Shown here piece after piece: positions 1 through 64,000 of a stretch of 64,000 nt of DNA. The stretch is from Arenibacter sp. F20364 (lineage in GTDB: Bacteria; Bacteroidota; Bacteroidia; Flavobacteriales; Flavobacteriaceae), in contig NZ_JALKBD010000016.1 of assembly GCF_023015905.1 (NCBI RefSeq), positions 62,001-126,000 of the forward strand, written 5' to 3'. The notes beneath the pieces were generated by a model. The model was given only the letters and a program-made list of their open reading frames with translations, did no database searches and was not told the DNA's origin. Both the position numbers and the translations under genes were made by a program. How positions within the stretch are numbered: the first letter of the stretch is position 1; the number at the start of each line of letters is the position of its first letter.

Positions 1-398
1 TTTACGCCCTTACTATCCAAATAATTTTTTACGGTATTGGGATACGAAGTGGCAATCCTTTTACCTTCAAAGTCGTTCACTGAATTGTACTTGACCGATT
101 TTGGAATTGCAAGGGATACTTTGCATTTGGAAAATCCCAATTTTTCCGCAATGGAGATATCCTCACCTTTTTCTATTAGGACGTTTTCGCCAATAATGGC
201 TATATCCACGACCCCATCCCTGAGATATTGGGGGATATCCCCATTTCTCAGATAAAAAACCTCTAACGGAAAATTTCTGGAAGAGGCCTTAAGTTGGTCT
301 TTCCCATTGTCTATGGAAATACCACAGTCCTTTAATATTTGAAGTGAGTCTTCGTTTAAACGGCCACTTTTTTGGATCGCAATTCTAATTTTTTTCAT
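1..398 (-). CDS. hisG: ATP phosphoribosyltransferase, 5' part (cut by window start)
   Basis: Catalyses the first step of histidine synthesis, joining ATP and PRPP. Only the first 132 or so codons lie in the window. The start ATG at 398 opens with MKKIRIAIQKSGRLNEDSL, the typical HisG N-terminus, and continues through a segment reading VDIAIIGENVL that matches the HisG periplasmic-binding-like fold. The rest of the gene and any further his genes lie beyond position 1. The 5' leader (399-562) holds a His-rich leader peptide and a terminator, which supports both the identity and regulation by histidine supply. The sequence alone does not show whether it is the long form with a C-terminal regulatory domain. 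Confidence 0.93.
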   Translation of the reverse strand, partial: MKKIRIAIQKSGRLNEDSLQILKDCGISIDNGKDQLKASSRNFPLEVFYLRNGDIPQYLRDGVVDIAIIGENVLIEKGEDISIAEKLGFSKCKVSLAIPKSVKYNSVNDFEGKRIATSYPNTVKNYLDSKGV

Positions 399-440
399 TA
401 CTGTTTTTTGTTTTTGGCCTGAACAAATCTAACAGGTTGT

Positions 441-475
441 TAAATACAAAACCCGTTTGATTGCTCAAACGGGTT
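441..475 (-). terminator. Attenuator terminator upstream of hisG
   Basis: On the minus strand an 11-bp arm at 465-475 pairs perfectly with 450-460 across a 4-base loop. The transcript then continues with UUUUGUAUUU. This intrinsic terminator sits between the leader peptide stop and hisG. A segment inside the end of the leader peptide (512-518, UCAAGCG in the RNA) can pair with the upstream terminator arm (465-471, CGUUUGA, with one G-U pair). That would form the competing antiterminator. Confidence 0.8.
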
Positions 476-505
476 AGAATATAGTTTAGATACAACAATA
501 CATTC

Positions 506-562
506 CTAGCTCGCTTGACTGCAAGTAAAGAAATGATGATGATGTGTCCTGTTGTTTTTCAT
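506..562 (-). CDS. hisL: Histidine operon leader peptide (18 aa)
   Basis: This short reading frame encodes MKNNRTHHHHFFTCSQAS and ends in TAG at 506-508. It has four consecutive His codons (533-544), lies about 107 bases upstream of hisG on the same strand, and is followed by a hairpin terminator. That is the arrangement of a his attenuator leader peptide: low charged tRNA-His would stall the ribosome on the His run. Recognition rests on the codon run, the position and the terminator, not on similarity to a named family. The peptide itself probably has no function beyond the stalling of translation. Confidence 0.85.
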   Translation of the reverse strand: MKNNRTHHHHFFTCSQAS

Positions 563-638
563 GATATGGCAAAATTAAAACTATTTTTCAACCTTGGAAA
601 ATTTATACGGAACAATTTATTTTAAAATTGTTAAATTA

Positions 639-1454
639 TTATTGATTCCCTAGTATAATAGGCATACCTGAATCTCCACTTCCAATAACTATTACTTTGG
701 AATTGGGCGATTCCGATAATTTAATAGTAGCGTCTATACCTTTATCCTGTAATATTTTGTCGGTTAAGGATGCACTTAGAATTGTGTTGGCATCGGCCTT
801 ACCCTGGGCTTCGATACGTACTTTTTCAGCTTCTTTTTGTGCCGTTACCAGTCTAAATTCGTATTCCAGAGATTCCTGTTCTTGCTTAAGTTTTCTCTCA
901 ATAGCCTCTTTTATTGTAGCAGGAAGGGTTACATCCCTAACCAAAATTTCATTCAGCTGAATATACTGTCCGTCTACAATTTTCTCAGTTTCTTCAAAAA
1001 TTTCCTGTTGAATGGCATCCCTTTTACTGGAGTACAGTTGTTCCGGGGTATATCTTCCTACTACAGAACGGGCTGCCGATCTTATGGCAGGCAAAAGTAC
1101 ACGTTGTACATAGGCCTCTCCTTTCTCTTGGTGCAGTTTGCCCAAAGCTTCCCTTTTAGGTTCAAACCAGACAGAGGCATCCAATTTAATGTCCAGACCA
1201 TTGGATGACAGTACATTCATTTTTTCAAAGACTTCCTGTTGTCTTACCTCATATATAAAGACCTTGTTCCAAGGCGCAACTATTTGGAATCCCTCACCCA
1301 GTGGTGCCTCATCAGTAACAACACCGCCGGAAAAAGTTTTGTACAACACTCCGGCTTCCCCAGACCCAATGGTAATGGCAGATTTTGAAATTAATATTAC
1401 AAGAACTATTAAAGCGAAGATAGCGGGTAATGCAATTTTTGGTAGTTTGTCCAT
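639..1454 (-). CDS. Prohibitin / SPFH (band 7) family membrane protein
   Basis: This 271-residue protein has one N-terminal membrane helix (about residues 7-26), then an SPFH/band-7 domain (about 28-200) with the prohibitin-like segment RDVTLPATIKEAIERKLKQEQE, given here only in part: VTLPATIKEAIERKLKQEQ. A charged helical stretch follows (about 185-230). Such proteins form large membrane-anchored ring oligomers that scaffold membranes or control proteases such as FtsH; the partner here is not known. It lies 12 bases downstream of the VWA-protein gene on the same strand and is probably cotranscribed with it. The family assignment is secure; a specific function is not. Confidence 0.85.
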   Translation of the reverse strand: MDKLPKIALPAIFALIVLVILISKSAITIGSGEAGVLYKTFSGGVVTDEAPLGEGFQIVAPWNKVFIYEVRQQEVFEKMNVLSSNGLDIKLDASVWFEPKREALGKLHQEKGEAYVQRVLLPAIRSAARSVVGRYTPEQLYSSKRDAIQQEIFEETEKIVDGQYIQLNEILVRDVTLPATIKEAIERKLKQEQESLEYEFRLVTAQKEAEKVRIEAQGKADANTILSASLTDKILQDKGIDATIKLSESPNSKVIVIGSGDSGMPIILGNQ

Positions 1455-1466
1455 TTATTTTATTTG

Positions 1467-3503
1467 TTAAGTTAATCCGTTATACTTTCTGATGAACCAT
1501 TCCAGCGACAAAGCTGCGATGATGATACCCAGAAGAAATTTAAAATCGATTAAAGGTACAACAATTTGTTTGCTTTTTTGTGTTGGTACGTACCTAGGGT
1601 CAGTTTCCAATGTTTGGATCAACGAGTCCATTTGATTGGGAAAATACAGCTTTCCTTTAGTATTGTTGGCCAGACGTTTCAATTTACCATAATTGCTGGA
1701 AGAGAATTGTTTCTCGGCATCAAAATCCAAAACGGAAAAGCTACCAGACCTGCTTAGGTTTTCTTTGGTTACGGTGGTGGTAAAATCATATTCTCCTGCT
1801 GGCAAATTGCTTAGGTCCGCCTCATAATATCCATCTTTTAATAACAGCGGAACTTCTAGGGATGCATTGGTAGATGTATTCACCACTTTTATATTGATTG
1901 ATGCATTGGAATCAAAAGCAAAGGCCTCATCAAAATAAGTCGCTTTTATTTTTGTTTCACTACTGTTGTTGTAAACGGGATTATAATCCAATACAAACCT
2001 ATTCTTGCCCTTGGAGGTCGTAAGATAAAGGATTAATTTTCCTAGAAATGCGTCAAAATGTTTAAATGATTGATCGTTTCGGTAATTCTGAATTCTCCAT
2101 TTCCATATGTTTTCCCCAACCAAAATGGCATGTTTTGCATTATCATCCTCAGTAATGGTCAACAAAGGTTGGTTCATGTCCACTCCTTTAATACGTACAT
2201 TGATCAATGGCTCTCCCTTGCCCAAAACATTGACCGGCCCCGCATCAGATAAAAGGGGAGGAAAGCCTTCTAGTGAGAAATCGGAAATATCAAACTTTGT
2301 AAATGCAGTATTAGGGACCGCAAATAACTCTTGTACGGGATAACCGGTTTCAATAAGGTATTTGTTTTGAATTTTATCTATGAAATTCAAGTCGGTAGAA
2401 GTCCCTAGTATGGTAAAGGAGTTCGCTTGTTTCGCTTGAATTTGTTTGTAGATTTTGTCAAAAGAGGCATCGGGCTGGTAAAGTATATAAACATCAACTT
2501 CTTGCAATTTGCTTAAATCGGTGTTGGGCCTATAAATAGATACCAACCTTTGTTCGTTGCTCTCGATGGCTTTCTTAAGAGCTCCTATGTCCGGGTGTTG
2601 GACAGTGGAAATGATGGCTACATTTGTTTTTTCGTCCAAGACTTCCAAGGCCAACATTTTTTGGTTGTTAGCCGTATTTTTTTCATTGGGCAAGGGAGCT
2701 AGAATTACCTTGATATTTTTTATACCTACCGTACTGGCCTCTATCAGAGTGCTAATAACTTTTGCGTTGGATACATTGGACAAAGTAACTTTTTCCTTAT
2801 GCGCCAACCTACCGTCTACAAGAACTTGTAATTCTGAACTCGCCTCTGTTTTTCCGTCATAAGAAATTAAAACCTCCAAGGGAAACTTGTTCTTTAAAAA
2901 GGCATATCTATTTGCATTGACCTGGCTTATTAAGATATCATCATACTTGGTAGTATCTCCCAAAACAATGGGGTAAATAGGGAATTTTTGTCGTTTTCCG
3001 TAGAATTCATAATCCTCCCCTATGGTCTGATTGCCATCGGAAAATAGTATTACTGCGGTATTGCTGCCAGTATATATATCATTTAAGCTCGCCAAGGCCT
3101 TTGAAATGTTGGTGCTTTTTTCCGTAAGACTAAGGCTATCGGAATTGGTTAAATCTGCTCCAAATCTGAAATTACTTATATTGAAAGTTTCCAATAATGT
3201 TGTGGCATTGTTCTTTAAGGAGGAAAAGTTGGAGATTATTCGAGCTTTGTCCTCTGAGGTAATTGAAGACGAATTGTCTGCAAGAAGCACCAAATTGGGC
3301 TTTTCCAGTGAATATTCATTCTTGGTAAATTTTGGATTTATAACAAGTAGTAAGGTTCCAAAAATGGCCAAAAAACGCAAAAAGGAAAGGATAACCTTTA
3401 GTTTCCCCTTCCTTTTGCTCTTATAATAATATTGAAACAGTACAAGTGCCAGAGCGACTATGGCCGCGAGCAAGATAAAAAGTACTGTTTGTATTTGCAT
3501 CAT
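1467..3503 (-). CDS. VWA-domain membrane protein of unknown function
   Basis: This 678-residue protein starts with two hydrophobic helices (about 5-25 and 37-56) and then a von Willebrand A-like region. That region carries a MIDAS-type DxSxS motif (D76-N-S-S-S80) and a later strand reading AVILFSDGNQ. A long extracytoplasmic part with beta-rich segments follows, and a C-terminal helix (about 650-668) ends in a short charged tail. The architecture resembles the BatA-like and aerotolerance-type membrane proteins common in Bacteroidota, but I cannot assign a process. The neighbouring prohibitin gene suggests a membrane-scaffold context. Start M1 or M2 (3503 or 3500) cannot be separated. Confidence 0.75.
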   Translation of the reverse strand: MMQIQTVLFILLAAIVALALVLFQYYYKSKRKGKLKVILSFLRFLAIFGTLLLVINPKFTKNEYSLEKPNLVLLADNSSSITSEDKARIISNFSSLKNNATTLLETFNISNFRFGADLTNSDSLSLTEKSTNISKALASLNDIYTGSNTAVILFSDGNQTIGEDYEFYGKRQKFPIYPIVLGDTTKYDDILISQVNANRYAFLKNKFPLEVLISYDGKTEASSELQVLVDGRLAHKEKVTLSNVSNAKVISTLIEASTVGIKNIKVILAPLPNEKNTANNQKMLALEVLDEKTNVAIISTVQHPDIGALKKAIESNEQRLVSIYRPNTDLSKLQEVDVYILYQPDASFDKIYKQIQAKQANSFTILGTSTDLNFIDKIQNKYLIETGYPVQELFAVPNTAFTKFDISDFSLEGFPPLLSDAGPVNVLGKGEPLINVRIKGVDMNQPLLTITEDDNAKHAILVGENIWKWRIQNYRNDQSFKHFDAFLGKLILYLTTSKGKNRFVLDYNPVYNNSSETKIKATYFDEAFAFDSNASINIKVVNTSTNASLEVPLLLKDGYYEADLSNLPAGEYDFTTTVTKENLSRSGSFSVLDFDAEKQFSSSNYGKLKRLANNTKGKLYFPNQMDSLIQTLETDPRYVPTQKSKQIVVPLIDFKFLLGIIIAALSLEWFIRKYNGLT

Positions 3504-3645
3504 ATATGGTCGTTGGAAATATGGGTTAATATAAGAAGCGGACTCAACCAGGTATGGTTTATTATGGTCGTTCAGTGCACTTCGAAGTCAGCCATAGAAA
3601 CAGATTTACAACTAATTCAGGACCTATCTGGCCAATAAACCGATC

Positions 3646-4395
3646 TTAGGTAAGCATGCCTCCATCCACATTTAAAACTTGTCCTGTGATATAGGCCGAT
3701 AGGTCCGAAGCCAAAAACAGGCAAGCATTTGCAATATCTTCAGGTTGACCGCCTCTTTTTAATGGAATTCCATCGCGCCATCCCTGTACTACTTTGGCAT
3801 CCAACTTATCGGTCATTTCGGTTTCAATGAATCCTGGTGCAATAGCGTTGCATCTAATATTTCTTGAACCCAACTCCAAGGCGATAGATTTGGTAAACCC
3901 TATCATTCCAGCTTTGGAAGCGGCGTAATTTGCCTGTCCGGCATTACCTTTCACCCCCACCACACTGCTCATATTTATGATGGAACCTTTTCTTTGTTTC
4001 AGCATGGTTCGCTGAACTGCCTTTGTCATGTTAAAGACCGACTTTAAATTTATTTCTATGACAGCGTCAAAATCATCTTCGCTCATCCTCATTAAAAGAT
4101 TGTCCTTGGTAATACCGGCATTGTTGATCAAAATATCGATCACGCCTCCAAAATCTTCCAATACTTGGGAAACTAATTTTTCTGAATCCTCAAAACTGGC
4201 CGCATTGCTCTTGTATGCTTTTGCTTTTACGCCGTAAGCACTCAACTCTTTTTCCAAGGCCAAAGCCGGAGCTTCGCTGGAACTATATGTGAAAGCAACA
4301 TTTGCACCGTGCTTCGCAAAAACTTGTGCTATTCCGGTTCCAATTCCCCTACTTGCTCCGGTGATTATTGCATTTTTTCCTTCTAGTAACTTCAT
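3646..4395 (-). CDS. fabG: 3-oxoacyl-[acyl-carrier-protein] reductase
   Basis: This NADPH-dependent short-chain dehydrogenase reduces 3-oxoacyl-ACP in type II fatty acid elongation. At 249 residues it has the usual FabG length. Visible motifs are the cofactor loop TGASRGIG (12-19), the NNAG motif (91-94), the catalytic Ser at 143/144 and Y157-x3-K161 (YAASK). The C-terminus GQVLNVDGGM is typical of FabG. It stands 187 bases downstream of sucD with a terminator between them, so it probably has its own promoter. Other SDR specificities cannot be ruled out by motif alone, but the whole protein reads as FabG. Confidence 0.92.
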   Translation of the reverse strand: MKLLEGKNAIITGASRGIGTGIAQVFAKHGANVAFTYSSSEAPALALEKELSAYGVKAKAYKSNAASFEDSEKLVSQVLEDFGGVIDILINNAGITKDNLLMRMSEDDFDAVIEINLKSVFNMTKAVQRTMLKQRKGSIINMSSVVGVKGNAGQANYAASKAGMIGFTKSIALELGSRNIRCNAIAPGFIETEMTDKLDAKVVQGWRDGIPLKRGGQPEDIANACLFLASDLSAYITGQVLNVDGGMLT

Positions 4396-4500
4396 CTGTC
4401 TTTAGTTTCTTAGTTGATAATCAAATATAAGTTATGTTTCAGCTGTTTTAAAATTTTTGCCCTAAATGCTGGTAGAAAATTTAATCGTCTAGGTAATCTA

Positions 4501-4563
4501 AGACAAAAAAAATCCCGTTTATCCTGAAAAATTCCGACTTGATCGGGACAGTATAAACGGAAT
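4501..4563 (-). terminator. Rho-independent terminator after sucD
   Basis: On the minus strand the arm at 4553-4563 pairs with 4512-4522 (one mismatch, ATTCCGTTTAT against ATAAACGGGAT) around a long loop, and a T-rich tract follows (A run 4505-4512 on the plus strand). It lies just downstream of the sucD stop at 4583. Confidence 0.65.
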
Positions 4564-4582
4564 CTGATTTATTGGATTGGGG

Positions 4583-5455
4583 TTATCCCAATACTTGTTT
4601 TACTTTTAATCCAATTTCGGCAGGGGAATCAACAACGTGAATACCACATTCCCTCATAATTCTTTTCTTGGCTTGGGCGGTATCATCACTACCACCCACG
4701 ATAGCACCTGCATGGCCCATAGTTCTTCCCGCAGGAGCTGTTTCACCAGCAATAAAACCAACGATCGGCTTCTTGCTTCCACTTGCTTTATACCATTGAG
4801 CGGCATCGGCTTCCAATTGTCCACCTATTTCCCCTATCATCACTACGCAAGCAGTTTCCGGATCATTGATCAATAACTCCACAGCTTCCTTTGTAGTTGT
4901 GCCAATTATGGGATCCCCACCAATTCCAATGGCAGTGGTAATCCCAAGACCCTGGCGTACTACCTGATCTGCGGCCTCATAGGTTAAAGTTCCTGATTTG
5001 GAAACAATTCCCACTTGTCCCTTTTTAAAGACAAAACCTGGCATGATGCCTACTTTTGCTTCCTCTGGGGTAATAACCCCCGGACAGTTTGGGCCTACCA
5101 AACGACAGTCCATATGTTTTATATAGTCATATACCTTCACCATATCGGCAACGGGAATTCCTTCTGTAATGGTAATTATAACTTTAATTCCAGCGCTAGC
5201 AGCTTCCATGATTGCATCTGCGGCGAAAGCAGGTGGAACAAAAATGATGGTGGTATCGGCCCCAACTTTCTGAACAGCTTCTTCAACCGTGTTGAAAACA
5301 GGTTTTCCCAAATGCTCCTGTCCGCCTTTCCCTGGTGTTACACCACCAACTACATTGGTGCCGTATTCAATCATTTGTTCAGCATGAAAAGTACCTTCAC
5401 TACCTGTAAAACCTTGAACAATAATTTTGGAATCTTTATTTACTAAAACGCTCAT
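4583..5455 (-). CDS. sucD: Succinate-CoA ligase, alpha (ADP/GDP-forming) subunit
   Basis: This is the alpha subunit of succinyl-CoA synthetase in the TCA cycle, which couples succinyl-CoA hydrolysis to nucleoside triphosphate formation. At 290 residues it has the family's standard length. The CoA-binding N-terminal fold starts at [14 protein letters not shown] (11-24). The phosphorylated active-site His is H248 in the segment [13 protein letters not shown]. The partner sucC is not adjacent, as often happens in Bacteroidota. It lies downstream of the lipid A genes on the same strand with a gap of about 73 bases and is followed by its own terminator. Confidence 0.96.
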
Positions 5456-5528
5456 TATATATTTGGTTTAATTGATTCTTGCAAAAATAAAGTTTTGAAA
5501 AGGAATTCTAAACTATTCTTTTGCATAT

Positions 5529-6461
5529 TTATTTTTCTAATTTTTTTAGTATGGAAGGAATTTGTTTAACATAAGCAAGCTGTTTCAATTTTTCCCTTGC
5601 TTCCTCTGCCGGACTCCCGAAGTAATTTTTGCCCCCTTCCAAGGATTTTGAAACTCCGGTTTGTGCCAGGACTACGGCTTTTTTACCAATGGTGGCGGCA
5701 CTTGTTACACCAACCTGCCCCCATAAGGTAACCTCATCTTCAATTATTACGCAACCCGCAATACCAGTTTGTGAAGCTATAAGGCATTTCTCGCCGATAA
5801 CGGTATCGTGACCTACTTGCACCTGGTTGTCCAGCTTGGTCCCTTTTTTGATTATCGTATCACCTGTAACACCCTTGTCTATAGTACAAAGCGCGCCAAT
5901 GTCCACATTGTCCTGGATGACGACCCTTCCGCCGGAAATCAATTTATCATATCCTTCCGGTCTTTTTTTGTAATAAAAGGCATCCGATCCCATAACAGAA
6001 CCCGCGTGAATGGTAACATTGTTTCCTATAACACAATTATCATAAATGGATACATTGGAATGAATAAGGCAGTTGTCCCCTATTACTACATTGTTCCCAA
6101 TAAAGCAATTGGGTTGAACAATCGTGTCCTTACCTATCTTGGCCGAGCTGGAAATGTTGTTTTGGGCCTTTAAAAAAGGCTTAAAAAAAAGAGTGAGGAT
6201 GTTGAAATCCCTAAATGGATCATCGGAGATCAATAGAGCCTTTCCCTCTGGGCAATCTACTTTTTTATTGATCAAAACAATGGAAGCTGCACAGCTTAGA
6301 GCTTTATCGTAGTATTTGGGATGATCTACAAAAACGATATCACCATGTTCCACGACATGGATTTCGTTCATGCCCAACACAGGAAAATCATCATGGCCCA
6401 CATATTCGGCCTTGATTATAGTCGCAATCTGATTAAGCGTATAAGGAGATGGAAATTTCAT
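5529..6461 (-). CDS. LpxD-like acyltransferase paralogue
   Basis: This 310-residue left-handed beta-helix protein is built of hexapeptide repeats (about residues 100-270) behind an LpxD-type N-terminal domain. The catalytic-position His is kept (H218 in QVQVGHDTVIG), as is the QTGIAG segment. It differs from the canonical LpxD at 9276-10292: the FGFA-type segment of that protein is replaced by SDAFYYKK (159-166). It lies at the 3' end of the lpxD-lpxC/fabZ-lpxA-efp run, 49 bases after efp. It is probably an N-acyltransferase in envelope glycolipid synthesis with an altered donor or acceptor site. The family is secure; the exact substrate is not. Confidence 0.8.
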   Translation of the reverse strand: MKFPSPYTLNQIATIIKAEYVGHDDFPVLGMNEIHVVEHGDIVFVDHPKYYDKALSCAASIVLINKKVDCPEGKALLISDDPFRDFNILTLFFKPFLKAQNNISSSAKIGKDTIVQPNCFIGNNVVIGDNCLIHSNVSIYDNCVIGNNVTIHAGSVMGSDAFYYKKRPEGYDKLISGGRVVIQDNVDIGALCTIDKGVTGDTIIKKGTKLDNQVQVGHDTVIGEKCLIASQTGIAGCVIIEDEVTLWGQVGVTSAATIGKKAVVLAQTGVSKSLEGGKNYFGSPAEEAREKLKQLAYVKQIPSILKKLEK

Positions 6462-6510
6462 AATAAGGTTCTTATGCCATAAAGCAGCAAAAAGCGTATT
6501 GTAAATTGTA

Positions 6511-7077
6511 TTATTCCTTTACACGCTCCATATAAGCGCCTTTTTCCGTGTCAATTTTTATTTTATCGCCTTCATTGATGAAAAGTGGGACATTAACAGT
6601 TGCTCCCGTTTCAACCTTCGCAGGTTTGGTTGCATTGGTCGCTGTATTGCCTTTAACTCCAGGTTCGGTGTAGGTAATCTCCAAAACAACACTTGCAGGC
6701 ATATCTACCGAAAGAGGCATGCTGTCCTCGGTGTTGAATAGAATAGTGACCACTTCACCCTCCTTTAATAAATCCGGAGCATCCAAAGAACTCTCTTGAA
6801 GGGTTATCTGGTTATAATCGTCCGTATTCATAAAGTGATAATTTTCCCCCTCCGAATATAAAAACTGATAGGAGCGGGTTTCCACCCGTACATCTTCAAT
6901 TTTTGACCCTCCTGAAAATGTGTTGTCCAACACTTTTCCGGTACTTATACTTTTAAGTTTGGTCCTTACGAAAGCCGGACCCTTACCGGGTTTTACGTGA
7001 AGGAATTCAATTATTTTGTAAATGTCGTTATTGTACCTAATGCACAATCCTTTTCTAATATCTGATGTTGATGCCAT
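6511..7077 (-). CDS. efp: Elongation factor P
   Basis: This factor binds between the P and E sites and relieves ribosome stalling at polyproline stretches. The 188-residue protein has the three-domain EF-P layout. The domain I tip carries KPGKG (29-33), with Lys32 at the position that is modified in many bacteria, and domain III ends in GDKIKIDTEKGAYMERVKE. It starts 6 bases after lpxA and sits inside the lipid A operon, a placement that ties a general translation factor to envelope genes in this lineage. No modification enzyme (EpmA, YmfI or rhamnosyl type) is present in the window. Confidence 0.95.
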   Translation of the reverse strand: MASTSDIRKGLCIRYNNDIYKIIEFLHVKPGKGPAFVRTKLKSISTGKVLDNTFSGGSKIEDVRVETRSYQFLYSEGENYHFMNTDDYNQITLQESSLDAPDLLKEGEVVTILFNTEDSMPLSVDMPASVVLEITYTEPGVKGNTATNATKPAKVETGATVNVPLFINEGDKIKIDTEKGAYMERVKE

Positions 7078-7083
7078 AAAATT

Positions 7084-7869
7084 CTAATTTGTACTGAAAT
7101 AACCTTTCATGATTCCTCTTTGGGAATCCCTTATAAATTGTAAAATTTCATCCCTTTCCGGAGTAGCCTCCATTTCTGCTTCAATAATTTGAACAGCTTG
7201 GGTATTATTATAATTCTTTTGATATAATATTCGATAAATATTTTGGATCTCCCTGATTTTATCGGAATCAAAGTTTCTCCTTCTCAATCCGACGGAATTG
7301 ATGCCAACATAAGATAAGGGTTCCCTAGCCGCTTTTACAAATGGAGGTACATCTTTCCTTACCAAAGAACCACCCGTTACAAAGGCGTGGCGTCCTATGG
7401 ATACAAATTGGTGCACGGCTACCAAGCCGGCCAAAATTACATTGTCCCCAATGGTTACATGTCCGGCCAAAGTGGAATTGTTGGAGAAAATACAATTGTT
7501 ACCTACCAAGCAATCATGTGCAACATGGCAATAGGCCATTATTAGACAATTGTCCCCAATAACCGTTTTCATTCTATCCGATGTGCCCTTGTGTATGGTA
7601 GCGCACTCCCTTATGGTGGTATTGTTGCCGATGATGACCGTAGTATCTTCGCCTTCATATTTTAAATCCTGGGGGGGTGCGGATATGACGGCACCGGGGA
7701 AAATATTACAGTTTTTTCCGATGCGGGCACCTTCCATAATGGTAACATTGGAACCTATCCAAGTACCATCTCCAATTACTACGTTGTTATGTATGGTAGT
7801 AAACGGTTCTACTACAACATTTTTCGAAATTTTAGCCCCAGGGTGAATGTAAGCCAGTGGTTGATTCAT
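7084..7869 (-). CDS. lpxA: UDP-N-acetylglucosamine O-acyltransferase
   Basis: LpxA transfers a 3-hydroxyacyl chain from ACP to the 3-OH of UDP-GlcNAc, the first step of lipid A synthesis. The 261-residue protein has the hexapeptide-repeat beta-helix (about 1-185) and a helical C-terminal domain. The segment CHVAHDC places the catalytic His at H118, corresponding to His125 of the E. coli enzyme, and NSTLAGHVTIG follows as in known LpxA proteins. The gene starts 3 bases after the lpxC-fabZ stop, so translation is probably coupled. It is cytoplasmic. Confidence 0.95.
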   Translation of the reverse strand: MNQPLAYIHPGAKISKNVVVEPFTTIHNNVVIGDGTWIGSNVTIMEGARIGKNCNIFPGAVISAPPQDLKYEGEDTTVIIGNNTTIRECATIHKGTSDRMKTVIGDNCLIMAYCHVAHDCLVGNNCIFSNNSTLAGHVTIGDNVILAGLVAVHQFVSIGRHAFVTGGSLVRKDVPPFVKAAREPLSYVGINSVGLRRRNFDSDKIREIQNIYRILYQKNYNNTQAVQIIEAEMEATPERDEILQFIRDSQRGIMKGYFSTN

Positions 7870-7872
7870 CCT

Positions 7873-9279
7873 TTATTTCTTTTTAACTATTTGAGCCATC
7901 ATTTCAGCTTCGCATACCAATTTACTATTGGCATAGGCATAGGCCTGCATATGACATATACCTCTTCTTATCGGCGATATTAAACTGCAGTGGAAAATTA
8001 AAGTGTCTCCAGGAAGTACCTTTTGCTTAAACTTTACATTGTCGATCTTCATGAAAAGGGTAAGGTAATTCTCTGGGTCGGGAACGGTACTTAGTACCAA
8101 TATACCTCCAGTTTGTGCCATTGCTTCAACCTGAAGTACCCCCGGCATAACGGGAGCTCCAGGAAAATGACCTACGAAGAAAGGTTCGTTCATGGTCACA
8201 TTCTTCATTCCTACCACATGTTGATCGGACAGCTCCAATATTCTGTCTATAAGCAGGAAAGGAGGTCTGTGGGGCAACATGTCCATGATTTGATGTATAT
8301 CCATCAAAGGAGGCTTGCTTAAATCATATTGTGGTACATGATTCCTCTTTTCCATTTTAATGATTTTGGACAATTTTTTAGCGAACTGTGTGTTCACAAA
8401 ATGTCCTGGCTTATTGGCAATTACTTTCCCTCTGATTCTAGTTCCTGTCAAGGCCAGATCGCCAATAACATCAAGCAACTTGTGCCTAGCAGCTTCGTTG
8501 GGTTGGTGCAGGGTTAAATTATCCAATATCCCGTTGGGTTTTACCGATAATTTCTTCTTGTTAAAAGCTTTTTCCAGCTTTTTCATTGTTGAATCGGAAA
8601 TTTCTTTGTCTACATAAACAATGGCATTGTTTAAATCGCCACCTTTTATCAAGCCGTTTTCCAGCAGCATTTCCAGTTCATGTAAAAAACTAAAAGTTCT
8701 GGCATCCGCTATTTCCGACTTAAACTCACTTAAATTCTCTAAAGTGGCATTTTGGGTACCAAGCACTTTGGTACCAAAATCTACCATAGTGGTTACCTGA
8801 TAGCTATCCGCAGGGATAATAGTTATTTCACTACCGGTTTCCTCGTCTTTGTACGAAATAACGTCCTTAACTATAAATTCATCCCGCAAGGCATTCTGCT
8901 CAACGATACCCGCCTGTTCCAGGGCTTCAACGAAATATTTGGAAGACCCGTCCATTATTGGAGGTTCCGGGGCATTCAGCTCTATGAGGACATTGTCTAT
9001 TTCCAAACCTACCAAGGCAGCTAGAACATGCTCTGAAGTTTGAATCTTTACCCCGCGTTTTTCCAGATTTGTACCTCTTTGGGTATTTACCACATAATTG
9101 GCGTCGGCCTCTATGATAGGTTCACCTTCCAGATCCACACGTTTAAAAGCATATCCAAAATTTTCAGGGGCAGGAACAAACTTTAATGTTACGTTTTCCC
9201 CTGTGTGCAAACCTACACCCTTAAGTGTAATTTCTTTTGCAATTGTCCGTTGTTTTGTAGTTGTATTACTCACCGTCAA
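7873..9279 (-). CDS. lpxC-fabZ: Bifunctional UDP-3-O-acyl-GlcNAc deacetylase / 3-hydroxyacyl-ACP dehydratase
   Basis: This single 468-residue protein fuses LpxC (about 1-310) with FabZ (about 322-468). The LpxC half keeps the zinc ligands H84 (SEHVLAAL), H266 and D270 (RHKLLDVIGD) and the catalytic His near 293. The FabZ half has H371 in GHFPGAPVMPG and E385 in QVEAMAQTGG. The fusion is known in Bacteroidota and puts the committed lipid A step and a fatty-acid dehydratase, which compete for 3-hydroxyacyl-ACP, in one polypeptide. It overlaps lpxD by 4 bases and leads directly into lpxA. Confidence 0.95.
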   Translation of the reverse strand: MTVSNTTTKQRTIAKEITLKGVGLHTGENVTLKFVPAPENFGYAFKRVDLEGEPIIEADANYVVNTQRGTNLEKRGVKIQTSEHVLAALVGLEIDNVLIELNAPEPPIMDGSSKYFVEALEQAGIVEQNALRDEFIVKDVISYKDEETGSEITIIPADSYQVTTMVDFGTKVLGTQNATLENLSEFKSEIADARTFSFLHELEMLLENGLIKGGDLNNAIVYVDKEISDSTMKKLEKAFNKKKLSVKPNGILDNLTLHQPNEAARHKLLDVIGDLALTGTRIRGKVIANKPGHFVNTQFAKKLSKIIKMEKRNHVPQYDLSKPPLMDIHQIMDMLPHRPPFLLIDRILELSDQHVVGMKNVTMNEPFFVGHFPGAPVMPGVLQVEAMAQTGGILVLSTVPDPENYLTLFMKIDNVKFKQKVLPGDTLIFHCSLISPIRRGICHMQAYAYANSKLVCEAEMMAQIVKKK

Positions 9280-10292
9280 TCCTTTTTTTCAATGTGTTCT
9301 AATCTATTTACTATTTTGGGCAGATTTTTAAAATGTACGTAAGATTTATTGTAATCCCCATAATTCAATGCTGGGGAGCCCTGCAATATTTCATCATCCT
9401 TAACATTTCTTCCAATGCCGGATTGCGCCTGTATTTTTACTCTGTCGCCTATTATAATATGACCAACAATGCCTACCTGTCCACCAATTTTGCAGTGCTT
9501 TCCTATTTTGGTGGATCCCGCGATCCCTGTCTGCGCTGCAATTACAGTGTGCTCTCCAATTTCTACGTTGTGGGCTATCTGAATTTGATTGTCCAATTTA
9601 ACCCCTTTCCTTAAAATCGTTGAGCCCAAGGTGGCGCGATCAATGGTAGTACCCGCTCCTATATCAACATTATCCTCAAGAATTACATTTCCTGTCTGCG
9701 GCACGGTAATATATTCTCCGTTTTCACTAGGTGCAAAACCAAAGCCATCGGCACCCAAAACAACTCCGCTATGAACCACACAATTGTTGCCAATAAGGGT
9801 TTCGGAATAAATTTTGGCACCTGCAAAAATGACAACGTCATTGCCAATCGAGACATTATCGCCTATATAGACATTGGGATATATTTTTACATTATCCCCA
9901 ATTTTCACGTTATTCCCAAGATAGGAAAAAGCCCCTAAATAAAAATCCTTGCCATGAGTGGCGCTCTCCGCTCTAAACACAGGTTCCTCAATTCCTATTT
10001 TGTTGTTCTTGACCTGATTGTAATATTCCAAAAGTTTGGAAAAAGATTTGTAGGCATCATCCACCTTTATCAAGGTCGTTTCCAAATCATGATCGGGAAC
10101 AAAGTCCCTGTTTACAATTGTTACGGATGCTTTTGTAGTATAAATAAACGAGGTGTATTTTGGGTTGGCCAGAAATGTAAGTGCTCCTTTTTCACCTTCT
10201 TCGATCTTCGCCAATTTATGTACAGCTATTTCTGGATTGCCCTCCACATCCCCTTCCAATATACCCGCGATTTGGCTTGCTGTAAATATCAT
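9276..10292 (-). CDS. lpxD: UDP-3-O-(3-hydroxyacyl)glucosamine N-acyltransferase
   Basis: LpxD adds the second 3-hydroxyacyl chain to deacetylated UDP-3-O-acyl-glucosamine in lipid A synthesis. The 338-residue protein has an N-terminal uridine-binding domain (1-100), a hexapeptide beta-helix (110-300) and a C-terminal helix. The canonical motifs are present: ADGFGFAP (181-188) and the catalytic His H241 in QIQIAHNVEIG. It is the canonical LpxD of the two paralogues in this operon. Its stop overlaps the lpxC-fabZ start by 4 bases, so lpxD, lpxC-fabZ, lpxA and efp are likely one transcript. Confidence 0.93.
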   Translation of the reverse strand: MIFTASQIAGILEGDVEGNPEIAVHKLAKIEEGEKGALTFLANPKYTSFIYTTKASVTIVNRDFVPDHDLETTLIKVDDAYKSFSKLLEYYNQVKNNKIGIEEPVFRAESATHGKDFYLGAFSYLGNNVKIGDNVKIYPNVYIGDNVSIGNDVVIFAGAKIYSETLIGNNCVVHSGVVLGADGFGFAPSENGEYITVPQTGNVILEDNVDIGAGTTIDRATLGSTILRKGVKLDNQIQIAHNVEIGEHTVIAAQTGIAGSTKIGKHCKIGGQVGIVGHIIIGDRVKIQAQSGIGRNVKDDEILQGSPALNYGDYNKSYVHFKNLPKIVNRLEHIEKKD

Positions 10293-10315
10293 GTGGACAA
10301 AAGTAAGAAAAATAG

Positions 10316-11545
10316 TTAAACGGAAACTTTAGGATAGCACATATAATATTTGGTAACGGTTTTGGAAAGCGTTTTCAAATATTGTTGATCGGAGGCCTTG
10401 GCTACATCCGTAATTCTTCCATTCCCACGAAGAATGTTTATATTCTGACTTTTGGAGTTATAGGCTTGGTTTTTTATTTCCCCTGTAAATACAAAATATG
10501 CCGTTTCTTCATCCGTTAATCGATGTTCGTTTTTGAAGCTTAAAAAGTGTCTGTTCAGTTTGGCGTCATTAATGGGCTTGTTCTTGAGTTTTACGTGCAA
10601 TAGCCTACGATTAATGATCATCTTGCATAATTTGGATAATACAAAGTCGTCATGATCTTGCCAACTTTTGATGGCCGCCATAATATCAACATCATCCAAT
10701 TGGGCAAAAAGATCCAGTTTATCCTGGGAAAAATCCTCTTTTGGGATTTTGTTCTCCATGAAGAACTTTAGTGCTCCGTTAAATTGTATTTTTTCACCAT
10801 TGGCCAACAATTCCTTGGCCCTTTGTAATATTTTTATCAAAAGTTGTTCGGCTACCAATCCAGTTTTATGCAAATAAACCTGCCAGTACATAAAGCGTCT
10901 TGCCATTAGAAATTTCTCGACCGAGTATATCCCCTTCTCCTCCACCACCAACTCGCCATTGAGTACATTCAACATGGTCAGGAGCCTTTCGGAATTTATA
11001 TTTCCTTCCGCCACGCCAGTATAGAAACTATCCCTTTTTAAATAATCCATCCTGTCCATATCGAGTTGACTGGATACCAATTGGTTTAAAAATCTCTTGG
11101 GATATTGTCCTTTAAATATAGCAATGGCCGTGGATAATTTTCCTTTGTATTTTAGGTTAAGGGCTTCCATAAACAGTAAGGATATATGTTCATGATTTAC
11201 ACCCTCCACGATACTGTGCTCCATGGCATGCGAAAAAGGGCCGTGTCCTATATCATGTAATAATATGGCGCACAAAAGTCCCTCCTCTTCTTCTTTTGTA
11301 ATTTCGATGGACTTAAATCTCAGGACCTGAATGGCCTGTTGCATTAGATGCATACTTCCCAGGGCATGATGGAAACGAGTATGGTGTGCACCGGGATAAA
11401 CAAGATAGGATAACCCCATTTGGGAGATTCTCCTTAACCGCTGAAAATAGGGTTCGGCAATTAGATTAAAGATTAGTGCATTGGGTATTCCGATAAATCC
11501 GTAAATTGGATCATTGAAAATTTTGAGCTTATTTGATTTTATCAA
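10316..11545 (-). CDS. HD-domain phosphohydrolase (dNTPase/SAMHD1-like)
   Basis: This 409-residue cytoplasmic protein has a metal-dependent HD domain. His residues lie near 54-60 (HHTRFHHALGS), the HD pair is H97-D98 in LLHDIGHGPFSH, and a distal Asp lies in SQLDMDRMDYLKRD. This layout matches the deoxynucleoside triphosphate triphosphohydrolase superfamily. The substrate cannot be told from sequence, and the gene is often annotated only as an HD-domain protein. It is the first gene of the lipid A run (24-base gap to lpxD) and is divergent from porX with only 37 bases between the two start codons. Confidence 0.85.
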   Translation of the reverse strand: MIKSNKLKIFNDPIYGFIGIPNALIFNLIAEPYFQRLRRISQMGLSYLVYPGAHHTRFHHALGSMHLMQQAIQVLRFKSIEITKEEEEGLLCAILLHDIGHGPFSHAMEHSIVEGVNHEHISLLFMEALNLKYKGKLSTAIAIFKGQYPKRFLNQLVSSQLDMDRMDYLKRDSFYTGVAEGNINSERLLTMLNVLNGELVVEEKGIYSVEKFLMARRFMYWQVYLHKTGLVAEQLLIKILQRAKELLANGEKIQFNGALKFFMENKIPKEDFSQDKLDLFAQLDDVDIMAAIKSWQDHDDFVLSKLCKMIINRRLLHVKLKNKPINDAKLNRHFLSFKNEHRLTDEETAYFVFTGEIKNQAYNSKSQNINILRGNGRITDVAKASDQQYLKTLSKTVTKYYMCYPKVSV

Positions 11546-11582
11546 AACCAGAATTCTTTACGCAGGCAAATATAAGGACTAA

Positions 11583-13127
11583 ATGAACAAGATAACAATA
11601 CTTTGGGTAGATGATGAAATAGATTTATTAAAACCGCACATCTTATTTTTAGAGGGCAAAAATTATAAAGTTATTACATGTCTAAGTGGTCGGGAGGCAT
11701 TGGATGAGTTAAAGGAAACACATGTAGATATTGTTTTCTTGGATGAAAACATGCCCGGAATTTCCGGCTTGGAAACGTTGAACGAGATAAAGGTGATCAA
11801 TAATTCGCTGCCAGTGGTTATGATTACCAAGAGTGAGGAGGAATTGATTATGGAGGAGGCAATTGGTTCCAAAATAGCGGATTATTTAATAAAGCCGGTT
11901 AACCCCAATCAAATTCTATTATCACTAAAAAAGAATCTGGACCATTCACGTCTGGTCTCTGAAAAAACAACCGCAAACTATCAGCAGGAATTTCGGAAAA
12001 TTGCCATGGAACTGGCTATGGTAAACTGCTATGAGGAATGGGCGGAGCTCTACAAAAAACTGATTAGCTGGGAATTGAGATTGGAGGAAATAGAGGATTC
12101 TGGAATGTTTGAAATTTTGGAGTCCCAAAAAACAGAGGCTAACCAGCAATTCGGAAAATTTGTAGAAAAGAATTATCCCAGTTGGTTTAGTGACAAAGAC
12201 GGTCCCATTATGTCCCATACCCTGTTTGGGCAATTGATTAAACCGGAATTGAAGGACAATAAAACATTACTGGTGGTCATAGATAATTTGCGATATGATC
12301 AGTGGTTGGCTTTTGAAGAGACCTTGAACACTTTCTACAGGAAGAGAAAAGAGGTGCCGTACTTTAGTATTCTGCCAACGGCTACCCAATATGCAAGGAA
12401 TGCAATATTCTCTGGGCTTACCCCTTTGGATATGGAGAAGAAATATCCACAATGGTGGAAAAACGATACGGAGGAAGGAGGCAAAAATCTATTCGAGGCA
12501 GAATTTTTAGAGGCACAATTAAAGCGATTGGGACTGGATTTGAAGTGGGAATACCATAAAATAAGTAGCCTAAAACAGGGTAAGCACCTTTCCCAAAATT
12601 TTAGATCACAAAAAGACAATGATCTTACGGTCATAGTATACAACTTTGTGGATATGCTCTCCCATTCCAAAACGGAAATGGATGTAGTTAAGGAATTGGC
12701 CGCCAATGATAAAGCTTATCGTTCCCTGACACAGAGTTGGTTCAAGAACTCGCCGTTGCTGGAAATAATCCAGCAGGCACAGGGACTGGGATTAAAATTG
12801 ATCATTACTACCGACCACGGCACTATTAATGTTAAACAACCCTCGAAGGTAATAGGTGACAAGGAAACGAGTCTTAATTTACGCTACAAAACGGGAAGAA
12901 GCCTAACTTATGAGGAAAAGGATGTATTGGAAGCCAAAGATCCAAAGAAAATATTCTTGCCCAATATAAATGTGAGCAGTGTCTATATATTTGCCAAAAA
13001 CGATCTGTTTTTTGCTTATCCCAACAATTACAACCACTATGTTAGTTATTATAGGAATACGTATCAACATGGAGGGGTTTCTATGGAGGAAATGATAATT
13101 CCTTTTGTGGTTTTGGAACCAAGGTGA
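11583..13127 (+). CDS. porX: PorX-type response regulator with alkaline-phosphatase-like (PglZ) output domain
   Basis: PorX is the response regulator of the PorXY system, which controls type IX secretion and gliding genes in Bacteroidota. The 514-residue protein has a receiver domain (1-120) with acidic pocket D10/D11, phospho-acceptor D54 (FLDENMPG) and K103 in LIKPVN. A helical linker follows, then a PglZ/alkaline-phosphatase-superfamily domain (about 205-514). That domain has the metal-site segments VVIDNLRYDQW and ITTDHGTINVKQP and ends in HGGVSMEEMIIPFVVL. The sensor kinase PorY is not in the window. The length and both domains match the known PorX architecture. Confidence 0.93.
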   Translation: MNKITILWVDDEIDLLKPHILFLEGKNYKVITCLSGREALDELKETHVDIVFLDENMPGISGLETLNEIKVINNSLPVVMITKSEEELIMEEAIGSKIADYLIKPVNPNQILLSLKKNLDHSRLVSEKTTANYQQEFRKIAMELAMVNCYEEWAELYKKLISWELRLEEIEDSGMFEILESQKTEANQQFGKFVEKNYPSWFSDKDGPIMSHTLFGQLIKPELKDNKTLLVVIDNLRYDQWLAFEETLNTFYRKRKEVPYFSILPTATQYARNAIFSGLTPLDMEKKYPQWWKNDTEEGGKNLFEAEFLEAQLKRLGLDLKWEYHKISSLKQGKHLSQNFRSQKDNDLTVIVYNFVDMLSHSKTEMDVVKELAANDKAYRSLTQSWFKNSPLLEIIQQAQGLGLKLIITTDHGTINVKQPSKVIGDKETSLNLRYKTGRSLTYEEKDVLEAKDPKKIFLPNINVSSVYIFAKNDLFFAYPNNYNHYVSYYRNTYQHGGVSMEEMIIPFVVLEPR

Positions 13128-13282
13128 TTGGATTTATAGGGAGGAAACATAATACTTATGGGAATCTAGAGGGCTTAAAATATTTACTGGGTACCTTCCG
13201 CTCTCGGGGATAGTCCGTTTCAAGATTTTTTTTATTTAGTGGGCAATAGGTTTTAAATTGCGATTATTTTTAAAATTTTAAA

Positions 13283-13693
13283 ATGATCATTACCTACACT
13301 ATTGCCCAGATATCAGATGTGGCCAAACAGTTGATTGCCAATATTTCTTCAAAAACGCTGTGCTTTTATGGAGAGATGGGGGCCGGTAAAACTACGCTAA
13401 TAAAAGCCTTGGTAAAAGAATTGGAAGGTGGCGGTTCTACGAGCAGTCCAACTTTTGGCATTGTTAACGAGTATCATAGAAAAAATGGGGAGCTGTTGGG
13501 GTATCATTTTGATTTCTACCGTTTGAACGATGAATCGGAGGCTTGGGATCTGGGATTGGAAGAGTATTTGAATACCGATGCATGGATATTTATGGAATGG
13601 CCGGAAAAAATTGAAGGTTTGCTTCCGCAGACAACAACTAAGATTAAGATTGAAATTCTGGATGAAAAAACCAGGCAGCTATCTATTTTATGA
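13283..13693 (+). CDS. tsaE: tRNA threonylcarbamoyladenosine biosynthesis ATPase TsaE
   Basis: TsaE is the ATPase that supports TsaB/TsaD in making t6A37 of ANN-decoding tRNAs. The 136-residue protein carries the Walker A motif GEMGAGKTT (30-38), the segment SSPTFGIVNEY and the conserved end motif DAWIFMEWPEKI. It is the right length for the family. It follows porX by 155 bases on the same strand and is cytoplasmic. The gap between the two genes contains no recognisable signal. Confidence 0.94.
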   Translation: MIITYTIAQISDVAKQLIANISSKTLCFYGEMGAGKTTLIKALVKELEGGGSTSSPTFGIVNEYHRKNGELLGYHFDFYRLNDESEAWDLGLEEYLNTDAWIFMEWPEKIEGLLPQTTTKIKIEILDEKTRQLSIL

Positions 13694-13823
13694 CTTTAAT
13701 TGATTCATAATTTCGATTATAGGAATACGGAATTTTTTAAAATGAAATTTTTGCATCTGACAATTTTTTTAGATAAAATACATGATTTAATCGATGTTCG
13801 ACAGGCTATGTAAATTTTTTTTC

Positions 13824-13831
13824 TATTTTTG
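13824..13831 (+). promoter_or_regulatory. Bacteroidota -7 promoter element (TATTTTTG)
   Basis: TATTTTTG matches the Bacteroidota -7 consensus TAnnTTTG exactly and lies 43 bases upstream of the small lipoprotein start at 13874. No convincing -33 TTTG is seen at the usual distance, so the call is moderate. Confidence 0.45.
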
Positions 13832-13873
13832 TTTTTAAATTAAACCCTTTATCGAACCTAAAATTTAAAAACC

Positions 13874-14062
13874 ATGAAGATCAAAAAAACTTCCCTAAGC
13901 TTTGCTTTTGCGGCATGTATTGCATTAATGAGTTTTTCCTGTACCTCAACTAGCACAGCTGAAGACGATTCATTGTACGAACAGAATATTGATATATTAA
14001 AAATTAAGGTTCCGGCTAATGGAATAGATATATTAAAGATAAAAGTACCAAAGAACGGTTAG
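13874..14062 (+). CDS. Small lipoprotein with tandem IDILKIKVP repeats, function unknown
   Basis: This 62-residue protein has a lysine-rich start and a hydrophobic signal segment (about 8-22) ending at SFSC, so a lipid-anchored Cys23 is likely. After a short acidic spacer (AEDDSLYEQ) come two near-identical copies of NGIDILKIKVP at the C-terminus (about 38-47 and 50-59). The DNA repeats are similar but not identical, so the peptide seems conserved above the nucleotides. The gene has its own promoter-like element and is closed by a strong terminator (14083-14116), which makes it a monocistronic unit. I do not recognise a named family. It could be a secreted or processed peptide precursor, but that is inference. 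Confidence 0.75.
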   Translation: MKIKKTSLSFAFAACIALMSFSCTSTSTAEDDSLYEQNIDILKIKVPANGIDILKIKVPKNG

Positions 14063-14082
14063 GACATATTTTACATTTTTAG

Positions 14083-14116
14083 ATGGGTTTCTATATACTA
14101 GAAACCCATTTTTTTT
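14083..14116 (+). terminator. Strong intrinsic terminator after the small lipoprotein
   Basis: A perfect 10-bp stem (14083-14092 with 14100-14109, ATGGGTTTCT/AGAAACCCAT) with a 7-base loop is followed by a run of T residues. It lies 20 bases after the stop of the 62-residue lipoprotein gene. Confidence 0.9.
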
Positions 14117-14156
14117 GTTATTATAGGAGTAAAACAATTACCGTCTAAATTAAAAC

Positions 14157-14714
14157 ATGTTTAAACTGTTTCGTAACCCCGACCAAAGCAATAAGAAAAA
14201 GAAGTCGAGAAGTATTCTGATTGGAAGTATTGTAGCAGTTATTATAGCCCTAACGCCCTTAATATTTTATTCATATAAGTTTTTCCCTTCCGGTAGTACA
14301 TTGAATCTGTATTTCTTTACCTATGAAAGCAAATATCAGTTAAGTATTGTTACCGTAATGTGGCTGTTTATGGCCAAATTTGTGCCTTTAATGCTCTTGG
14401 TCCTATGGTTTTTTACCTGTAAACATTGGTGGTACCACGTGTTGTTGATTCCTATAGCCATGTACGTATTTCAGGTTGTTTCCTTAATTTATGAAGATCG
14501 ATTTATCGATGAAGTTGAAATATTTTGGTTGTTACCTATAATGACTGTAGTAATACCCTTTGTTTATTTTATTCGTTTAAAGTTGTTTGACAAGCATGTT
14601 CTTGGCATTGATCTGGAGGCAATGGACCGGGAATTGAAGGCCTATAAAGAAAAAGAATTTAACGAAAAGGACCGACTTCAAAAAGAAGAAATGGCAAAAG
14701 AAAAATTATTGTAA
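14157..14714 (+). CDS. Uncharacterised inner-membrane protein with about four helices
   Basis: This 185-residue protein has a basic N-terminus (SNKKKKSR), then about four hydrophobic helices near residues 22-42, 63-83, 88-108 and 120-140. A long charged, probably coiled tail follows (about 150-185, rich in Glu and Lys). I do not recognise a family or catalytic motif. It stands alone between the terminator at 14116 and the alanine dehydrogenase gene 57 bases downstream on the same strand. Positioning of the tail in the cytoplasm is inferred from its charge. A role in envelope or stress physiology would be a guess. Confidence 0.75.
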   Translation: MFKLFRNPDQSNKKKKSRSILIGSIVAVIIALTPLIFYSYKFFPSGSTLNLYFFTYESKYQLSIVTVMWLFMAKFVPLMLLVLWFFTCKHWWYHVLLIPIAMYVFQVVSLIYEDRFIDEVEIFWLLPIMTVVIPFVYFIRLKLFDKHVLGIDLEAMDRELKAYKEKEFNEKDRLQKEEMAKEKLL

Positions 14715-14771
14715 TTTTGACTTTAGGTAGTTTCGATATATATCGGATTATATCTGTCAGATTTACACCAT

Positions 14772-15971
14772 ATGAGCCAACATTCCTCACCGTTTAGCAA
14801 GCAGCAATTGTTGCCCCAAGAAGAAACTTTGGAAATCCTGAGACAAAAAGGAGAGCTTTTTATAGGTATTCCAAAGGAAAACCAATATCAAGAAAAGCGA
14901 ATTTGTCTTACCCCGGATGCCGTAAATGCAATTACGGCCAATGGACATAGGATTCTAATTGAATCGGGTGCTGGCGATGGTGCCAATTATTCCGATGTGG
15001 ATTACACCAATGCCGGGGCCGAAATAACACGGGATACCAAAAAAGTTTTTGCCTGTCCCATAATTCTAAAGGTAGAGCCGGCAACCTTACAGGAGATACA
15101 GTTTATTAATCCACAATCTACCATTATTTCTGCCCTTCAGATCAAGACCCAAACTAAGAAGTATTTTGAGGAATTGGCCAAAAAGAGGATTACTGCTATA
15201 GCGTTCGAATATATCAGGGACGACGATGGTAAATATCCGGCAGTGCGCTCCTTAAGTGAAATTGCAGGTATATCTTCTGTATTGATCGCCTCTGAAATAA
15301 TGGCAGCCACCAATAAAGGCAATGGCCTTATGTTCGGAAATATTAGCGGTGTTCCCCCCGTTGAGGTTGTTATTATCGGCGCAGGCACCGTTGGGGAATT
15401 TGCGGCAAGATCTGCTATAGGATTGGGAGCCAATGTAAAGGTCTTTGATAATTCCATTACTAAATTACGGAGTATACAGACCAATTTAAGACAGACCGTT
15501 TACACCTCTACCATTCAGCCCAAAAATTTATTGAAGGCGTTAAAACGTTGCGATGTGGCCATTGGTGCTACCCGTGGCAAGGACCGTTCCCCTGTTGTGG
15601 TTACCACTACCATGATGGAGCAAATGAAGAAAGGGGCAGTAATTATCGACGTTAGTATTGATATGGGCGGCTGTTTTGAATCTAGTGAAATTACTACCCA
15701 CGACAAACCGATAAAAGTCAAAAATGGCGTACTGCATTATGGGGTGCCCAATATTCCGTCTAGATATCCTAAAACGGCCTCCATTTCCATAAGTAATATT
15801 TTTACCCCTTATTTATTGAAAATTGGGGAAGATGGCGGTTTTGAAAATGCATTGCGATTTGATAAGGGTCTGCGCAGCGGTCTATACCTTTACCACGGTA
15901 TTTTGACCAATAAATCTGTTGGAGAGTGGTTCGACCTCTCGTACAGCGATATTAATTTTCTTATTTTTTAA
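14772..15971 (+). CDS. ald: Alanine dehydrogenase
   Basis: This NAD-dependent enzyme interconverts L-alanine with pyruvate and ammonia. At 399 residues it is about 25-30 longer than the common form, because of an N-terminal extension that starts MSQHSSPFSKQQLLPQEE. The AlaDH/PNT N-terminal domain begins at ELFIGIPKENQYQEKRI. The Rossmann fold carries VVIIGAGTVGEFAARSAIGL, and IIDVSIDMGGCFESS follows as in the family. A transhydrogenase alpha subunit is excluded by the lack of the membrane-linked partner and by the C-terminal domain. It is followed after 3 bases by a small membrane-protein gene. Confidence 0.9.
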   Translation: MSQHSSPFSKQQLLPQEETLEILRQKGELFIGIPKENQYQEKRICLTPDAVNAITANGHRILIESGAGDGANYSDVDYTNAGAEITRDTKKVFACPIILKVEPATLQEIQFINPQSTIISALQIKTQTKKYFEELAKKRITAIAFEYIRDDDGKYPAVRSLSEIAGISSVLIASEIMAATNKGNGLMFGNISGVPPVEVVIIGAGTVGEFAARSAIGLGANVKVFDNSITKLRSIQTNLRQTVYTSTIQPKNLLKALKRCDVAIGATRGKDRSPVVVTTTMMEQMKKGAVIIDVSIDMGGCFESSEITTHDKPIKVKNGVLHYGVPNIPSRYPKTASISISNIFTPYLLKIGEDGGFENALRFDKGLRSGLYLYHGILTNKSVGEWFDLSYSDINFLIF

Positions 15972-15974
15972 TTT

Positions 15975-16355
15975 ATGGCATTTTTAAAGCGTTTGGGCTT
16001 CTTTCTTTTTGGATTATCTATTGGTTTGGTTTTTTTGACGATTTTTTTAAAGAAAAAATCCGAGGAAACGGGTACCGAATTTTGCTATTTCCCTAACTGT
16101 AGGACACTAAAGGACATTAGGGCCAAGCAAATATCCTATTCTGAAGGTATTGTCCAGCTAATCGGTAGAAAGGAATTGGACAGTACCGATATAAACGGTT
16201 TTCTATATAATGGGGAGGTGGACTTTGGAAAGAGCGAAACCAAGACCAAGCCCTGTAAAACCTATTATATTGAAGGTGTGGTAAAGGATAAAGCGGCAAT
16301 CCTGAAAGTGAAAAATTGTTCAGAAAAGGCTGTTATAGAGAGTATCTCTTTCTAA
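15975..16355 (+). CDS. Small membrane-anchored protein, DUF4258-like
   Basis: This 126-residue protein has one N-terminal membrane helix (about 5-25), a Cys-containing segment FCYFPNCRTLKDIR, and a small alpha/beta domain that ends in CSEKAVIESISF. The middle part resembles the DUF4258 fold, a BECR/toxin-like small domain, but I hold that assignment loosely. It starts 3 bases after the alanine dehydrogenase stop and is almost certainly cotranscribed with it. Its 3' end overlaps the convergent proline dehydrogenase gene by 4 bases. The function is unknown. Confidence 0.75.
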   Translation: MAFLKRLGFFLFGLSIGLVFLTIFLKKKSEETGTEFCYFPNCRTLKDIRAKQISYSEGIVQLIGRKELDSTDINGFLYNGEVDFGKSETKTKPCKTYYIEGVVKDKAAILKVKNCSEKAVIESISF

Positions 16356-17518
16356 ATTTTTCTCCGCTTCCGTTCTTTTTTCAATAAGGTAAGTTCCCTG
16401 CTGGTCTGGCCCGCTACCGAAGTGTTCTCCTCTGCCCGTCTTATTAAGTAGGGCATTACATCCCTTACAGGTCCGAAAGGCAGGTATTTGGCTACGTTAT
16501 AACCTTCTTTAGCCAAGTTAAACGAAATATGGTCACTCATCCCGTAAAGTTGTCCAAACCAAATTCTAGGGTCGTTGTTCTCAATATTTTTGGCCTCCAT
16601 TTGTTCCATTAAACGGTAGCTGCTTATTTCATTATGTGTTCCCGCGAAAAGGGAAATGGTGTCCAAATTATTCACCATATAGGTCACTACACTATCAAAA
16701 TTATCGTCAGTGGCTTTTTTGGATGCACAGATCGGGGATGGATAGCCTAATTCCTCGGCCCTGTCATTTTCCTTTTCCATATAAGCGCCTCGGACCACTT
16801 TCATTCCAATAAAATAGTTGTTTTCTATGGCATCCTTATGCAGTCTTTTTAAATAATCAAGTCGGTCCCATCTGTAAGTTTGTAGTGTGTTGAAGACTAT
16901 GGCCTTCTTTTGGTTGTATTTCCGCATCATTGATTCGACCAATTCATCCGCTGCCCCCTGCATCCAGCTTTCCTCACCATCTATTAAAATAGAAACTTCC
17001 AGGTCATGCGCTTTTTTACAGACCTTGTCGTACCTGTTCACTACTCGCTGCCATTCCGCCTTTTCATCATGGGTCAAACTTTTGCCTTCTGTAATCTTTT
17101 GATAGAGTTTAAATCGTCCAAATCCGGTGGGTTTAAATACAATGAAAGGTATAGCGGCATTTTCTTTGACAAAATCCAAGGTTTTCAAGGCTTTTTCATA
17201 ACAGGAGTCCAACTGGTTCTCTACTTCTTGCCCTTCCACGGAATAGTCCAGAATAGTGCTTACCCCCTTTTCGAACATTTTGTCGGCAACCACTAAACAC
17301 TCTTCCTCGTTTACACCGCCACAGAAATGGTCAAAAACACTGGCCCTAATAAGTTTTTCAACAGGTAAATGGGCCTTAATAGCAAAATTGGTTACGGCAG
17401 TGCCTATTTTAACCAGAGGTTCGTTTGCGATAAGTTTGAATAAAAAATATGCCCTTTCTAATTCTGAGTCGCTTTTAAGTACAAATGCTGTTGCAGTATC
17501 CTCAAAAATTTCCTTCAT
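16352..17518 (-). CDS. Proline dehydrogenase
   Basis: This FAD-dependent enzyme oxidises proline to pyrroline-5-carboxylate. The 388-residue single-domain protein has the ProDH TIM barrel with the family segments FIVFKPTGFGR, VSILIDGEESWMQ, IVFNTLQTYRWDR and FIGMKVVRGAYMEKE, and it ends in FGQLYGMSDHISF and YLPFGPVRDVMPYL...RRAEEN. It lacks a fused P5C dehydrogenase domain, so that step must be encoded elsewhere. It is convergent with the DUF4258-like gene and divergent from aroB (92-base gap). Confidence 0.94.
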   Translation of the reverse strand: MKEIFEDTATAFVLKSDSELERAYFLFKLIANEPLVKIGTAVTNFAIKAHLPVEKLIRASVFDHFCGGVNEEECLVVADKMFEKGVSTILDYSVEGQEVENQLDSCYEKALKTLDFVKENAAIPFIVFKPTGFGRFKLYQKITEGKSLTHDEKAEWQRVVNRYDKVCKKAHDLEVSILIDGEESWMQGAADELVESMMRKYNQKKAIVFNTLQTYRWDRLDYLKRLHKDAIENNYFIGMKVVRGAYMEKENDRAEELGYPSPICASKKATDDNFDSVVTYMVNNLDTISLFAGTHNEISSYRLMEQMEAKNIENNDPRIWFGQLYGMSDHISFNLAKEGYNVAKYLPFGPVRDVMPYLIRRAEENTSVAGQTSRELTLLKKERKRRKI

Positions 17519-17610
17519 TTATATGAATTTATTAAGGATTCAAATATAAGTACAGATTTTATATTCTTATCATTTAAAATAGTGTTTATTTTGCCGTAAA
17601 TAAATCAACA

Positions 17611-18672
17611 ATGAATTCTATTACGACTCCCTCTTACTCTGTTTATTTTAATGAAAAGGCCTATGTTGCCCTGAACAAGCATTTGGCAAACTCCAATTAT
17701 TCCAAAATATTTGTTTTGGTAGATGAAAACACCCATGATTGCTGCCTGTCTATTTTTATGTCGAAAATTGAAGGGGATTACGATTTTGAGATTATTGAAA
17801 TTGAAGAGGGTGAAGTCAATAAAAACATAGCTACCTGTACACAGGTTTGGGAAGTTTTGTCCGAATTGGATGCGGACCGAAAAAGTGCAATGATCAACCT
17901 TGGAGGTGGTGTGGTTACGGATCTTGGAGGCTTTGTAGCTTCCTGTTTTAAAAGGGGTATAGATTTTATCAATGTACCCACTACCCTCTTGTCTATGGTA
18001 GACGCTTCCGTTGGAGGGAAAACCGGTGTTGATCTTGGCTCCTTAAAGAATCAGGTGGGGGTTATTAACCAGCCCCAAATAGTGGTGGTGGATACCGATT
18101 TTCTGAATACCTTGGATCAACGCCAATTGAACAGTGGTTACGCAGAAATGCTTAAACACGGCCTCATTACCGATGCGGCCTATTGGGAAACATTAAAGGC
18201 AATTGCAGGTTTTGACAATTTGGATGAATATATACTTAGATCGGTGGCTATAAAAAATGAAGTGGTACAACAGGATCCCACAGAGCAGCATCTAAGAAAA
18301 ATACTAAATTACGGACATACACTTGGGCATGCCGTAGAATCTTATTTTTTGGATAGTGAGGAACATGAGCTACTCTTGCATGGAGAGGCCATTGCCATCG
18401 GAATGATACTGGAAGGTTATCTTTCCTATAAGTTGACAGGACTGAGCAAGAGTGCCTTGGAAGATATTAAGGCTACCTTTTTGGCGAGGTACGAAAAAAT
18501 ACATTTTGTAAAAAAGGATATCGATACCATTCTGACCTTATTGAAATTTGACAAGAAAAATTCGCATGGTAATATTAATTTTGTTTTGTTGAAAAGTATT
18601 GGGGAGCCGGCGATAGACATAAAAGTAACGCCTGATTTACTGGAGCAAGCCTTTGCATACTACGCAGAATAA
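17611..18672 (+). CDS. aroB: 3-dehydroquinate synthase
   Basis: AroB converts DAHP to 3-dehydroquinate in the shikimate pathway and uses NAD and a divalent metal. The 353-residue protein has the NAD-binding segment LGGGVVTDLGGFVASCFKRG, then INVPTTLLSMVDASVGGKTG. The metal ligands lie in YAEMLKHGL, NYGHTLGHAVES and LHGEAIAIGM. The length is standard. It is alone on its strand, divergent from the proline dehydrogenase gene. Confidence 0.96.
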   Translation: MNSITTPSYSVYFNEKAYVALNKHLANSNYSKIFVLVDENTHDCCLSIFMSKIEGDYDFEIIEIEEGEVNKNIATCTQVWEVLSELDADRKSAMINLGGGVVTDLGGFVASCFKRGIDFINVPTTLLSMVDASVGGKTGVDLGSLKNQVGVINQPQIVVVDTDFLNTLDQRQLNSGYAEMLKHGLITDAAYWETLKAIAGFDNLDEYILRSVAIKNEVVQQDPTEQHLRKILNYGHTLGHAVESYFLDSEEHELLLHGEAIAIGMILEGYLSYKLTGLSKSALEDIKATFLARYEKIHFVKKDIDTILTLLKFDKKNSHGNINFVLLKSIGEPAIDIKVTPDLLEQAFAYYAE

Positions 18673-18790
18673 GCGATACATATACTAATATTGGGGCTTT
18701 TACAACTCTTTATAGGGTTGATAGAGAAATTTATATAGTTTAGGTAGAGTAAATAACCACCCTTATTTTTTGGGGATTAAACCACTTGTT

Positions 18791-19117
18791 ATGTTACGTA
18801 AACTTGTAGATTACAAAAAACTGAGTCACGAAGTAGCTGCCCGCCTAATAGAAATGTATCCCTATGGCTACGGAGATGAAGATATTATTATGTTTAAAAA
18901 TATCCATGGGGAGATTATTGAAGCCGTGGAGATAAAAACAGAGGATACTATTTATCTTGTAAAGATCAGTAAAAGTCTTGCCAATTTTATTTCAAATTTT
19001 GAGGATAATATGGAAAAGGAGTTGGAAGATCAATCCGAATCCGAAACATATGAAACTCCTTCGGGTGAAATGGAGCTGGAATTAAACCACGAAGAAGAGG
19101 AATCTAAATTGGATTAG
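18791..19117 (+). CDS. Conserved small acidic protein, function unknown
   Basis: From ATG at 18791 this is a 108-residue soluble protein. A TTG start at 18770 would add seven residues (MGIKPLV), but the ATG leads straight into the folded-looking part LRKLVDYKKLSHEVAARLIE and is preferred. The first 75 residues look like a small alpha/beta domain with EMYPYGYGDEDIIMF. The last 35 are very acidic (Glu- and Asp-rich) and probably disordered. No motif suggests an activity. It follows aroB by 118 bases and is convergent, with a 14-base overlap, with the DinB-like gene. Confidence 0.7.
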   Translation: MLRKLVDYKKLSHEVAARLIEMYPYGYGDEDIIMFKNIHGEIIEAVEIKTEDTIYLVKISKSLANFISNFEDNMEKELEDQSESETYETPSGEMELELNHEEEESKLD

Positions 19118-19634
19118 TGTTTAGGTACCTCTGTGCAATAATTTGTTGGTGGTGTTTTTGGTGTCCGCAAATAACAAATCCCAATGTAGCAACGGTCCAC
19201 TCAATATTACTGGCCACCCCTCTACGTGTCAACCCTTCATTGTCCAAATTAAGAAATAGTGAAATAGATGCTTCCCTCACTGTGGAAAATTCGTTAATTA
19301 AACTTTCCTTACTTCTGGTATTTGCATAGGAGTTTAGAACATAATGATCTTGGTCAAAACCGGGCAAAGGTGTTTTGTCATTTCGTAAAAAGCGGAGAGC
19401 CCGATATTGAAAAACACGCTCAGCATCAATAATATGTAAAATTACTTCCGCTATAGTCCATTTGCCCAGAGAATACGAACTATGCCATTGTGATTCGGAA
19501 ATATTCTCGATAAACTTTACGAACTCGGTTTTTCCAGCTGTCAATAAGTCCATTAATTCTCTGTCGTCCAAAACAGAAAGATAGGTTCCGTAGAACTGAT
19601 TGTAAACTTCCTGGGGCAAACTTGATTTAGTCAT
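19104..19634 (-). CDS. DinB-like four-helix-bundle protein
   Basis: This 176-residue protein has the DinB/YfiT-like fold, a four-helix bundle with a metal site of three His residues. The candidates are in EVILHIIDAERV (about 65) and ICGHQKHHQQI (about 158-163). Relatives are mostly thiol-dependent S-transferases (bacillithiol or similar) or uncharacterised, and the substrate here is unknown. It overlaps the convergent acidic-protein gene at its 3' end. The Lrp gene's terminator lies just upstream. Confidence 0.85.
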   Translation of the reverse strand: MTKSSLPQEVYNQFYGTYLSVLDDRELMDLLTAGKTEFVKFIENISESQWHSSYSLGKWTIAEVILHIIDAERVFQYRALRFLRNDKTPLPGFDQDHYVLNSYANTRSKESLINEFSTVREASISLFLNLDNEGLTRRGVASNIEWTVATLGFVICGHQKHHQQIIAQRYLNTNPI

Positions 19635-19699
19635 CTCTTCAAATTTATAGTTTCTTAGCGGTCACGCTTTGCCAACGCCATTAATTCCTTGAATAAATA

Positions 19700-19732
19700 C
19701 AAAAAAAATCCCAAACAAAAATTGCTTGGGAT
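19700..19732 (-). terminator. Rho-independent terminator after the Lrp-family gene
   Basis: On the minus strand 19722-19732 pairs with 19708-19718 (ATCCCAAGCAA/TTGTTTGGGAT, with one G-T pair) around a short loop, followed by eight T residues. It lies 30 bases after the Lrp-family stop at 19762. Confidence 0.85.
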
Positions 19733-19761
19733 CTTAAACAGTTCTTATTCTTAAAGATCAA

Positions 19762-20241
19762 TTACATTTCATTGAAGATAGTGTGCATAAGACGTTTTTT
19801 GTCATTAATGCTTTCTTCCAATGATATCATAGTCTCTGTCCTGTCTATGCCATCAATATCATCTATTTTAAAGATAATATTTTTCGCATGATTGGTATCC
19901 CTTGCACGTATTTTACAGAAGATATTAAATTTCCCTGTCGTAATATGGGCTACAGTAACGTTTGGAATTTGATTTAATCTTTCCAATACAAACTTGGTCT
20001 GATGTGTCTTTTCCAAAAATATACCTACATAAGCAATAAAGGCATACCCTAATTTAACATAGTCCAAAGTTAGAGATGAACCCTTGATAATGCCTGCTTC
20101 TTCCATTTTCTTTACACGAACATGAACAGTTCCTGCGGAAATCAGAAGCTTTTTTGCTATATCGGTAAACGGTGTTCTGGTATTGTCAATTAACATGTCC
20201 AGAATTTGGTGGTCTATTTCGTCTAATTTTACTTTACCCAT
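19762..20241 (-). CDS. Lrp/AsnC family transcriptional regulator
   Basis: This 159-residue regulator has an N-terminal winged HTH (about 5-60, with IAKKLLISAGTVHVRVKKMEEAGII) and a C-terminal RAM/AsnC ligand-binding domain (about 70-150). Lrp proteins sense amino acids and often regulate themselves and nearby amino-acid genes. The proline and alanine dehydrogenase genes a few kb away are plausible targets, but no shared operator was identified. A TATTTTTG element at 20260-20267 lies just upstream. The gene is monocistronic between that element and its terminator. Confidence 0.92.
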   Translation of the reverse strand: MGKVKLDEIDHQILDMLIDNTRTPFTDIAKKLLISAGTVHVRVKKMEEAGIIKGSSLTLDYVKLGYAFIAYVGIFLEKTHQTKFVLERLNQIPNVTVAHITTGKFNIFCKIRARDTNHAKNIIFKIDDIDGIDRTETMISLEESINDKKRLMHTIFNEM

Positions 20242-20259
20242 TAGTGTTTAATTTAAATG

Positions 20260-20267
20260 CAAAAATA
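20260..20267 (-). promoter_or_regulatory. Bacteroidota -7 promoter element for the Lrp gene
   Basis: On the minus strand the sequence is TATTTTTG, an exact match to TAnnTTTG. It lies 19 bases upstream of the Lrp start codon, giving a short 5' leader. The -33 element is not clear in the AT-rich upstream sequence. Confidence 0.45.
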
Positions 20268-20335
20268 AAAAAATATCGAATTAAATGTAATGAATCTATT
20301 ACTTTTTTATGAAAACCGTAACTTTTTTACAATTT

Positions 20336-21499
20336 TTAAAAAAATATTCCATTTGATCCGAGTAACTCCACTATGTCGGTTTTATTTTTTAGCTCTTTTA
20401 AATCCTTAGAAAATAGGCAATTATAGGTTTTGTGGCCAAATTTACCTCGCAAATCCCCAATTTCTTCCAATTTCCCTTTGAATTCAATCTTCCCATCTAC
20501 CAAAGTTTCTACAAAGAGAATAGCGGCACTAGTACCCAATTCAGAATTGGAATCAAGAATATGGATATTCCTTATGATAATATCAAAAAACAATTTGTTG
20601 TTGTCCGGAATATCGAAATAGGAATCCAAATTATATTGGCCAATAGTACTTTTTGAAATTACCTCTATAGCCTTGAGCAAGGCGGTAAAAATATACTTTC
20701 TAGTTTCCTCCCTATCATAGTCTTTTGGAAAATGACCCGACTCAAATAGGATGGTGGGGATATTCAACATCTGAAATGTATCCCCTACACAGTTGCTGTT
20801 AAAACCATCATCATATCTCCCCACCTGCCCTGGAATGTGTTTTTGCAATTCTTCGTTCATGGCTACTATTAACTGCATGCTAATTCCCCTGGTTTTGGAT
20901 ATGCTTCTTTCGGGGTCATGTGCTGGTGCCAAAAAAGAGACCGTAGCGGGTCTAGGGGTATTTCCCACATTAAAGATAGTGCGTTGGTCATGCAGGTTGA
21001 AACAATAGTCCGGCCTAAAATCCCCGTATATTTCTCTTAACACAACACTCTCTGGTTGGGTTCGTTCCTGGGCATCCCGATTTAAATCCACTTTATTGGC
21101 ATTGACCCTGGTATAGGCCATGGCTCCATCCGGGTTTAATATTGGAATAATTTTAAGGGTACAGTTCGTTAAAATGGATCTGGCCAGATCGGAATCCGAT
21201 TTTAAAAAATTCATCAAATCCAGGACTGCTTTTGTAGTTGTGGATTCGTTCCCGTGCATTTGGGACCACATCATAATTTTCAGTTCCCCCTTACCTATTG
21301 TAATACTTTTTATAGGTCTTTCTTCTACCGATGCTCCCTCGGTTCGTATTTTATAATCATTAGGGACGGAACTTAAAAATAGGTCAATGTCCTTATGTGT
21401 AACGTATCTTCCTGTTATCGTTCCTTCCTGTATATCCTTATAATTTAACGACATGCGCAATACTCTGGTTTTGTTTGTAGCATGCAAAGGTAGTTTCAA
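20336..21499 (-). CDS. M14-family zinc carboxypeptidase-like protein
   Basis: This protein is a predicted zinc metallocarboxypeptidase of the M14 family. The first Zn ligands are in SQMHGNESTTTKAVLDL (HGNE, an HxxE motif). The later His is in YCFNLHDQRTIF and the catalytic-position Glu in ILFESGHFPKDY. The reading frame from 21499 gives 387 residues, but an internal ATG at 21454 (MSLNYKDIQEGTI) may be the true start, as family similarity seems to begin there. No signal peptide is visible, so it is probably cytoplasmic. It is divergent from an XRE regulator, with paired palindromes in the gap that suggest control by that regulator. Confidence 0.85.
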   Translation of the reverse strand: MKLPLHATNKTRVLRMSLNYKDIQEGTITGRYVTHKDIDLFLSSVPNDYKIRTEGASVEERPIKSITIGKGELKIMMWSQMHGNESTTTKAVLDLMNFLKSDSDLARSILTNCTLKIIPILNPDGAMAYTRVNANKVDLNRDAQERTQPESVVLREIYGDFRPDYCFNLHDQRTIFNVGNTPRPATVSFLAPAHDPERSISKTRGISMQLIVAMNEELQKHIPGQVGRYDDGFNSNCVGDTFQMLNIPTILFESGHFPKDYDREETRKYIFTALLKAIEVISKSTIGQYNLDSYFDIPDNNKLFFDIIIRNIHILDSNSELGTSAAILFVETLVDGKIEFKGKLEEIGDLRGKFGHKTYNCLFSKDLKELKNKTDIVELLGSNGIFF

Positions 21500-21505
21500 A
21501 ATAAA

Positions 21506-21539
21506 TTACATTTGTAAACTACATTATTTACAAATGTAA
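21506..21539. promoter_or_regulatory. Paired palindromic operator-like boxes near the M14 gene
   Basis: Two copies of a TTACA-NN-TGTAA palindrome are seen: TTACATTTGTAA (21506-21517) and TTACAAATGTAA (21528-21539). Their centres are 22 bases apart, about two helical turns. Together they form a larger inverted repeat immediately upstream of the M14 start at 21499. The neighbouring XRE regulator is the likely ligand; that is inferred from position and from the matching boxes at 21730-21761. Confidence 0.7.
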
Positions 21540-21729
21540 ACAATTAATAATGTTGATTTCAAGGATTTACAGAGGTTTATTTTTTATAATCGGCGGAAAA
21601 TATAGTTTAATTATGATTAAATAATAGTCTACTATTAATCAAGATTATATATAATGTAACTTAAAGTACTAATTAAAGGTTAGTGACTGTAATTGGTGTT
21701 TTTTGTCTTAGGGTTATGGTGTAAAATGA

Positions 21730-21761
21730 TTACTTTTGTAATTATAATTTTACAAATGTGA
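21730..21761. promoter_or_regulatory. Paired operator-like boxes over the XRE gene start
   Basis: TTACTTTTGTAA (21730-21741) and TTACAAATGTGA (21750-21761) are weaker copies of the TTACA-NN-TGTAA palindrome, 20 bases apart centre to centre. The second overlaps the GTG start of the regulator gene at 21758. The placement suggests that the regulator represses its own synthesis. Confidence 0.65.
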
Positions 21762-22135
21762 ATACTTCTGATTTTATAGAAAGGATAGATCAAATTATAA
21801 AATTCCATGATTTGTCGGCATCGGCTTTTGCAGATACCATAGGAGTTCAAAGATCTAGTATCTCCCATCTTTTAGCTGGTAGAAACAAGCCTAGTCTGGA
21901 ATTTGTGCTTAAGGTTGTTTCCTCTTTTTCGGATGTTGATCTATATTGGTTGTTGTATGGCAAGGGTTCTTTTCCCAAAAAGGAGAAAGCCTCGCCTTCC
22001 GTAGGCATTGAATCGGAAGTGGCTGTAAAGGGTGATGCGCCACTAGCTTCTTTGTCTTCTGCCCAGGCTATAGATAAAATTGTAATATTCTATTCTGATG
22101 GAAGTTTTAAATCCTATTCGGAAAAAGGAAGTTGA
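21758..22135 (+). CDS. XRE-type helix-turn-helix regulator
   Basis: This 125-residue protein has an N-terminal HTH_XRE domain (about 1-65, with SASAFADTIGVQRSSISHLLAG as the recognition unit, partly given: FADTIGVQRSSISHLLAG) and a short C-terminal tail (about 75-125) that may sense or dimerise. The start is GTG at 21758: an in-frame stop lies at 21722 and there is no ATG before the conserved MNTSDFIERIDQ beginning. The start codon lies inside an operator-like box, so the mRNA may be leaderless. It is divergent from the M14 peptidase gene, which it probably regulates. Confidence 0.88.
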   Translation: MNTSDFIERIDQIIKFHDLSASAFADTIGVQRSSISHLLAGRNKPSLEFVLKVVSSFSDVDLYWLLYGKGSFPKKEKASPSVGIESEVAVKGDAPLASLSSAQAIDKIVIFYSDGSFKSYSEKGS

Positions 22136-22174
22136 ATTATTCCTTTTTTAAGTGGTATCAGCATCAAATTTCTA

Positions 22175-22182
22175 TATTTTTG
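22175..22182 (+). promoter_or_regulatory. Possible -7 element upstream of the small lipoprotein
   Basis: TATTTTTG matches TAnnTTTG but ends only 4 bases before the ATG at 22187. It would therefore give a leaderless transcript, and the call is weak. Confidence 0.3.
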
Positions 22183-22186
22183 TGAC

Positions 22187-22567
22187 ATGATTAAAAACAA
22201 GATCTTTGGGGTGGTGCTCCTGTTGTTGGGAGTGTCCTCCTGTTATCAGCCTGAGCGTAATTGCGCCAATTTTAAAAACGGAAAATTTTCTTTTACGGCA
22301 GAGGTTAATGGTGAAAATCTCACTACTACTTTTGTAAGGACGGACAGTATTGAATTGGATTATTTTCAAGGAAAAGTGGATACCTCATCGATTAGATGGA
22401 TAAATGATTGTGAGTATATTGTTAAAAAGCTGAATCCCAAGAATATGGCGGAAGAGAAATCTATTCATATGAAGATATTGTCCACAACCTATAATTCTTA
22501 TACATTTGAATATAACGTTGTTGGCGGTACCAAAAAATCCAAGGGAACCGCAATTAAAATAGAGTAA
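22187..22567 (+). CDS. Small lipoprotein of unknown function
   Basis: This 126-residue protein has a signal peptide with lipobox LGVSSC (Cys19), then a small beta-rich domain with NGKFSFTAEVNGENLTT and RWINDCEYIVKKLNP. Two further Cys residues could form a disulfide (CANF and NDCEY). As I recall, relatives have sometimes been labelled DNA topoisomerase IV in databases; nothing in the sequence supports that. The lipid anchor and size fit an envelope protein. It ends 2 bases before terC and is probably cotranscribed with it. Confidence 0.8.
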   Translation: MIKNKIFGVVLLLLGVSSCYQPERNCANFKNGKFSFTAEVNGENLTTTFVRTDSIELDYFQGKVDTSSIRWINDCEYIVKKLNPKNMAEEKSIHMKILSTTYNSYTFEYNVVGGTKKSKGTAIKIE

Positions 22568-22569
22568 TT

Positions 22570-23379
22570 ATGTTTGAAATTTTATCGAGTCCGGATGCAT
22601 GGGTGGCTTTGCTTACCCTAACCTTTTTGGAGATTGTCCTGGGAATAGACAATATTATTTTTATCTCCATAATTGCTAACAAACTGCCGCGAAAATTGCA
22701 GGCAAAAGCAACTAATGTAGGGTTGCTATTGGCAATGGTTCAAAGGATTGTATTGCTTTTTGCCGTTTCCTTCCTGATAGGTCTTAAAACTCCGTTTTTC
22801 TATTTTGAGAGCTCTTGGGTTTATATGGGCATTAGTGGACAGGCTCTGATTTTGTTCGCGGGAGGGCTTTTCTTGTTGTATAAGAGTACCTCCGAAATTC
22901 ATGAAAAAATTGAAATGCCTGCGCATGATGAGAACCTAGTGAGCGCTAAGGGAATTTCCAGCCTGTCCAGTGCCATTGTTCAGATTATTCTGATCGACTT
23001 TATTTTCTCTATAGATTCTATTCTTACTGCTGTTGGTATGACCAATGGTATCGGTGATAAGCCCGGTGATGCACTGTTGCTCATGATTATCGCTGTTGTT
23101 ATTTCCATTATTATCATGATGGTCTTTGCCAATCCCATACGTCAATTTATAAGTGCCCATCCATCTATGCAGATTCTGGCACTTTCTTTCTTGATACTTA
23201 TAGGGTTTATGTTGATTATGGAGGCTGCGCATCTAAGTCACGCTAAATTCTTTGGAAATGAAGTAGGTGCTATTCCTAAGGGCTATCTTTATTTTGCTAT
23301 AGCGTTCTCCTTATTCGTGGAATTCCTTAATATTAGAATGCAAAAGAACAAGGAAAAATCTGTGGAAGTAAAGGAATAG
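22570..23379 (+). CDS. TerC-family integral membrane protein
   Basis: This 269-residue protein has seven or so membrane helices. The characteristic TerC motifs are LEIVLGIDNIIFISII (19-34) near the N-terminus and IILIDFIFSIDSILTAVG in the middle, each with the acidic metal-binding residues of the family. TerC proteins act in metal (especially manganese) export and have been linked to loading of exported metalloenzymes; the tellurite name is historical. The preceding lipoprotein gene is 2 bases upstream. The function in this organism is inferred from the family. Confidence 0.9.
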   Translation: MFEILSSPDAWVALLTLTFLEIVLGIDNIIFISIIANKLPRKLQAKATNVGLLLAMVQRIVLLFAVSFLIGLKTPFFYFESSWVYMGISGQALILFAGGLFLLYKSTSEIHEKIEMPAHDENLVSAKGISSLSSAIVQIILIDFIFSIDSILTAVGMTNGIGDKPGDALLLMIIAVVISIIIMMVFANPIRQFISAHPSMQILALSFLILIGFMLIMEAAHLSHAKFFGNEVGAIPKGYLYFAIAFSLFVEFLNIRMQKNKEKSVEVKE

Positions 23380-23747
23380 ACTGTGTTGATTGCAAGGGGT
23401 TTGTTGCTGTTTTGTATGGTATGTTTCATTTATCGATCGCTCTGAAAACAAAATGCTTGGTTAGGTATTCTTTTTGGTTTAAAACGAATAGCTTCGGGTA
23501 AGGGAATATTGTTGAAACAAAACTTTTGGACGGGATCGGTGATTTTTGCAAATTATTCTGCGGTCAAACTTACGCTCTATTGAAATAGGTGAATGCCGAA
23601 ATTGACCAATGCTAATTTAGTGTATTACCGGGTGCTGGGGAGGAATTTCGGACCGTTTGCTCTTGAAATCGGTTAACAGCTTCTGTGGCTGCTGCTGATT
23701 GCGGGCAAACAGTGTTTGCTATAAGGGTTTAAAAGCGCTATACGGGG
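23380..23747. other. Intergenic stretch of 368 bases without recognisable content
   Basis: The region lies between the convergent terC and hydroxylase genes. No reading frame of useful length, RNA gene or repeat is visible. No clear hairpin terminator is seen near either gene end. It could be a decayed gene, but I see no recognisable coding remnant. Confidence 0.5.
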
Positions 23748-24704
23748 CTAATTAGGTCGACTAAAGGCTACCTTGGGATCTGTGGTCTTTTGTTGCTTAA
23801 ACAGTCGCTGTTGTTGCTTCACCGTCAATGTGCTTCCGTCCGGACTCCATCCTGGAGGTCCGAAAATATACATAAGGGCGTGAGAAAGTTTTTTCGATTT
23901 CTTAACATCATTATAGATATCCTTGAACTCATGGGTTAGGATAACTACGGGGTTGTGTGAGTTAGGTGCGTGAATTACTCCGTATTTAACGTCGATGTCG
24001 TCATCCAGCTCTTTCCATGTTCCGAACATTTTATCGAAAATATTTAAGAACCCGCCGTGATTCTTGTCCAAGTATTCTACATTTTGGGCGTGGTGGACCT
24101 GGTGCATGGTATGGGTATTGAATATCTTTTCAATGAATCCCATTTTTGGAATATAGACAGAATGTAATTGAAATTGCCACAGAGCCTCGATTCCCAAGCA
24201 AACAACCACCATTTCTGGAGGAAAGCCTATGGCGGGAAGCCACATGTAAAAGAGGGGCTTGTAAAGGATGGTAAACCAACCGTTACGAACCGCAGTACCT
24301 AAATTAAAGTTGTCGGAGGAATGGTGTACAATGTGGGCGGCCCAAAGAATGCGGACCTCGTGGTTTGCCCTGTGAAACCAATAATATGTAAAATCGTCTG
24401 CCAGTTGGCAAAGCAGCCAAACATACCAGGCATATCCAAAGGATTCATATCCAAGAATATTGGTTCTGACTCCATTGGAAATAGGGTTGAATAATTCGTA
24501 AGTAAATTCAAAGATGACAATTGCGGAAATAACCTTGATCAATGGTGCAATAATGGCCGATCCAACACCCATAAATCCGCTTGCGGCCAAATCCTTCCAA
24601 TCATATAGATGGTCGTCGCCATGTGTCTTGCTATAAGTGAGTTCTAATAAAATAAAGGCTATAAAACAAGGAACTCCATATACCAGGGGGTTGGTAAAAT
24701 CCAT
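23748..24704 (-). CDS. Sterol-desaturase / fatty-acid-hydroxylase family protein
   Basis: This 318-residue integral membrane protein has the His boxes of the fatty acid hydroxylase superfamily: FHRANHEVR, HIVHHSSDNFN and HTMHQVHHAQN, plus a later NHGG segment. These hold a di-iron centre that inserts oxygen or desaturates a lipid. About four membrane helices surround the boxes. Bacterial members hydroxylate sphingolipids, ornithine lipids or carotenoids; the substrate cannot be predicted here. A second paralogue is at 42427-43302. It is convergent with terC and stands alone on its strand. Confidence 0.87.
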   Translation of the reverse strand: MDFTNPLVYGVPCFIAFILLELTYSKTHGDDHLYDWKDLAASGFMGVGSAIIAPLIKVISAIVIFEFTYELFNPISNGVRTNILGYESFGYAWYVWLLCQLADDFTYYWFHRANHEVRILWAAHIVHHSSDNFNLGTAVRNGWFTILYKPLFYMWLPAIGFPPEMVVVCLGIEALWQFQLHSVYIPKMGFIEKIFNTHTMHQVHHAQNVEYLDKNHGGFLNIFDKMFGTWKELDDDIDVKYGVIHAPNSHNPVVILTHEFKDIYNDVKKSKKLSHALMYIFGPPGWSPDGSTLTVKQQQRLFKQQKTTDPKVAFSRPN

Positions 24705-24838
24705 AAAAAAATCAATTTGTGCAAATATAGGCTATTATTGGAGGAATTCTGAAGGAATTATTCCAATTAACCTTTAATTTATGTTAATTATAAGAGGTCT
24801 CCCCTTTTTTGTTAAATTGCATTTGTCCTCATTAAGTT

Positions 24839-27520
24839 CTAAAAAAGCGCTGTCTGTCCTTCGTCATCGTCTTTGTTTGATTTCTTGGTCTTATTGGGTT
24901 CTTCTTTAGTTGTTCCGGTTTTTTGGGGGTCTGATTTTTGACCCTCCTTGGAGGCTACATTTTCTTCATCAACCACTTCTATGTCGTTAGCTGTGTTTTC
25001 TTTGGGTTCCTCGAAAGGGAGCGGTTCTAGGGCATTAATATTTTTTACTTTATCGGAAGTCAATTGATTACCTAAAGCTTTTATTCCTTTAATTGATATA
25101 AAAGCTTCTAAATCAACTACTTGATTAGGTTTAGAATCTTTGCCTCTTGGTTTTGTAAATTCAATCTCTACTACGGGGCGCCAATCTGTAGAAACCAGTT
25201 CTAGGAAGGATTTAGGGTGTTCCGAAATGAACAATTCTTCCTTGTTTTCATTCTCGATCATAAATCGCTTAACGTAGTAGCGGTCTTTTTCCCCTTCATA
25301 GTATATGGCAGATAATGGCTTGTTGGGGTGCCATTTTTCCAAAATGACCATATCCTCATCGAAGTGGGTGGAGAGGTTGGGGATAAAGGTTTTGGCTACG
25401 CCTTTTTGGGTGACGACCAAAAGCATATCATCTCCCTTGAATTCGCCAAGGAGTTCCCCGCGACCATCTACGTTCAATCTACGGACTATTTCATCGAACC
25501 ATATTTTTCTGGGCTTTAAGGTAGAAACCCCTTTTTCTTTAAGTTCGATGCGCTTTACGGTGTATTTGGTGACAATATTCCCTTTTGAGGCCCTACCTTT
25601 TATCAATACATCGGCGAAGTCGATATCCCATTTAAGTTTCTTGATGCTGCCCACCTGTCTTAAAAGGACGGTTATCACTTCGGCTTCCCCATTGGGGTTG
25701 GCAGAGAAATACAGCACCTCGGATTGTGGTTTGCCAGTGGTAAGGTCATAAGGTTTGTCCCTGGTAACTCCGGTTACGTTGAAGCGCTTAATATAGCTGG
25801 CCCCGCCCTTACCGTCCTTGTAGATCATATTGTAAATGGTGCGTTTGTCTTTTTTCTTGAATACGGCCACATGTATGATGTTTTTGCCTACAAAGATCTT
25901 TGAATCTACCTTGGCAATCATCATTTTTCCATCATTGGTAAATACAATTATGTCATCTATATCACTACAATCGGTTACGTATTCGTCTCGTTTTAAGGAG
26001 GTTCCAACAAATCCTTCTTCTCTGTTTACGTATAATTTTGTGTTTCTTATAACCACCTTGGTGGCTTCTATATCGTCAAAAATTCTGATTTCCGATTTTC
26101 GCTCCCGTCCCTTTCCGTACTTTTCCTTTAAGGACTTGAAATAGTTAATGGCGAATTCTATCAAATTGGCCAAATGATGTTTTACCTCGGCAATTTTGTC
26201 CTCGAGACTATCTAAATATTGTTGGGCCTTGTCCAAATCGAACTTAGAGATTCTTTTGATCCTTATTTCTGTAAGTCGAACAATATCATCTTCGGTGACT
26301 TTTCTTTTTAGATGTTTGGTGTGCGGCGCAAGACCTTTGTCTATGGCGGCAATAACGCCCTCCCAGGTTTCTTCCTCTTCAATGTCCCTATAAATTCTAT
26401 TTTCAATGAAGATGCGCTCAAGGGAGGCAAAATGCCATTGTTCCTCCAGTTCTCCCAGTTGTATTTCCAATTCGGCCTTTAGTAGTTCCACGGTGTAATC
26501 GGTGGATCGTTGCAGCATTTCGGTAACGCCTATAAAAAGAGGTTTGTTGTCCTCTATGATACAACCCAATGGGGATATGGATGATTCGCAGGAGGTGAAG
26601 GCATACAGGGCATCTATGGTTTTGTCCGGTGAAAGACCTGTTGGTAGGTGGACCAATATTTCTACTTCCGCTGCGGTATTGTCCTCAATTTTTTTGATTT
26701 TTATCTTCCCCTTGTCATTCGCTTTTAGGATAGAATCTATTAAAGAAGAGGTGTTAGTGCCATATGGTATTTCCCTGATTACCAGTGTATTCTTGTCTAG
26801 CTGCTGTATCTTGGCTCTGACCCTGATTTTGCCACCTCTTAATCCGTCGTTGTAATTGCTTACATCTATGATGCCGGAGGTTGGGAAGTCTGGGTAAATG
26901 GTAAATTTTTGTCCTTTAAGATGTTTTATGGAGGCATCGATAAGTTCAACAAAATTATGGGGCAATACCTTGGTGGAGAGTCCCACGGCTATCCCTTCTG
27001 CTCCCTGCGCAAGTAAAAGCGGAAATTTAACCGGTAGATTTACGGGTTCTTTTTTTCTTCCGTCATAGGAAAGTTGCCATTCCGTAATCTTTGGGCTAAA
27101 TACCACTTCAAGGGCAAATTTTGTCAACCTGGCCTCAATATAACGGGATGCGGCAGCGCTATCGCCCGTTAAGATGTTTCCCCAGTTACCCTGAGTGTCG
27201 ATCAAGAGGTCTTTTTGTCCAATTTGTACCATGGCGTCCGCAATACTTGCGTCACCATGGGGGTGGTATTGCATGGTATGGCCCACAACATTGGCAACTT
27301 TGTTGTATCGGCCGTCGTCCAATTCCTTTAATGCGTGCATTATCCTTCGCTGAACAGGCTTGAATCCGTCCTCTATTGCGGGTACTGCACGCTCCAAAAT
27401 AACATAGGAAGCGTAATCTAAAAACCAGTCCTTATACATCCCCGTAACCTTGGTAAGGGTGTCATGGGTTTCTTCTTGATTTTCTTTGGGTACTTCGTTC
27501 AGTTCTTCATTCTCTTCCAT
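24839..27520 (-). CDS. parC: DNA topoisomerase IV subunit A
   Basis: This is the DNA cleavage/rejoining subunit of a type IIA topoisomerase, which decatenates chromosomes. The 893-residue protein starts with the family segment DYASYVILERAVPAIEDGFK (35-54, shown to 20 residues). The catalytic Tyr is Y127 in SAAASRYIEARLT. A coiled-coil gate follows (about 420-470), then a C-terminal beta-pinwheel-like domain and a disordered acidic/lysine tail ending in DDDEGQTALF. Assignment as ParC, not GyrA, rests on the sequence type and the adjacent short ParE; gyrA would lie elsewhere. The spacing to parE is 46 bases and contains a GC-rich palindrome. Confidence 0.93.
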   Translation of the reverse strand: MEENEELNEVPKENQEETHDTLTKVTGMYKDWFLDYASYVILERAVPAIEDGFKPVQRRIMHALKELDDGRYNKVANVVGHTMQYHPHGDASIADAMVQIGQKDLLIDTQGNWGNILTGDSAAASRYIEARLTKFALEVVFSPKITEWQLSYDGRKKEPVNLPVKFPLLLAQGAEGIAVGLSTKVLPHNFVELIDASIKHLKGQKFTIYPDFPTSGIIDVSNYNDGLRGGKIRVRAKIQQLDKNTLVIREIPYGTNTSSLIDSILKANDKGKIKIKKIEDNTAAEVEILVHLPTGLSPDKTIDALYAFTSCESSISPLGCIIEDNKPLFIGVTEMLQRSTDYTVELLKAELEIQLGELEEQWHFASLERIFIENRIYRDIEEEETWEGVIAAIDKGLAPHTKHLKRKVTEDDIVRLTEIRIKRISKFDLDKAQQYLDSLEDKIAEVKHHLANLIEFAINYFKSLKEKYGKGRERKSEIRIFDDIEATKVVIRNTKLYVNREEGFVGTSLKRDEYVTDCSDIDDIIVFTNDGKMMIAKVDSKIFVGKNIIHVAVFKKKDKRTIYNMIYKDGKGGASYIKRFNVTGVTRDKPYDLTTGKPQSEVLYFSANPNGEAEVITVLLRQVGSIKKLKWDIDFADVLIKGRASKGNIVTKYTVKRIELKEKGVSTLKPRKIWFDEIVRRLNVDGRGELLGEFKGDDMLLVVTQKGVAKTFIPNLSTHFDEDMVILEKWHPNKPLSAIYYEGEKDRYYVKRFMIENENKEELFISEHPKSFLELVSTDWRPVVEIEFTKPRGKDSKPNQVVDLEAFISIKGIKALGNQLTSDKVKNINALEPLPFEEPKENTANDIEVVDEENVASKEGQKSDPQKTGTTKEEPNKTKKSNKDDDEGQTALF

Positions 27521-27544
27521 AAAGAAAGATTCGTATTAGTTTGG

Positions 27545-27564
27545 CCTGCCTATCGGCAGACAGG
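27545..27564. repeat. GC-rich palindromic repeat between parE and parC
   Basis: CCTGCCTATCGGCAGACAGG (20 bases) forms a hairpin. A close relative is at 45272-45295 and related sequences are at 45183-45232. It ends 2 bases before the end of parE (stop codon at 27566-27568 on the plus-strand coordinates) and looks like a dispersed, REP-like element. Confidence 0.7.
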
Positions 27565-27565
27565 T

Positions 27566-29428
27566 TTATAATTGGTTTTCCTCTACTAGGTCTACCTCTA
27601 CTTTAAGGTTGTTTATTATGAATTCCTGACGGTCAGGGGTGTTTTTTCCCATATAAAATTCCAATAGGTTTTCTATGGACATGGCTTTGTCCAACATTAC
27701 CGGTTCCAATCTAATATCTTCGCCAATAAAATGTTGAAACTCATCCGGGGAGATCTCGCCCAATCCCTTAAATCGGGTTATTTCGGGTTTCCCTGTTAAC
27801 TTTTCAATGGCCTGTAATTTTTCCTCAGGGCTGTAGCAATAATAGGTGTCCTTTTTGTTCCGGACCCTGAACAGCGGTGTTTGAAGGATGTACAGGTGAT
27901 TTTCTTTTATTAGTTCAGGAAAAAATTGTAGGAAAAAAGTTATCAATAAAAGTCGAATGTGCATTCCGTCAACATCGGCATCCGTAGCAATTACTATTTT
28001 GTTATACCTTAGATCCTCCATGGATTCCTCAATGTTCAAGGCAGCTTGTAGCAGGTTGAACTCCTCATTTTCGTATACTATTTTTTTGGACATGCCATAA
28101 GAGTTCAAGGGTTTTCCCCTTAGGCTAAATACCGCTTGGGTATTTACGTCCCTTGATTTTGTTATGGAACCTGAGGCTGAATCACCCTCTGTGATAAACA
28201 GGGTACTTTCCAAGCAGCGATCGTTCTTTGAATCTGCCAAATGAACCCTGCAATCCCTTAATTTCTTATTGTGTAGGTTGGCTTTTTTTGCCCTGTCTTT
28301 GGCCAGTTTTCTAATGCCGGAGAGTTCCTTTCGCTCCCGCTCTGCCTGCATAATTTTACGCTGCAGCTTTTCTGCGGTATCGGGATTTTTATGAAGGTAA
28401 TTGTTGAGCTGGGTACCAACAAAATCGTTAATATAGGTTCGCACCGTTGGCAGATCGCCGCCCATATCCGTAGACCCCAATTTGGTCTTTGTCTGACTTT
28501 CAAAAACAGGCTCCATAACCTTGATGGCTATAGCGGAAATGATAGACTTCCTAACATCGGATGGATCGTAATTTTTACCATAGAATTCCCTTATGGTTTT
28601 TACTATGGCCTCTCTAAATGCCGTCTGGTGTGTTCCGCCCTGTGTGGTGTTTTGTCCATTAACAAACGAATGATACTCTTCACTGTATTGTGTTTTACTG
28701 TGCGTTAATGCAATTTCGATATCGGTACCCTTTAAGTGTATTATAGGGTATGTCATATCTTCAATGTTGTTATTGTCTTCCAATAAGTCCTTTAATCCGT
28801 TCTCGGAGTGGAATTTCTCACCGTTGTAGATAATAGTCAGACCGGGATTGAGGTATACATAATTTTTGAGCATGCGTTCCACATACTCGTTCCTGTACTT
28901 GTATTTCTTAAAAATAATTTCGTCCGGGGTAAAGGAAACCTTTGTTCCCTTTCGTTTTGAAGTGTCTTCCGGGCCCACTTCCGCTACCAGGTTTCCTTGT
29001 TGAAACTCTGCGGTTTTAAGCATATTGTCCCTTGAGGACTGCACTCTGAAAAAACTTGACAGGGCATTTACTGCTTTTGTACCAACCCCGTTGAGTCCAA
29101 CCGATTTCTTAAAGGCCCTTGAGTCGTACTTACCACCGGTATTCATTTTGGAAACCACGTCCACTACCTTTCCCAATGGTATTCCCCTACCGTAATCCCT
29201 CACGTTTACCACATTATCTTTGATAACGATTTCGATGGTCTTACCGGCGCCCATAACAAATTCATCTATACAGTTATCTATGACCTCCTTTAGGAGGATA
29301 TAGATACCATCATCTGCGGAAGAACCATCCCCCAATTTACCAATGTACATCCCCGGACGCATCCGGATATGTTCTTTCCAGTCTAATGAGCGAATGTTGT
29401 CTTCTGTATATTGGGCGTTATCTGACAT
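27566..29428 (-). CDS. parE: DNA topoisomerase IV subunit B
   Basis: This is the ATPase subunit of topoisomerase IV. The 620-residue protein has the GHKL ATPase domain (ATP site [18 protein letters not shown] and [14 protein letters not shown]), the transducer, and the TOPRIM domain with [11 protein letters not shown] and [12 protein letters not shown]. It ends after the short C-terminal region typical of ParE, without the GyrB insertion of enterobacteria. parC follows. A small membrane-protein ORF ends 3 bases upstream of its start. The subunits would act together as a heterotetramer. Confidence 0.94.
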
Positions 29429-29431
29429 GGT

Positions 29432-29638
29432 CTAGGGCTTTATCCAAAGTGTTGCTAATATAGCAAGTGTTATAAAAAGATGAAACCCCTGGGCGTTAAA
29501 GTAATTAACAAAGGAAACCAACGATTTGTTGATAGTAAGGGGTTTTAAGTGCAATAATTTCTTAATTAAGAGAACAATAGCGATCACAAAAATATAAAAT
29601 ATTATTGATTCTTTGAAGGGGCGCCAAAGCCAGTTCAA
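29432..29638 (-). CDS. Small two-helix membrane protein, unknown
   Basis: This 68-residue protein has two hydrophobic helices (about 10-26 and 52-66) separated by a basic loop (KKLLHLKPLTINKS). It ends 3 bases before the parE start, so the two are probably translated from one mRNA. Nothing in the sequence names a function. The close spacing and uninterrupted frame favour a real gene, but chance cannot be excluded at this length. Confidence 0.5.
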   Translation of the reverse strand: MNWLWRPFKESIIFYIFVIAIVLLIKKLLHLKPLTINKSLVSFVNYFNAQGFHLFITLAILATLWIKP

Positions 29639-29687
29639 TTTCAGTACCCTTTTTGGATTCTAAGGTGCAGAGCGATTTAAAATGAGC

Positions 29688-29727
29688 AAATCCCAAGAGA
29701 ATTATGAAATAATATCTCTTGGGATTT
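29688..29727 (-). terminator. Hairpin terminator between ychF and the small membrane gene
   Basis: A perfect 13-bp inverted repeat (29688-29700 with 29715-29727, AAATCCCAAGAGA/TCTCTTGGGATTT) lies 53 bases after the ychF stop. The T tract on the minus strand is short, so termination may be moderate. Confidence 0.65.
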
Positions 29728-29779
29728 GATAATGGAGTTGAAATTGACAGGTGTTTTAACTGATAAATGACGTTAGGGA

Positions 29780-30874
29780 TTACACGTTAAACCTAAAATG
29801 CATTACATCACCATCCTTAACTATGTACTCTTTTCCTTCTACGCGCATTTTTCCGGCTTCCTTAACCTTGGCCTCGCTACCAAAGGAAACAAAATCGTTG
29901 TAGGCAATAACTTCGGCACGAATAAAACCCTTTTCAAAATCGGTATGTATTACCCCTGCGGCCTGTGGTGCCGTAGCGCCCACTGGAATAGTCCATGCAC
30001 GAACCTCCTTTACTCCTGCTGTAAAGTAGGTCTCCAAATCCAATAACCTATAAGCTCCCCTGATCAATTTGGCAGAACCTGGTTCGCTCAATCCTAAATC
30101 TTCTAAGAACATTTGTCGTTCCTCATAACTTTCCAATTCCGTAATATCGGCTTCGGTGCCTACGGCCAAAAAGATTACCTCGGCATTTTCGTTGGCAACT
30201 GCTGCCTTAACTTGCTCCACATAGGCGTTGCCAGTGGTAGCGGCATCCTCATCCACGTTACATACGTACATTACCGGCTTGTCCGTAATTAACTGTAAAG
30301 GCTTTACAAATTCGGCCCTATCTTCCTTGTTGATGTCCAGGGCGCGTACAGAGGTTCCGGTTTCAAGACCTTGTTTAATTTTTAGAAGGACTGCTTCTTC
30401 TTTTTGCGCTTCCTTATTTCCTGTCTTGGCGGCCCGCTTTACTTTTTCAAGCTTTTTATCAACGGTCTCCAAATCCTTTAATTGAAGTTCTATGTCAATG
30501 GTCTCTTTGTCCCTTACCGGGTTGACAGAGCCATCTACGTGAACAATATTTTCGTTGTCGAAACAGCGGAGTACGTGTAAAATTGCATCTGTTTCCCGAA
30601 TATTACCTAAAAACTGGTTGCCAAGACCTTCGCCTTTACTGGCTCCCTTTACCAAGCCCGCTATATCCACAATCTCTACGGTTGCAGGCAATACCCTTTC
30701 CGGGCTTACCAATTCCTCCAATTTCTCCAAGCGAGTATCCGGTACGTTTACTACCCCAATATTGGGTTCAATAGTACAAAAAGGAAAATTGGCGCTTTGG
30801 GCCTTAGCGTTGGACAAACAATTAAAAAGGGTGGACTTTCCTACGTTGGGCAATCCTACAATACCTGCTTTCAT
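29780..30874 (-). CDS. ychF: Redox-regulated ATPase YchF (Obg family)
   Basis: YchF is an Obg-type P-loop NTPase that prefers ATP and associates with ribosomes. The 364-residue protein carries G1 [20 protein letters not shown] (7-26), switch/G3 [19 protein letters not shown], and an NVDE motif in place of NKxD, which explains the ATP preference. It ends in a TGS domain (about 280-364) with [13 protein letters not shown]. The length is standard. A terminator follows it. Confidence 0.96.
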
Positions 30875-31041
30875 GATCTAGATCTATTTTAAGTCGGAAA
30901 CAAGCTCAATCCTATTTCCCAGCTTTTTTTAAACAGCTGCAAAGATACTATTTATGTACGTTTAAGAACATATATTGCCAATCTTAATTACGTAAAAATA
31001 AAATACCTAAATTAGAAGTAGAAACACTTAAAACCATTAAT

Positions 31042-33717
31042 ATGAAAAAAATATTTTTATTGACAGTTTTTATGTTGGGCAACTTTGCTTTGGTAGTTGC
31101 CCAAAATTCTGTAACAGGTAATGTTACGGATGATAGTGGCGAGCCCCTAGTTGGGGTGAATATTGTGGAAAAAGGTACCACTAACGGTACAACGACAGAT
31201 TTTGATGGGAATTATCAAATATCGGTAATGGACAATGCAATACTTGTTTTCAGCTATATAGGATATGATTCCAAGGAGGAAATCGTTGCAGGGAAATCTA
31301 TTATCAATGTTTCCCTGTCTGGAGGAATGATGTTGGACGAGGTGCAACTGGTGGGTTCAAGAAGTCCAAAACGTACTTCTACGGATACCGCAGTACCAGT
31401 GGATGTTATTGACATTGCAGAAGTCTCTACCCAAACGGGCCGTGTTGAAGTAAACGAGTTGCTGCAGTATGCGGCCCCGTCCTTTAATGCCAATAAACAA
31501 TCGGGCTCGGATGGTGCGGATCATATAGATCCAGCTACTCTGAGAGGTCTTGGACCTGATCAGACCTTAGTACTCATCAATGGCAAAAGAAGGCATCAAT
31601 CCTCTTTGATCAATATTTTCGGAACCAGGGGCCGTGGCAATACCGGCACCGACCTGAACGCCATTCCGTCCTCGGCCATTAAACGAATAGAGATATTGCG
31701 TGATGGCGCTGCTGCACAGTACGGTTCGGATGCCATTGCGGGGGTAATCAACATTGTCCTAAAAGACCAAACCAATAAAGTATCAGGTTTTGTCAATTAT
31801 GGAGCCTACAACACCAATGCACAAGGAGATTTTCCGGCAGGAACACCTAATACCGATGGTAACCGATTGGACACCGAGAAAGACGGCAATGCCATAGGTA
31901 GCGATAAGAGTTTTGACGGAGGTTCATTAAAAGCGGGAGTGAATTTTGGCGCTGCTATTGGCAAAGATGGTGGATTCGTAAATGTCACCACGGAATATAT
32001 TAGCAAGAACAAGACGTTAAGGCCTGGGTTCGATTTCAGGAGAGGTTTTGGGGAAGCGGCCATTGACGGATTTAATCTAATGGTGAATGCTTCCGTTCCA
32101 TTGTCCGACAACTCAGAGTTATACGCTTTTGGAGGTAGAAATTATAGGGATACGGATGCCTACGCCTTTACAAGAAACGGAGGAAATAGGGTAATTCCAT
32201 CTATATATCCGAATGGCTTTACCCCTAGGATTACTTCCAATATTATAGATAATTCCTTCTCAGCCGGATTTAGAACTGAATTGGAAAGTGGCTGGAAACT
32301 TGATATCAGTAATACTTATGGCAAGAACAATTTTCATTATTACATAAAAGGTACGCTCAATGCCTCTTTGGAGGATGTATCTCCCACCGATTTTGACGCT
32401 GGGGGTCATAGTCTTACCCAAAACACGGTTAATTTAGATTTTTCCAAATATTATGATGATGTTTTGGAAGGGATGAACTTGGCTTTTGGTGTCGAATATA
32501 GAACGGAAAACTTTGTCATATTCGCTGGTGAGGAGGGTTCATGGGGGACTTATGATGTAAATGGTCTGTTAATTACAGATCCGGCGAGCCAAACCCAGCC
32601 CACGGATCCGGATTCCGGCGATCCACGTCCCGGTGGTTCCCAAGGTTTTCCTGGATACAGTCCCACGAACGAAGTGGACAGAAGTAGAAGTAATTTTTCC
32701 CTTTATGCCGATGGGGAGTTTGATCTTGCCGAAACCTTTCTTTTGAGCGCTGCGGCAAGGTTTGAGAATTTTAGCGATTTTGGAAGTACCTTGAACGGTA
32801 AACTGGCCGCTAGGCTAAAAGCGTCGGACAACGTAAATATAAGAGGTTCTGTAAGTACAGGTTTTAGAGCCCCTTCTTTGGCCCAAAAATATTATAATCT
32901 TCAGTTTACGAATTTTGTTGGTGGGGCAGCCTTGGAGTCTTTATTGTCTCCCAATAACAGTCCTGTAACGGCCTCATTTGGAATTGAACAGTTAACTGAG
33001 GAAAAGGCACTAAATGCCGGCTTGGGTTTTACCGCAACTTTTGGTGATTTTACGGCCACTGTTGATGGATACTATATTAAGGTAGACGATAGGATAGTGC
33101 TCACGGGTAATTTTGATGCTCCTCAAATTCCCAATGTGGAGGCAGCGCAGTTCTTTGTAAATGGCGTGGACACCAAAACCACTGGTTTGGATATTGTTTT
33201 GGCCTGGAAGAAAAGTTTTGATGACAATAGGCTATCGGCCACATTTACCGGCAATATTAACGATATGAAAATCGATAAGGTAAATAATGGAAACCTGGAT
33301 GCGGAAACTTTTTTTGGGGAGAGGGATAAAGGCTTTCTGTTGGCCTCGGCCCCGAAAAGTAAATTTACTCTGAATATGAACTACGCTAGGGACAAATTTG
33401 ATGCCGGTTTGGCTTTTACCCATTTCAGCAAGGTGGAACTATTGGACTACCAAATGTATGAGCCTACCTCCGATTATGCCAGTTTTGAGGACCAAATCAA
33501 TCAGGCTACGGACACCTATGACCCCAGGCTGGTAACCGATCTGGTTTTTGGTTATCAATTGTGCGATGGGCTTAAATTAAATGTTGGCGCCAATAACCTA
33601 TTCAATGTATATCCCGACCAACAGGACGATTGGGTTGAAGGAGGAGGTTATTGGGACTCCGTACAAATGGGCTTTGGCGGGGCTTATTACTATGCCAAAA
33701 TAGGATTTACATTTTAA
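31042..33717 (+). CDS. TonB-dependent outer-membrane receptor
   Basis: This 891-residue protein has a signal peptide (MKKIFLLTVFMLGNFALVVAQ), then an N-terminal carboxypeptidase-regulatory-like beta domain (about 23-100, with GEPLVGVNIVEKGTTNGTTT) as in Bacteroidota SusC-like and TonB receptors. A plug domain (about 120-240) holds GLGPDQTLVLINGKRRHQ, and a beta-barrel runs to the C-terminal aromatic strand YAKIGFTF. No SusD partner is adjacent, so it need not be a polysaccharide utilization system. The substrate is unknown. It has its own terminator downstream and no closely linked gene. Confidence 0.9.
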   Translation: MKKIFLLTVFMLGNFALVVAQNSVTGNVTDDSGEPLVGVNIVEKGTTNGTTTDFDGNYQISVMDNAILVFSYIGYDSKEEIVAGKSIINVSLSGGMMLDEVQLVGSRSPKRTSTDTAVPVDVIDIAEVSTQTGRVEVNELLQYAAPSFNANKQSGSDGADHIDPATLRGLGPDQTLVLINGKRRHQSSLINIFGTRGRGNTGTDLNAIPSSAIKRIEILRDGAAAQYGSDAIAGVINIVLKDQTNKVSGFVNYGAYNTNAQGDFPAGTPNTDGNRLDTEKDGNAIGSDKSFDGGSLKAGVNFGAAIGKDGGFVNVTTEYISKNKTLRPGFDFRRGFGEAAIDGFNLMVNASVPLSDNSELYAFGGRNYRDTDAYAFTRNGGNRVIPSIYPNGFTPRITSNIIDNSFSAGFRTELESGWKLDISNTYGKNNFHYYIKGTLNASLEDVSPTDFDAGGHSLTQNTVNLDFSKYYDDVLEGMNLAFGVEYRTENFVIFAGEEGSWGTYDVNGLLITDPASQTQPTDPDSGDPRPGGSQGFPGYSPTNEVDRSRSNFSLYADGEFDLAETFLLSAAARFENFSDFGSTLNGKLAARLKASDNVNIRGSVSTGFRAPSLAQKYYNLQFTNFVGGAALESLLSPNNSPVTASFGIEQLTEEKALNAGLGFTATFGDFTATVDGYYIKVDDRIVLTGNFDAPQIPNVEAAQFFVNGVDTKTTGLDIVLAWKKSFDDNRLSATFTGNINDMKIDKVNNGNLDAETFFGERDKGFLLASAPKSKFTLNMNYARDKFDAGLAFTHFSKVELLDYQMYEPTSDYASFEDQINQATDTYDPRLVTDLVFGYQLCDGLKLNVGANNLFNVYPDQQDDWVEGGGYWDSVQMGFGGAYYYAKIGFTF

Positions 33718-33740
33718 AGATTATCCAACCCAAATAGGAA

Positions 33741-33766
33741 AAGGCTGCACATGAGCAGCCTTTTTT
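33741..33766 (+). terminator. Rho-independent terminator after the TonB receptor
   Basis: An 8-bp stem AAGGCTGC (33741-33748) pairs with GCAGCCTT (33755-33762), followed by a T run. It lies 24 bases after the receptor stop. Confidence 0.85.
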
Positions 33767-33887
33767 ATATAGTCATATTGGATCAGTCATTCGTCCGGAA
33801 CTGGAATTTTAAGAACGGCGGTAATTAAAATTCGTATTCCACTTCTTCAATAGCATCAAGGAATTTTCGTATGTGGTAATAAATATC

Positions 33888-34238
33888 CTATTCAGGATGC
33901 ATAAAACGTTGTTTGCCCAAAAGAACATCTTCGGACTCAACATGGTCTTCATCGGGCACGCAGCAATCTACCGGACATACAGCGGCACACTGTGGCTCAT
34001 CGTGGAATCCTTTACATTCCGTACACTTATCGGGGACAATAAAATATATCTCGTCACTTATGGGCTCTTGCGATTCGTCCGCATTAACGGCTTTGCCATC
34101 GGGCAGCACAACATCCCCTTTTAAAAGGGTTCCGTCGCTATAGCGCCAATCGTCCGCACCTTCATAAATTGCAGTATTTGGGCATTCCGGTTCACAAGCT
34201 CCGCAGTTTATGCACTCATCTGTTATTATAATTGCCAT
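33888..34238 (-). CDS. 4Fe-4S dicluster ferredoxin
   Basis: This 116-residue protein has two Cys clusters: [19 protein letters not shown] (CxxCxxCxxxCP) near the N-terminus and [17 protein letters not shown] (CxxC-x8-CxxxC) near the C-terminus, followed by CPVDCC. Each would bind a [4Fe-4S] cluster. It is a cytoplasmic electron carrier that serves various oxidoreductases, including ones elsewhere in the cell. It is divergent from the acyl-CoA reductase gene (86-base gap). Confidence 0.93.
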
Positions 34239-34324
34239 ATTTTATATTTCTTTTATGCTGATTTAAATTCAGTATCAATACTTTTGTACAAAGGTAAAGC
34301 CTAATAAAATCTTTTACAAATATA

Positions 34325-35386
34325 ATGACTGACCTTAGACATAGACTTAATGCTTTTGTTAAACTTGGTAGTTTTTTTAAAGGATATTGCAAATATGCAA
34401 AAAACAAAACTCAAATAGAAGATAATCAGCATGCATGGTTTGTAAAACTCGATGAAATACTAGTCTTGGCCGGACATCACAATGGCTGGTTTACCCCCGA
34501 AAATATTTTATACAGTCTGGAGAGTTGGGCAGAGTTACTTACGCTATCAGAACTCGAAAGTTGGCTTTCTGACTATGATTTGACGAAAAACAAGCCTAAG
34601 ACGGTAGCCTTGATCATGGCCGGGAACATTCCTTTGGTGGGTTTTCATGACTTCTTAAGTGCCCTGATAACAGGAAACCGGGTCATGGTAAAACTTTCCT
34701 CAAATGATAAAATTTTACTGCCTTTTATTGCTCAATATTTAATTGGGATGGAGCCTTTGTTAAAAGATCAAATTTCTTTTGTGGAAGGTAAATTGGAAGA
34801 TTTTGATGTGGTAATTGCTACCGGAAGCGACAATACTTCTCGGTATTTTGAGCATTATTTCGGAAGCAAGCCCAATATTATCAGAAGAAATCGGAATTCG
34901 GTAGCCATTCTTAACGGCAAGGAGACCAATGATGAGTTGGCCGCTTTGGGCGAGGATATTTTTAGGTATTACGGATTGGGCTGTAGAAGTGTTTCCAAAT
35001 TGTTCGTACCAAGAAATTACAACTTTGATGCGCTTTTTAAGGCCCTCTACCCTTTTAATACCATTATTGAACAACATAAATACGCCAATAACTATGATTA
35101 TAACAAGGCGGTATACCTTATGAGCCTATTTAAGATACTGGAAAATGGTTTCCTTATGTTAAAGGAGGATGAAAGTTATGCCTCGCCCATCGCCACCGTA
35201 TTTTATGAATTTTATGATTCATTGGAGGAATTGAAAATTAGACTATCCAATGAAAAGGAAAAGATTCAATGTATAGTGGCGAATGGATTTATGGTTGATG
35301 AGGTGCCCTTTGGCCATACCCAAAAACCTTCCTTGGCCGATTATGCGGATAATATTGATACTGTTGATTTTTTGTTGAAAACATAA
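34325..35386 (+). CDS. LuxC-like acyl-CoA reductase
   Basis: This 353-residue protein matches the LuxC/acyl-CoA reductase family, which reduces activated fatty acyl groups to aldehydes using NADPH. The N-terminal domain (1-95) precedes a dehydrogenase-like fold with VALIMAGNIPLVGFHDFLSA and RNSVAILNGKET. A Cys in GLGCRSVSKLFVP lies at the position expected of the catalytic Cys. No LuxD or LuxE partner or luciferase gene is near, so light production is not implied. The gene is divergent from the ferredoxin, and serC follows 215 bases later. Confidence 0.88.
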   Translation: MTDLRHRLNAFVKLGSFFKGYCKYAKNKTQIEDNQHAWFVKLDEILVLAGHHNGWFTPENILYSLESWAELLTLSELESWLSDYDLTKNKPKTVALIMAGNIPLVGFHDFLSALITGNRVMVKLSSNDKILLPFIAQYLIGMEPLLKDQISFVEGKLEDFDVVIATGSDNTSRYFEHYFGSKPNIIRRNRNSVAILNGKETNDELAALGEDIFRYYGLGCRSVSKLFVPRNYNFDALFKALYPFNTIIEQHKYANNYDYNKAVYLMSLFKILENGFLMLKEDESYASPIATVFYEFYDSLEELKIRLSNEKEKIQCIVANGFMVDEVPFGHTQKPSLADYADNIDTVDFLLKT

Positions 35387-35601
35387 TGTAATAATTCAGG
35401 AGCGCACTACCCTACTTCCTAAAATATTTATGACCTTTAACCTTTTAAAAAAGTAATCAAATTCAGAAATAACTCAAGAACAACCTTAGCACGGACAAAT
35501 AAGAATTAGATAATTAAAGTGATTGTTGTCAGTCAATCCAAAATTATTTTTAACCTCTCAGAGATAGAATATATTCTTTGAATAACCCTAAAAAGAAGTA
35601 A

Positions 35602-36666
35602 ATGAAAAAACATAATTTTAGTGCCGGCCCTTGCATTCTACCACAGGAAGTAATCATAAAAGCTTCCGAAGCCGTATTGGATTTTAATGGACTGGGACTT
35701 TCCCTAATTGAAATTTCGCATAGAAGTAAGGATTTCGTTGCTGTTATGGATAAAGCCAGATCCCTGGCCTTGGAACTCTTGGATTTGGAAGGAAAGGGCT
35801 ATCAGGCCTTATTTTTGCAAGGAGGTGCCAGTATGGAGTTTTTAATGGTAGCCTACAACTTATTGGAAAAAAAAGCAGGTTATCTCAATACGGGTACCTG
35901 GGCGGATAAGGCTATAAAGGAAGCTAAGCTTTTTGGAGAGGTCATAGAAGTGGGGTCGTCCAAAGACGAGAATTTTAGTTACATTCCCAAAGGTTATACC
36001 ATTCCCAACGACTTGGATTACCTGCACCTTACCTCCAATAACACTATTTTTGGAACCCAAATAAAGAAATTCCCAAAAACGGAAGCTTCTTTGGTCTGTG
36101 ATATGAGTTCCGATATATTTTCCAGACAATTGGATTTTTCCCAATTTGACCTTATTTACGCCGGAGCCCAAAAAAACATGGGGCCTGCTGGAACCACTTT
36201 AGTAGTGGTGAAAGAGGAAATTCTGGGCAAGGTGAGTAGAAAAATTCCATCTATGTTGAATTACAAAGTCCATATAGAGAAGGAAAGTATGTTCAATACC
36301 CCTGCAGTTTTTCCTGTTTATGTTTCCATGCTAACCCTGGAGTGGCTTCAAAAGTTGGGTGGAATAGCTGCTATTGAAGAAATAAATGAAAAGAAAGCCA
36401 GGTTATTGTATTCCGAGATAGATCTTAATCCTCTGTTCAACGGCTATGCACATAAAGAAGACCGTTCCAATATGAACGCAACCTTCACTTTGGCGGAGGA
36501 AAAGCTGAAAGATGTATTTGATGGAATGTGCAGGGAAGCAGGAATAAATGGATTAAACGGACATCGTTCTGTTGGCGGGTATAGGGCTTCAATGTACAAT
36601 GCCCTTCCTTTGGAGAGCGTAGGTACCTTGGTAGATGTAATGAGCGAATTGGAACGAAAGGCTTAG
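35602..36666 (+). CDS. serC: Phosphoserine aminotransferase
   Basis: SerC transaminates 3-phosphohydroxypyruvate to phosphoserine, with PLP. The 354-residue protein starts with the family segment HNFSAGPCILP and has the Schiff-base lysine in IYAGAQKNMGPAG. It ends in RASMYNALPLESVGTLVDVM, typical of SerC. The serA gene for the preceding step follows 154 bases downstream. serB is not in the window. Confidence 0.95.
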   Translation: MKKHNFSAGPCILPQEVIIKASEAVLDFNGLGLSLIEISHRSKDFVAVMDKARSLALELLDLEGKGYQALFLQGGASMEFLMVAYNLLEKKAGYLNTGTWADKAIKEAKLFGEVIEVGSSKDENFSYIPKGYTIPNDLDYLHLTSNNTIFGTQIKKFPKTEASLVCDMSSDIFSRQLDFSQFDLIYAGAQKNMGPAGTTLVVVKEEILGKVSRKIPSMLNYKVHIEKESMFNTPAVFPVYVSMLTLEWLQKLGGIAAIEEINEKKARLLYSEIDLNPLFNGYAHKEDRSNMNATFTLAEEKLKDVFDGMCREAGINGLNGHRSVGGYRASMYNALPLESVGTLVDVMSELERKA

Positions 36667-36820
36667 AAGTTTAGTTCTAGGGCCTGGGCCCGCTGTAATA
36701 GCAAGGCAAAGTTCCTGTGCAAACAATAGGGCTTTTCATCTAACTATTTCCTTGAGGTACCCAAAAGGATCGACTTGGTACCAATAGTAGATTTTAAAAA
36801 TATAATAATCAAAACTTAGC

Positions 36821-37771
36821 ATGAAAATTTTAGCAAACGACGGAATATCAAAAAGTGGCAAACAGACCTTGGAAAATGCCGGTTTTGAAGTTTTGGCGGT
36901 GAATGTGGCACAAGAACAGCTTGTATCTTACATAAACCAAAATAAGGTTTCAGTGCTACTGGTCAGAAGTTCCACCAAAGTTTTTAAGGATGTAATAGAT
37001 GGCTGCCCTGCCCTGAAAATAATTGGCCGAGGGGGGGTAGGAATGGACAATATAGACGTGGAATATGCCAAATCCAAGGGCATCCACGTAATTAATACTC
37101 CGGAAGCGTCTTCTTCCTCGGTAGCCGAGCTGGTCTTTGCGCATTTGTTCAGTGGTGTGAGGTTTTTACATGACGCCAATAGGAATATGCCGTTGGAAGG
37201 CGATAGTAATTTTAAGAAACTCAAGAACGCCTATGCCAAGGGTATAGAACTTAGAGGTAAAACCTTAGGGATTATTGGATTGGGAAGAATTGGTGTGGCA
37301 ACTGCAAGAATAGCTTTAGGAATTGGGATGAAAGTTGTATTTACGGATCCTTTTTTGGATGAGGCTACGGTGACCGTTCCTTTTTTCGACAACAGATCAA
37401 TTTCTTTTGAGCTAACAAGCACTCCATTGGAAAATTTGTTAAAAACGGCTGATTTTATTAGTCTCCACGTCCCTGCACAAAAATCCTATATTATAGGCAA
37501 AAAAGAATTTAGTTTAATGAAGGACGGTGTTGGCATAGTAAACGCTGCCCGTGGTGGTATCTTGGATGAGGTTGCCCTAGTGGATGCTTTGGAAAGCGGA
37601 AAGGTAGCTTTTGCCGGATTGGATGTTTACGAAAGCGAACCTATTCCTGAATTGCGCATTTTGATGCATCCTGATATCTCTTTAAGTCCACACATTGGGG
37701 CGGCCACGGAGGAGGCTCAGGATAGGATTGGGTTGGAACTGGCGTCGCAAATTATTAGTCTTTATAAATAA
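36821..37771 (+). CDS. serA: D-3-phosphoglycerate dehydrogenase (short form)
   Basis: SerA oxidises 3-phosphoglycerate to 3-phosphohydroxypyruvate, the first step of serine synthesis. The 316-residue protein is the short form without the regulatory ACT domain. It has GRGGVGMDNIDVEYAKSKG and the NAD fold GLGRIGVATARIALG. The active-site Arg, Glu and His are in NAARGGILDE, GLDVYESEP and LSPHIGAATEEAQDRIG. serC lies upstream on the same strand, so the two steps are encoded together. Confidence 0.94.
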   Translation: MKILANDGISKSGKQTLENAGFEVLAVNVAQEQLVSYINQNKVSVLLVRSSTKVFKDVIDGCPALKIIGRGGVGMDNIDVEYAKSKGIHVINTPEASSSSVAELVFAHLFSGVRFLHDANRNMPLEGDSNFKKLKNAYAKGIELRGKTLGIIGLGRIGVATARIALGIGMKVVFTDPFLDEATVTVPFFDNRSISFELTSTPLENLLKTADFISLHVPAQKSYIIGKKEFSLMKDGVGIVNAARGGILDEVALVDALESGKVAFAGLDVYESEPIPELRILMHPDISLSPHIGAATEEAQDRIGLELASQIISLYK

Positions 37772-37803
37772 CTGTTAGTGGAAAAATCTATCCTATAGAA
37801 CTC

Positions 37804-37818
37804 TTTTTCGTATCTTAT
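37804..37818 (+). promoter_or_regulatory. TTTTTCGTATCTTAT promoter-like sequence
   Basis: TTTTTCGTATCTTAT lies 36 bases upstream of the DUF937 start and includes a TATCTTAT variant of the TAnnTTTG element. The same 15 bases recur at 38533-38547, upstream of the DUF6146-like lipoprotein. A shared promoter or regulatory motif is likely. Confidence 0.5.
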
Positions 37819-37853
37819 GACAAAATTACGTACTAATCATAATAACTATAAAA

Positions 37854-38486
37854 ATGTCAGGATTATTGGATCTTTTGAGTAGCCCCATGGGTAAACAATT
37901 AATTAGTGGGGTTTCCGGTCAAACTGGACAACCGGAAAACAAAACTGCAGATGTACTCAGTATGGCCATGCCACTTTTGTTAGGTGCCATGAAAAAGAAC
38001 GTTTCTTCAGCTCAAGGCGCCGAAGGCCTAATGAATGCCCTATCCTCCAAACACGATGGCGGCTTATTGGACGACTTGGGAGGTTTGTTTGGCGGAGGAG
38101 TGGATCAGTCGGTTATTAAGGATGGAGCCGGTATTTTAGGCCATGTCTTTGGTGGGAAGCAATCCAATGTTGAAAATGCCTTAAGTGAGAAATCAGGAGT
38201 AGATGCCGGGACAGTAGCTCAAATCCTAAAAATTGCTGCCCCATTGGTAATGGCTTACTTGGGTAGGCAAAAGGCACAAAGTAATGTAAGTGATGCCAAT
38301 GGTCTAAATAGCTTATTGGGCAGTATGCTTGGGGGGCAACCGGAACAGAACCAGAGTTTAATTACAACCCTATTGGATGCAGATGGTGATGGTAGTGTAC
38401 TGGATGATGTTGCCGGGATGGTCATGGGAACCGGCAAAAAGAAAAGTGGATTGGGTGGTTTGCTAGGCGGCTTGTTTGGCAAATAA
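37854..38486 (+). CDS. DUF937 domain protein
   Basis: This 210-residue, Gly- and Ser-rich protein belongs to the DUF937 family, which forms alpha-helical, often repeated modules. It has GAMKKNVSSAQGAEGLMNAL and ILGHVFGGKQSNVENALSEK. A calcium-loop-like segment DADGDGSVLDDVAG is followed by a Gly-rich, Lys-containing end (TGKKKSGLGGLLGGLFGK). No signal peptide is visible. The function is unknown; relatives are often considered structural or stress-related. A clear terminator follows. Confidence 0.88.
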   Translation: MSGLLDLLSSPMGKQLISGVSGQTGQPENKTADVLSMAMPLLLGAMKKNVSSAQGAEGLMNALSSKHDGGLLDDLGGLFGGGVDQSVIKDGAGILGHVFGGKQSNVENALSEKSGVDAGTVAQILKIAAPLVMAYLGRQKAQSNVSDANGLNSLLGSMLGGQPEQNQSLITTLLDADGDGSVLDDVAGMVMGTGKKKSGLGGLLGGLFGK

Positions 38487-38510
38487 CAGTTTTAACATAA
38501 TTTAAGGAAG

Positions 38511-38537
38511 GCCATTTGTAACCCAAATGGCTTTTTT
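38511..38537 (+). terminator. Rho-independent terminator after the DUF937 gene
   Basis: GCCATTTG (38511-38518) pairs with CAAATGGC (38524-38531), followed by a T run. It overlaps the promoter-like TTTTTCGTATCTTAT at 38533, so it may also insulate the next gene. Confidence 0.85.
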
Positions 38538-38547
38538 CGTATCTTAT
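38533..38547 (+). promoter_or_regulatory. Second copy of TTTTTCGTATCTTAT
   Basis: These 15 bases are identical to those at 37804-37818. A TTTG lies at 38515-38518, about 21 bases before the TATCTTAT, which is near the usual -33/-7 spacing. The next start codon is 105 bases downstream. Confidence 0.45.
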
Positions 38548-38651
38548 AGGAAGGAAATTTAGGAATTGGATGTGTACCGCGTATTTGCTATTAGTGCCCA
38601 GGAACATTGACTATTCAGTTCTTATCATTGACCTTTGAAAATATACAAGCA

Positions 38652-39107
38652 ATGAAAAAAATTATTTTTACCATAGGCCTTGCTGCCCTATTTGTTTTAT
38701 CCTTGGCTAATTGTGGTAGCTCTAAGCAAGCTATCTCGGTTACGGACGAAGAGAAGGCGGCCTTTTCCCAAACGGTGGGAGACACCATAACCATTAGGGA
38801 TGATAAAACTGAATATGAAATTATAATTATCGAACCTGGTTTCGATTTTTGGCTTCAGAGTATTGCCAGGCCAGAAGGTTACTATTCCCAATCCTTTCTG
38901 GAAAATAGGAATAGAATTATGGTAATAGAATGGAACCAAAGGGTTGTGCAACCCTTTAGATATAATTCCAATCTTTATGAGCTCCGAATCGATTATGACC
39001 CGAACATAGATTATGGGTATGAGGTAAATTATAAATTGTACAACTATTTTATTTATTTCCAACGGAAGTACAACCAAAGATTGGGACCATTTGTTCCACG
39101 CGTATAA
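38652..39107 (+). CDS. Lipoprotein, DUF6146-like
   Basis: From ATG at 38652 this is a 151-residue lipoprotein with signal segment MKKIIFTIGLAALFVLSLANCGSS (lipobox ends at Cys21). An upstream TTG at 38607 would bury the signal peptide and is rejected. The mature part is aromatic-rich, with IEPGFDFWLQSIARPEGYYS and YELRIDYDPNIDYGYEVNYKL, as in the DUF6146 family. The function is unknown. It is probably anchored in the envelope. The DUF6787-like membrane gene follows after 30 bases. Confidence 0.82.
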   Translation: MKKIIFTIGLAALFVLSLANCGSSKQAISVTDEEKAAFSQTVGDTITIRDDKTEYEIIIIEPGFDFWLQSIARPEGYYSQSFLENRNRIMVIEWNQRVVQPFRYNSNLYELRIDYDPNIDYGYEVNYKLYNYFIYFQRKYNQRLGPFVPRV

Positions 39108-39120
39108 AAAGTTATCTTTG
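39090..39120 (+). promoter_or_regulatory. Probable promoter for the DUF6787-like gene
   Basis: TTTG at 39090-39093 and TATCTTTG at 39113-39120 are 19 bases apart, an excellent match to the Bacteroidota -33 TTTG and -7 TAnnTTTG elements. The DUF6787-like start follows at 39138. Confidence 0.6.
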
Positions 39121-39137
39121 TAACGATTTTTTAAGGT

Positions 39138-39458
39138 ATGAAGAAATTAAAACAACGTTGGGGAGTAAGCTCCAATTTGCAGCTCGCGATAATTTTTATT
39201 GTATTCTCCATTACTGGTTCATCTTCGGTTTATGCTGCAAAGCCGTTTCTAAATTGGATCGGGCTATATAGGGAGAATTTTTCCCCTGATTTTCTATGGG
39301 GAGGTTTTATTTATTTGACGTTTAGAATATTGCTGATTTTTCCCATTTATCAATTCCTTTTAGTTATTTACGGGTGGTTGTTCGGTCAGTTCAAATTCTT
39401 TTGGGAATTTGAGAAAAAAATGTTGAGCCGCATGGGCTTAGGGTTCATCCTAAAATAA
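39138..39458 (+). CDS. Small membrane protein, DUF6787-like
   Basis: This 106-residue membrane protein has two to three hydrophobic helices (about 18-36, 50-68 and 70-86) and conserved-looking segments YRENFSPDFLWGGFIYL and FWEFEKKMLSRMG. It fits the DUF6787 family of Bacteroidota membrane proteins. It follows the DUF6146-like lipoprotein closely, as seen in related genomes. It has its own promoter-like element. The function is unknown. Confidence 0.8.
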   Translation: MKKLKQRWGVSSNLQLAIIFIVFSITGSSSVYAAKPFLNWIGLYRENFSPDFLWGGFIYLTFRILLIFPIYQFLLVIYGWLFGQFKFFWEFEKKMLSRMGLGFILK

Positions 39459-39505
39459 TTATACATTTCTTAACAATCATTTTGATGGGATACTTCTAGA
39501 TTTGA

Positions 39506-39841
39506 ATGGTGAAGAATTATTTGAGAAATATAACCTTTTCTTTTATTGCCGCCCTCTTGGTCGGTTTAATAATCCTGCCTTCCGTTTTAAAACTAAAACA
39601 TGCCATTTTTGAGCACCATACCTTTGTCTGTAAAGAAAAAGGTAAGCTACATATACATGAGGTAGAATTGGATTGTGATTACCATAAATTCAACCTCACA
39701 CATTATTACACGCATTTTCAACAGGAGTTTACCACATTTACAGGAATAGCAAAATCAGAAAAAATTATAAATTTTTATAATTTTTTAAATAAATATCAGA
39801 AACTTCATTTCTCCAGAAGGGGACCTCCATCCACTATATAA
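39506..39841 (+). CDS. His-rich membrane-anchored small protein, possible metal-related
   Basis: This 111-residue protein has an N-terminal helix (about 10-30) and an extracytoplasmic part rich in His, with KLKHAIFEHHTFVC, LHIHEVELDCDYH and LTHYYTHFQQEF, plus two Cys. It lies 233 bases before a TonB receptor that carries a His/Asp/Glu-rich loop. The His content suggests metal binding, and the pair suggests a zinc or copper uptake or sensing function. Both are inferred from composition and position, not from a known family. Confidence 0.65.
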   Translation: MVKNYLRNITFSFIAALLVGLIILPSVLKLKHAIFEHHTFVCKEKGKLHIHEVELDCDYHKFNLTHYYTHFQQEFTTFTGIAKSEKIINFYNFLNKYQKLHFSRRGPPSTI

Positions 39842-40074
39842 TACTTTTTACGGGACTTATATAATTCTAGGACATGCTTGCAGTGTGACCAAGAAACGCT
39901 ATAGTAATATAGAGGCGGCCCAATACATATTGATATTTTGACAGGCCGTATTCTTTAATATTCTTAGAGCCTTTGAGGTATAAAGCTGTCCATATAAGTA
40001 CCAAGCTATTATAAATAATAATTTGGAGGTGAATTGCCACTAGGTAGTTCTATTCTTTACCTAAAAAAAAATAA

Positions 40075-42357
40075 ATGAAAAATGTAATTCTGTCAATGCT
40101 CTGCATTTTGACATATATATCTGCAAATTCACAAAACACCCTGATAGGGAAAATAATTAACAAAGAGAACCAGCAAGGCTTGGAACAGGTGACCATATAT
40201 TTTCCGCAAATGGAAAAGGGTGGTATTACTGATAGTGATGGGAAATACAAAATTGAAGCTTTGCCCACGGGGACCTATAAAATAGTGGCTTCTTACATAG
40301 GTTTTCAAACATTTTCCGGAAATATCACTATAGAAAATGGTGCCAATACCTTGGATGTTTCTTTATCCCCAAGTGCCATTGAAATGGAAGAAGTTATTGT
40401 ATCTACCCCATTCCACAAATTACAACGCGAAAACGTTATGAAGGTTGAGTTTGCCAAGCTTTCCTCCCTTAAGACCCAGGGAGCCCCTACTCTTGTGGAA
40501 GGTATTGGTGCCATTCCCGGCGTGGATGTAGTTTCTACCGGAGTGGGAATCGGGAAACCGGTAATCAGGGGGCTTACCTCTAACCGTGTTTTGGTGTACA
40601 CTCAAGGTATTCGGTTGGAAAACCAGCAATTTGGCGCAGAACATGGTCTAGGTGTAAACGAAGCGGGAATAGAAAGTGTTGAGGTAATTAAGGGTCCAGC
40701 TTCCCTATTATATGGATCAGACGCCATGGGCGGAGTACTTTATTTAAACCCTGAAAAATTTGCCGTCCCTAACAGCACGGAGGGCGATATAAACCTTAAT
40801 TACAATAGCAATACCCAAGGTCTAAGTAGTGGAGCCGGCATAAGAACTTCAGGCGAAAGATTTAAATATCTTCTACGACTGGCAACCAATAACCATGTGG
40901 ATTATTTAGGTGGCGATGGCGATAGGGTCACCAATTCCAGATTCAACGAAAAAGATTTAAAAGCGGGTTTGGGTTATCAGTCAACCTCCTTAAAAAGTGA
41001 ATTTAGGTATAATTACAACCAATCCAATATAGGGATTCCGGAAGAGGTAGGATTACAGACTACTTCCAGGACTCCCGATTTACCTTATCAAAAATTGGAC
41101 AACCATATTTTGAGTTCCAATACCAAAATATTTTTTAACAACTCCAATTTGGACATCACCTTGGGCTACATAGGAAATAACCGTAAGGAATTTGAAGACC
41201 ACCATCACCATGAGGAAGAGGAGGAAGACCATGGGGAAGAGGAAGAAGACCATGAAGAGGAAGGAGATGAAGAGGCTGCCTTGGACATGAAGCTCAACAC
41301 GTTTAATTACAATGTCCTCTACCACCTCCCTGAGTGGAATAGGTTTGAAACCGTTTTAGGTGTACAGGGTATATATCAAACCAATAAGAATTATGGGGAA
41401 GAGATACTAATCCCGGATGCCACTACCCAAGATATAGGGTTTTTGGGGACCACACATTTTCACCTTGACCAAAACAACGATTTTCAATTGGGAATGCGTT
41501 ATGACCATAGGCAAATAGAAGGAGAGGCGTATGGTATTAGTGGGGAAGACGGATATATTGCCCCTTTAAAACGAAATTTTAATAGCTTTAATGGTGCCTT
41601 AGGATATAAGAACAATTTTTCAGAGCAATTTACCGGGAGGATCAATGTTGCTACAGGGTTCCGGGCTCCAAATTTGGCAGAACTCACCTCCTATGGTACG
41701 CATGAAGGTACCAATAGGTTTGAAATAGGGAATGCAAACCTCAAGAACGAACAAAACCTGCAACTAGATCTGTCATTGGAATTTCAAAATGAACATTATG
41801 AATTTTTTATAAATGGTTTTCACAACAGTATAAAGGATTATATCTACATAGCACCTACAGGAACCTTTATGGAAGATACCCCTGTTTTCAACTATCTGCA
41901 ACAGGATGCCACACTTTACGGAGGGGAAATTGGATTTCATTTGCACCCGCATCCGTACGATTGGTTACATATAGAAAGTAGTTACCAGACGGTGTTCGGT
42001 GAATTGCAGTCCGGTGACCCCTTACCTTTGATACCTGCCAATAAATTGATTAATACCTTGAGGGTAGAGTTTAACAATGCTCAGGGATGGTGGCTTAGGT
42101 CCAATGCCTTTGTTTCCTTGAATACCACCTTTAAGCAGGGAAAAGTAAGCACTTTTGAAACAGTTACCCCTGGGTACTCCCTTTTAAATGCCGGCTTAGG
42201 CGGGGATATTAAATTTCTTAAAAAATCCATGAATATTACCCTTAGCGCCAATAACCTTTTAGATAAAGCATATATTGCCCATCTTTCCCGCCTAAAAAGT
42301 GATAATATTTTAAATATGGGAAGATCGGTTGTATTAGGGCTAAACATTCTATTGTAA
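40075..42357 (+). CDS. TonB-dependent receptor with His/Asp/Glu-rich loop (probable metal uptake)
   Basis: This 760-residue outer-membrane protein has a signal peptide, an N-terminal carboxypeptidase-like beta domain (about 23-105, IINKENQQGLEQVTIYFP), a plug (about 115-225) and a beta-barrel. A loop at about 373-400 runs DHHHHEEEEEDHGEEEEDH, followed by further Glu and Asp. Such loops are typical of receptors for zinc or other metals and resemble ZnuD-type receptors. The barrel ends in the usual aromatic strand. It lies downstream of a His-rich small protein and stands alone otherwise. The metal specificity is inferred. Confidence 0.87.
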   Translation: MKNVILSMLCILTYISANSQNTLIGKIINKENQQGLEQVTIYFPQMEKGGITDSDGKYKIEALPTGTYKIVASYIGFQTFSGNITIENGANTLDVSLSPSAIEMEEVIVSTPFHKLQRENVMKVEFAKLSSLKTQGAPTLVEGIGAIPGVDVVSTGVGIGKPVIRGLTSNRVLVYTQGIRLENQQFGAEHGLGVNEAGIESVEVIKGPASLLYGSDAMGGVLYLNPEKFAVPNSTEGDINLNYNSNTQGLSSGAGIRTSGERFKYLLRLATNNHVDYLGGDGDRVTNSRFNEKDLKAGLGYQSTSLKSEFRYNYNQSNIGIPEEVGLQTTSRTPDLPYQKLDNHILSSNTKIFFNNSNLDITLGYIGNNRKEFEDHHHHEEEEEDHGEEEEDHEEEGDEEAALDMKLNTFNYNVLYHLPEWNRFETVLGVQGIYQTNKNYGEEILIPDATTQDIGFLGTTHFHLDQNNDFQLGMRYDHRQIEGEAYGISGEDGYIAPLKRNFNSFNGALGYKNNFSEQFTGRINVATGFRAPNLAELTSYGTHEGTNRFEIGNANLKNEQNLQLDLSLEFQNEHYEFFINGFHNSIKDYIYIAPTGTFMEDTPVFNYLQQDATLYGGEIGFHLHPHPYDWLHIESSYQTVFGELQSGDPLPLIPANKLINTLRVEFNNAQGWWLRSNAFVSLNTTFKQGKVSTFETVTPGYSLLNAGLGGDIKFLKKSMNITLSANNLLDKAYIAHLSRLKSDNILNMGRSVVLGLNILL

Positions 42358-42426
42358 TATAAATGAGCCAAAGTGGAGGCCATATTCCAAATTGAGCATA
42401 ACAATTATGCCAATCAAAATAAATAC

Positions 42427-43302
42427 CTACGGTTTAGATTTTCTTAGGCCGTAGGTTATTTGTTTCCAAAAAGAATTTGGTATTTTTTCATCCCCTTCAA
42501 AGCCCAGTTCAATCTTACCACTATCCTCGGGGATATAATCGGTTTTAAAAATATAATCCCATAGACTGAGGCTTATTCCAAAATTGACCCCGTATTTTCC
42601 TTCAGGGAGATCATGGGCATGATGATATAAATGCATTACCGGATTGTTTAAAAAGTATTTTAAAGGACCCCAGGTTATTTTAATATTGGAGTGATTGAAA
42701 TGCCCTATGGCTATGGCAAAGAAATGGACAATATAGGCCTGTTCGGGTTCAAAACCGCCCAATATCATTACTCCAAAGGTCTTTAAGGGCTTATAGAATA
42801 CGTTTTCCATCCAATGATACCTAAGGTGGGCTGCAAAGCCCATCTCCTTAACACTGTGGTGGATTTGATGGAATTTCCATAAAAACGAATATTTATGGAG
42901 CAAAATATGGGTAAACCACTGTACAAAATCCAAAATAAGAAAAAAGATCAATAATTGGAGCCAGCTGGGAAATTGGGACAAATCAAAAAGGGCAAGGCTA
43001 CTTTGCCTTATTCCCAAATCGTTGAACAGAAGGCCCAATAACTTGTAGAAGCCACTTATGGCAATGGCGAAAAGAAAAAAATTGAAGAACATATAAAAGC
43101 CATCCAACCAAAAATCCCTTCTAAAAATGGATTGATCCTTGCGCCAAGGAAACAAAATTTCCAGCATCCACACCACTAGGGATATAATTATCAGCCCCCA
43201 AAAATAATTGGTATACCAAGGAACCTCGAATATTATGGATTTCCATGTCCAGTTCGCAGTCCCTACAATGGCATTGATGAAACCTTCAAAATATTTCTCC
43301 AC
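42427..43302 (-). CDS. Sterol-desaturase / fatty-acid-hydroxylase family protein (second)
   Basis: This 291-residue membrane protein carries the His-box pattern of the fatty acid hydroxylase superfamily: LLHKYSFLWKFHQIHHSVKE, HFNHSNI and MHLYHHAHD. About four to five helices surround it. It shares little with the paralogue at 23748 beyond the boxes. It lies just downstream of the sulfite-dehydrogenase-like pair on the same strand (33-base gap to the cytochrome gene), and its 3' end overlaps a small hairpin. A lipid substrate is likely but unknown. Confidence 0.85.
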   Translation of the reverse strand: MEKYFEGFINAIVGTANWTWKSIIFEVPWYTNYFWGLIIISLVVWMLEILFPWRKDQSIFRRDFWLDGFYMFFNFFLFAIAISGFYKLLGLLFNDLGIRQSSLALFDLSQFPSWLQLLIFFLILDFVQWFTHILLHKYSFLWKFHQIHHSVKEMGFAAHLRYHWMENVFYKPLKTFGVMILGGFEPEQAYIVHFFAIAIGHFNHSNIKITWGPLKYFLNNPVMHLYHHAHDLPEGKYGVNFGISLSLWDYIFKTDYIPEDSGKIELGFEGDEKIPNSFWKQITYGLRKSKP

Positions 43303-43335
43303 TATCTTTTTCCTTTATAGTTTGCCCATAATCTA

Positions 43336-43818
43336 TTACTCTTCCAAAGGGTACCACTCTATATTGGTAAGTGCTTCCCTCCTTCCCTTACTTTTGGGTG
43401 GATAATTGGTGACCAAATAGTTCACAATCACCTTTTCGTTTTCTCCAAGATCCCAAAGGTTCTGTGTTTTTTGCATCCAGCGGATAGTTTCTATCCATCG
43501 CTCCTCGTTCATTCTGTTCTGTATGACCAATTGGGCAGAATGACAATTGGTACAGTTGTTGACCACTGTCATTAGTCCCTCACCATCCTTAAATCCAGTT
43601 CTTAGGTGGATGCCGTTTTCTATCATGTCCCAGTCATCACCTTCGTCGGTTATATTGATGACCTCAGAATTAGGAGTATCCCCATTGGAAGAAAATACGG
43701 ACGGATCCATCATATAGGTAATTCCCAATACCCCAATTATCAAAACCAGGGCGAACGAAATCACTAAAACACCATAAAAGGACTTGACCTGTTTTCTAAA
43801 ATTATCCTGTTTGTTCAT
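43336..43818 (-). CDS. Monoheme cytochrome c, SorB-like
   Basis: This 160-residue protein has an N-terminal membrane anchor (about 15-35) and a single heme c motif, CTNCH, in VVNNCTNCHSAQLV. A Met that could be the sixth ligand is likely in the following segment (WIETIRWMQKTQNL). It starts directly at the stop of the upstream molybdoenzyme gene, so the two form a unit. It would accept electrons from the sulfite-oxidising partner and pass them to the respiratory chain. The SorB name is from arrangement and is not proven. Confidence 0.82.
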   Translation of the reverse strand: MNKQDNFRKQVKSFYGVLVISFALVLIIGVLGITYMMDPSVFSSNGDTPNSEVINITDEGDDWDMIENGIHLRTGFKDGEGLMTVVNNCTNCHSAQLVIQNRMNEERWIETIRWMQKTQNLWDLGENEKVIVNYLVTNYPPKSKGRREALTNIEWYPLEE

Positions 43819-45039
43819 TTAACTAACTTTTACGGCAATTCTATGGCATGCATTGTTCAAGTATCCTTTGGGGTTCCATCCGGGTAGCAACATGGGCTGG
43901 CTCACACCATTGGCATCTGTGGCTCGGGCCCAAACTTCGTAATATCCCGATTTTGGAAAACCTATACTTGCCTTAAAATGCTGCCAAGCTAGGCGGTTTG
44001 CAGGTTTTTCCAATAGGCATTCCGACCAGGTAGCTCCAAAGTCGATAGAATAGGAAACTTTGGAAATTTCCAATTCTCCGGCCCAGGCATGCCCCCTAAT
44101 ATTAAGTTTTTCCCCCATGGAGATCATGGCTCCGGATTTGGGGTAGGTTATTAGGGATTTTACCGGCATGGACTCTATAATGCACATGTCTTCATCCTTA
44201 ACCGATTCCCCCGGGGCTACGGGATTGCAGGGAACTTTATACGATGTCCCTGTCATTTTTTCTCCGTCATGGACTATATTTCGTATACTGATCCTATTGA
44301 TCCATTTACCGGAAGTAGATGCGGGCCATCCACCACATACCAAACGCAAAGGATATCCGTGCACTAGCGGAATATCCTCCCCGTTCATTTTAAAGGCCAA
44401 TAGGGTTTCGTCCTGCATGGCCTTTGATATGGGGACTCCCCTAGAGATAGGTTCCTTACTGGGATCTCTGCTTAGGTGTAGGTCAGCGGCATGATAACCA
44501 ATATACACGGCATCATCCTTTATCCCAACTTCTTTTAAGACATCTTTTAGGCGGACACCCGTCCAAGAGGCACAACCTACAGCGCCAATTGTCCATTGGT
44601 TTCCCTTGGCCGGAGGATCGAATTCGCTCCTGCCATTACCTCCACATTCCACGGTAAGTTGATAGGTATGGTGGGTGAATTTGGATTTGAGTTCTTCCAA
44701 TGTAAAAGTTTTCTTTTCCTTTACCGATTCCCCGTCAAATGTAATGGACCATTCTTTGGCATCAATATTTTCAGGTACCAATCCGTTGTTACGGATAAAC
44801 ATATATTTATTGGGTGTTACCCTATCATCCAATAAATGGGCCACAGCTTCCATATTCCATGGTTTACTGTTAAGGACAACCATTTCCTTGTGCTTATTGA
44901 ACAATTGAAAGGGATCTGGGTTCTGAAGCCCCAATAAAGTATAATTTTCTGGAATATTGGAACCAAAGACAATTTCCATACCCAGTATTCCTGCCAAAGA
45001 ACCTAAGGTGGTTTTTTTGACAAAATTTCTTCTTTTCAT
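43819..45039 (-). CDS. Sulfite oxidase-like molybdopterin oxidoreductase (SorA-like)
   Basis: This 406-residue protein of the sulfite oxidase family has an N-terminal twin-arginine-type segment MKRRNFVKKTTLGSLAG, so export folded to the periplasm is likely. The molybdenum domain carries the Cys ligand in TVECGGNGRSEF and IGAVGCASWTGVRLKDVL. A C-terminal dimerisation domain (about 290-400) follows, with WAGELEISKVSYSIDFG. With the adjacent cytochrome it resembles SorAB sulfite dehydrogenase. MsrP is a less likely alternative because no MsrQ partner is present. Thiosulfate or sulfur-compound oxidation is inferred. Confidence 0.87.
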   Translation of the reverse strand: MKRRNFVKKTTLGSLAGILGMEIVFGSNIPENYTLLGLQNPDPFQLFNKHKEMVVLNSKPWNMEAVAHLLDDRVTPNKYMFIRNNGLVPENIDAKEWSITFDGESVKEKKTFTLEELKSKFTHHTYQLTVECGGNGRSEFDPPAKGNQWTIGAVGCASWTGVRLKDVLKEVGIKDDAVYIGYHAADLHLSRDPSKEPISRGVPISKAMQDETLLAFKMNGEDIPLVHGYPLRLVCGGWPASTSGKWINRISIRNIVHDGEKMTGTSYKVPCNPVAPGESVKDEDMCIIESMPVKSLITYPKSGAMISMGEKLNIRGHAWAGELEISKVSYSIDFGATWSECLLEKPANRLAWQHFKASIGFPKSGYYEVWARATDANGVSQPMLLPGWNPKGYLNNACHRIAVKVS

Positions 45040-45182
45040 TTACTTAAATTTATAATACTAGATAAATCTAAGAAAGATATCCGAAAAGTTGAGTAACATT
45101 GGTCACTTAATAAATCTATGTCGGCCTATACTGTACTTTAAAACCTGATAATCAATTTACTCGGTAATCGAGATTAAAACCT

Positions 45183-45232
45183 GCTTGCCCGAATCCATTC
45201 AGGCGGGCCTGCCCGTATCGGTACAGGCGGGC
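45183..45232. repeat. Overlapping GC-rich palindromes
   Basis: Two related hairpin-like units overlap: one at 45183-45208 starting GCTTGCCCG and ending CAGGCGGGC, and one at 45207-45232 starting GCCTGCCCG and ending CAGGCGGGC with a TATCGG centre. They are similar to the palindromes at 27545 and 45272. The region lies in a 271-base gap between the sorA-like start and a small membrane gene. Confidence 0.65.
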
Positions 45233-45271
45233 TTCGAAATTTAAAATAAGGTCGCTATCAATGCCTTTCGG

Positions 45272-45295
45272 GCCTGCCTTTGTCGGTAGACAGGC
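45272..45295. repeat. GC-rich palindrome, relative of the parE/parC repeat
   Basis: The unit begins GCCTGCCT and ends GACAGGC, with a TCGG near the middle, closely matching the unit at 27545-27564. It lies just downstream of the small membrane gene that ends at 45311 (minus strand). Confidence 0.65.
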
Positions 45296-45310
45296 TTGCC
45301 CCGAGGTAGT

Positions 45311-45613
45311 TTACTTGGTAGATATAAATTTTTCTTTTGTGGAGGCTTTAAAAAAATAAGTATAAAACCACATTATGGTAAAGGTTGGAATAATGTCCAA
45401 GCCTGGCAACATTTCTTCAACAAAGGTAATCACCCCGGCAGCCCGTCCTACCCTACCCTTGTACAATCTGGTCATTAGCCAGCCGGCCACGGGCGCCCAG
45501 ATCACATCTGAAAATTCACCGATTCCGGGAATAACGAAAGAGAGCATTCCTATCCCATCAAAAAGTAATCCCAAAAATAGGTTTCTCAATTTACGATCTT
45601 TTAATGTGGACAT
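45311..45613 (-). CDS. Small membrane protein, unknown
   Basis: This 100-residue protein has two to three hydrophobic segments (about 12-30, 35-50 and 70-90), with conserved-looking text such as VIPGIGEFSDVIWAPVAGWL and FVEEMLPGLDIIPTFTIMW. I do not assign a named family. It resembles small conserved membrane proteins of Bacteroidota. It is monocistronic, 80 bases downstream of folE, on the minus strand. The function is not known. Confidence 0.72.
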   Translation of the reverse strand: MSTLKDRKLRNLFLGLLFDGIGMLSFVIPGIGEFSDVIWAPVAGWLMTRLYKGRVGRAAGVITFVEEMLPGLDIIPTFTIMWFYTYFFKASTKEKFISTK

Positions 45614-45693
45614 ATGTACATATAATAATTTACAACTGTATTAAATCAAATAGGATACCAATATTTTGCACCCTTGTGAGTGAGGCAACTATG

Positions 45694-46293
45694 CTAAGAC
45701 AAATTTGAACTTATCAATTTCAAAAATTCGTTCCGGGTTTCAATTTTTTCAAACTGACCTCTAAAACCGGAAGTAGTAGTTACCGAATTTTGTTTTTGAA
45801 CCCCTCTCATCATCATGCACATATGTGAGGCCTCTATGACCACAGCTACACCTTGTGGTTTTAAAGTGTTGTTGATACACTCCAGGATATCATTGGTGAG
45901 CCTCTCCTGCACCTGTAATCGTCTTGCAAAAACATCCACTACCCTGGGTATTTTGCTCAGGCCAACGATATGCCCATTGGGAATATAGGCTATGTGGGCT
46001 TTTCCGAAGAAGGGCAACATATGGTGCTCACACAAAGAATACACCTCAATATCCTTAATGATTACCATTTCATCGTAAGACTCTTTAAACATGGCTCCTT
46101 TCAGAATTTCCACAGCATCCTGCTTGTAACCCTGTGTGAGAAAAAGCATGGCCTTGGCCGCTCTCTCAGGAGTCTTAAGGAGGCCATCCCTATTTAAGTC
46201 CTCTCCTATTTCATTAATAATAGATGAGTATCTGGATTTGACCTCATCGGTAATTTCCAGGTTGTATTCTTCCAAATTTTTGTATTGTGTCAT
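45694..46293 (-). CDS. folE: GTP cyclohydrolase I
   Basis: FolE converts GTP to 7,8-dihydroneopterin triphosphate, the first step of folate (and pterin) synthesis. The 199-residue protein has the zinc and active-site motif [18 protein letters not shown], then [20 protein letters not shown] and the segment [15 protein letters not shown], with the zinc Cys and His residues of the type IA enzyme. The length is standard for the bacterial form. It is divergent from the LolD-like gene with 207 bases between. Confidence 0.95.
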
Positions 46294-46500
46294 AAATGCC
46301 TTGTCCTAAATTTATTTTTTTGTCGCTATCACAATATAATCATTAACGTATTATAATAAAAAGAATATTTTATCAGAATTTGTAGTATATCGTTACGGTT
46401 ACAATACCCTCCCTTAAAATGGCAAAGAACAGACTTTGAAAAGAATAACTATTTTGTATTCTTCTAGGTAATGTTTACTTTCAACCCATAATTAAAAACG

Positions 46501-47163
46501 ATGATCAAGGCGACAAATATCAATAAATTTTACGGTGATCTACAGGTGCTCAAAGGAGTTGATCTGCACATTAAACAAGGAGAGGTGGTGTCTATTGTAG
46601 GCCCCTCTGGAGCTGGAAAAACCACGCTCTTGCAAATACTGGGTACTTTGGATACCCAAAGCAATAGGAAAGATAGTACCTTGTTGATTAACGACCAGGA
46701 CGTAACTAAACTTTCGGACAAGGCTATGGCCAAATTCCGAAATAGCCATATTGGATTTATTTTTCAATTTCATCAATTGTTGCCAGAGTTTACTGCTATG
46801 GAAAATGTTTGTATCCCTGCATTTATTAAAGGAACAAATAAGGAAAAGGCAGAATCGCGGGCTGCAGAACTTCTAGAATTTTTAGGACTTTCACATAGGT
46901 TGCAGCATAAGCCCAATGAACTTTCGGGCGGCGAGCAACAGCGTGTAGCGGTGGCCAGGGCCTTGGTGAATAACCCCTCCGTTGTCTTTGCGGACGAACC
47001 TAGTGGTAATTTGGATTCTGAAAGTGCCGATAATCTTCATAAGCTGTTTTTCGATCTTCGGGACGCCTTTGGACAAACTTTTGTCATTGTTACCCATAAT
47101 GAGGAACTCGCCAATATGGCCGATAGAAAGCTAACCATGGTGGACGGTTCCATAACACGATGA
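46501..47163 (+). CDS. ABC transporter ATP-binding protein, LolD-like
   Basis: This 220-residue ATPase has Walker [10 protein letters not shown] (35-43), signature [15 protein letters not shown], and Walker [15 protein letters not shown] with the FtsE/LolD/MacB-type spacing. It would power lipoprotein release from the inner membrane or a similar exporter; the permease is not adjacent. It starts a three-gene unit: the CPBP gene overlaps it by 4 bases (ATGA). LolD is favoured over FtsE by the overall sequence, but the partner is unseen, so the symbol is left open. Confidence 0.9.
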
Positions 47164-47723
47164 AAATACTGGCAAGGGTCTGGAAATTTGCAAAAGCTCC
47201 TGTTTATAAAAGCTTGGATCATGTCCGAAATCCATTAAAACTAAAAATTGTTATTGCCCTGTTGAAATGGGGGATATTGATTGGGGTAACTGTTGGTATG
47301 ATAAATCAATGGTGGATAGATCTAATGGACATTGACCTTGGTCAACACGCAATAGATAGATTTCTAGATAACTATTCCATTATCCCCCTCTTCTTTATCG
47401 CAGCTGTCTTTGCGCCCTTGGTTGAGGAGATATTGTTTAGGGGTCCTCTGGTTTGGTTCAAGAACAAAAAATATTTCCAATTTATACTTTATGGCTCTGT
47501 AATATTGTTTGCGGGCGTTCATATGACCAATTTTGAAATGTCCAGGGAAGTATATTATATTGCACCCTTATTAGTGGCGCCACAGCTTATTTTAGGTATG
47601 TTCTTGAGTTACGTTCGCGTTAAATTGGGACTAAGGTGGTCTATTTGCTTGCATGCTATGTATAATGGCATACTGTTATTGCCCATACTTCTTTACAAAT
47701 TTCTAAACATCCCACTGGAATGA
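47160..47723 (+). CDS. CPBP-family intramembrane metalloprotease
   Basis: This 187-residue protein of the CAAX-protease-and-bacteriocin-processing family has about four membrane helices. The EExxxR motif is present in [16 protein letters not shown], then an FxxxH-like segment [11 protein letters not shown] and a late His in [10 protein letters not shown]. Substrates of bacterial members are mostly unknown. It is translated from an ATGA overlap with the LolD-like gene and overlaps the following TIGR02757 gene in the same way, so the three are cotranscribed. Confidence 0.88.
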
Positions 47724-48484
47724 CGCAGCAAGAACTCAAAGAATTTTTGGATGCCAAGGTAGAACAATATAATCGCCCCGATTTTTTGTCGACAGACCCT
47801 CTCCGGATTCCACATGGATTTACAAAAAAAGAGGATATCGAAATCAGCGGGTTTCTAACCGCTACCATTGCCTGGGGCAATAGAAAAAGTATCATTAACA
47901 ATGCAGAGAGGATGATGGACCTGTTGGAGAACTCCCCTTTCGACTTTATAATGAACCATCAGGAGAAGGACCTTGAAAAACTTCAAGGGTTTGTACACAG
48001 GACTTTTAATGGAGATGATTTTAGGTATTTTGTTCGCAGTTTAAAAAATATCTACAACCAACATGGGGGATTGGAGAACACCTTTGCCATAAAAGGGGAT
48101 ATAACATCCCTACAAATGTCCATTTCCCATTTCAAGGCCACATTTTTCGAACTTGAACACCAATCTAGAACTACAAAACATGTATCCGACCCCCAAAAAG
48201 GCTCGGCTGCCAAACGAATCAACATGTTCTTGCGGTGGATGGTGAGAAATAATAGCAGTGGAGTAGATTTTGGAATATGGGATAAAATTTCCCCTTCACA
48301 ATTGTCCTGTCCTCTTGATGTACATTCGGGCAATGTGGCCCGTAAACTTGGCCTTATCCAAAGAAAACAGAACGACGGTAAGGCCTTGGCAGAATTGGAT
48401 GCCCATCTTAGAAAATTGGACCCGACCGACCCGGTTAAGTACGATTTTGCCTTGTTCGGATTAGGTGTTTTTGAAAAATTTTAA
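47720..48484 (+). CDS. TIGR02757 family protein (DUF2400)
   Basis: This 254-residue protein matches the TIGR02757/DUF2400 family, conserved in Bacteroidota and some other phyla. It has the segments RPDFLSTDPLRIPHGFTKK near the start, FLTATIAWGNRKSIINNA, and KINMFLRWMVRNN-like text followed by LSCPLDVHSGNVARKLGL at the end. The fold may relate to DNA glycosylase-like HhH proteins, though this is not certain. It overlaps the CPBP gene by 4 bases (ATGA). Its biochemical role is unknown. Confidence 0.88.
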   Translation: MTQQELKEFLDAKVEQYNRPDFLSTDPLRIPHGFTKKEDIEISGFLTATIAWGNRKSIINNAERMMDLLENSPFDFIMNHQEKDLEKLQGFVHRTFNGDDFRYFVRSLKNIYNQHGGLENTFAIKGDITSLQMSISHFKATFFELEHQSRTTKHVSDPQKGSAAKRINMFLRWMVRNNSSGVDFGIWDKISPSQLSCPLDVHSGNVARKLGLIQRKQNDGKALAELDAHLRKLDPTDPVKYDFALFGLGVFEKF

Positions 48485-48546
48485 AGTATTTTAGTGGAGT
48501 CTTTATAATTTAATCATGGTAGTTGCCACTGCAGTGTATCGTTTAA

Positions 48547-50358
48547 TTATTTATCGTGATCCATTAGCGATTCCAAAATTTCCATTTCACTGTGTTTTTT
48601 GGAGAAGTTCATGGCACATTCTATAAGCGCCAAGTGCGAATAGGCTTGCGGGAAGTTCCCCAACAGCCTTTTGGTTTTAAAATCAATATCTTCACTGAAC
48701 AAGCCCAAATGGTTACTGTAGCTTAGTAATCGGTCAAAATGTTTCATGGCCTTCTGTTCGTGACCAATTTTAAACAGGCTATTTATAAACCAAAAGGTAC
48801 AGATGGTAAAAGATGAAGAGGGCAGTCCAAAGTCATCTTCATTTTTATAGCGATAGAGTAATCCGTCATTGCTCAGCTCTTTTTCAATGGCCAGTACGGT
48901 ACTGACATATTTAGGATCTCTTGGATCAATAAAGCCGTAGGATTCCATCAATAAAACCGAGGCATCCAAATGCGGTGACCCATAGGATTGTGTAAATGCC
49001 TGTTTTTCCTCATTCCAGGCGTTTTGATGGATATCTTCCCTGATTTGTTTTTCCAAAGTACGCCATTTTTCCAATTTCCTTTGCTTACCAAAAAGTTCGG
49101 CCACTTTAATGGCCCTGTCAATAGCTGTCCAACACAGAATTTTTGAAAATGTAAAATGCCTATCCTCCGTGCGGAATTCCCATATACCCTTATCTGCCTC
49201 TTGCCAATGCTTGTTTACGATCCAAACGATTCCCTTGGTAATTCCCCAAAGCTCCTCTCCGTTTTCTATTTCCGTATCAAATTGTTCCAATTGGGTGTAA
49301 ATGACGTCCATGAGGATACCATAGATATCGTTCTGCCGTTGCTTATAGGCCGCGTTTCCTATTCTGACGGGCTTGGAGCCCTTGTATCCCTGCAAATGGT
49401 CCAAGGTTTCCTCTGTCAACTTTTTTTCTTTGTTGATGCCGTACATGATCTGTAACTTTTCATCCTTATCGGGTATAAGGTCTATGATAAATTGTAAATA
49501 CCTTTTGGCGATATTTTTATGACCCAATTGACCAACTACCTTGATGACCATGGACGCATCCCTGATCCAACAAAAGCGATAGTCCCAATTTCTAACCTCA
49601 CCAATGGTTTCGGGAAGAGAGGTGGTTGCCGCAGCCAATACGGCTCCGGACTTGTCATAGCTCAACATCTTTAGGGTAAGGGCACTTCTTTTTATTTCTG
49701 TGTCATATTTCTTATAAGTGGGAGTCTTGCTGGACCAATTTAACCAATATACCTTGGTGCGCTCCAATTCCAGATAAACCCTTTCCAAAGTCGGTTCAAA
49801 TATCTTTTCATTATAACCCAAGAGAAAATAGCCATCGTTTTCCAAAACAATTTCCCGTTGTGCCAGGACATCTTCCTTATCAAAGGAAGTATAAAGAAAA
49901 AAGGTGTCGAACTTTACCTCATGTGTTAAACTGGCGATAAAACCTTTTTTAACGTAGGTATTGGTCTTGCCCATAGCGTATTCCAATTTTGGGTTGTACA
50001 ATACCCTAAATATAGGTTTGCCCGAAACGTGCTTTATATATCGTATAATTTCCGGTGGTGCATTATAACCTCCGCTTTGTTTGTAATACCGGGGCATAAA
50101 ATCTTGAACTTCAAAACTATTTATACCATCGGTAAAACTGGTAACCAAGATGGCGGTAAGGGGAATATATTTTTGTTGGATAGTATAGGTTTCGTCGACC
50201 AAGATTTCAAAACTCCCCCCTATTTCCTCGTCAAGAATTTTTGCAAATATGGAAGAGGAATCAAATTCTGGTAGACAGCACCAATCCAATGAGCCATTCT
50301 TAGAAATCAAAGCGGCACTTCTACAATTTCCTATTATTCCGTAATCTAAATTGTCCAT
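48547..50358 (-). CDS. GH15-family glycosidase (glucoamylase / trehalase type)
   Basis: This 603-residue protein has an N-terminal beta-sandwich (about 1-220) and an (alpha/alpha)6 barrel (about 240-590), as in GH15. The barrel starts with the strongly conserved VRNWDYRFCWIRDASM, which lines the active site, and ends in LLGNFPQAYSHLALIECAMN. No signal peptide is present, so it acts in the cytoplasm. The divergent trehalose-6-phosphate synthase/phosphatase gene makes trehalase activity more likely than glucoamylase activity, as seen for some bacterial GH15 enzymes. That is inferred. Confidence 0.88.
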   Translation of the reverse strand: MDNLDYGIIGNCRSAALISKNGSLDWCCLPEFDSSSIFAKILDEEIGGSFEILVDETYTIQQKYIPLTAILVTSFTDGINSFEVQDFMPRYYKQSGGYNAPPEIIRYIKHVSGKPIFRVLYNPKLEYAMGKTNTYVKKGFIASLTHEVKFDTFFLYTSFDKEDVLAQREIVLENDGYFLLGYNEKIFEPTLERVYLELERTKVYWLNWSSKTPTYKKYDTEIKRSALTLKMLSYDKSGAVLAAATTSLPETIGEVRNWDYRFCWIRDASMVIKVVGQLGHKNIAKRYLQFIIDLIPDKDEKLQIMYGINKEKKLTEETLDHLQGYKGSKPVRIGNAAYKQRQNDIYGILMDVIYTQLEQFDTEIENGEELWGITKGIVWIVNKHWQEADKGIWEFRTEDRHFTFSKILCWTAIDRAIKVAELFGKQRKLEKWRTLEKQIREDIHQNAWNEEKQAFTQSYGSPHLDASVLLMESYGFIDPRDPKYVSTVLAIEKELSNDGLLYRYKNEDDFGLPSSSFTICTFWFINSLFKIGHEQKAMKHFDRLLSYSNHLGLFSEDIDFKTKRLLGNFPQAYSHLALIECAMNFSKKHSEMEILESLMDHDK

Positions 50359-50461
50359 ATTTTAATTTATTCTTTAAATAACTTTAATTAGTAGGTTTTA
50401 CACATCATTTTACCGAAATTTAAGGAAATTTAATGCGAATAACACTTAAAAAAACCAAATT

Positions 50462-52669
50462 ATGGACAAAACTATCATAATCTCAAATAGACTACCCGTA
50501 CAATTACAAATTGACAATGGAAGCATCACTGCAATACCAAGTGTTGGTGGCTTGGCCACGGGTATGAAATCTGTTCATTCTGGGGGTGATAGTTTATGGA
50601 TCGGTTGGAGTGGATTAACGGATGAAGAGATTCCTGACGGACTTGCTCCTGAAATTGATAAGGCTCTGGCTAAACACGGATCGTCCAAAGTGAATTTAAC
50701 TTCGGAAGAAGTGGATGGTTTTTATTATGGATTTAGCAACCGTACCATATGGCCTCTTTTTCACTATTTCTTGGAATATTCGGAGTTCGAGATCGAAAGC
50801 TGGAATATTTATAAAGCCGTTAATCAAAAATTTGCAGATGCCATTTTAAAAGAAGCAGGGGACAATGATACGATATGGGTTCATGACTATCAATTAATGC
50901 TGGTACCCCAAATGGTAAGGGAAGAACGCCCGAATATTTCCATTGGTTTCTTCTTGCATATTCCTTTCCCTTCCTATGAGATCTTTAGAACCATGCCTTG
51001 GCGTAAGGAAGTTCTAATGGGCCTGTTGGGATCGGATTTGATCGGTTTTCATACCTATGATTACGAACGTCATTTTTTAAGTTCGGTGCGCAGGTTATTG
51101 GGACTGGAGGTTAGTTTCAACGATATCTATTTGGAGGACAGGGTCATCAAAGTAGATTCTTTTCCCATGGGGATCGATTACAAGAAATTTAGCGATGCCG
51201 CCAAAAAGCATGATGAAAACAAAAGCGGTCAACGTTCGGAATTACAGCGCAGACTGGATATGCACAAAGAATCGGATCTAGAAGCAAAATTCTTTTTGTC
51301 TATAGACCGTTTGGATTATTCCAAAGGGATTGCAAAACGACTCAATGCGTTTGAATACTTTTTAAACAAATACCCCCAGTACAAAGAAAAGGTAAGGCTT
51401 ATTATCCTTGCGGTGCCTTCAAGATCCAATGTGCCCCAATATCAATTATTAAAAAAAGAAATAGACGAGTTGGTGGGAAGGATCAATGGCGAATTCTCCA
51501 CCGTGAGCTGGACACCCATCTGGTATTTTTACCGCTCCATGCCTTTCGAGAATCTAATAGATCTATATACCTCCAGCGATATTGCCTGGCTGACGCCCAT
51601 CCGGGACGGAATGAACCTTGTTGCCAAAGAATATATTGCAACAAGAACGGATAAAACCGGTGTTCTTATCCTGAGTGAAATGGCCGGTTCGGCCAATGAA
51701 ATGAATGAAGCACTACTCATAAATCCTAATAATTTTGAAGAAATTGCAGATACATTATATGAAGCTATCAATATGCCTGTGGAAGAGCAGCAGGCAAGAA
51801 ATGCAATTTTGCAAAAAAGATTGGAAAGATATAACGTTGAGAAATGGGCCAATGATTTTATGACCTCTTTGCAAAATCAGAAACTAATAGACCATTCCTA
51901 TAAGTCGCGCAGATTGTCCAATGACATTCTCAAGACGATAACAAAGGATTATGGAAAGGCAAAGAAAAGATTGATGTTCCTAGACTATGACGGCACCTTG
52001 GCAGGTTTTCACGGCGATCCGCAAAAGGCGAATCCGGATAAGGAATTATATGATCTGCTGGACCGCTTGACTGTCCTGGAAAACACGGATGTCTATTTAA
52101 TAAGCGGTCGAGATAAGGACACTTTTACCAAATGGTTTCTACCTAAGAAGTACAATATGATTGTAGAACATGGGGTGTGGATTTCCGAAAATGGAGAGGA
52201 TTTTAGAATGCTGGAGAATGTAAAAAAAGACTGGATGGAAAAAATCCATCCCGTATTGGATTCCTTTGTGGATAGGACCCCCGGTAGTTTTATTGAACAA
52301 AAAAACTATTCCCTGGCATGGCACTACCGAAAAACCGATCCGGATTTTGGACAAAAACGGGCCACAGAACTCAATACGGTACTCACAAGTCTTATAGCCA
52401 ATGACGATTTGAGTATTTTAAACGGAAATAAGGTCATAGAAATTAAGAGCAGTAATGTAAACAAAGGTCGGGCGGCAATGCGCGTTTTTTCCCAAAAGGA
52501 TTATGATTTTGTATTTGCCATTGGCGATGATTGGACCGATGAGTTTATGTTTCAGGAATTACCGGAAAGCGCTATAACGGTAAAGGTGGGTCGACAAAAA
52601 ACCCAGGCCAGCTATTATGTGGACAGTATTAAAAATGTTCGCGGGTTATTGGAGCATTTTATAGATTAA
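50462..52669 (+). CDS. otsAB: Bifunctional trehalose-6-phosphate synthase / phosphatase
   Basis: This single 735-residue protein fuses OtsA (GT20, about 1-470) and OtsB (HAD phosphatase, about 500-735). The GT20 half has TIWVHDYQLMLVPQMVREE and FFLHIPFPSYEIFRTMPWR. Near residue 508 the HAD motif LDYDGTLAGF begins, and the last motif is IGDDWTDEFMF. It makes trehalose from UDP-glucose and glucose-6-phosphate in one polypeptide. With the divergent GH15 gene, synthesis and breakdown are adjacent, suggesting turnover of a compatible solute. The gap between the two starts is 103 bases. Confidence 0.95.
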   Translation: MDKTIIISNRLPVQLQIDNGSITAIPSVGGLATGMKSVHSGGDSLWIGWSGLTDEEIPDGLAPEIDKALAKHGSSKVNLTSEEVDGFYYGFSNRTIWPLFHYFLEYSEFEIESWNIYKAVNQKFADAILKEAGDNDTIWVHDYQLMLVPQMVREERPNISIGFFLHIPFPSYEIFRTMPWRKEVLMGLLGSDLIGFHTYDYERHFLSSVRRLLGLEVSFNDIYLEDRVIKVDSFPMGIDYKKFSDAAKKHDENKSGQRSELQRRLDMHKESDLEAKFFLSIDRLDYSKGIAKRLNAFEYFLNKYPQYKEKVRLIILAVPSRSNVPQYQLLKKEIDELVGRINGEFSTVSWTPIWYFYRSMPFENLIDLYTSSDIAWLTPIRDGMNLVAKEYIATRTDKTGVLILSEMAGSANEMNEALLINPNNFEEIADTLYEAINMPVEEQQARNAILQKRLERYNVEKWANDFMTSLQNQKLIDHSYKSRRLSNDILKTITKDYGKAKKRLMFLDYDGTLAGFHGDPQKANPDKELYDLLDRLTVLENTDVYLISGRDKDTFTKWFLPKKYNMIVEHGVWISENGEDFRMLENVKKDWMEKIHPVLDSFVDRTPGSFIEQKNYSLAWHYRKTDPDFGQKRATELNTVLTSLIANDDLSILNGNKVIEIKSSNVNKGRAAMRVFSQKDYDFVFAIGDDWTDEFMFQELPESAITVKVGRQKTQASYYVDSIKNVRGLLEHFID

Positions 52670-52734
52670 AAAAGTAAAATCTTCGTAATCAATTGTAGGT
52701 TGTAACGACTATTTGTGATTATATCTGTTCCGGA

Positions 52735-53931
52735 ATGTCCATTGTGAAACCCAATACTAAATTGAAATCGGGGTCTTATATTCTGCTGATCATTATAGTT
52801 TCGCAGTTTGCGTGCACCTCCTTGTGGTTTGCCGGGAATGCGGTTATTGACGACCTTATCCTGAAAACCGGATTGGGAACCGAAATTATAGGATATGTGC
52901 TATCTTCGGTGCAACTTGGTTTCATTTTAGGTACCTTGGTGTTTGCTCTTTTAATGATTGCCGACCGGTTTTCACCTTCTAAAGTCTTTATGCTCAGCGC
53001 CTTTTTGGCGGCCCTCTGCAATGCAGTGCTATTGGCCAATGATATTTCTAACATAACGCTTTTTTTGGCTAGGTTGGGGACAGGCTTTTTTCTTGCCGGC
53101 ATATATCCCGTTGGTATGAAGATTGCGGCCGATTATTATGAAAAAGGGCTTGGAAAAGCTCTGGGGTATCTGGTCGGGGCCCTGGTATTGGGTACTGCAT
53201 TTCCACATTTATTACAGGGATTGCAATTGGGGAAAGACTACACCATAGTGATCAAAATAACCTCTTTACTTGCCGTTATGGGTGGGGCCACCATATATTT
53301 CTGGGTACCTAACGGTCCTTATAGAAAGCCGAGCGCTGTCCTTCAATTACAAGCTGGACTTAGGTTGTTTGGAATAACGGCCTTTAAAGAAGCGGCCATA
53401 GGTTACTTTGGCCATATGTGGGAACTATATGCTTTCTGGGCCTTTGTTCCCTTCGCCATAAAAACCTTTAATACCACAAATAATATTCAACTTCCGTTTT
53501 CCATATGGACATTCATTATTATTGCTTTGGGTGGAATATCTTGTGCCCTTGGGGGGCATATATCTCTTAGACTAGGAAGTGAAAAAGTGGCTGTGGTTTC
53601 ACTGATGCTCTCCGGAACCCTATGTTTAATCTCTCCTTTGTTTTTTTTCCTACCAGCGTACTTATTCTTATTTGCCTTCTGCCTTTGGGGAATGCTTGTA
53701 GTTGCGGATTCGCCACAATTCTCCACAATGGTTGCTTCTGCAGTACCCATAGATTTAAGGGGCACGGCACTTACCCTAGTTAACTGCATTGGCTTCTTCG
53801 TCAGTATAATCAGCATACAATTGCTGACTTACTGGTTGGAAGTTGTAGATTCTATCTATATTTTTACAGTTCTAAGTATTGGTCCTATCATCGGATTATT
53901 GGCAATACGAAGAGGAGGACTTAACAAATAA
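52735..53931 (+). CDS. MFS transporter
   Basis: This 398-residue protein has about 12 hydrophobic helices and the MFS fold. The first helix segment reads SQFACTSLWFAGNAVIDDL, and a loop-2-like region has LMIADRFSPSKVFMLSAF. No motif fixes the substrate. It follows the trehalose gene by 65 bases on the same strand, but a functional link is speculative; it could export or import a small solute. Confidence 0.85.
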   Translation: MSIVKPNTKLKSGSYILLIIIVSQFACTSLWFAGNAVIDDLILKTGLGTEIIGYVLSSVQLGFILGTLVFALLMIADRFSPSKVFMLSAFLAALCNAVLLANDISNITLFLARLGTGFFLAGIYPVGMKIAADYYEKGLGKALGYLVGALVLGTAFPHLLQGLQLGKDYTIVIKITSLLAVMGGATIYFWVPNGPYRKPSAVLQLQAGLRLFGITAFKEAAIGYFGHMWELYAFWAFVPFAIKTFNTTNNIQLPFSIWTFIIIALGGISCALGGHISLRLGSEKVAVVSLMLSGTLCLISPLFFFLPAYLFLFAFCLWGMLVVADSPQFSTMVASAVPIDLRGTALTLVNCIGFFVSIISIQLLTYWLEVVDSIYIFTVLSIGPIIGLLAIRRGGLNK

Positions 53932-53987
53932 TTAAGACGCTAATTTTACGGATAAACGTAAATTACCAAGCCAAAACCCAAGGACGA

Positions 53988-55319
53988 ATGCACAAAGTAA
54001 TTGCTGTTAGTATATTTCTATTTTCATACTGCCTATTAGGGCAAACAGACCAGCGCATCTATGATATAATAAACGAGGTTTCTGCCGAAAGAATTAAAAA
54101 AGATGTCACTGTTTTGGCAAATTTTGGCACACGTCATACCTTGAGCGATACCCTTTCCGATATCAGGGGAATAGGCGCTGCAAGGCGATGGATCAAAAGC
54201 GAGTTCGACAGAATTTCCGAAAACTGCAATGATTGTCTTGAGGTTACCTTTCAAAAGGATTTGGTTAAAAAGGAAGAAAGCAATCGGATACCCAAGGATG
54301 TTTGGGTAGTTAATGTAGTGGCAATTCAAAAGGGAACTACCTATCCAAATCGCTATATAATTATGAGCGGGGATATTGATTCACGTGTCAGCGATGCCAA
54401 TAATTACACTTCAGATTCACCTGGAGCCAATGATAATGCCAGTGGTATGGCAGGGACCATAGAGGCTGCTAGGGTCTTATCGAAATATAAATTTGAGAAC
54501 AGTATTATATATCTGGGACTTTCGGGTGAAGAACAAGGTCTTTTTGGAGGCCAAGGCCTGGTAAAAAGCGCCCAGGAAATGGGATGGGATATTATTGGAA
54601 TATTCAATAATGACATGATAGGGAATATAAAGGGGGTAGATGGGATTATTAGCAATACCGATTTTAGGATATTTTCTGAGCCTGTACCCCCGACCGAGAC
54701 AGAAAGGGAAAGAAATATGCGCAGGTATTATGGAGGGGAAGTGGACGGTATTTCCAGACAGTTGGCACGATACGTTCACAAGAACGTGATAACCTATATG
54801 CCGGAAATGAACCCAATGATGATCTATAGATTGGACCGCTTTGGCCGCGGTGGCCACCACCGTCCTTTTAATGATGCTGGCTATGCCGGAATAAGGATAA
54901 TGGAGGCCCATGAAAATTACACCCAACAGCATCAGGATATTCGCCTAGAAAATGGAATTGCCTATGGAGATGTATTGGAACATGTGAATTTTGACTATGC
55001 CAAAAAATTAACTTCAGTGAATGCCATTAATCTGGCTTCCTTAGCCTGGGCTCCTCCTGCCCCTAAAGAAGTAAAGATCGGAGGTATTGTAGAACCCTCG
55101 GCAAAGTTGCAATGGAGTAAGGTCCCTGGTGCAAAGGGATATAAAATATATTGGAGGGATACCACTTCCCCTACTTGGGACCATAGTAGATTTGTGGGCG
55201 ATATTTCTGAATTTACCCTTGAGGGCGTAGTATTGGATAATTATTTCTTTGGGGTATCTGCCGTGGGAATGGACGGTTTTGAAAGTGTAGTGGTTTTTCC
55301 CAATGCAATTTTAAGGTAA
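53988..55319 (+). CDS. M28-family peptidase with altered first zinc ligand, secreted
   Basis: This 443-residue protein has a signal peptide (MHKVIAVSIFLFSYCLLGQ), an M28 aminopeptidase-like catalytic domain (about 30-340) and a C-terminal FnIII-like domain (about 350-440). The usual His of the first zinc site is an Asp (D129 in SGDIDSR). The bridging Asp in SPGANDNASG, the Glu pair in LGLSGEEQGLFG and the later His segment GGHHRPFNDAGY are kept. It may use a different metal geometry or have lost activity. It starts a run of secreted hydrolases. Confidence 0.85.
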   Translation: MHKVIAVSIFLFSYCLLGQTDQRIYDIINEVSAERIKKDVTVLANFGTRHTLSDTLSDIRGIGAARRWIKSEFDRISENCNDCLEVTFQKDLVKKEESNRIPKDVWVVNVVAIQKGTTYPNRYIIMSGDIDSRVSDANNYTSDSPGANDNASGMAGTIEAARVLSKYKFENSIIYLGLSGEEQGLFGGQGLVKSAQEMGWDIIGIFNNDMIGNIKGVDGIISNTDFRIFSEPVPPTETERERNMRRYYGGEVDGISRQLARYVHKNVITYMPEMNPMMIYRLDRFGRGGHHRPFNDAGYAGIRIMEAHENYTQQHQDIRLENGIAYGDVLEHVNFDYAKKLTSVNAINLASLAWAPPAPKEVKIGGIVEPSAKLQWSKVPGAKGYKIYWRDTTSPTWDHSRFVGDISEFTLEGVVLDNYFFGVSAVGMDGFESVVVFPNAILR

Positions 55320-55344
55320 AATAGGACATTAAGAACGAAATTTT

Positions 55345-56133
55345 ATGAGATTAAAATTGCAATTATTTACTGTACTGTTAGGTTTTACCGGGTTTTTATC
55401 GGCCCAAGGGCCAAAGCAGCTTTCCGAAGCACCCGGACAACAGGAATGGGTGGATTTCAAAAGGGATAACGGAAGTGTACTTAAGGCATTGGTTGTTTAC
55501 CCCGAAAATGGTACAGCTACCAAAACGGTTATCCTAATCCACGATAGTTTAGGCTTAAACGAATGGATCAGGGGCTTTTCGGTTAGGTTGGCAGACCAGG
55601 GTTTTTTGGTCCTCGCCCCGGACCTGATATCCAATTGCGTTGAGGGTATTGAAAAAACGACCGATTTTGAAAATTCGGATAGAGCTAGGGAAGCCATTTA
55701 TGCCTTGGACCAGGAGCAAGTGACAAAAGATTTGAACATGGTCTATAATTATGTAGAGAATGATACATTGGGCAAGCGGAAAATCTCCGTAATTGGATTC
55801 AGTTGGGGTGGATCCCAAAGTTTCAACTATGCCACACAAAACCCTAACTTGGAAAGTGTGGTGGTGTATTACGGTACGGCACCCAAGGAATTATCGACCT
55901 TAAAAGATATCAAATCCCCGGTCTATGGCTTTTATGGCGCTGCCGATAACAGGGTAAATGCGACGATTCCGGATACTGAAAAGGCAATGAAAGAATATGG
56001 TAACCTCTATTCCTTTGATATTTATGAAGGTGTTGGTCATGCCTTTATGAGTAGAGGGGCTGTAGAAGCCTATGGACCAAATACTATGGCCTATGAAAAG
56101 TCATGGAAAAAATTAATATCGCTTTTAAAATGA
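55345..56133 (+). CDS. Dienelactone-hydrolase-like alpha/beta hydrolase, secreted
   Basis: This 262-residue protein has a signal peptide (cleavage near SAQG, residues 19-22) and an alpha/beta hydrolase domain of the dienelactone hydrolase family. The nucleophile is Ser, S153 in GFSWGGSQ; classical dienelactone hydrolases have Cys at this place, but many relatives have Ser. The Asp and His of the triad lie in GAADNRVN and GVGHAFMSRG. The substrate is unknown. Its stop overlaps the next start in ATGA, so the M1 peptidase gene is translationally coupled. Confidence 0.85.
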   Translation: MRLKLQLFTVLLGFTGFLSAQGPKQLSEAPGQQEWVDFKRDNGSVLKALVVYPENGTATKTVILIHDSLGLNEWIRGFSVRLADQGFLVLAPDLISNCVEGIEKTTDFENSDRAREAIYALDQEQVTKDLNMVYNYVENDTLGKRKISVIGFSWGGSQSFNYATQNPNLESVVVYYGTAPKELSTLKDIKSPVYGFYGAADNRVNATIPDTEKAMKEYGNLYSFDIYEGVGHAFMSRGAVEAYGPNTMAYEKSWKKLISLLK

Positions 56134-57752
56134 AGAAAATAACGATATGCTTGTTGTTCGGTTGGACTCTTTCCTCCTTTTCACAACAGCCGACGTTTAC
56201 CGAACAGGATTCTCTTAGGGGCAGTATTACTCCGGAACGTTCTTGGTGGGACTTGAATTATTATCATTTGGATGTAAAGGTAGTACCTGAAGAGAAATTT
56301 ATTTCTGGTAACAACCTAATTCGCTATACTGTATTGGAAGAGCAGCAATTGCTTCAAGTAGATCTGCAACCTCCGTTAATAATTGAAAAAGCAATCCAAG
56401 ATGGGGAAACCCTAAAAATAACATCGAATGGTAATGCCCATTTTGTTAGGTTGCTAAAACCACAGATAAAAGGGGATGTAAATGAGGTTAAGATCTTTTA
56501 TTCCGGTCATCCCAAGGTAGCGGTGCGTGCTCCCTGGGACGGTGGATTCTCATGGAAAAAGGACAATAATGGAAAACACTTTATAGCAACTTCCTGTCAG
56601 GGATTAGGGGCCAGTGTCTGGTGGCCGAACAAGGATCATATGTACGACGAGGTGGATAGTATGGCCATAAGCATTACAACTCCAAAAGATTTGATGGATG
56701 TTTCCAATGGCAGGCTTCTAAAGGTGGAAGAAAATAAAGATAGTAATACCTATCATTGGTATGTGGCCAACCCCATCAACAATTATGGGGTAAATATCAA
56801 TATAGGGGATTATGTCCATTTTAACGAAACCTATAATGGGGAAAAAGGAAAATTGAAGATGGACTATTATGTGCTTAGGGACAACCTGGAAAAAGCTAAG
56901 CATCAGTTTGAGCAGGCCCCATTAATGATGGAAGCCTTTGAACACTGGTTTGGCCCCTACCCTTTTTACGAGGACGGATATAAGTTGGTGGAAGTACCTT
57001 ATCTGGGAATGGAGCACCAAAGTTCGGTAACTTATGGCAATCAGTTCCAGAACGGATATTTGGGCCGGGACCTTTCCAATACCGGTTGGGGGCTAAAATT
57101 CGATTTTATCCTTATCCATGAATCGGGCCATGAGTGGTTTGCCAATAATATAACTTACAAGGATATGGCCGATATGTGGATACACGAAAGCTTTACTGCC
57201 TATTCGGAAAACTTGTATGTAGATTACCACTTCGGTAAAAAAGCTGCCTCTGAATATGTATTGGGTACCAGGGCAAATATTAATAACGACAAGCCTATAA
57301 TTGGCCCTTATAACGTTAACAAACAAGGTTCGGGAGATATGTACTATAAGGGTGCCAATATGTTGCACACCTTAAGGCAACTTCTTGAAGACGATGAAAA
57401 ATGGCGTACCATCCTTAGGGGGCTCAACAAAGAATTCTACCATAAAACGGTTACCACAAAAGAAATTGAGGATTATATAAGTAAAAGTTCCGGTATTGAC
57501 CTTTCAGAATTTTTTGATCAATACCTCAGGACCATTAAGATACCCATTTTGGAATATGAGGTAAAGAACAAACAACTACGATACAGATATACCAATATTG
57601 TTGGTGGTTTTGATATGCCCGTTAAAATGAGTATCAATGGTAAGGAAGATTGGTATTACCCCAATGCGGGTTGGAAATCAAAAACCTATGAAGAGGATAT
57701 TCAAACTGTAGAGGTGGATGGAAATTTTTATGTGGACACTAAAAGTATATAA
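56130..57752 (+). CDS. M1-family aminopeptidase-like zinc metallopeptidase, secreted
   Basis: From ATG at 56130 this is a 540-residue protein; an upstream ATG at 56103 would lie inside the preceding gene and bury the signal peptide, so it is rejected. A signal peptide (about 1-18) precedes the M1 N-terminal beta domain (about 25-230) and the catalytic domain with H330-E-S-G-H334 and E353 (zinc ligands). The exopeptidase GxMEN motif is a GMEH variant at 293-296, as seen in some Bacteroidota members. No large C-terminal domain is present. It overlaps the upstream hydrolase gene by 4 bases. Confidence 0.88.
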   Translation: MKKITICLLFGWTLSSFSQQPTFTEQDSLRGSITPERSWWDLNYYHLDVKVVPEEKFISGNNLIRYTVLEEQQLLQVDLQPPLIIEKAIQDGETLKITSNGNAHFVRLLKPQIKGDVNEVKIFYSGHPKVAVRAPWDGGFSWKKDNNGKHFIATSCQGLGASVWWPNKDHMYDEVDSMAISITTPKDLMDVSNGRLLKVEENKDSNTYHWYVANPINNYGVNINIGDYVHFNETYNGEKGKLKMDYYVLRDNLEKAKHQFEQAPLMMEAFEHWFGPYPFYEDGYKLVEVPYLGMEHQSSVTYGNQFQNGYLGRDLSNTGWGLKFDFILIHESGHEWFANNITYKDMADMWIHESFTAYSENLYVDYHFGKKAASEYVLGTRANINNDKPIIGPYNVNKQGSGDMYYKGANMLHTLRQLLEDDEKWRTILRGLNKEFYHKTVTTKEIEDYISKSSGIDLSEFFDQYLRTIKIPILEYEVKNKQLRYRYTNIVGGFDMPVKMSINGKEDWYYPNAGWKSKTYEEDIQTVEVDGNFYVDTKSI

Positions 57753-57754
57753 TT

Positions 57755-58324
57755 TTGAAAGGGACCGAAGAATTCTATTTTAAAACGGATGAGGAATGGC
57801 GCAAATGGCTACACGATCATCACGAAAATTGTTCTGGGGTTTATCTTATTTTTTATAAGATTTCACATGTACAAGACAGTATGCGATGGGAAGATGCCGT
57901 TAAAGTTGCCCTTTGTTATGGGTGGATAGACAGCACGGTCAAAAGCCTTGGTGATGGGAAACGACGTCAATATTTTTGTCCAAGGAATAGAAAAAGTGTT
58001 TGGAGTAAATTGAACAAGAAATATATTAAAGAGCTTATAGAGGTTGGAAGAATGCATTCGAGTGGGTTGGCGAAAATTAAGGAGGCAAAAGCGAACGGCT
58101 CCTGGAATGCCTTGGATGATGTGGAAAATGGTATTGTTCCTGAGGATTTACAACTTGCCTTTAATGCGCATCCTAAGGCTTATATTAACTACCAAGGTTT
58201 TGCCAACAGCTATAGAAAAGGTTATCTTTATTGGCTTAAACAAGCCAAACGGGCAGACACTAGACAGAGGCGGATTACTGAGATTATATCGCTCTGCAAG
58301 GAAAACAAAAAGACACGTGAATGA
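57755..58324 (+). CDS. YdeI/OmpD-associated-family protein
   Basis: This 189-residue soluble protein is of the YdeI/OmpD-associated (bacteriocin-protection) family. The start is TTG at 57755, directly after the M1 stop, since no ATG lies upstream in frame and the family begins with EEFYFKTDEEWRKWLHDHH. Key segments are VKVALCYGWIDSTVKSL and the C-terminal KRADTRQRRITEIISL. Its biochemical role is not established. It is likely cotranscribed with the M1 gene. Confidence 0.82.
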   Translation: MKGTEEFYFKTDEEWRKWLHDHHENCSGVYLIFYKISHVQDSMRWEDAVKVALCYGWIDSTVKSLGDGKRRQYFCPRNRKSVWSKLNKKYIKELIEVGRMHSSGLAKIKEAKANGSWNALDDVENGIVPEDLQLAFNAHPKAYINYQGFANSYRKGYLYWLKQAKRADTRQRRITEIISLCKENKKTRE

Positions 58325-58373
58325 TCATTAAATGCTCAGCTACGTGAAATACTAAATTCAATAAAAATATTAA

Positions 58374-59108
58374 ATGGAAATAAATCTAGCAGTACTGATA
58401 GATGGAGACAATATTCCCTCAGCCTATGTAAAGGAGATGATGGAAGAAATTGCCAAATACGGAAACCCCACTATAAAAAGAATATATGGTGATTGGACCA
58501 ACCCTAAATTGGCCAAATGGAAGAATCTTTTACTGGAGAATGCCATTACTCCCATACAACAATATGCATACACCACGGGTAAAAACGCTACCGATTCTGC
58601 TATGATCATTGATGCCATGGATATTTTGTATTCCAATAAGGTTAGTGGTTTTTGTATTGTTTCCAGTGATAGCGATTTTACACGCTTGGCCACTAGGTTA
58701 AGGGAGGCCGGTATGAATGTAATAGGTATTGGGGAAAAGAAAACCCCCAATCCTTTTATTGTGGCTTGCGATAAGTTTATTTATATAGAGATTCTAAAAA
58801 ATCAATCAGAGGAAAGCTCTTCCGAATCAGCGGATAGCAGGAGAGGTAAGAAAGACAATGTGGATAAGATTACCCAGAAGGAAATTAAGCTTATTGCTTC
58901 CACTATTTCCGACCTTGCCGATGAGGATGGTTGGGCTTTCTTGGGAGATGTAGGTAGCCTACTTCAGAAGAAGCAGCCTAATTTTGATTCCAGGAACTAC
59001 GGTTTTCAAAAATTGACACCCTTGATTAAGTCGATCAAAAACTTTGAAATAGACCAACGTGAAAATGTCAAGGGAAGGTTTAAATTGATTTACGTCAGAA
59101 ATAGATAG
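58374..59108 (+). CDS. NYN-domain RNase-like protein with C-terminal LOTUS/OST-HTH domain
   Basis: This 244-residue protein has an N-terminal NYN (PIN-like) domain (about 1-145). Its conserved acidic residues are in AVLIDGDNIP (10-12), TDSAMIIDAMDI and VSSDSDFTRLATRLREAG. A disordered Ser- and charge-rich linker (about 145-165) follows, then a winged-helix LOTUS/OST-HTH domain (about 165-240). The combination suggests a nuclease that binds a structured RNA target. It is otherwise isolated, 49 bases after the YdeI gene. The target is unknown. Confidence 0.87.
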   Translation: MEINLAVLIDGDNIPSAYVKEMMEEIAKYGNPTIKRIYGDWTNPKLAKWKNLLLENAITPIQQYAYTTGKNATDSAMIIDAMDILYSNKVSGFCIVSSDSDFTRLATRLREAGMNVIGIGEKKTPNPFIVACDKFIYIEILKNQSEESSSESADSRRGKKDNVDKITQKEIKLIASTISDLADEDGWAFLGDVGSLLQKKQPNFDSRNYGFQKLTPLIKSIKNFEIDQRENVKGRFKLIYVRNR

Positions 59109-59220
59109 TATCTTTTAGTGCAAGGCCAAATATTTAAATTGGGAATAAAAAATTATCTTTAATTGTTTCCCTTCCTTAAATGCGTAGACTTAATATGTAC
59201 AAACAAAAACCTATATCGAA

Positions 59221-60597
59221 ATGAAAAAAATTAGTTTACTTCTTTGTTTTGCGGTTTTTCTTGCCTGTGCTCCGAAAAAGAAAAATATTAGCCCTACTGC
59301 TATACTGATCACCGATGTCAATATAGTGGATGTCAATAATGGAAGCATCTTAGAAAATCGCCAAGTGGTGATCGATTCCGGGACGATTAAGACAATAGTC
59401 GAATCGGTCGAAAATGCCGATGATTATGTTACTATAATTCCTGGCAAGGACCAATTTCTTATTCCAGGACTTGCGGAAATGCACGCGCATATTCCCCAAC
59501 CTCCTACAAGTGATGCCCGCATTGAGGAAACGTTATTTTTATACCTATCCAATGGCATTACTACCATTAGGGGAATGTTGGGCCATCCTACCCATCTGGT
59601 ATTAAGGGAAAAGGCATTAAAAGGGGAAGTTTTGAGCCCCCGGATTTTTACTTCAAGTCCATCATTTAACGGTAATTCAGTTACCACCAAGGAGGAGGCG
59701 GTGGAAAAAGTTACCGCTTATAAGAATAAGGGGTACGATTTTCTTAAAATTCATCCCGGGATGCAACTGGACGTCTTTGATCAAATGGTGGAAACGGCCA
59801 ATGACCTTAATATTCCCTTTTCTGGCCACGTGCCGGTGATGGTGGGCATACGTCATGCCTTGGAAAGCAATTATGCTTCCATAGACCATGTAGATGGTTA
59901 CTTGGAAGGGCTTGTGCCGGATTCAGAAGAGGTTGATCCGTCCTCCAATGGATTTTTCGGCTATGCCTTTACCCCTTTGGCCGATATTTCCAAAATTGAT
60001 GAATTGGTGGAACTTTCCAAAAAGAACCAAGTATGGGTAGTACCTACACAAAGTTTGTTTGAGAGATGGTTTGCCCCCATAAGTTCGGATGAATTGTTGA
60101 AGCAACCTGAAATGAAATATATGCCAGCTTCCACTTTAGCGGATTGGAAGAGAAGAAAAGACGAATCTACCAAACCTGAAACTGGTTTCAATGAGGAGCA
60201 ATGGAAGCAATTTACGGTCATTAGGAGAATGTTGATAAGTAAACTACAGGAGAATGGGCACGGACTATTATTAGGTTCGGATGCGCCCCAATTGTTCAAC
60301 GTTCCAGGCTTTTCCATTCATCATGAGACGGAAGGAATGAAGGAGGCAGGACTTACCCCCTTGGAAATTTTACAATCGGGTACTATTAATCCGGCCAATT
60401 TCTTTGGGATGGAGGGGACCTTTGGATCTATAAAAGAAGGTCTGGATGCAGATTTGGTATTATTGAATTCCGATCCCTTAAAAGATATTTCTGCCCTAAA
60501 AGAAATTGCGGGTGTTATGGTCCGGGGAAAATGGTTGTCCAAAGAAACCATAGCTGAGAAGTTAAAGGAAATAGCATATAATGCCAAAGACAATTAA
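59221..60597 (+). CDS. Amidohydrolase-family lipoprotein
   Basis: This 458-residue protein has a signal peptide with lipobox FLACAPKK (Cys16). It carries an amidohydrolase metal-binding barrel with HxH in GLAEMHAHIPQP, later His in FSGHVPVMVG and IDHVDGYLEG, and the metal Asp in LLGSDAPQ. The C-terminal beta segment reads GLDADLVLLNSDPL. It is probably lipid-anchored on the envelope surface or periplasmic face. The substrate (amide, lactam or similar) cannot be told. A short AT-rich gap precedes the DUF2490 gene. Confidence 0.86.
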   Translation: MKKISLLLCFAVFLACAPKKKNISPTAILITDVNIVDVNNGSILENRQVVIDSGTIKTIVESVENADDYVTIIPGKDQFLIPGLAEMHAHIPQPPTSDARIEETLFLYLSNGITTIRGMLGHPTHLVLREKALKGEVLSPRIFTSSPSFNGNSVTTKEEAVEKVTAYKNKGYDFLKIHPGMQLDVFDQMVETANDLNIPFSGHVPVMVGIRHALESNYASIDHVDGYLEGLVPDSEEVDPSSNGFFGYAFTPLADISKIDELVELSKKNQVWVVPTQSLFERWFAPISSDELLKQPEMKYMPASTLADWKRRKDESTKPETGFNEEQWKQFTVIRRMLISKLQENGHGLLLGSDAPQLFNVPGFSIHHETEGMKEAGLTPLEILQSGTINPANFFGMEGTFGSIKEGLDADLVLLNSDPLKDISALKEIAGVMVRGKWLSKETIAEKLKEIAYNAKDN

Positions 60598-60827
60598 TAT
60601 CCGTTAGTCCAACAAAAATCACAAACCGGATTTAAAAGATGTATTCATGATTTCGGATTCCAACATCGAGTCGGAATCGGGAATCAACGGATCCTATTTT
60701 AACGGATATCCCAAAAATCAGGAATTTCCGTAGAAAATGTATTTTTGGGCCAGAAGTAGGACAGATTCGATAAAAAAGAAAATTAGATAATAGATTTAAA
60801 AACAATAGAAAGAAACGACTTAACATT

Positions 60828-61511
60828 ATGAGGAAAATTTTAGGCTTGCTGATGCTTATATCAGTGTTCACAGTAGAGGCACAAGAAAATGGGGAAAACA
60901 AGTTGGGATCCTGGCATATGTATTTCGGGACCAACAAGATCAGCAATAAATTAAGTATCCACACAGAAGCACAGTTACGATATTATGAACAGGCCAAAAA
61001 TTTCAATCAATTACTTTTGCGTACTGGATTAAACTATCATATTGACCCCAACGCATGGGCCACTTTTGGATACGGTTATATAGTTACTGACGGCAGTTTT
61101 GAAGAATTTCCTGATGAAACGAATTCTATTGAACACCGAATTTTTGAACGGTTTTTCCTAAAGAACAAGGTGTGGGAATTTAACTTTGAGCATAGGTATA
61201 CCTTGGAACAACGTTTTTTGGATTTTGGGGATAGTAACGATGTGCAACATCGGATGCGGTATCGTTTGCAGATGACCCTTCCTTTGACCAATACCTTTTT
61301 TCTTAACTTCTATGATGAAATCTTTATCAATCTCCAGGATGATATTTTTGGGCAAAACCGACTCTATGCCGCTTTGGGTATCAACGTTACGGAAAATTTG
61401 AGCGTGCAGGCGGGCTATCTGAAAAATCATTTTTCAGGGGCACATTATGACCGACTTCAGATAGGTGTTACCTATAATCCCGACTTAAGGAGTGTACTGA
61501 AGAAAAAATAA
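60828..61511 (+). CDS. DUF2490-domain outer-membrane beta-barrel protein
   Basis: This 227-residue protein has a signal peptide (MRKILGLLMLISVFTVEAQ) and the DUF2490 fold, a small outer-membrane barrel with alternating strands: SIHTEAQLRYYEQAKNFNQL, ERFFLKNKVWEFNFEHRYT and YDRLQIGVTYN at the C-terminus. The family is common in Bacteroidota and its function is unknown. It starts 231 bases after the amidohydrolase gene. The hydrolase-OsmC gene starts 4 bases after its stop. Confidence 0.87.
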   Translation: MRKILGLLMLISVFTVEAQENGENKLGSWHMYFGTNKISNKLSIHTEAQLRYYEQAKNFNQLLLRTGLNYHIDPNAWATFGYGYIVTDGSFEEFPDETNSIEHRIFERFFLKNKVWEFNFEHRYTLEQRFLDFGDSNDVQHRMRYRLQMTLPLTNTFFLNFYDEIFINLQDDIFGQNRLYAALGINVTENLSVQAGYLKNHFSGAHYDRLQIGVTYNPDLRSVLKKK

Positions 61512-61515
61512 TATC

Positions 61516-62733
61516 ATGAACCATCAAAAAGTAAGTTTTAAAAATGGGAATGGTGAAACCTTGGTAGGTCGCATATCGCTTCCTGCCAATCAACACCCAC
61601 ATAATTTTGTGCTTTTTGCCCATTGTTTTACCTGTAACAAAAACCTTACAGCTATAAGGAATATAAGTCGGGCCCTTACAGCCGATGGCTTTGGGGTTTT
61701 GCGATTCGACTTTACAGGTCTTGGAGAAAGTGAGGGTGAATTTTCAGATTCCAATTTTTCAGGAAATGTGGAAGATTTATTGGAAGCGGCCAAATATTTG
61801 GAAGAGCATTACATTTCACCAACATTGATTATTGGCCATTCCTTGGGAGGAGCGGCGGCAATTCTTGCCGCGCAACAAATATCCTCTATAAAGGCCATTG
61901 CAACTATAGGAGCACCATCCGATCCGTTACATGTAAAACATATTTTTAAAGATGATATTGAAACCATAACGGACAAAGGAACTGCTGAGGTCAATATTGG
62001 AGGTAGGAGCTTTACCATAAAAAAGCAGTTTTTGGAAGATTTAAAATCACAATCTTTCCAGGAAACTTTAAAGAATATCGGAAAATCTATTTTGATTCTT
62101 CACTCGCCACAGGACAATATTGTGGAAATTAAAAATGCAGAGGAGATTTATATTAGGTCGCACCATCCAAAAAGCTTTGTTTCCCTTGATGGGGCGGACC
62201 ATTTGCTTAGTAACCCCAAAGACGCCTCCTATACCGGAGAAATTATTGGAAAATGGTCCAAAAGGTATTTGGAGATGCCCGGGGCCATAGCTTTGGAAAC
62301 CGAACGGGAAGTAGTGTCCAGTTTGGATGCTTCGGATGGATTTACTACTCAAATGAAGGTAGGTAGTCATTATATCACCGCAGACGAGCCTGTTTCATAT
62401 GGAGGAAACAATTTTGGTCCCTCTCCTTACGAATTGGTTTCCGCTGGCCTATCGGCCTGTACGGCAATGACGATACAGATGTATGTCAAAAGAAAAAAAT
62501 GGCCTTTAGAAAATGTGGAAGTGCATACCTCCTATCAAAAATTACATGCAGCCGATTGCACGAACTGTGATTCAAGCGAGGCAAAAATAGATACGTTTCA
62601 GAGAGAGATCAAACTAACTGGAGACCTGGATGATAAACAAATTGCACGAATAATGGAGATTGCAGACAAATGCCCGGTTCACAAAACCTTAAAAAGCGAA
62701 ATAAACATCGCCACTACATTGTTGAACAAGTAA
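61516..62733 (+). CDS. Alpha/beta hydrolase-OsmC fusion protein
   Basis: This 405-residue protein fuses an alpha/beta hydrolase (about 1-255) with an OsmC-type domain (about 270-405). The hydrolase has the nucleophile elbow GHSLGGAA and His in GADHLLSNP. The OsmC part has the peroxidatic-type Cys in GLSACTAMT and CPVHKTL (with a second Cys in DCTNCD). OsmC proteins reduce organic hydroperoxides with thiols. The fusion suggests that a hydrolysed ester or acyl product is reduced by the same protein. It is cytoplasmic; no signal peptide is seen. Confidence 0.88.
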   Translation: MNHQKVSFKNGNGETLVGRISLPANQHPHNFVLFAHCFTCNKNLTAIRNISRALTADGFGVLRFDFTGLGESEGEFSDSNFSGNVEDLLEAAKYLEEHYISPTLIIGHSLGGAAAILAAQQISSIKAIATIGAPSDPLHVKHIFKDDIETITDKGTAEVNIGGRSFTIKKQFLEDLKSQSFQETLKNIGKSILILHSPQDNIVEIKNAEEIYIRSHHPKSFVSLDGADHLLSNPKDASYTGEIIGKWSKRYLEMPGAIALETEREVVSSLDASDGFTTQMKVGSHYITADEPVSYGGNNFGPSPYELVSAGLSACTAMTIQMYVKRKKWPLENVEVHTSYQKLHAADCTNCDSSEAKIDTFQREIKLTGDLDDKQIARIMEIADKCPVHKTLKSEINIATTLLNK

Positions 62734-62797
62734 ACTTCCAATATACTGTCCAAAATTGGAGGGCTTTATTAAAATATGATTAATTCATTTTAAAGAA

Positions 62798-62829
62798 TTG
62801 TTCGACAATATTTTTTATGCTTAACTTTA
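62798..62829 (+). promoter_or_regulatory. Possible promoter upstream of the YceI gene
   Basis: TTG at 62798-62800 and TAACTTTA at 62822-62829 are 21 bases apart, close to the Bacteroidota -33/-7 pattern. The YceI start follows at 62855. The last base of the -7 element differs from consensus. Confidence 0.35.
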
Positions 62830-62854
62830 GGCCTAATATTTCAAATAAAATATC

Positions 62855-63496
62855 ATGAAAAAAATAGCTTTTGCATGCTTGGGTTTACTTTTAATTACAG
62901 GGATAAGCTGTAAGGATGCCAAAAAAGGGCAAGATGGTGGTGCCGTAGAATTGGAGGCCACCTCTTCCGAAAAATTCAGTGTTGTCAAAGATTCTACCAA
63001 AGTAAGTTTTACGGCCTATAAGACCACCGAAAAATTGCCTGTTGGTGGTAAGTTCACCAAAATTAACATTACCAATTCCAATGAGGGCAGTACCGTAATG
63101 GAAGCCCTTAATGGTACCACTTTTAGTATTCCAGTAAGCAGCTTGTTCACCAATGACGCTACCGGAACCAGAGATCCCAAGATTTTGGAATTCTTTTTCG
63201 GTGTTATGGATAATACAGAACTTATTTCAGGGGTATTTAAGGTTTCAGGTCAGGATAAATGTTCAATAGACGTTACCTTAAACGGTAAAACGGCAAATAT
63301 TCCCCTAGAACATGAAATGTCTGGTGATAACAGACATTCTTTTAGCGGTGTTATGAATTTGGAAAACTGGGATGCATTAGATGCGGTGGCATCCATAAAC
63401 AAAGCCTGCGAAGTCCTGCACACAGGGAAGGATGGTGTTAGCAAAACTTGGAGTGATGTCGCTGTACATGCCGATGTCCTTTTACAAAAAAAATAA
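62855..63496 (+). CDS. YceI-family lipoprotein
   Basis: This 213-residue protein has a lipoprotein signal (lipobox TGISC, Cys19) and a YceI beta-barrel (lipocalin-like), a fold known to bind polyisoprenoid-type lipids. It has SVVKDSTKVSFTAYKTTEKLP near the start of the barrel (shown up to 20: VVKDSTKVSFTAYKTTEKLP) and a segment NIPLEHEMSGDNRHSFSGVM near the end. Roles in stress or lipid transport have been proposed for the family; the ligand here is unknown. A strong terminator follows. Confidence 0.9.
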   Translation: MKKIAFACLGLLLITGISCKDAKKGQDGGAVELEATSSEKFSVVKDSTKVSFTAYKTTEKLPVGGKFTKINITNSNEGSTVMEALNGTTFSIPVSSLFTNDATGTRDPKILEFFFGVMDNTELISGVFKVSGQDKCSIDVTLNGKTANIPLEHEMSGDNRHSFSGVMNLENWDALDAVASINKACEVLHTGKDGVSKTWSDVAVHADVLLQKK

Positions 63497-63597
63497 TTTT
63501 ATAGAAATCCTTCTCTTATTAAGATAGTGACAGGAGATTGGATAGTCCCCATTGAAAATATCCTCTTTCTGAAATTTTAAACAATGGTTATAAATGG

Positions 63598-63636
63598 AAT
63601 CCCCGTGTTTGCTTCCGTCAAATACGGGGATTTTAT
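63598..63636 (+). terminator. Rho-independent terminator after the YceI gene
   Basis: AATCCCCGTGTTTG (63598-63611) pairs with CAAATACGGGGATT (63619-63632), with one mismatch, across a 7-base loop, and T-rich sequence follows. Confidence 0.85.
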
Positions 63637-63697
63637 ATTCACATAGGATTGTTTTTAACTCAAATAATCCGAATAATACCTCATATCAATGCCCATC

Positions 63698-63728
63698 TTG
63701 ACAACAGTTAGCTTATTTCGTAATTTTA
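63698..63728 (+). promoter_or_regulatory. Probable promoter upstream of the SodC-like gene
   Basis: TTG at 63698-63700 and TAATTTTA at 63721-63728 are 20 bases apart, close to the Bacteroidota -33/-7 pattern. The start codon follows at 63735. Confidence 0.45.
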
Positions 63729-63734
63729 GGAATA

Positions 63735-64000
63735 ATGAAAAAATACAGTAACATGAAAAAGATAAAATTTTTGTCCTTGGTACTTCTTTTCATTACGGCC
63801 TATGGATGTAAAGAAGTAAAAAAAGAAGCCAAGGAAGCGAAGGAAGGTGTTGAAGCAATGGCGAAGGACATAAAGGAAGAAGTTGAGGTTAAAACCCTTA
63901 AATTTTCGCTGGAACCAAAAAGTGATAGTAATGTTAAGGGAGAAATTGGTTTTACGCAAGAAGATGGAACGGTTTACATGAAAGCTACTTTGACGGGATT
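63735..64000 (+). CDS. Cu/Zn superoxide dismutase-family lipoprotein, 5' part
   Basis: The reading frame runs off the window end after 88 codons. It has a lipoprotein signal (ITAYGC, with the start at 63735 or at the second ATG, 63753), a Lys/Glu-rich helical linker (about 26-50), then KTLKFSLEPKSDSNVKGEIG and VYMKATLTG, the first strands of a CuZn-SOD fold. The metal-binding His residues lie beyond the window, so activity cannot be judged. It would be extracytoplasmic. Confidence 0.78.
   Translation, partial: MKKYSNMKKIKFLSLVLLFITAYGCKEVKKEAKEAKEGVEAMAKDIKEEVEVKTLKFSLEPKSDSNVKGEIGFTQEDGTVYMKATLTG

Follow-up and report, generated by a model that had tools for sequence, protein, structure and literature searches.

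A predicted histidine attenuator upstream of hisG in Arenibacter and other Flavobacteriales, with a post-terminator segment complementary to the terminator arm

Leader and his operon in Arenibacter sp. F20364

The window analysed here is a stretch of 64,000 nucleotides from Arenibacter sp. F20364 (contig NZ_JALKBD010000016.1), and all the features described in it lie on its minus strand. hisG starts at position 398; its 5' part occupies positions 1-398 and the rest lies beyond the window edge. It is the first gene of a hisG-D-C-B-H-A-F-IE series, and since hisD, hisC, hisB, hisH, hisA, hisF and hisIE are found downstream on the same contig and strand, the leader described below precedes a complete pathway. 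The genome contains a single HisG match, and the closest named relatives of this hisG are from Arenibacter (up to 98% over 132 amino acids). Between hisG and hisD, at approximately 8099-8530 of the own-genome stretch L328 (minus strand), there is a frame that, judged by eye, encodes a putative GNAT-type acetyltransferase.

Upstream of hisG, an 18-codon frame (MKNNRTHHHHFFTCSQAS) runs from ATG to TAG at 562-506, with four successive His codons, the regulatory codons of an attenuator, at 533-544. This frame and its His run had been the starting observation of the original prediction, and checking of both sets of coordinates confirmed it. The 151-nt region folds 4.5 standard deviations below its dinucleotide shuffles (z -4.5), with none of 200 shuffles being as good. 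A sequence that matches the Bacteroidota -7 box TAnnTTTG (TAATTTTG, 570-577) ends 7 nt before the leader AUG. In F. psychrophilum this sigma-A box sits at -12 to -5 (PMC9723704), so that its location at 577-570 in the window predicts a 5' UTR of approximately 3 nt. In the trpL attenuator of Sinorhizobium meliloti, too, the leader ORF lies at the transcript's 5' end or adjacent to it; this attenuator differs in that it concerns Trp and in that its transcript starts at the AUG itself, in contrast with the 3-nt 5' UTR predicted here (PMC7298713).

Downstream of the leader lies an intrinsic terminator hairpin (475-450), formed by a 5' arm (region 3, 465-475), a GCAA loop (461-464) and a 3' arm (region 4, 450-460), with 11 bp, a free energy of -15.7 kcal/mol and a U-rich tail from 449. 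The terminator had been correctly anticipated. The proposed antiterminator, i.e.: seven pairs, one of them G-U, between UCAAGCG (512-518) and CGUUUGA (465-471), is also there, but the duplex turned out to be longer. UUGC (521-524) can add pairs to the loop GCAA (461-464) over a two-base bulge, and the resulting UUGC-AG-UCAAGCG (524-512) with CGUUUGA-GCAA (471-461) can reach 11 pairs and -11.0 kcal/mol; three of 100 dinucleotide shuffles of the upstream strand were equally good. We refer to this antiterminator strand as region 2 (512-524). It is contained in codons 13-17 of the leader (Thr-Cys-Ser-Gln-Ala), and its partner, the core of region 3 plus the loop (461-471), is a segment contested by regions 2 and 4 and by a further region 5 that we describe below.

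We folded the RNA left free by the ribosome at different positions, ending it before the 3' arm of the terminator and assuming a ribosome footprint of 15 nt from the first base of the A site. The antiterminator is the best structure in the window when the first His codon occupies the A site, and with the last one there, seven of its pairs persist. When the ribosome is at the stop codon the antiterminator is gone, and the terminator then has -16.2 kcal/mol. Without a ribosome, a protector hairpin (1:2, 501-535) sequesters region 2. Folding thus yields the textbook switch by ribosome position, in which a stall on the His codons frees the antiterminator strand while arrival at the stop covers it and lets the terminator form, as had been predicted. 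Every structural step of classical attenuation is present in these folds of the window, and the attenuator interpretation is supported at the level of such models.

Histidine leaders among relatives

HisG was searched for in overlapping sets of genomes, with matches in 121 of 149 from the family, 251 of 296 from the phylum and 61 of 98 from the order, and 80 named contigs were added. We examined the upstream DNA of 290 loci, which are not all the HisG matches: 140 stretches were picked from the lists, and the 40 from outside the order are mostly better-scoring matches. The window, L001 and L002 are one and the same place, some genomes are present twice because they were reached by two routes, and four named contigs labelled only as Bacteroidia or Bacteroidetes were assigned to Flavobacteriales by HisG similarity. 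A leader was called when an ATG-started short ORF contained at least three His within eight codons. Counting the window, leaders were called in 239 of the 248 Flavobacteriales loci; the figure was 31 of 40 for loci from other orders and classes of the phylum (with some genomes counted twice). Within 300 bp upstream they are present at 267 out of 287 hisG loci, compared with 20 out of 1435 dinucleotide shuffles, and the same criterion gave no leader before any of the 49 other ORFs of at least 150 amino acids in the window. After merging identical leaders, an intrinsic terminator was found in 255 of the 258 distinct ones. A pattern joining the leader with region 2 had matches in 64 of 120 family genomes; by eye, the matches listed are at hisG, except for three (G126, G133 and G021) and those of G513 and G515, two genomes outside the hisG list.

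No leader was called at nine Flavobacteriales loci: judged by eye, three of them have apparent GTG starts, five have only two His codons, and one is cut by the end of the contig. Leader frames with an apparent GTG rather than ATG start were seen in L021, L031 and L137. Leaders with two His codons that retain the terminator were seen upstream of hisG in L011, L106, L165, L233 and L235, of which the last three come from genomes of 1.7-2.2 Mb, where attenuators are perhaps weakened. Outside the order there were also nine uncalled loci, three of which show His-rich frames with an apparent GTG start. In one family of the phylum (f23; L284, L285 and L287), such frames are long and lie upstream of hisG; an inverted repeat GATGTCC...GGACATC is found inside the frames of L284 and L287, with an imperfect copy in L285. 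By eye these three have no intrinsic terminator, and they are possibly another kind of His leader.

A non-redundant set of 166 leaders (143 from Flavobacteriales and 23 from outside the order), less selected than the alignment used below, served for counting. For the ribosome states, at the stage before the 3' arm of the terminator is made, we scored leaders in which region 3 and its loop have at least five expected pairs with RNA anywhere upstream, rather than with region 2 only. Among the 143 Flavobacteriales leaders, 137 had such pairing with the ribosome stalled on the first His codon, 112 on the last, 25 at the stop and 90 without a ribosome, so that by this measure the hiding of region 2 in untranslated leaders is not general. 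The figures for the 23 leaders from outside the order were 20, 20, 1 and 8, respectively. As for the promoter, 55 of the 143 Flavobacteriales leaders have a TAnnTTTG or TAnnTTTA box 5-9 nt upstream of the leader AUG, compared to 1.9% of mononucleotide shuffles; 32 have it in a second cluster 16-20 nt before the AUG, and in 33 there is no such box within 60 nt.

A further helix, P1, between leader codons 4-8 and the stretch after the stop (544-555 with 492-503), was persuasive by eye and weak by count. In the window 17 of 100 shuffles were as good, P1 passed in 55 of 137 Flavobacteriales leaders and in 7 of 23 outside the order, and its covariation is poor. We keep it only as a possibility.

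A segment beyond the terminator

After the terminator, at 417-429, the window bears a segment (GAUUUGUUCAGGC, region 5) that is complementary to the 5' arm and loop of the terminator, with 10 contiguous pairs (three of them G-U) to 461-470. This pairing (3:5) has -10.9 kcal/mol, and two of 100 shuffles were as good. Across relatives, we considered that the 3:5 and 2:3 pairings passed when at most five of 100 shuffles were as good, leaving out 11 of the 166 leaders, which have little post-terminator sequence. 3:5 passed in 68 of 134 Flavobacteriales leaders (approximately 7 expected) and failed in the other 66, as well as in 20 of 21 leaders outside the order; in the same test, 2:3 passed in 111 of 134 and 16 of 21. 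Among the 68 significant leaders, 51 have the 3' edge of 3:5 at a distance of 13-19 nt upstream of the hisG AUG. The 68 leaders have 30 distinct loop sequences, and L241, with a quite different arm, has a matching region 5. The sole case of a Flavobacteriales-like leader with region 5 among the 21 tested from elsewhere in the phylum is L251, whose HisG is 62% identical and whose his region was possibly transferred.

We swapped partners between species to see how specific the complementarity is. Over 127 leaders, the mean for cognate partners was -9.28 versus -7.36 otherwise, and none of 10,000 permutations reached the cognate mean, shuffle and permutation tests being blind to phylogeny. In a pair test we confronted near relatives that differ in their arms or loops, using each one once; this lessens the effect of descent, with some pairs not being close. 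For 3:5, the cognate partner was better in 36 pairs and the swapped one in 10, with 9 ties (p 7.8e-5), and the result held among pairs in which neither member has an AUGAG start (17 to 2, 5 ties; p 3.6e-4). 2:3 gave 24 to 9 with 22 ties (p 0.0068). The two controls of this test were not significant: 26, 18 and 11 for the reversed segment, and 25, 22 and 8 for codons 1-20 of hisG.

Alignment A1 has 58 rows, picked by hand from the 113 leaders that remained after filtering by length, once the shuffle results for region 5 were in, and it is therefore biased towards rows with region 5. Of the His codons, the last three have columns that are invariant or nearly so at most positions, and the first is the one missing from leaders with three. 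Paired cells amount to 99.7% for 3:4, 91.4% for 2:3 and 92.5% for 3:5, while sliding the partners gives 15-55%, 22-49% and 18-52%, respectively. Cells changed on both sides number 13, 19 and 42, where shuffling gives means of 1.2, 9.0 and 10.3, and none of 500 shuffles reaches the observed values. Two measures were weak: 38 of 500 shuffles match the number of 3:5 pairs altered on both sides, and 67 of 500 match the number of pair types in 2:3. Five rows have C in place of U at column 106 of region 3, with matching changes at the opposite positions of regions 2, 4 and 5; in column 104, G changes to A in one row (L155), and regions 2, 4 and 5 are likewise matched. Hence a single base of region 3 covaries with three partners that are unable to pair with it simultaneously. 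RNAalifold returned the terminator alone from A1, since a single consensus cannot display rival structures. The comparison with relatives that had been suggested as a check found the His codons, the antiterminator strand and the terminator to be conserved or covarying in A1, so that the absence of conservation named beforehand as a refutation did not come about.

We also looked at the link between region 5 and the start of hisG. In relatives whose hisG begins with AUGAG, folds that include hisG can pair region 5 with the start codon (e.g. L020 and L026). For the 56 leaders with such starts, the median pairing of the first nine hisG bases is 0.83, compared with 0.505 for shuffles, and 32 of these leaders rank in the top 5%. 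At non-AUGAG starts, the type found in the window, the median is 0.28 versus 0.315, with 5 of 66 in the top 5%, and start covering is not seen; outside the order it is 0.51 versus 0.455, with 1 of 14. In 29 of the 68 leaders with region 5, this segment forms a duplex with the initial 40 nt of hisG that is better than 95% of shuffles, not always at the start codon, and a co-change test between region 5 and the hisG start was not significant (8 to 3, p 0.11). By these comparisons, 3:5 is the more widespread of the two, and start covering is restricted to part of the order. Just before hisG, ACUCAU, which complements AUGAGU exactly, is found after region 5 or overlapping its end in L025, L114, L129, L156 and L168, and with one change in L131. 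This motif is perhaps a second route to covering the hisG start; of these leaders, only L025 passes the 5% start-pairing test.

In folds with 30 nt of hisG included, 3:5 had at least five pairs in 4 of 137 leaders in either ribosome state; without hisG, and with the ribosome at the stop, it did in 30 of 137. The idea that 3:5 is the resting state of the readthrough mRNA fails in most leaders once the hisG sequence is added, and we discarded it.

The leaders of pheA were taken as a second case. From 30 loci (L298-L327), 10 failed the ORF filter and 20 were kept, 18 of which have a leader rich in Phe and Tyr. In 13 of these 18 the terminator ends 6-28 nt before the assumed start of pheA, so that a fifth arm would hardly fit there. 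In the own genome (L311), pheA is preceded by an aromatic leader, MTKQYFWNGFYFYFFFKGGKGLF, and then by a terminator.

Attenuation and the possible role of region 5

We propose that the element acts as a ribosome-mediated transcription attenuator: it would sense charged His-tRNA and set the expression of the his operon, a reading to which we would give a probability of about 0.9. At low levels of charged His-tRNA, the ribosome would stall on HHHH, 2:3 would form before region 4 is made, and RNA polymerase would read through. With ample His-tRNA, the ribosome would get to the stop and cover region 2, and 3:4 would terminate transcription; if the leader were not translated, the 1:2 hairpin would conceal region 2, leading to termination too. 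The known his operon attenuator of gammaproteobacteria (his_leader in Rfam) is alike in its leader peptide with a His run, its antiterminator strand covered at the stop, its terminator before hisG and its protector hairpin when untranslated. The element described here differs in that the antiterminator strand is inside the last sense codons and in that a post-terminator segment contests the same arm.

The 3:5 pairing is well supported by comparison of sequences, while the function of region 5 is something we infer. In Flavobacteriales, region 5, just before hisG, would be a third rival partner for region 3 and the loop. It exists only in RNA past the terminator and therefore cannot decide termination; it would rather tie the state of region 3 to the translation of hisG, and we take it for a likely second gate at that level. 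In our preferred version, region 3 of the antiterminated RNA, not being locked in 3:4, would be taken by region 5, for which the loop, in many leaders private to region 5, would act as a toehold, and a region 5 held in this way would be kept off the hisG start. In a transcript leaking past a formed 3:4, region 5 would be free and, in species with AUGAG, would cover the start of hisG. Because 3:4 is favoured at equilibrium in most leaders, 3:5 is to be expected mainly where 3:4 is absent, i.e.: after antitermination. And because 3:4 is usually the strongest partner, 3:5 would need kinetic help or some other trigger, and the direction of this second gate is a guess. Our proposal of three exclusive partners for region 3, the third of which would relay the history of the transcript so that only antiterminated, and not leaked, RNAs expose the hisG start, is a tentative one, with the odds against it.

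It is conceivable, if slightly harder to believe, that region 5 works with the opposite sign: as histidine returns and the ribosome moves on, region 5 would take region 3 from region 2, and 3:5, adjacent to the ribosome-binding region of hisG, would shut down translation of the existing mRNA. Such a role would suit the distance of 13-19 nt between the 3' edge of 3:5 and the AUG in 51 of 68 leaders, and would also serve leaders without start-codon pairing, such as that of the window. However, the 3:5 helix reaches neither the AUG nor the A-rich stretch that precedes it, 3:4 usually beats 3:5 at equilibrium, and in relatives with AUGAG 3:5 would expose the start rather than conceal it.

We find it improbable that the pairing takes place in trans, with the terminated leader RNA targeting region 5 of the hisG mRNA as rnTrpL does on trpDC in Sinorhizobium. 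Attenuator RNAs acting in trans do have a precedent (PMC7298713), and the terminator loop, which would be exposed in a free leader RNA, shows both complementarity to region 5 and covariation with it. Yet a hairpin of approximately -16 kcal/mol would hold most of region 3, and pairing in cis explains the same data. The exact sequence of region 5 occurs once in the own genome, together with 10 sites with one mismatch, compared to one for a reversed control.

More improbable still is a mere by-product, in which the complementarity stems from base composition or common descent and serves no function. It would account for the 66 of 134 Flavobacteriales leaders where 3:5 goes undetected, and for the moderate result in the window (2 of 100 shuffles), but it sits badly with the 36 to 10 advantage of cognate over swapped partners in disjoint near relatives, with the 30 different loops in 68 significant leaders, and with the divergent arm of L241 and its matching region 5. 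Finally, a T-box or a known metabolite riboswitch with an incidental His-rich ORF can be rejected with near certainty, as no Rfam covariance model (T-box and his_leader included) reaches its gathering score in the window, and the His run and leader frame are conserved.

Attenuators in Bacteroidetes/Chlorobi are reportedly mentioned in the abstract of a 2004 FEMS article by Vitreschak et al. According to a 2010 study that found such a system in bacilli, leader-peptide systems had, to its authors' knowledge, until then been demonstrated in Proteobacteria and Actinobacteria only (PMC2965389), and a paper on Bacteroidota his genes mentions attenuation once in its accessible text, for S. enterica and E. 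coli (PMC8305728). The 2021 transcriptome of F. psychrophilum provides strong indications of attenuation by leader peptides in front of amino-acid operons, and counts hisG and pheA among the structured 5' elements that are shared with other Flavobacteriaceae genera and have no Rfam hits (PMC9723704). Its hisG element is like ours in gene and family, in lacking an Rfam hit and in the proposal of attenuation; the passages of that work on the element come without its sequence, mechanism or any post-terminator pairing, details of which may be in the supplement (PMC9723704). The core of the attenuator is therefore of a known kind in Flavobacteriaceae. The His-leader attenuators of Firmicutes, identified by comparative genomics, are similar in having three to five His codons, a terminator and an antiterminator, and differ in belonging to another phylum and in that the accessible part of their description has no post-terminator segment (PMC9413887). 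The nearest case we found of a stalled-ribosome leader with dual control of transcription and translation is yxjB/tlrB of B. subtilis, where the stalled ribosome controls both termination and the sequestration of a downstream ribosome-binding site; it differs in sensing tylosin instead of an amino acid, and in belonging to a different operon and another phylum (PMC6851288). A post-terminator arm in a His attenuator was not found described in the open-access literature searched. The segment was absent from the original prediction too, as were the longer antiterminator and the published hisG element.

A classical His attenuator thus appears to stand before nearly every Flavobacteriales hisG examined, and before many outside the order, yet it falls below the Rfam threshold in the window. 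Its predicted near-leaderless mRNA would make it a system for studying the coupling of ribosome and polymerase in bacteria that use few Shine-Dalgarno sequences. As a kind, the attenuator is ordinary; the covarying fifth segment is a variant worth testing, and a precise addition to the textbook mechanism: one arm with three covarying partners, one of which is made only after the polymerase has passed the terminator. If region 5 controls translation, the amino-acid attenuator would itself include a check against leaky transcripts. And should our preferred version be true, a leader that senses an amino acid through the ribosome would first gate transcription and then proof-read the outcome at the level of translation.
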